DNA of 17,348 nt, taken from assembly GCA_031268545.1 (NCBI GenBank), contig JAIRXD010000029.1, forward strand, positions 1-17,348, in the 5' to 3' direction. The notes under the pieces are model-generated. The model was not told where the DNA came from. It made no database searches and saw nothing but the letters and a program-made list of their open reading frames with translations. Of this stretch, positions 1 through 17,348 are shown one piece after another. Position numbers and translations under genes: made by a program. The stretch's first letter is position 1, and every line of letters begins with the position of its first letter. The DNA comes from Puniceicoccales bacterium. Its GTDB lineage: Bacteria; Verrucomicrobiota; Verrucomicrobiia; Opitutales; LL51.

Positions 1-894
1 AAGCCGGATAGGTGGAAACATGGTAGTGGTAGTAGCAAAACGTCATTGATTGTAAATAATTTAATTTTACATAAAATGCCTAACATTGGGCTTTTTAGTG
101 GGTATTTTGCTATAGCTGCCGGGCTGAATCCAGGGAGAGACTGTTTACTCAGAGATGCTTGCGAGGTAAGGCGGCATGTTCATGGGGGTCTCAATGATAG
201 CAAGTATTGCACTAAGGATACTATGTTGTATGACTATAAGTGTCGTGATATCGCAAAAGGTATCTGTTGGCCCATAGTTATTTGTGGTTATAATGATATC
301 AATCTGGAGAAGCACAGTGGTAATGAATTTTCGGAGATATTTTTGCCAAATGGTAGTAGCTATTATTGTGCATTGAGGAACGTGAATGGTAAAATTAGTA
401 TTGATCGTATTAATGGTTGCAATAAGCTCGAAATAAAAAATAAAAAATGCACCGCAGGGACTAATATTAAAGGGAATGATGACATAAAGGTTACCAGTCG
501 GATTTTGGGGGTTATAAATAATAAGAGTAGTGCGATATTTTTATATAAAAATAAAAATGATAGTTGGTCTGTTGGATTGTGGGATAATGTGAGTGCACCA
601 GCTACACCTTCGGCGCCCGCCAGTAGAAATACTGATCAAATAAATGCCGTCAGCAATAATAGTAGGAAGGGTAATGATTTTGTAAAAAAAATAAAATCGA
701 ATTCTAAAAAAAGGATACAGCATCGTAGATGGCGAAATAATAAGAGAAATATTTATAATAAAAGACGAATTGGTTATTGGCGGAGAGGGAGATACCGTAG
801 GAGTCAGCGGAAAAATGATAGAGCATTAAGGGCTAAGCGTATTAATAGAAAATTGAGGGCTAGGCGTATTAAAAAGCAAGACGTGCCTAGTTGA
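1..894 (+). CDS. Unrecognised Cys-rich protein with a strongly basic C-terminal tail (5' end outside window)
   Basis: The reading frame is open from base 1 to the TAG-free stretch ending in TGA at 892-894, so the true start probably lies upstream. In-window alternatives are TTG at 46 and ATG at 76. Counting from TTG 46 there are 282 residues. The first ~145 residues contain about ten cysteines, some closely spaced (CRDIAKGIC, CWPIVIC), which would suit a disulfide-bonded exported protein, but no signal peptide can be judged without the N-terminus. A short Ala/Pro/Ser-rich linker (APATPSAPAS) lies near residue 186. The last 79 residues contain 34 Lys/Arg plus many Asn, ending in two copies of a nine-residue unit (ALRAKRINR and KLRARRIKK). 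I do not recognise a family. The tail could bind nucleic acid or an acidic surface polymer; that is inference only. Confidence 0.6.
   Translation, partial: KPDRWKHGSGSSKTSLIVNNLILHKMPNIGLFSGYFAIAAGLNPGRDCLLRDACEVRRHVHGGLNDSKYCTKDTMLYDYKCRDIAKGICWPIVICGYNDINLEKHSGNEFSEIFLPNGSSYYCALRNVNGKISIDRINGCNKLEIKNKKCTAGTNIKGNDDIKVTSRILGVINNKSSAIFLYKNKNDSWSVGLWDNVSAPATPSAPASRNTDQINAVSNNSRKGNDFVKKIKSNSKKRIQHRRWRNNKRNIYNKRRIGYWRRGRYRRSQRKNDRALRAKRINRKLRARRIKKQDVPS
826..872 (+). repeat. 27-bp-period tandem repeat in the basic tail
   Basis: Twenty-base units at 826-845 and 853-872 differ at two positions and lie 27 bases (nine codons) apart. They encode the similar basic units ALRAKRINR and KLRARRIKK at the C-terminus of the first gene. 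This looks like an in-frame duplication that lengthened the tail. Confidence 0.7.
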
Positions 895-927
895 ACCTGA
901 TCTCTTTGATATTATTTAATAATTTTT

Positions 928-958
928 TTGCTTAATATTTTTTGAAAATATTTATAAT
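928..958 (+). promoter_or_regulatory. Possible promoter for the glycosyltransferase gene
   Basis: A perfect -10 hexamer TATAAT is at 953-958. The best upstream -35-like box, TTGCTT at 928-933, gives a long 19-base spacer. The region is very AT-rich, so chance matches are likely. A start near 965 would leave about 29 bases of leader before ATG 994. Confidence 0.3.
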
Positions 959-993
959 GACGTGGAGCGATTGATAAAAGTGATGTATTGTAG

Positions 994-2127
994 ATGGTGT
1001 TTGATGGTGGGCATGTATCTGTTGGTGTTGGACTTAGGTTCAGTGACGGCGGGTTGACGACCAATGTGAACCACTTCACTCTAGCGTTGGGTGGTTCCGT
1101 TGTAGTATTTTCCAGCGATGATGCATGTAAATGTTCGTTGATAACCAATAACATACATCAAGTTAAGATCTATGATAATTTTTTCGGTAGAGCTTTTGCC
1201 TATGCAAATAGTCGGGTATTAGGTGTGGCCGAGGAATATATAGCAGATATGGCGGGTATTGTTACTTGCCATTGTCTGTATAGATTTCATTGCCATTTTG
1301 TCCATGGGATATTTAAAAAATATGGTATACCTTATAATGTTGTGCTTCATGGAGCTTTGGATGAAATCGTTAGAGCCCAGAGAAAATTTCGCAAAAGCTT
1401 GTGGCTGAATATATTCGGGAAACGGTTTTTGGCAGATGCAAAGCATGTCATCTGCGCGACTTTGGGTGAAAAAAATAATGCCAGTAAATTTTTCCCAGGT
1501 GCTAATTATGTGAATTTATATTGGCCGACGGAGTTTTATAAAGAAAAGTGGGCAGAGTTGGCTGAGAAAAAAGCTGAAATCAAAGCCAGGTATGGAATTA
1601 AGGAAGGCTATGGGGTGCTGCTGTATCTTGGACGGCTGAATAGTGTCAAAAATCCACTTGATGTTATAGAGTCTCTGAAAGGATTTCATTCCAAGGTCGT
1701 TTTATTACTCATTGGGCCAGAAGATGATATATCTTTTAATCAATGTTACGATGTGGCAAAAAAATGTGATGTTGAAATCAAATGTACCGGGTTTGCTGAT
1801 TTGGAAATGAAGGAGGAAATATTTGCGATCACTGATTACTATATCTCGCTATCCAGGCATGAAAATTTTAATTATGCCCTGGTCGAAGCGCTGGCGAGGG
1901 GCATTCCTGGGATAATATCTCGGGGAAATGATCTTCGTCATGATATTGTCGATGGGGCATTTTGCACCGTTGTTGATTCTCCGGAAGATGTTGGTTTTGC
2001 TTTACAAGAGCTTGAAGGCGTTAGTGGTTATGAGTCAATGGTGCGATCGAAATCTGCCAGCGAATGGGTAGGGAAGAATATGCAATTCAGCGACTTTAGA
2101 GATAAATTGTTAATTTTATATCAATAA
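994..2127 (+). CDS. Glycosyltransferase family 4-type protein
   Basis: The 377-residue product has the C-terminal half of a GT-B fold retaining glycosyltransferase of the GT4 group. The nucleotide-sugar binding segment is GRL-NSVKNPLDV (R214, K219), and the E-X7-E motif is ENFNYALVE (E290, E298), followed by the usual ALARGIP stretch. The N-terminal half has a Gly-rich start (FSDGGLTTNVNHFTLALGG) typical of the acceptor domain. Likely role: transfer of a sugar from an NDP-sugar in cell-surface glycan or lipopolysaccharide synthesis on the cytoplasmic side of the membrane; donor and acceptor cannot be told. A stop at 991-993 immediately precedes ATG 994, fixing the upstream limit. No other glycan genes are next to it, so it appears to be a single-gene unit. 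Confidence 0.85.
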   Translation: MVFDGGHVSVGVGLRFSDGGLTTNVNHFTLALGGSVVVFSSDDACKCSLITNNIHQVKIYDNFFGRAFAYANSRVLGVAEEYIADMAGIVTCHCLYRFHCHFVHGIFKKYGIPYNVVLHGALDEIVRAQRKFRKSLWLNIFGKRFLADAKHVICATLGEKNNASKFFPGANYVNLYWPTEFYKEKWAELAEKKAEIKARYGIKEGYGVLLYLGRLNSVKNPLDVIESLKGFHSKVVLLLIGPEDDISFNQCYDVAKKCDVEIKCTGFADLEMKEEIFAITDYYISLSRHENFNYALVEALARGIPGIISRGNDLRHDIVDGAFCTVVDSPEDVGFALQELEGVSGYESMVRSKSASEWVGKNMQFSDFRDKLLILYQ

Positions 2128-2185
2128 TTATCACATATTTTCTTGCTAGAATGAAAATATCGTTATATAGTCTAGGACTGTATTG

Positions 2186-3499
2186 ATGGAAGATGTTCGT
2201 GTTAGGTTTGCTCCAAGTCCGACGGGATTTTTACATATAGGCGGTGCTAGAACTGCGCTTTTCAACTGGTTGTATGCCAGGCATAGTGGTGGCACTTTTG
2301 TGCTGAGAATAGAGGATACCGATGCAGGTAGAGATACTCAAGAGGCTGTGGATGTTATATTTAGCGGTTTGCGATGGCTAGGATTGGACTGGGATGAAGG
2401 GCCCTTTGCCAGGGAAAAATTTGGACCCTATTTTCAAAGCAAGCGAGGTGAAATATACAAAAAATATCTCGCTAAACTTAGATCTAGCGGTCTGGTATAT
2501 GACAAAGATGGGGCGATTTATTTCAAAATATCCGGCAAGCCCCAGGTTATAAATGATCTGATTCGCGGGACTGTGACTCGCAAGGAAGAGAAGGATTTTG
2601 TTATTTTTCGATCCGATGGATCACCGGTCTTTCATTTCGTTAACGTCGTAGATGACATAGACATGCAGATCACCCATGTGATTCGCGGTGAGGACCACCT
2701 ATCAAATACCAGTAAGCATGTCGAGCTTTTTAAGGCTTTTGATGCAAAAATTCCGCATTTTGCCCATATCTCGTTGATTTTAAAGGAGCACGGCCAGGGG
2801 AAGATGAGTAAGCGCGATACCGGTGCCTTGGTTGAGGACTATGAAAAGCGAAAATTTTTGCCGGCAGCTCTCAGAAATTATCTCTGTCTGTTGGGTTGGG
2901 CTCCGGGAAATGATACGGAAGTCCTTCCAATAGAAGAGATTATTAAAATGTTTGAATTGAAAGATGTTAACAAAACCAATGCCAGATTTGATGAAAAAAA
3001 GTTGGCGCATATAAATTCCGAATATCTGAGATCTATGCCGATGGATGAGTTCTGTGATCTTGGTTTCAGGATATTGCTCGACCAGGGCATTATTACTCAA
3101 GCCACTGATAGAGAATATGTTTTTGATATTTTATCGATTTGCCAAGAGAAGGTGCGTTCATTCGAAGAGCTGACAAATTTCGTGAGCTATTTCTTTTCGG
3201 AGGACTATGAATTTGATGATGTTGCCAAGGAAAAATTAGCTAAATTCGACCCGGTGAAGAGGATAAATGAGGTAATCAATGGCATTATGGATATGACAGA
3301 ATATTATCAGGAAAAACTAGAGGAGCTTATAGTTTCATTGGCAAATTTTCACCACGTTAAAACCGGGTATTATATCCATACGGTTAGGTTTGCTATTTCC
3401 GGAAGGTCCGTTGGCCCAAGCTTTTACAGATTGCTGTCCGTGCTTGGCAAAAAGAATGTTTTATCCAGATTGAAAAAAGCTCTGAATGTTTTTCGGTGA
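2186..3499 (+). CDS. gltX: Glutamate--tRNA ligase (GluRS)
   Basis: Class I aminoacyl-tRNA synthetase that charges tRNA-Glu with glutamate in the cytoplasm. The Rossmann-fold signature HIGG starts at H17, preceded by the typical FAPSPTGFL stretch. The KMSKR loop is at residues 206-210 (KMSKRDTGA). The C-terminal anticodon-binding region is present and the protein ends with a family-typical SVGPSFYRLLSVLG-like segment, so it appears complete although short (437 residues versus roughly 470-490 in many bacteria). ATG 2186 is preferred over TTG 2183 because AGGA at 2174-2177 is 8 bases upstream. A tRNA-Glu gene lies in the same window at 11595. It may also charge tRNA-Gln if the organism uses the amidotransferase route; the sequence here does not decide this. 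The next gene overlaps or abuts its stop codon. Confidence 0.97.
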   Translation: MEDVRVRFAPSPTGFLHIGGARTALFNWLYARHSGGTFVLRIEDTDAGRDTQEAVDVIFSGLRWLGLDWDEGPFAREKFGPYFQSKRGEIYKKYLAKLRSSGLVYDKDGAIYFKISGKPQVINDLIRGTVTRKEEKDFVIFRSDGSPVFHFVNVVDDIDMQITHVIRGEDHLSNTSKHVELFKAFDAKIPHFAHISLILKEHGQGKMSKRDTGALVEDYEKRKFLPAALRNYLCLLGWAPGNDTEVLPIEEIIKMFELKDVNKTNARFDEKKLAHINSEYLRSMPMDEFCDLGFRILLDQGIITQATDREYVFDILSICQEKVRSFEELTNFVSYFFSEDYEFDDVAKEKLAKFDPVKRINEVINGIMDMTEYYQEKLEELIVSLANFHHVKTGYYIHTVRFAISGRSVGPSFYRLLSVLGKKNVLSRLKKALNVFR

Positions 3500-3504
3500 T
3501 TTTT

Positions 3505-3873
3505 ATGGAGCTTTCTAGAAAAATTAGCAACTTGATTGCCGATTTTCGCGGGTTGCCTTCGGATGAATCCTGTGCGCTTTTTCATAGAGAAGTTTTGATG
3601 CACGATGCGCTTAAGCATTTGTGTGCTAAGTACTTAAAGGGTATTCCAAAATCTATGAACAGCAATTTAGTGGACAATTGGAGGCTCATTGTGGGAAGTA
3701 AATATTCTAAATACTGTTCTCCGGCCAGAGTTTTGCCCAATGGTACGCTGGTGATAAAAGTTGATAACAGCGTGATTCGCACGGAGTTATGTTTCGAGAT
3801 ATCGGCAATTCTCTCCCGAATGAATGAGATTGGTTGCTGTGACCGCATTCGTTCTGTGAAATTCATACTTTAA
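3505..3873 (+). CDS. DUF721/DciA-like protein, candidate replicative helicase loader
   Basis: The 122-residue product matches the DUF721 pattern: a helical N-terminus, then NWRLIVGSKYSKYCSP, a basic hydrophobic strand pair (GTLVIKVDNSVIRTEL) and a C-terminal helix ending in RIRSVKFIL. DciA proteins of this family bind DnaB helicase and support its loading at the replication origin in bacteria without DnaC/DnaI. ATG 3505 is taken as the start, with GGTGA at 3495-3499 as a possible weak ribosome site. A GTG at 3496 overlapping the gltX stop (GTGA) is the alternative and would add three residues. Either way the gene is probably translationally linked to gltX. Assignment rests on pattern recognition of a divergent family, so the precise role is inference. 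Confidence 0.75.
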   Translation: MELSRKISNLIADFRGLPSDESCALFHREVLMHDALKHLCAKYLKGIPKSMNSNLVDNWRLIVGSKYSKYCSPARVLPNGTLVIKVDNSVIRTELCFEISAILSRMNEIGCCDRIRSVKFIL

Positions 3874-3931
3874 TTTATTAATAATCGAAGAATTAGTTGA
3901 CTTTTTGTGCAAAAATCTTCCTGTCCGGTTA

Positions 3932-5263
3932 ATGATCCTAACCAATGCCGTCATTCTGTCGGTCGTGCTTGTCCTTGTTCTGAGTATTGTGCGAGTGAAT
4001 GTTGTTATTGCGTTGACTGCCAGTGCATTAATAGGCGGAATGGTGGATGGATTCAGTTTTGAAAAGACACTGGAGATTTTTTCCAATGGCCTCGGAGACG
4101 GTGCGAAAATTGCCCTTAGCTATGCTATGCTCGGAGCTTTTGCTGCGGCGGTTGCCCATTCGGGTATTCCGGTGATGCTAGCGGATAAAATAATCCTGTT
4201 GATAAAAAACGCGTCGGCGAAGGACAGCGAGTGCACAAAATTCAAAGTGATCATATTAGTTGCAATAGGACTGATGTCGATCCTGTCGAAAAATGTCATT
4301 CCTGTCCATATCGCCTTCATTCCCATATTGATACCGCCACTACTTGGGGTATTTTCAAGACTAAAAATCGATCGCCGACTGGTTGCTTGTGTCATAACTT
4401 TTGGACTGATTGTAGCCTATATGGTTGTGCCCTATGGAGTTGGGCATATTTTCCTGAATAATATTTTGCTTCATAATCTAAACCTGAACGGCCTGAATGT
4501 GTCGATGAAAGAGCTGATGCTCGGTATGATTTTTCCGACAGCTGGCATGATTATTGGATTAATTTCATCCTGCATGATGTATCGTAAGCCGCGGGAATAC
4601 AATGACATAGGTGATGGTCAATGCGAACTCAATAGGAAAGAAGGGTCACTTAAAAATGTCCTGGTATCAATGGTGGCGGTTGTCGTTTCATTGATCGTCC
4701 AGCTGCAAACGAAAAGCACCATCGCCAGTGCTTTGGTTGGTTTTTTAGTATTTTCTCTGGGCGGCGTTGTACACTGGATGGATGCCGATAATGTTGTCAC
4801 CCAAGGGTTTAAGATGATGGCCATGATGGCATTCATAATGATAGCAGCGGCTGGCTACAGTGCTGTCATCCGAGCAACCGGTGATATCGGTGAGCTAGTG
4901 AATTGGCTTGCCTCCGGCTCTTCCAATGGCAAAGCCATCGTTTCCTTCGGCATGTTGATGATAGGGCTGCTCATAACCATGGGCATTGGCTCTTCGTTTT
5001 CCACCGTTCCGATCATTACGAGTATCTATGTTCCGTTATGTATGAGGATGGGCTTCAGTACTTTAGCGACCATAACAATAGTTATAGCGGCGAGTATTAC
5101 CGGAGATGCCGGGGCACCGGTGTCGGACACTATGCTTGGGGCCACTTCGGGACTCGGCGCCGATGGCCAACACAACCACATATGGGACACCACAATCCCA
5201 GCGTTCATCCACTTTAACCTTCCGGTCATAATTTTAGGCTGGCTCGGCTCTTTAATATTGTAA
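3932..5263 (+). CDS. Na+/H+ antiporter-family (YuiF/NhaC-type) membrane transporter
   Basis: A polytopic inner-membrane protein of about 443 residues with roughly ten or more hydrophobic segments. The N-terminus (LSIVRVNVVIALTASALIGG) and the C-terminal signature (GDAGAPVSDTMLGATSGLGADG then QHNHIWDT) are those I know from the YuiF branch of the Na_H_antiporter family. Family members are annotated as sodium/proton antiporters; some have been proposed as amino-acid (for example histidine) carriers, so the substrate should be left open. ATG 3932 is preferred because the hydrophobic N-terminus then starts as in relatives; TTG 3905 in the same frame would add nine residues. The stop overlaps the tadA start by one base (TAATG at 5261-5265), implying cotranslation. 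Confidence 0.85.
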   Translation: MILTNAVILSVVLVLVLSIVRVNVVIALTASALIGGMVDGFSFEKTLEIFSNGLGDGAKIALSYAMLGAFAAAVAHSGIPVMLADKIILLIKNASAKDSECTKFKVIILVAIGLMSILSKNVIPVHIAFIPILIPPLLGVFSRLKIDRRLVACVITFGLIVAYMVVPYGVGHIFLNNILLHNLNLNGLNVSMKELMLGMIFPTAGMIIGLISSCMMYRKPREYNDIGDGQCELNRKEGSLKNVLVSMVAVVVSLIVQLQTKSTIASALVGFLVFSLGGVVHWMDADNVVTQGFKMMAMMAFIMIAAAGYSAVIRATGDIGELVNWLASGSSNGKAIVSFGMLMIGLLITMGIGSSFSTVPIITSIYVPLCMRMGFSTLATITIVIAASITGDAGAPVSDTMLGATSGLGADGQHNHIWDTTIPAFIHFNLPVIILGWLGSLIL

Positions 5264-5754
5264 TGGATCCTTGTCCTTTCAAGAAAAAATTTTTGTCCCA
5301 GCTCAAAAGAGATGACCTATACTTTATGTCGTTGGCTTACAACGAAGCCGTGGATGGGTGGAACGAGGACGAAATTCCGATTGGGGCGGTTATTGTTTTC
5401 GGCAATCAAGTGATCGCTTCGGCCCATAATAATGTATGTAAGCTTGTCGATCCCACTGCCCACGCTGAGATGTTAGCTATCACCCAGGCGGCCAAGGCAA
5501 TAGGGGACTGGAGGCTCAATGAAACCAGACTTTATGTGACAAAGGAACCCTGTCCCATGTGTTCTGGTGCGGTGATAATGTCGAGGATTGGTGAGGTGAT
5601 TTTTGGCCTAGATGATATGAAAATGGGTGGTCTTGGTGGGGCTTTCGATCTGCGTTCCGTCGATAAAATCAACCATCGGCCGCTGGTCCATGGCCAGGTC
5701 ATGGATGCCGAGTGCCACGCGCTGATCAGAGATTTTCTTGAAAGAAAACGTTAA
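5263..5754 (+). CDS. tadA: tRNA-specific adenosine deaminase TadA
   Basis: Zinc-dependent deaminase of the cytidine/deoxycytidylate deaminase fold that converts A34 to inosine in tRNA-Arg(ACG). The zinc and catalytic residues are visible: H67-A-E69 (HAE) and PCPMC with C97 and C100. The substrate-fold context GAVIV, NNVCKLVDPTAHAEMLAI and LYVTKEPCPMCSGAVIMSRI is typical of TadA rather than a free-nucleoside deaminase. The length of 163 residues is normal for the family. ATG 5263 overlaps the stop of the transporter gene by one base and no Shine-Dalgarno site is evident, so translational coupling is likely. The target tRNA-Arg is not in this window. Confidence 0.95.
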   Translation: MDPCPFKKKFLSQLKRDDLYFMSLAYNEAVDGWNEDEIPIGAVIVFGNQVIASAHNNVCKLVDPTAHAEMLAITQAAKAIGDWRLNETRLYVTKEPCPMCSGAVIMSRIGEVIFGLDDMKMGGLGGAFDLRSVDKINHRPLVHGQVMDAECHALIRDFLERKR

Positions 5755-5820
5755 TTGGCTATAAATTATTCATAAAAATTCTTGCAAGCGATGGCAAATT
5801 TTCATCATTTTCAATGCGTT

Positions 5821-5906
5821 GCCCGGGTGGCGGAATGGTAGACGCTGAGGACTTAAAATCCTTTGTCCGTGAGGACGTGCGGGTTCAAGTCCCGCCTCGG
5901 GCACCA
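5821..5906 (+). tRNA. tRNA-Leu (UAA)
   Basis: A class II tRNA with acceptor stem 5821-5827/5896-5902 (one G-U pair), anticodon stem GAGGA/TCCTT, loop CTTAAAA with anticodon TAA at 5854-5856, a long variable arm containing TGTCCGTGAGGACG, and T-arm GCGGGTTCAAGTCCCGC. Discriminator A5903 and CCA at 5904-5906 are encoded. Long arm, anticodon and A73 all agree with leucine. Confidence 0.97.
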
Positions 5907-5916
5907 TCAATCTTTT

Positions 5917-5993
<77 letters not shown>

Positions 5994-6168
5994 GAGTTTT
6001 TTAAGTTATTGGCATAGATAGAATTACAAATGGTTCGCCGAAATGAAAAATTTCCATGGTCTTTGAAAAATCATAGAAACCAATGGCCTAACCACAGATC
6101 GATCGAAAAATTTCATTCATCGTCGAAAGAGTACGGACTGCGGTAATTGGGTTTATTTCTATAAAATC

Positions 6169-6196
6169 TTGACCGTATTTTTAAATTTTATACAAT
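6169..6196 (+). promoter_or_regulatory. Sigma70-type promoter with near-leaderless geometry
   Basis: TTGACC (6169-6174), 16-base spacer, TACAAT (6191-6196). The expected start is near 6203, only about four bases before ATG 6207. The rest of the 5994-6206 spacer shows no gene or convincing structure. Confidence 0.6.
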
Positions 6197-6206
6197 ATAT
6201 CCGGAA

Positions 6207-7091
6207 ATGGATGGCACCAATTCTTTAGAAAATTCTTTGGAGTCGCGAGTTTTGCCTGTGTTGGGCAACGCCTTCAGGGCCATAGCTGATGTGAAAGTCG
6301 ATATGCCAAAGTCCTGTAAATTGACCACCCAAATAGATGGTCTATATTCTAGCCCAGAAGAGCTGATTAAAAAAACAGAGGAGGCTAGCAATGCTTTCAC
6401 TGGCAACGCCATAGATATAATTTTCAGCCGAGAAGATGGAACCCGTGAAACTGTTGGAAGGTTAATTACCAGAATCATGCTCAGCCATGCAAAGGGGCGA
6501 GATTTCGTGGTTATAACAATAGATTCGGGTTTTGATAAAAATTTTCGCGATATGGAATCGCTGGTAACTGGCTTTGATGGAATCCTAAATGCCTATGTCA
6601 GTAGCTTTAGGGAAAAAAATGACACCAGTTACTCGGTATATTTTGAGCTCTGCAGTAAATTTTTTGTCTCAAAATTAGCCATCAGGCTCGGATTTTTCCC
6701 CGGCTGGCTTGACCATGCCATGGCCAGCGGAAAGTCCTACGAACATTTGAAAGCTCATTCTCTGTTTTTGATAGATAAGTTCTTGGCTGTCAAGAACTGT
6801 AATTCGATTCCCATTGATACACTGGTTTCCTGTTATGGCAAGATTGAAAGGCAAGACGTTTCCCCAGGAATTGTGCCCCAAAATTGGCAAAATGATTCCG
6901 TGACCATGGTGTTTTACTATCCGATATGGAATAGATATGCGGACAGTGAGCATATGTACAAGATGGAGGGAGACTTCTGGAACCAAAATGCACCGAACCA
7001 TACAAAGGCTTTGGTTGATGAATTTTCTAAAAAATGTGCCAATCGATTTCAAACAAAGGATATCGTGCTAAAAATTTTCTCCCAAAACTAG
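6207..7091 (+). CDS. Unrecognised 294-residue protein upstream of a two-component pair
   Basis: I do not recognise this family. The product has no signal peptide and no clear transmembrane segment, so it is probably cytoplasmic. Sequence shows an alpha/beta-like pattern: a helical N-terminus, a strand-like stretch FVVITIDSGF at about 106-115, a hydrophobic helix region FELCSKFFVSKLAIRLGFF near 152-170, and an aromatic-rich segment VTMVFYYPIWNRYADS near 233-248. It has its own promoter at 6169-6196 with ATG 6207 almost at the predicted transcription start. The only same-strand genes in this block are a histidine kinase and a receiver protein 179 bases and more downstream, between tRNA-Pro and tRNA-Ser. 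A sensory, effector or partner role with the kinase is possible by position only. Confidence 0.75.
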   Translation: MDGTNSLENSLESRVLPVLGNAFRAIADVKVDMPKSCKLTTQIDGLYSSPEELIKKTEEASNAFTGNAIDIIFSREDGTRETVGRLITRIMLSHAKGRDFVVITIDSGFDKNFRDMESLVTGFDGILNAYVSSFREKNDTSYSVYFELCSKFFVSKLAIRLGFFPGWLDHAMASGKSYEHLKAHSLFLIDKFLAVKNCNSIPIDTLVSCYGKIERQDVSPGIVPQNWQNDSVTMVFYYPIWNRYADSEHMYKMEGDFWNQNAPNHTKALVDEFSKKCANRFQTKDIVLKIFSQN

Positions 7092-7181
7092 ACAAGGCTA
7101 GATAACCAGAAAGCATTTAAGCTAATTGGTTGGCGTTGAAGTAAATATATCACAGAAAGCCCTGTGGCATTTGATTAAAAA

Positions 7182-7271
7182 ATGTCAAAGATTGCAAAAA
7201 TGGATATTATACTTGATAATAGCCATCAGGTTGTATCTATACTAGGAAAACCTCTTATCATATATCGTTGA
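7182..7271 (+). CDS. Possible 29-residue peptide overlapping the kinase start
   Basis: ATG 7182 opens a 29-codon frame whose TGA at 7269-7271 shares its last base with the ATG 7271 of the histidine kinase (TGATG). The middle (MDIILDNSHQVVSILGKPL) has a PAS-like flavour, which could be chance. An in-frame stop (TAA 7176-7178) lies two codons upstream and no Shine-Dalgarno site is seen. It may be a coupling leader peptide, a remnant of a lost sensor domain in another frame, or an accidental frame. Weak call, recorded because of the exact coupling geometry. Confidence 0.25.
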   Translation: MSKIAKMDIILDNSHQVVSILGKPLIIYR

Positions 7272-8068
7272 TGTGTAGTATATTATCTTTTTGTATATTT
7301 TTATTGGTTTTGGCCATAGCCGTCATCTTGTTTCAATGCATGAATCGACGAAAGCTCATGCGATGCCTAGACAAAGAGAGAGAATCGAATATGATGAAAG
7401 GCGCATTTGTTGGCCTAATATCTCATGAATTTCGTACACCGATGGCCACCATAAAAGCGTCTTTGGATTTGGTGGCAAAGTTCCGCGACAGGCTGAGTAC
7501 GAAAGAGGTTGATGACAGTTTAAAAAATGTATCTGACTGCATAATCCGTATGACCAAGATGATGGATAACATTCTGTTGCTTGGCAAGATGCAGAATAAT
7601 CAGATAAAATTCTATGCAAAGCAGGTTGATGTGGTGGCCCTGTTCGATGAAATAATAAGAGATGTGGATAATAGCTCGGATAATCGGCGGGTTGTGATGA
7701 TAAGCAACATAGGGGCGAAGTGCGATTTGATGCTTGATCCGACGCTAATATATCACATAACATCGAACCTGCTCAGCAACGCGTTAAAGTATTCCAGAGA
7801 AGGAAAAGAAGTCGAGCTACATATCAATTTAGATAAAAATTTGTTGATCCTAAAGGTTGTGGACTATGGAATTGGTATCCCAAAAAATGAGGTCAAGAAT
7901 ATGTTTAATTTATTCCATAGATGTTCGAATGTTGGTAATAAATCCGGCATGGGCATTGGGTTATTTGTGACCAGACAATGTGTTGCATTACACAGAGGGA
8001 CAGTGACATTGCAAACATCAGAGAATGTGGGATCAGTATTTACGGTAAGCATTCCACTGGGGCACTGA
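7271..8068 (+). CDS. Sensor-less, membrane-anchored histidine kinase
   Basis: A 265-residue histidine kinase. Residues 2-24 form one hydrophobic anchor (SILSFCIFLLVLAIAVILF), followed directly by the dimerisation/phosphoacceptor domain: H-box ISHEFRTPMATIKAS with phosphorylatable H52. The ATPase domain shows the N-box NLLSNALKYS (N170), G1 box DYGIGIP (D198), F-box FNLFHR and G2 box GMGIGLF (G226-G230). All catalytic boxes are intact. There is no periplasmic loop, PAS, GAF or HAMP region, so the signal must come through the membrane segment or a partner protein. ATG 7271 is preferred to TTG 7268. The receiver gene starts 13 bases after its stop, which makes that protein the likely phosphotransfer partner. 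Confidence 0.93.
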   Translation: MCSILSFCIFLLVLAIAVILFQCMNRRKLMRCLDKERESNMMKGAFVGLISHEFRTPMATIKASLDLVAKFRDRLSTKEVDDSLKNVSDCIIRMTKMMDNILLLGKMQNNQIKFYAKQVDVVALFDEIIRDVDNSSDNRRVVMISNIGAKCDLMLDPTLIYHITSNLLSNALKYSREGKEVELHINLDKNLLILKVVDYGIGIPKNEVKNMFNLFHRCSNVGNKSGMGIGLFVTRQCVALHRGTVTLQTSENVGSVFTVSIPLGH

Positions 8069-8081
8069 AGTATGTGATTTA

Positions 8082-8471
8082 ATGGAAATTATCAAAAAAG
8101 TTCTATTTATAGATGACGATAGGATATTTCTAGATACCCAGACTAAATTCTTGAAGCTAAGTGGGTTTGATGTGATGAAATCTCCGGATGGCCTAAAGGG
8201 CTTTACTAGCCTAGAGAGAGCATCTCCGAATATTATTGTCTGTGATATAATGATGGAAAATTTCAGTGGTCTTGATTTTTTGAATAAATTTACCCAAACT
8301 CATTTCTTTCATAAAATACCATTTTTATGCATAAGTGGCTATACCACCGAAGGTATGGCCGAGCAGTGTATGAATTATGGTGCCGATGGATATTTAAGGA
8401 AACCTGTTGATTGCGATATACTTATTTGTATAATTTTTGCACTTATTAGTTACTATTCGCCTGGATTGTGA
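8082..8471 (+). CDS. Stand-alone response regulator receiver protein
   Basis: A 129-residue CheY-like receiver without an output domain. The acidic cluster D11-D12-D13, phosphoacceptor D55 (VCDIMM), S85 in the switch position (CISGYT) and K107 (LRKPV) are all present, so phosphorylation should be possible. After the receiver core there are only about 15 residues, hydrophobic (ILICIIFALISYYSPGL), in the place of the usual last helix. It follows the histidine kinase by 13 bases and is presumably its partner. With no DNA-binding domain, output must be through protein-protein contact, for example with the unknown protein at 6207-7091 or a distant target. No good ribosome site is visible. Confidence 0.92.
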   Translation: MEIIKKVLFIDDDRIFLDTQTKFLKLSGFDVMKSPDGLKGFTSLERASPNIIVCDIMMENFSGLDFLNKFTQTHFFHKIPFLCISGYTTEGMAEQCMNYGADGYLRKPVDCDILICIIFALISYYSPGL

Positions 8472-8555
8472 CTGGCATGGATTGTCATTGATTTTCTTAT
8501 TCGGATGGTTTTTCTATTGACCATTGGCTGGAAAAACACTTGTTCACATGCTCAG

Positions 8556-8642
<87 letters not shown>

Positions 8643-8645
<3 letters not shown>

Positions 8646-8732
8646 GTGTGGCAATGGCCATGCTGGAAAGTGTTATCCACGTGTCGATGAGCCGCCAGCG
8701 TACGCTATGCTAGAGTCTTTTTAGGCATCGGC
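8643..8732 (+). other. Structured spacer after tRNA-Ser (hairpins)
   Basis: A 10-bp stem (two G-U pairs) with loop AATG runs over 8643-8666 and includes the tRNA CCA end. Downstream, 8683-8693 (GTCGATGAGCC) can pair with 8724-8732 (GGCATCGGC), with one bulged base and one G-U pair. Inside lies AGCGTACGCTATGCT (8697-8711), a short hairpin followed by a T5 run at 8718-8722. It could be a tRNA trailer/terminator or a small RNA. Weak call. Confidence 0.3.
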
Positions 8733-8792
8733 GATTTATCCGCTGTTCGTTTATGGTCGTTAATTTTACACCAAAATGAGCGAAATAATTAT

Positions 8793-10508
8793 CTAAAATA
8801 ATTCCAGGATTCTTGTTAAAGCTGCGCCGGTGGCGATTGAAATCACAAAGGTACTGATCCATAGAGATAGGGCCATTCGCCATCCTCTTTCTTTGAAAAT
8901 CACGAGAATTGCGTTTATGCAGGGCACGAACAGGCTTATGACAACGGTGGCCATGAGAATTTGAGCGTCAGTTTTGAGTAAATTTTGCGACATATTAAAT
9001 ACTTCTACCGAAGCCATATCTCTTCTTATAATTTCCATTACGAAAATGTCAGAAAATTCCTTTGGCAAATGCAACATATTTTCGACCACAGGAGTCAGAG
9101 CCAATTGTAGCCAATGTAGTGCACCATATTCATTTAGGACCGAGATGGCTGCGGCACTTAGGACAAATATCGGGATAGACTCAATTAGAAAACTCTTGGT
9201 TCTGTGAATTGTCTTCCGGCAGCAGTTCCTGAAAGATGGCAGTCGCAGCGGAGGAATATCCATCATAAAATGAGATATCTCTCCCTTCAGGCAGAGGTTT
9301 AAAATTTTTCCGCTGATGGTTGTGATCATTAGCATCACGGCAATATACATAAAGAAAATTTCCGCCTTATTGATGGATGCCAGAAGAGAGATTATTATGC
9401 CCTGCTGAGCTGCGCAGGGTATCGATATGCCGATGATGGCCGTTGCGATTATTTTTTCTTTGGCAGTACCAAGAATTCTTGTAGAAATCGTCCCCATCGC
9501 TCCGCAGCCGAATCCTAACAACGTGGGAATTATGGCGTCGCCGTTCAGCCCCAAAAAATTGAATAATCTTCCGGTCAGAGCGGCCATCCGCGGTATGTAG
9601 CCGGAGTCTTCCAGCAGCGACATTATGATATAGAAGCCCGCTATTAAAGGCAGCAATATGCCAAACACCATCTTCACCGCCATGGTGAGTATACCGAATT
9701 CTCCCGTCAACATTTTCGCCAATAAATTATTTCCAAATATGGAGGAAACATATGCAGATATCGTAGGCACATAGGATTCATCCAGAGCGGCGACGAGGCA
9801 ATCCACCAAATGAGTGGAAATAATTGTTCCAAGTACCTTAAAAAGCACATATAAAACGCCTATTAGAATGGGCCAGCCGACTAACGGATTCAGTAGAAGA
9901 TGGTCTATTTTTCGCATTCTACCTGGAACGGCGCTTTTTGTAGACAAACATCTGTCGAGAACATCCTGGATATCCGGAGGGTCGCACAGGCACAGATGGC
10001 ATGATTTTTCTCTACTCTCCCAAATGGCCCGCCGAATTTCGTGTTTACCACTGCCTTTGGTCGCTATCGTCTTTATTACTTTAACTCCCAGCCTTTGAGA
10101 TAATTGTTCATAATCAATTGAAATTCCATTTTTTTGGGCTTCGTCAACTTGGTTCACCACCAGCAGCAGATTACATTGTGTTTCCAGCAGTTGTTTGGTG
10201 AGAATCAGGTCTCGTTCAAGGGTCAGGGCATTGACTACATTCACCACCACGTCGGCTTCATCTATGCATTTTCTTGTTATTTCCTCCAGTTGAGTATTAT
10301 TCGTAAGACTATGAATCCCTGGGGTATCTATCAGTGTTCCGAAGTGAGTTTTAGTCGTGGCTACGGCAACGCTGGTGCCGGGATAATTGCTCACCTCCTT
10401 GTACTTGCCTGATAGCATATAAAAAAGAGACGATTTTCCCACATTTGGATTACCAACCATAACAATTTTGCATTCACGGGTGAAAGGGCAGTAACGGCAA
10501 TTAGACAT
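8793..10508 (-). CDS. feoB: Ferrous iron transporter FeoB
   Basis: Inner-membrane Fe(II) uptake protein with an N-terminal GTPase domain. G1 is GNPNVGKSS (19-27), the switch region SNYPGTSVAV follows (T45), G3 is DTPG (61-64) and G4 is NQVD (119-122). After a linker, the Gate-type membrane core begins near residue 210. The two Gate motifs with conserved cysteines are GFGCG (C335) and SIPCAAQQG (C365). At 571 residues it is shorter than many FeoBs (about 700 or more), mostly through a short helical linker and lack of a C-terminal extension; both functional modules are present. The N-terminus has three early cysteines (C4, C7, C13). ATG 10508 overlaps the feoA 3' end by 8 bases, so feoA and feoB form an operon, probably controlled by the divergent regulator at 10863. 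Confidence 0.96.
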   Translation of the reverse strand: MSNCRYCPFTRECKIVMVGNPNVGKSSLFYMLSGKYKEVSNYPGTSVAVATTKTHFGTLIDTPGIHSLTNNTQLEEITRKCIDEADVVVNVVNALTLERDLILTKQLLETQCNLLLVVNQVDEAQKNGISIDYEQLSQRLGVKVIKTIATKGSGKHEIRRAIWESREKSCHLCLCDPPDIQDVLDRCLSTKSAVPGRMRKIDHLLLNPLVGWPILIGVLYVLFKVLGTIISTHLVDCLVAALDESYVPTISAYVSSIFGNNLLAKMLTGEFGILTMAVKMVFGILLPLIAGFYIIMSLLEDSGYIPRMAALTGRLFNFLGLNGDAIIPTLLGFGCGAMGTISTRILGTAKEKIIATAIIGISIPCAAQQGIIISLLASINKAEIFFMYIAVMLMITTISGKILNLCLKGEISHFMMDIPPLRLPSFRNCCRKTIHRTKSFLIESIPIFVLSAAAISVLNEYGALHWLQLALTPVVENMLHLPKEFSDIFVMEIIRRDMASVEVFNMSQNLLKTDAQILMATVVISLFVPCINAILVIFKERGWRMALSLWISTFVISIATGAALTRILELF

Positions 10509-10722
10509 AGATCATTCCTGCCAGTGATTTACTGATAGCTATGGTGCGGAAATTTAGGCCGATTACAACGGTTCCGGCTTTGGATATCAGGGTGATATCC
10601 TGGCTTACATGCAGCCCCATTGATCCGGAAATATTCGCTATTTTTCCGTTCTCGAATCCTAAAATTTTTGCAGATTCTCCCACGGATAAATCAAAAATGT
10701 TCCTCATAATTATGGCATCCAT
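10501..10722 (-). CDS. feoA: FeoA, small SH3-like partner of FeoB
   Basis: A 73-residue protein of the FeoA family, a small SH3-like cytoplasmic protein needed for FeoB activity. Visible family features are the opening LSVGESAKILGF, central GL-V-DITLISKAGTVVIGL and final strand ISKSLAGMIYV (normally involving a conserved ALR-type segment in relatives). ATG 10722 is chosen; TTG 10725 lies just upstream in frame, and M6 (ATG 10707) is also possible. Its 3' end overlaps feoB by 8 bases. The 18-bp palindrome at 10727-10744 lies directly upstream and covers the predicted transcription start. Confidence 0.88.
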   Translation of the reverse strand: MDAIIMRNIFDLSVGESAKILGFENGKIANISGSMGLHVSQDITLISKAGTVVIGLNFRTIAISKSLAGMIYV

Positions 10723-10726
10723 CAAT

Positions 10727-10744
10727 TGTTAGTTTTAACTAACA
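10727..10744. promoter_or_regulatory. Operator palindrome upstream of feoA (DtxR-family type)
   Basis: Perfect 8-bp arms around TT: TGTTAGTT-TT-AACTAACA. The TTAG...CTAA core resembles known DtxR/IdeR/MntR-family operators. It ends five bases before ATG 10722 and spans the predicted feoA start point. A second half-site ACTAACA is at 10757-10763, 19 bases from the first copy. This is the best candidate for the site bound by the divergent regulator. Confidence 0.65.
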
Positions 10745-10745
10745 T

Positions 10746-10772
10746 AGTATAGTCACACTAACATTAATGCAA
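10746..10772 (-). promoter_or_regulatory. Possible feoAB promoter
   Basis: On the minus strand, TTGCAT (10767-10772) and TATACT (10746-10751) are separated by a short 15-base spacer. The predicted start near 10739 falls inside the 10727-10744 palindrome, which would allow repression by blocking polymerase. Confidence 0.4.
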
Positions 10773-10826
10773 TAATAAAAATACTAAAAAAATTATTGAG
10801 ATATAGTTTCATGCGAAAAACGTTTA

Positions 10827-10860
10827 TTGCAACTGAATCATAATTATCATATAATGATAA
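10827..10860 (+). promoter_or_regulatory. Promoter of the DtxR-like gene with overlapping palindrome
   Basis: TTGCAA (10827-10832), 17-base spacer, perfect TATAAT (10850-10855). A palindrome TTATCAT-ATA-ATGATAA (10844-10860) covers the -10 box, so self-regulation is possible. The expected start near 10862 nearly coincides with ATG 10863, predicting a leaderless message. Confidence 0.55.
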
Positions 10861-10862
10861 AT

Positions 10863-11339
10863 ATGATAAATCTAAAAACTTCTGTGGTTAGACTGACTCC
10901 CAGCCAGGAGAACTACCTTAAAGCTATATATATGGAAGTTTCCCAGAACGGATATGCCAAAATGTCGGATGTTGCGAATTTGTTGTCCGTAAAAAAATCC
11001 TCTGTGAATGCCGCACTGAACGTGCTGGTGGATAAAAATCTCATCAATTATACACCATATTCTCAGATTACCTTGACACTTCTTGGATTCAAGAGCCCAC
11101 AAGAAATAATAAAAAAAATCGAAATGATGTACAATTTTTTATGCGAAATTCTTAAACTATCCCGAGAAGAAGCGGTGGAGAATTCCTGCAAAATAGAACA
11201 TGTGATGTCCGAGGAGCTTTTTCAAAAAATAAAAAAATTTTATGAATTTACAAAAAAAATCTATGATAATGACCCAAACTATAAAAAAAGATTGGACGAG
11301 CTGTTGTCCTTCACCTGTGCAAGTGATCCTAAGGGTTAA
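10863..11339 (+). CDS. DtxR/MntR-family metal-dependent repressor
   Basis: A 158-residue regulator with an N-terminal winged helix-turn-helix (about residues 12-75: PSQENYLKAIY, KMSDVANLLSVKKSSVNAALNVL, ITLTLLG) and a dimerisation/metal domain (about 76-145). The segment SCKIEHVMSEEL carries C109, E112 and H113, equivalent to DtxR C102, E105 and H106 of the primary metal site; the fourth ligand position (DtxR M10, MntR D8) is N17. By my alignment the DtxR ancillary-site residues H79, E83 and H98 are not conserved. There is no C-terminal SH3-like domain. ATG 10863 is chosen because the promoter's -10 box overlaps the alternative ATG 10854; both encode MIN. Divergence from feoAB and the operator there suggest iron-dependent repression of feoAB; manganese sensing is not excluded. 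Confidence 0.85.
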   Translation: MINLKTSVVRLTPSQENYLKAIYMEVSQNGYAKMSDVANLLSVKKSSVNAALNVLVDKNLINYTPYSQITLTLLGFKSPQEIIKKIEMMYNFLCEILKLSREEAVENSCKIEHVMSEELFQKIKKFYEFTKKIYDNDPNYKKRLDELLSFTCASDPKG

Positions 11340-11594
11340 TGTGATTTGGTAATTTATTGATATTGGGCGATAAAATGGTTAGCAAAAATGGAAAAGTGGT
11401 TTCGTTATTGGTTTCGCTTACTCAGTAAATGGCTTAGGTTGGAGATATCATTTTTTTGTTTGTCAAGTAAAAATTATAAAATGTAAATTTTCCCAGGGCT
11501 GATGGGTAAAGTGTAAATAATGATAAATATATTATTCTTTATTCTAGAAAAAACTTGCAAAATATCTAACAGAGGTAAGGTTCCTGTGATAATT

Positions 11595-11671
11595 GTCCCG
11601 TTCGTCTAGTCGGTCCAGGACACCGGATTTTCATTCCGGCAACATGGGTTCGAATCCCATACGGGATGCCA
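11595..11671 (+). tRNA. tRNA-Glu (UUC)
   Basis: Acceptor stem GTCCCGT/ACGGGAT has a G-U first pair. Anticodon stem CCGGA/TCCGG encloses loop TTTTCAT with anticodon TTC at 11630-11632. T-arm is ATGGGTTCGAATCCCAT; G73 and CCA (11669-11671) are encoded. A T8 run at 11675-11682 could end transcription. The 11340-11594 spacer before it shows no gene I can support. Confidence 0.96.
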
Positions 11672-11708
11672 GTATTTTTTTTATAAAAATTTTAACAGGC
11701 TGTTGATT

Positions 11709-11828
11709 ATGAAAAATATTGTGAACTGCAAATCTACTATTTTTATAATTGACAATTCACAGCAACCGGAAAAAGGAAACATATTTCCCTTCGATGAGTC
11801 GCAGGATATGTATAATAAAATAAAGTAA
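11709..11828 (+). pseudogene. C-terminal remnant of the tandem exported-protein family
   Basis: A 39-codon frame reads IIDNSQQPEKGNIF then DESQDMYNKIK, matching IDSSQQPEKGIIL and EEALDMCNKGKI of the gene at 12058. A 21-base block (11756-11776) is identical to 12435-12455. The signal peptide and the two-thirds of the protein before this point are missing, and the third conserved cysteine has become tyrosine, so this is a decayed or deleted third copy. It begins 37 bases after tRNA-Glu, so the breakpoint lies almost at the tRNA 3' end. Apart from this remnant and the duplicated promoter region from about 11947, the gene-free stretch 11672-12057 shows nothing I can name. Confidence 0.75.
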
Positions 11829-11946
11829 GTGCGTGTAATGGTCTTTCTCTCTATTTAACCGTAAAATATTTAGAAGCCTTATATAACATAGGTGAATTAA
11901 TTCGCAGTGCTGGATTGCGATATTCGATGCTTTGATCATAAAAAAA

Positions 11947-12090
11947 CATGGAAAGGTTGAATTTTTCAAGGTCGATGCTTTAAAATTTTAAAATAAAATA
12001 ATCAGCAGAGAATATTTTTATTGATGACTTCAGTTAGCTTTATATCATAGACTATCTATGATAGTATTTAGATTATTTATTTATTTTTGT
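11947..12090 (+). repeat. Duplicated promoter and signal-peptide region, copy A
   Basis: This block aligns with 12606-12742 with small gaps. Shared landmarks in order: GTCGATG, a TTTAAAATTTTAAA palindrome (11979-11992), AATATTTTT, TTGATGA-TTCAG, the -10 region, and the first codons encoding VFRLFI. The duplication therefore included the regulatory region with the gene. Confidence 0.8.
12021..12048 (+). promoter_or_regulatory. Promoter of the first exported paralog
   Basis: TTGATG (12021-12026), 16-base spacer, TATCAT (12043-12048). The predicted start near 12055 is about three bases before ATG 12058. The same geometry is conserved in the second copy, which supports the call. Confidence 0.55.
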
Positions 12091-12552
12091 TTAGCATTTA
12101 GTCTATTCGTCGGCCAAGAAGCCCAGGCTAATTTCGCTTTCGCATTGGTCGGAAAACGTAATAATGAATCAGAGGAAAGAAATAGACCAGCAGAGGTAGC
12201 TGGATTAGTTGTGCTACATAGCAACGGAGATTATAAATATGAATTGCCATTGATCGATTTTTTGGATTCCGAAAATTACCTTAATTATCTTAGGGCCTTA
12301 GGCCTTGAAGATGATCAAGACAATAGAGATGAATATGATCGTAGGTGTGTGGAAGAGCAAATTGGATGCCAGGTAAATGGCCCATTTTGGAATGATCTGC
12401 TGGATTCACGTTTTATTGTTTTTTCGATAGACAGTTCACAGCAACCGGAAAAAGGGATAATATTGTCCGTCGAAGAGGCACTGGATATGTGTAATAAAGG
12501 TAAAATAAATCAAGAATATATTTCGAATATAATTATGTTCGTAGAGCCTTAG
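12058..12552 (+). CDS. Exported protein of a tandem lineage-specific family, copy 1
   Basis: A 164-residue protein I cannot assign to a known family. It begins with a signal peptide (MIVFRLFIYFCLAFSLFVGQ, then EAQA before NF), with likely cleavage after QA near residue 24. It shares with the next gene the blocks VVLHSNGDYKYELPLIDF, EEQIGCQVNGP and QQPEKGIILSVEEA, and three cysteines (C97, C104, C145). The mature protein is small, acidic in the middle and probably periplasmic or secreted. It is the first intact member after the remnant at 11709-11828, and lies between tRNA-Glu and the secretion ATPase gene. No Shine-Dalgarno site is seen; the promoter predicts a near-leaderless message. Function unknown. 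Confidence 0.8.
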   Translation: MIVFRLFIYFCLAFSLFVGQEAQANFAFALVGKRNNESEERNRPAEVAGLVVLHSNGDYKYELPLIDFLDSENYLNYLRALGLEDDQDNRDEYDRRCVEEQIGCQVNGPFWNDLLDSRFIVFSIDSSQQPEKGIILSVEEALDMCNKGKINQEYISNIIMFVEP

Positions 12553-12605
12553 GAGTGGCCTGTCATTGGTTAATAATCTACTGGGGCGATAATTAAAGCT
12601 CTGGC

Positions 12606-12742
12606 CATAGGAAGATTATGGTTTATAGAGTCGATGTTTTAAAATTTTAAATAATCGGTAAAAATATTTTTGTTGATGATTTCAGCTGGTTTTATATTAT
12701 AGATCGCCCATGGCAGTGTTTAGATTATTTATTTGTTGTTAT
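12606..12742 (+). repeat. Duplicated promoter and signal-peptide region, copy B
   Basis: Counterpart of 11947-12090. It contains GTCGATG, the same 14-base palindrome (12638-12651), AATATTTTT, TTGATGATTTCAG, the -10 box and the start of the second paralog. A four-base gap relative to copy A follows the palindrome. Confidence 0.8.
12673..12700 (+). promoter_or_regulatory. Promoter of the second exported paralog
   Basis: TTGATG (12673-12678), 16-base spacer, TATTAT (12695-12700). ATG 12710 follows after nine bases, exactly the spacing seen in copy 1. Confidence 0.55.
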
Positions 12743-13345
12743 ATACTCCTATTGCTTGCCAGCCAAAGGACCCAGGCTAATTTCATTAATGCAGTGGTTA
12801 TAGAATATGATAGATTGTTGCAAAAACTAGTGGGTATAGTTGTGTTGCAATCCAATGATAGTGAAGATTATAAATATAGATTGCCCTTGGTTGATTTATC
12901 GAACTCCAGGGATCACTTTGATTATTCTGAAAATGATCTGGATGCTAAAGCAGCCTATAGATGTATGTATGTGGGAGAGCAAATTGGATGCCAGGTGGAG
13001 GGCCCGCTTTTGTATAGCCCATTTGGTGAATTTATTATTTTTGCGATGGTCGATCCACGACAGTCTACACTGCAATCAGATAAACCGGATAGACAACAGC
13101 TAGAAAAAGGAATAGTATTGTCCCTCGATGGGGCGCGGAGTATATGCGATGAAGGAAAAATAGCACCGCAATCCGCAAGCGCCATCATTTCTGTGGTGGA
13201 ATATTTTAGAGCTTTGCAGGCCAGATTAGGAAAATCATTACCCATGGATACCGAAGGGCGAGCGCTGCTTAAAGGACAAGTACTTGGAATTTGGCCATAC
13301 TATTCCAGTAGTGGATTTACAATTGTTGATAGCTTTGGTAGTTAA
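12710..13345 (+). CDS. Exported protein of a tandem lineage-specific family, copy 2
   Basis: A 211-residue paralog of the gene at 12058. The signal peptide is MAVFRLFICCYILLLLASQ then RTQA before NF, with likely cleavage near residue 23. Shared blocks are VVLQSNDSEDYKYRLPLVDL, GEQIGCQVEGP and QLEKGIVLSLDGA. The three cysteines correspond (C85, C94, C146), but the first pair is two residues further apart than in copy 1. It has a C-terminal extension of about 45 residues (from about EYFRALQARLG to the end) that copy 1 lacks, which ends in an aromatic/Ser-rich stretch. Its stop lies five bases from the stop of the convergent secretion ATPase gene. No known domain recognised; periplasmic or secreted by its signal peptide. 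Confidence 0.8.
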   Translation: MAVFRLFICCYILLLLASQRTQANFINAVVIEYDRLLQKLVGIVVLQSNDSEDYKYRLPLVDLSNSRDHFDYSENDLDAKAAYRCMYVGEQIGCQVEGPLLYSPFGEFIIFAMVDPRQSTLQSDKPDRQQLEKGIVLSLDGARSICDEGKIAPQSASAIISVVEYFRALQARLGKSLPMDTEGRALLKGQVLGIWPYYSSSGFTIVDSFGS

Positions 13346-13350
13346 AATTT

Positions 13351-14520
13351 TTATACTTTATCCAGTTCTTGGATGCTGGTTTGGCCATTTTTTACGGCGG
13401 TGATTGCCTGGGCTTTTAATGGCACAAGTCCCTGGGCCATAGATATTTTTTGCAGACTTTCCAGTGAGCCCATGTCCCTTATTGCCTGCTTAATTTTTCC
13501 ATTGATATCTAGCCATTCGTATATTCCGAACCTGCCAGAATAACCGGTGTTATTGCATTTTTGGCAACCGTGACCGATATAATGCTTAGAATCAACAAGT
13601 TCTGGATACTTTATTGCGATGGATTTATCAATGGATGCCTTTTTACAGTTTTCGCATATTTTTCGCAGAAGTCTCTGGGCAAGAATGCCGCGGAGGGTAT
13701 CGGAGATTAAAAACGGTTCAATGCCCATGTCGATGAGTCTTGTCACGGCTCCCGGTGCGTCATTTGTATGCAGTGTCCCGAGGACTAGATGTCCTGTAAG
13801 TGCCGCTTGTATAGCGATTTTTGCTGTGATTGAGTCCCTCAATTCCCCCAGTAAAATCTTATCCGGGTCGTGCCTTAGAAATGCCCTGAGAGCTCTTTCA
13901 AAGGATAGACCTAGTTCATCTCGTACGTTAACTTGCACAATGCCATCGACTTCGTATTCCACCGGATCTTCAATGGTAAGAATTTTCGTTTCCTCATTGT
14001 TTATCTCCCGAAGTGCACTATAGAGAGTGGTGGTTTTACCGCTACCCGTTGGTCCCGTTGTCAATAAAATTCCGGATCCTGTCTGTAAATTTTCACGAAT
14101 TTTTGTTAATATATCTCCAGAAATTCCCATTTTATCCAGATCAAAATGCCAGGAATTTTTATCCAATATGCGCAGGACGACGCTTTCGCCGTATTGGGTT
14201 GGCAGAGTGGAGACGCGGAAATCCACCGTTCGCCCCAGATAGGTCTTCTCGATGTGGCCATCCTGAGGGAGTCTTTTTTCCGCAAGATCCAGATGGGCAA
14301 GGGTTTTTATCCTTGAAATTATTGCATCCCCCAGGTGTCTATCCGGTGCCGGGAGTTCCTGTAATACACCATCCACCCGCAGTCTTATGGCGACGCTACC
14401 GGTAAAGGTTTCGAAATGAGCATCCGAGGCCCGGTGGGCGATGGCGTGTTCCAAAACGTGATCGACGAATTTTATTATCGGAGGCTCGATATCCCAGGAC
14501 ATATATTTAGGTTTGGGCAT
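13351..14520 (-). CDS. GspE/PilB-type secretion or pilus assembly ATPase (short form)
   Basis: A 389-residue hexameric ATPase of the type II secretion/type IV pilus family. Order: N-terminal N2-like domain (DAHFETFTGSVAIRLRVDGVLQ), Walker A GPTGSGKTT (K162), Asp box ILTIEDPVEYE, Walker B-like ILLGELRD (E226), His box TGHLVLGTLHTN, and a zinc-type tetracysteine C289-C292 and C319-C322. The zinc motif points to the GspE/PilB extension ATPases rather than the PilT retraction type. The usual N-terminal MshEN/GspE-N1 domain is absent, so the protein is about 150 residues shorter than typical GspE/PilB. After Walker B the usual D-x-E-T-A reads D-S-I-T-A (I231). No other secretion or pilus genes are in the window. 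It is convergent with the exported paralogs and divergent from rseP. Confidence 0.92.
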   Translation of the reverse strand: MPKPKYMSWDIEPPIIKFVDHVLEHAIAHRASDAHFETFTGSVAIRLRVDGVLQELPAPDRHLGDAIISRIKTLAHLDLAEKRLPQDGHIEKTYLGRTVDFRVSTLPTQYGESVVLRILDKNSWHFDLDKMGISGDILTKIRENLQTGSGILLTTGPTGSGKTTTLYSALREINNEETKILTIEDPVEYEVDGIVQVNVRDELGLSFERALRAFLRHDPDKILLGELRDSITAKIAIQAALTGHLVLGTLHTNDAPGAVTRLIDMGIEPFLISDTLRGILAQRLLRKICENCKKASIDKSIAIKYPELVDSKHYIGHGCQKCNNTGYSGRFGIYEWLDINGKIKQAIRDMGSLESLQKISMAQGLVPLKAQAITAVKNGQTSIQELDKV

Positions 14521-14544
14521 TGAGTAACCACACCATGGCGCCTG

Positions 14545-14572
14545 ATTTTATTTAACATATTTTTTATGTCAA
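14545..14572 (-). promoter_or_regulatory. Promoter of the GspE/PilB-like gene
   Basis: On the minus strand, a perfect TTGACA (14567-14572) and TAAAAT (14545-14550) are 16 bases apart. The predicted start near 14538 leaves about 18 bases of leader before ATG 14520. No equally good promoter is seen for the divergent rseP. Confidence 0.6.
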
Positions 14573-14650
14573 AATTGTTTTATTATTTTAAAATTATGAC
14601 ATTGTTTCTGGACTTTATAGCTAACTTAAATATTAATCCCCAATTATTTT

Positions 14651-16453
14651 ATGGTTAACACGTTTGGATCTCTATGGGCTGGACTTTGGTCATGTATTTG
14701 TATTGTGGTATTTTTTGGCGGGTCCATAGTGATTCATGAACTTGGACATTATCTTGCTGCAAAAAAGAGAGGGTTTTATATACCGAGGTTTTCCATTGGT
14801 TTTGGACCAAAAATATTTTCCTGGAAGCGAAATGAAACGGAGTTTCGCCTGTCACTGTTGCCATTTGGCGGCTATGTGGCTTTGCCCCAATTGGCTGAAA
14901 TAAAGGAAATAGAGGGTGAATTTAAAATTCCCGATGGTTTGCCGATGCCGACCTATATGGATAAAATAATTGTGGCATCGATGGGTGTGATTTTTAACCT
15001 AATATTTGCCTTTGTGTTGGCATTGATTGTCTGGGTTGTTGGTTGCAAGGTGCCGAGCAGTTTTATGACAAATGTTGTTGGATATGTTCATGAAGAAATC
15101 CAGATTAAAAATGGGCAAAAGGTTGGCGGGCCGGCTCATAGGGCAGGTATAATGCCCGGCGATGAAGTTCTTAGTGTGGATGGCAATCGGGTCAAAACCT
15201 TTTCTGATATAATGAATTACGTTGTGCTTGGTACCAATCGGAGTCCGGACGATCGTCCGTTGTCTGTGATCAAGGTCCGACGGGCTAGCGATATTTTTGA
15301 TGTGAATGTTTATCCTGAGCTTGTGGTAAAAAATGAAGCATCGGGGGATTTCATGCGAACCATAGGCCTAGAAATGGCTCAGAAGCTGATTGTCCAGGAA
15401 GTATTTAAGCACACGCCTGCGGAAAAGGCTGGATTGCAAAGTGGCGATGTCATTTTGAAAATTGATAACTGTGACGTTTTTTCTATTTCCCAGTTGAACG
15501 ATGTTGTTTGTTCAGGAAATGAGGTGCATTCAATAACGGTCCAGTCGGGAAGTGATTCAAAATCATTGACTTTAAGGCCTGTAAGTGTGCCTTTGACGAA
15601 ACCCTGTGTCAGGTTGCAGTTCGATAATTGTTCTATGGAAATTTATCCGGATTACATCAATGCCAATAGCGTGACCAATCTTTTCGATGACGAGATGGTT
15701 TGTAAGTTGTTGGAATGGAAGCAACTTGGAGGTAATAATGTTCATGGAGCCGTTGAGGTTGGCAGCAGCATTATCTCGGTGAATTCGAAAAAAATAGCGA
15801 CGATGGCTGATTTGATATTTATTTTAAAAAATACCCAGAGCCCACAGTTGAAATTTGTATCCAGAAAAGGCTCCAGCCTAGAAGTTAATTACGGTGATAT
15901 AAAGTCCGTAGAACTTGTTCCGCCGGAAAAGGTTAATAGCATTGGAGTGTTTTTTTCCGAAGGAACGACTCTGGTTCACTACAATCCGATGTTGCAGATA
16001 TTTGATAATATTAAGAACATTTTGATGACGATTAAGTGTCTGATTTCAAGAAAATCTGATGTGTCATTAAAAAATCTGATGGGGCCTCCTGGTATAATAA
16101 AAACACTTAATATGTTCGCGCTGAATGACTTCAGGTTGTTGTTGCTTTTTGTGATAATGCTAAATGTCAATCTTGCCATATTAAATATTTTGCCGATTCC
16201 GGTGTTGGATGGTGGGCAAATTTTGATGACCATTGCCGAAAAATTGATTGGAAAAAAGATGTCTGGGAATATTGCGGCGATGATCCAGTTTGTGTTCATG
16301 ATTTTGTTCATGCTGCTCATTGTCTATGTTAGTTTTTTCGACATTCGGAGATTTTTTGGCGACCATACCGACGGTGTTGAGATAGAAAAACGGGGCAAAT
16401 TGCTGTTGCCGGCACAGTCCATTTGGAAAAATATGCCTCAATTGAAGAAGTAG
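14651..16453 (+). CDS. rseP: RIP-family site-2 metalloprotease RseP (long, multi-PDZ form)
   Basis: Inner-membrane zinc protease that cuts transmembrane substrates such as anti-sigma factors or signal-peptide remnants. The zinc motif HELGH is at 29-33 in the first membrane helix and the second motif NILPIPVLDGG is at 512-522 (D520) in a later helix; FGGYV (about 73-77) is also typical. Between them are PDZ-like repeats: one with GGPAHRAGIMPGDEVLSVDG (about 157-176), one with TPAEKAGLQSGDVILKID (about 257-274), and a degenerate third around residues 365-395 (GSSIISVNSKKIATMADL). At 600 residues it is about 150 longer than the E. coli-type protein, consistent with the extra PDZ region. ATG 14651 has no Shine-Dalgarno site. 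It diverges from the secretion ATPase gene. Confidence 0.93.
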   Translation: MVNTFGSLWAGLWSCICIVVFFGGSIVIHELGHYLAAKKRGFYIPRFSIGFGPKIFSWKRNETEFRLSLLPFGGYVALPQLAEIKEIEGEFKIPDGLPMPTYMDKIIVASMGVIFNLIFAFVLALIVWVVGCKVPSSFMTNVVGYVHEEIQIKNGQKVGGPAHRAGIMPGDEVLSVDGNRVKTFSDIMNYVVLGTNRSPDDRPLSVIKVRRASDIFDVNVYPELVVKNEASGDFMRTIGLEMAQKLIVQEVFKHTPAEKAGLQSGDVILKIDNCDVFSISQLNDVVCSGNEVHSITVQSGSDSKSLTLRPVSVPLTKPCVRLQFDNCSMEIYPDYINANSVTNLFDDEMVCKLLEWKQLGGNNVHGAVEVGSSIISVNSKKIATMADLIFILKNTQSPQLKFVSRKGSSLEVNYGDIKSVELVPPEKVNSIGVFFSEGTTLVHYNPMLQIFDNIKNILMTIKCLISRKSDVSLKNLMGPPGIIKTLNMFALNDFRLLLLFVIMLNVNLAILNILPIPVLDGGQILMTIAEKLIGKKMSGNIAAMIQFVFMILFMLLIVYVSFFDIRRFFGDHTDGVEIEKRGKLLLPAQSIWKNMPQLKK

Positions 16454-16484
16454 ATTGAGATGGGTAAGTGCTTGAATCAGAAGG

Positions 16485-16561
16485 TGGTGGGAAATACTGG
16501 GCTCGAACCAGTGACCTCTTGCGTGTCATGCAAGCGCTCTAACCAACTGAGCTAATCCCCC
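16485..16561 (-). tRNA. tRNA-Val (GAC)
   Basis: On the minus strand, acceptor GGGGGAT pairs with ATTTCCC (two G-U pairs). Anticodon stem CTTGC/GCAAG encloses loop ATGACAC with anticodon GAC (plus-strand 16525-16527). T-arm is ACTGGTTCGAGCCCAGT, A73 is present and CCA is encoded at 16487-16485. It lies antisense between rseP and ftsK. Confidence 0.95.
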
Positions 16562-16679
16562 TCTTGGGCCAGAAAACTAATTTATGCAGTTGGATCAAGA
16601 AAAATGTATGGTTATAATAGTTGATTTGTTGGAAATTTATGCTCTACTGTATCATGTTCGCTAGGAATCAGATAGGATC

Positions 16680-17348
16680 ATGAGTCCACAGTCAAAAGAG
16701 TATAGTCGGACTCGGGAAGTTTTTTTGGGGGTCGTTCTTTTTGTGTTTGGATTATTAATATCCATTGCATTGTTCTGTTTTGACCCAAATCAGAGTCAGC
16801 TGGTCAGCACAGAAGCCGTTGATACTCAATTATATCGGAGCCTAATAGGTGAGTTAGGGATTTCATTTTCGTTTTGGGTTACCAGGTTTATTGGGCTTTC
16901 GGGCTTTGCAATTCCGCTATTTTTGCTATGGTTTTCCTTTGTAATCCTGTTCAAATTGCCGCGGGTGTTTTCAAAATTTGTTTGGCTTTATTCATTTTTT
17001 GCGATTTTAGCGCTTACTGGGTTATTCTCAATTTGTCATATATATCTCTTTGGCGGAAAAGCTCTTACGGGATTTTTTGAGAATAAATTTTCGGCCGGGC
17101 TAGGCGGAATAGTTGGCCTAAAGGTGTTCGATCAATTTTTATTACCATTGATTGGGTCGGTGCTGAGCTTTATTGTGTTGGTGGTGATACTTTTGGCTAG
17201 CATCTGGTTGATTTTCAGAAGAACGGAATCGGTGGTGGAGGGGGAAAAAAAAAGCCTTAGGCTATTGAAATGGATAAAGAGAGTTTGTAGTTGGCTATGG
17301 TGTTTTGTATCTCGTTCATTGGTTATATGTTATGGGCTTATTAAAAAA
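16680..17348 (+). CDS. ftsK: FtsK-type DNA translocase, N-terminal membrane domain (3' end outside window)
   Basis: ATG 16680 opens a frame of 223 codons that stays open to the window end, so only the N-terminus is present. Four hydrophobic segments are visible at about residues 15-34, 62-91, 100-121 and 153-179, with a Gly-rich GLGGIVGL motif (140-147) before the fourth, as in the FtsK/SpoIIIE 4TM domain. A basic linker then begins (from about R180). The family couples chromosome dimer resolution and segregation to the division septum; the motor and gamma domains that would confirm this lie beyond the window. AGGA at 16663-16666 is a weak ribosome site. Without the motor domain the call rests on the 4TM pattern. 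Confidence 0.8.
   Translation, partial: MSPQSKEYSRTREVFLGVVLFVFGLLISIALFCFDPNQSQLVSTEAVDTQLYRSLIGELGISFSFWVTRFIGLSGFAIPLFLLWFSFVILFKLPRVFSKFVWLYSFFAILALTGLFSICHIYLFGGKALTGFFENKFSAGLGGIVGLKVFDQFLLPLIGSVLSFIVLVVILLASIWLIFRRTESVVEGEKKSLRLLKWIKRVCSWLWCFVSRSLVICYGLIKK

Follow-up and report, generated by a model that had tools for sequence, protein, structure and literature searches.

Two adjacent genes of a Puniceicoccales bacterium, P1 and P2, together with the broken remnant of a third, are best explained, with a confidence slightly short of even, as a lineage-restricted family of small, Sec-exported, partner-facing proteins, probably stabilised by disulphides, which undergoes birth and death at a plastic spot linked to a tRNA gene. 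The homology of the copies, their duplication together with an upstream block, the decay of one of them, the coding constraint, the fast change and the presence in a second species at the corresponding position are directly supported; the function of the P-family is what we infer.

The window, that is, the whole stretch of DNA analysed, comprises 17,348 bases of contig C43, from an assembly of 665 kb that is 84% complete (G000). The bacterial family was sampled with 14 genomes, two of which represent the genus of the window, g1 (G000 itself and G001, a Puniceicoccales MAG), and twelve the sister genus, g2. As assembled, the genomes of this family measure 0.6-1.1 Mb. Relatives identified through their antiporter are Puniceicoccales Po218_bin25 (JAITNS, 60% identity) and an uncultured Verrucomicrobia MAG (CAMWJR, 59%). 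A passage of PMC11257099 gives JAIRJQ-JAITXW as the accession range of termite-gut MAGs, and it is by this range alone that JAITNS is tied to them. In a passage of PMC8204192, the 'Nucleococcus cluster' is described as verrucomicrobial endosymbionts of protists, termite-gut protists included, and an unpublished genome of about 1 Mb is mentioned.

The gene pair, its upstream DNA and the third copy

P1 (12058..12552, forward strand, 164 aa) and P2 (12710..13345, forward strand, 211 aa) lie between the landmark of the locus, a tRNA-Glu gene with the anticodon UUC (11595..11671, forward strand, located with ARAGORN), and the convergent gene of a GspE/PilB-type ATPase (13351..14520, reverse strand), whose best match, GspE with an E-value of 5e-149, falls under the curated cut-off of that model. 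The two proteins share 67 identities over 177 columns (38%, E 3e-28 in a single comparison) and are real paralogues. The blocks VFRLFI, DYKY.LPL.D, EQIGCQV.GP and EKGI.LS are all present in the alignment, and some 45 additional aa at the C-terminus set P2 apart from P1. The mature proteins contain three cysteines each (97, 104 and 145 in P1; 85, 94 and 146 in P2), and the homologue from G001 contains five; two cysteines are invariant in the alignment of the three sequences.

According to a simple rule for hydrophobicity and cleavage sites, the N-termini of all three proteins resemble signal peptides, each with a hydrophobic core and, in the same position, an Ala-X-Ala-like site. The candidate cleavage sites fall between AQA and NF in P1, between TQA and NF in P2, and between SYA and IK in the G001 protein. 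None of these likely sites is followed by a lipobox cysteine, and a Sec-exported lipoprotein was therefore rejected. A simple hydropathy rule finds no later membrane segment in P1 or P2.

The similarity of the two copies extends into the upstream DNA, where 12630-12740 aligns to 11971-12088 with 77% identity over 118 columns (E 3e-21). The shared upstream part measures 80-87 bp and corresponds to 11971..12057 in front of copy 1 and to 12630..12709 in front of copy 2, both on the forward strand. Each block holds a TTGATG/TATNAT pair with 16-nt spacing (12021-12048 and 12673-12700) that ends 9 nt before the ATG, so that a promoter was probably copied along with the gene and the mRNA leader would be very short. 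Promoter-like patterns of this kind are weak evidence, 14 being found in the region against 7.8 +/- 3.2 in shuffles. With E-values up to 10 admitted, the 95-nt block of copy 2 matches G000 at 15 places and G001 at 9, those outside the two copies being all short, with a best E-value of 0.0024. Inspection of four such loci revealed the motif in two, of which one is AT-rich and the other precedes a 112-aa ORF. The spacer that follows tRNA-Glu in G001 contains an exact 15-nt match (L013 8984-8998), perhaps a leftover promoter; a search of this spacer for a protein remnant gave nothing above the shuffle maximum.

The stretch at 11740..11828 (forward strand) is, by DNA and protein similarity, a decayed third copy, namely a broken C-terminal piece nearest to copy 1. 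It is 79% identical to copy 1 over 90 columns with a score of 83, which none of 500 mononucleotide shuffles reaches (maximum 31). A protein search of the genome with P1 traces it back to 11715 (11715-11828), and the profile built from the three-sequence alignment A1 recovers it as well. Close to its end the relic shows a 1-nt gap, and a Tyr replaces the last conserved Cys of copy 1; neither a signal peptide nor an upstream block was found with 11740-11828. The sequence-only reading, which had described two adjacent paralogous genes for signal-peptide proteins with four shared blocks and three cysteines each, duplicated with their promoter and accompanied by a truncated third copy, thus holds in these respects, the signal peptides by the simple rule and the promoter by pattern only.

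Relatives, rate of change and age

In G000 the P-family is confined to P1, P2 and the relic, and since this genome is 84% complete, copies elsewhere could be missing. A search of 53 genomes with P2, its own included, yields eight with a match when E-values up to 1 are admitted. Apart from G000, the single convincing match is in G001 (E 9e-8), where the gene is single-copy and encodes 155 aa counted from the ATG; the six others have E-values of 0.04-0.5. With the three-sequence profile, matches at E 0.01 are obtained in three of the 372 genomes of the order, namely G000, G001 and, weakly, G246. The G246 match (E 8.9e-4) lies within an open frame of 1166 aa unlike the P-family and was set aside as chance. 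Among 5.8 billion proteins, P2 retrieves only itself, and the profile retrieves P1, P2 and the hypothetical protein LBH49_01260 (Puniceicoccales bacterium, on a 63,277-base contig). No more than three intact sequences are known.

No known family had been recognised for the proteins, and none in Pfam or NCBIfam fits them. Even at E up to 10, where the HMMER filters drop most weak matches, Pfam gives no family for any of the three members. Matches to PHROGs have E-values of 0.067 or worse, a pattern-based scan of IMG/VR contigs confirmed no viral relatives, and none of the papers among the literature matches listed (titles and beginnings of abstracts) deals with these genes or their locus. AlphaFold2 models of P1 with alignment A1 (mean pLDDT 54.6) and of the G001 protein (40.6) were too weak for use, and the best Foldseek match of the P1 model (E 0.19) was disregarded; predicted structures of this quality are too weak to choose between the readings considered below.

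Between P1 and P2, dS is 0.89 and dN/dS is 0.51 (bootstrap 95% interval 0.30-0.82). Relative to G001, the corresponding values are 1.74 and 0.29 (0.11-0.49) for P1 and 1.54 and 0.46 (0.19-0.73) for P2, these figures being rough because dS above 1 is near saturation. Ten neighbour genes compared between G000 and G001 have dS of 0.92-1.48 and dN/dS of 0.07-0.18. All six bootstrap 95% intervals (whole and mature proteins, three pairs) lie below 1, and in every one of the six tests no fewer than 1993 of the 2000 bootstraps do so too. The ORFs remain uninterrupted in spite of seven gap blocks in each protein pair. The dN/dS values of 0.29-0.51 show that the genes are coding and constrained and that their rate of change exceeds that of every one of the ten neighbours; being below 1, they give no proof of positive selection. 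Within the genus, the P-family proteins are 33-44% identical. The fast evolution proposed from the sequence alone is supported by these rates, but the proposed recency of the duplication is not: the dS of P1 and P2 is just under that of the neighbour genes and about half of the family's dS to G001, so the duplication is old. It is probably younger than the split of the g1 species.

The main rival to a partner-facing family is an ordinary protein of the periplasm or envelope whose constraint has weakened while the genome shrinks; duplication, length change and decay would then be drift, and no outside partner would be involved. Such a protein, which we consider somewhat unlikely, would fit the dN/dS values clearly below 1, the small genomes of the bacterial family, the decay of one copy and the occurrence of the P-family in both g1 genomes. 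However, the ten neighbour genes are not equally relaxed, and a reduced genome here keeps two copies, both complete with an upstream block.

At the beginning of the window, an ORF at 1-894 has no Pfam family and a very basic C-terminal tail with many Arg and Lys residues. Only 257 of its bases align to G001, with 67% identity, as compared to 77-81% for the main neighbouring blocks, and it may also be fast-changing.

The flank of tRNA-Glu in the two genera

The P-family genes sit 3' of tRNA-Glu(UUC), and the order in G001 (tRNA-Ser, tRNA-Glu, family gene, PilB-type ATPase, RseP, tRNA-Val, FtsK) is the same as in G000, with the ATPase gene flanking the locus on the same side. We located tRNA-Glu(UUC) in 10 of the 14 genomes of the bacterial family, namely both of g1 and 8 of the 12 of g2. 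In those eight, the next tRNA gene is tRNA-Glu(CUC). The two tRNA-Glu genes are 100-308 bases apart in G011, G003, G006 and G004, which leaves no room for an ORF of such size, and 704-2047 bases apart in G010, G005, G002 and G008, where exported-like ORFs of 186-607 aa lie between them. These ORFs form one family of their own with variable tails; G002 has two of them, the first broken by a TGA stop. The occupant in G008 (L084 1621-3444, 607 aa) has a repetitive tail and a hydrophobic C-terminus. On the G008 contig that holds the PilB-type ATPase, two exported-like ORFs with similar N-termini, a short and a longer one (L048 6901-7095 and 7187-7984), may be a further tandem pair in which one copy is truncated.

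A profile of the g2 family matches 5 of the 372 genomes of the order: G002, G005, G008 and G010, always at the tRNA-Glu spot and, at E 0.01, nowhere else in these four, and weakly G071, where the match (E 0.0023) lies within an 844-aa open frame unlike either family and was taken as chance. In the protein database the same profile retrieves three proteins, one named Puniceicoccales bacterium and one on a 2,365-base contig. The g2 family thus resembles the P-family in lying on the same side of the same tRNA gene, in being exported-like and orphan, and in having a broken tandem copy (G002), but its tails are variable, with total lengths of 186-607 aa, and no homology between the two is detectable. 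Both the location at tRNA-Glu and the presence of a different exported-like orphan family there in g2 are new and were absent from the sequence-only reading.

To these observations we added a control, designed after the pattern had been seen, with 48 loci and a crude rule (an exported-like ORF, 100 aa or longer, whose start is no more than 400 nt away). Such an ORF follows 4 of 9 tRNA-Glu(UUC) genes versus 4 of 38 genes for other tRNAs (p 0.033, Fisher test). Flanks below 500 nt, that of tRNA-Glu in G011 included, and duplicate flanks were excluded; the rule misses G001, where the ORF starts at 453 nt, and G002, whose first copy is broken. Of the four control positives, two lie antisense within RseP, and only tRNA-Val was chosen deliberately, the other control tRNA genes having come along with other loci. 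The enrichment for exported-like ORFs at tRNA-Glu(UUC) is suggestive only. The different exported-like family beside this tRNA gene in g2 hints at a site of turnover for such proteins. A stronger version, in which the 3' flank would be a long-lived slot where one exported partner-facing protein has been renewed so rapidly, through tandem duplication, divergence and decay, that its sequence is unrecognisable between the sister genera, is in our estimate rather unlikely.

Improbable to a greater degree is that the g1 and g2 proteins at this spot are simply one ancestral exported gene, kept in place and changed beyond recognition. The position 3' of tRNA-Glu(UUC), the exported-like character, the tandem or broken copies in some genomes of both genera, and the tRNA-Ser(GGA) upstream in both g1 genomes and on the contigs of G010 and G004 in g2 would be accounted for in this way. 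The ATPase is 85% identical within g1 and 61-69% identical to its orthologues in the seven g2 genomes that have a clear one; by a hand estimate from these values, proteins at 33-44% within a genus would fall to about 12% or less between genera, so that the missing similarity is compatible with a common origin. On the other hand, hhalign gives the two profiles a probability of 0.1% (E 0.73), the downstream neighbours differ (the PilB-type ATPase in g1 versus tRNA-Glu(CUC) in g2), and such a gene is lacking at this spot in four of the eight g2 genomes examined.

It is very improbable that the genes were brought in by a mobile element or genomic island that entered at tRNA-Glu, as the tRNA-adjacent position and the presence or absence in g2 might suggest. 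Also in favour is a FeoB-FeoA-DtxR cassette (window 8793-11339) between tRNA-Ser and tRNA-Glu, which adjoins the tRNA in G000 and is missing at that place in G001. With FeoB present in 2 of the 14 genomes, and with 80% identity over 2537 bases between this cassette and one from G005 of g2, its horizontal transfer is suggested. Against an island stand the 3' end of the tRNA, whose one match in the window at up to 3 mismatches is the tRNA itself, the interval's ORFs, among which no integrase was seen by eye in the part scanned, the 372 genomes of the order, without a convincing match outside g1, and the IMG/VR contigs, without a relative in the pattern-based scan. Spurious ORFs or a non-coding repeat, for which the missing Pfam or NCBIfam family and the weak AlphaFold models might speak, have next to no chance, being already contradicted by the bootstraps below 1 in all six tests and by conservation in a second species.

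Proposed role and comparison with known systems

The setting of the favoured partner-facing family is the plastic spot between tRNA-Glu(UUC) and a pilus or secretion ATPase gene in a genome-reduced Puniceicoccales bacterium. The copies would arise by tandem duplication with upstream DNA, diverge in length and decay. Their products would be exported by Sec via the signal-peptide-like N-termini, fold in the periplasm, where the two invariant cysteines would pair, and act either there or outside the cell through a secretin-type channel; secretin domains occur in all 14 genomes of the bacterial family. Binding to an ever-changing partner, a host or a neighbouring microbe, would account for the fast yet constrained evolution and for the turnover of copies. 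Secretion directed at a host or a competitor is putative but plausible, given the signal-peptide-like N-termini, the rate of change and the type of organism. Gene loss is the expectation for genome-reduced symbionts, and an exported-like orphan that is kept, copied and fast-changing probably matters to the association. If it is true that a tRNA-linked slot hosts exported proteins across genera, it would provide a simple positional finder for interaction candidates that sequence searches miss.

Among known systems, the C-terminal 35-74 residues of the P-family resemble the segment 'sQrleeGkiLtleEilklyesGKv' of STIV-B116-like proteins (PDB 2x4i, 6scf and 2j85), which we take to be DUF1874, a type III anti-CRISPR ring nuclease. 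The PDB profile match has E-values of 0.02-0.11 and covers part of the length only, leaving the N-terminal part of the P-family unmatched. DUF1874 proteins are cytoplasmic, and the signal-peptide-like N-termini of all three P-family proteins, by the simple rule, argue against such a location. Membership was rejected, there being no match to a curated model, none in Pfam at E up to 10 and a PDB E-value of 0.02, and the resemblance is probably due to chance or to a short shared motif. An N-terminal stretch also matches Piwi-like protein 1 chains (PDB 3o7v, 3o3i, 2l5c and 2xfm), presumably PAZ domains, which are eukaryotic, cytoplasmic and RNA-binding; the E-values of 0.16-0.68 are within chance, and this candidate was rejected.

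Ankyrin-repeat effectors were likewise rejected, as none of the three P-family proteins has a Pfam match. At E 1e-5, Ank_2 is found in neither of the two g1 genomes versus all twelve of g2, where one genome has up to 78 matches; it also matches 5 of 14 control genomes, E. coli included. Its absence from the two g1 genomes makes the effector-like context weak here. Lineage-restricted secreted orphan families are a general kind in host-associated bacteria. The P-family differs from them in that its target and delivery route are putative and in that Ank_2 was not found in g1, but it resembles them in being likewise small, exported-like, fast-evolving and present in tandem copies.
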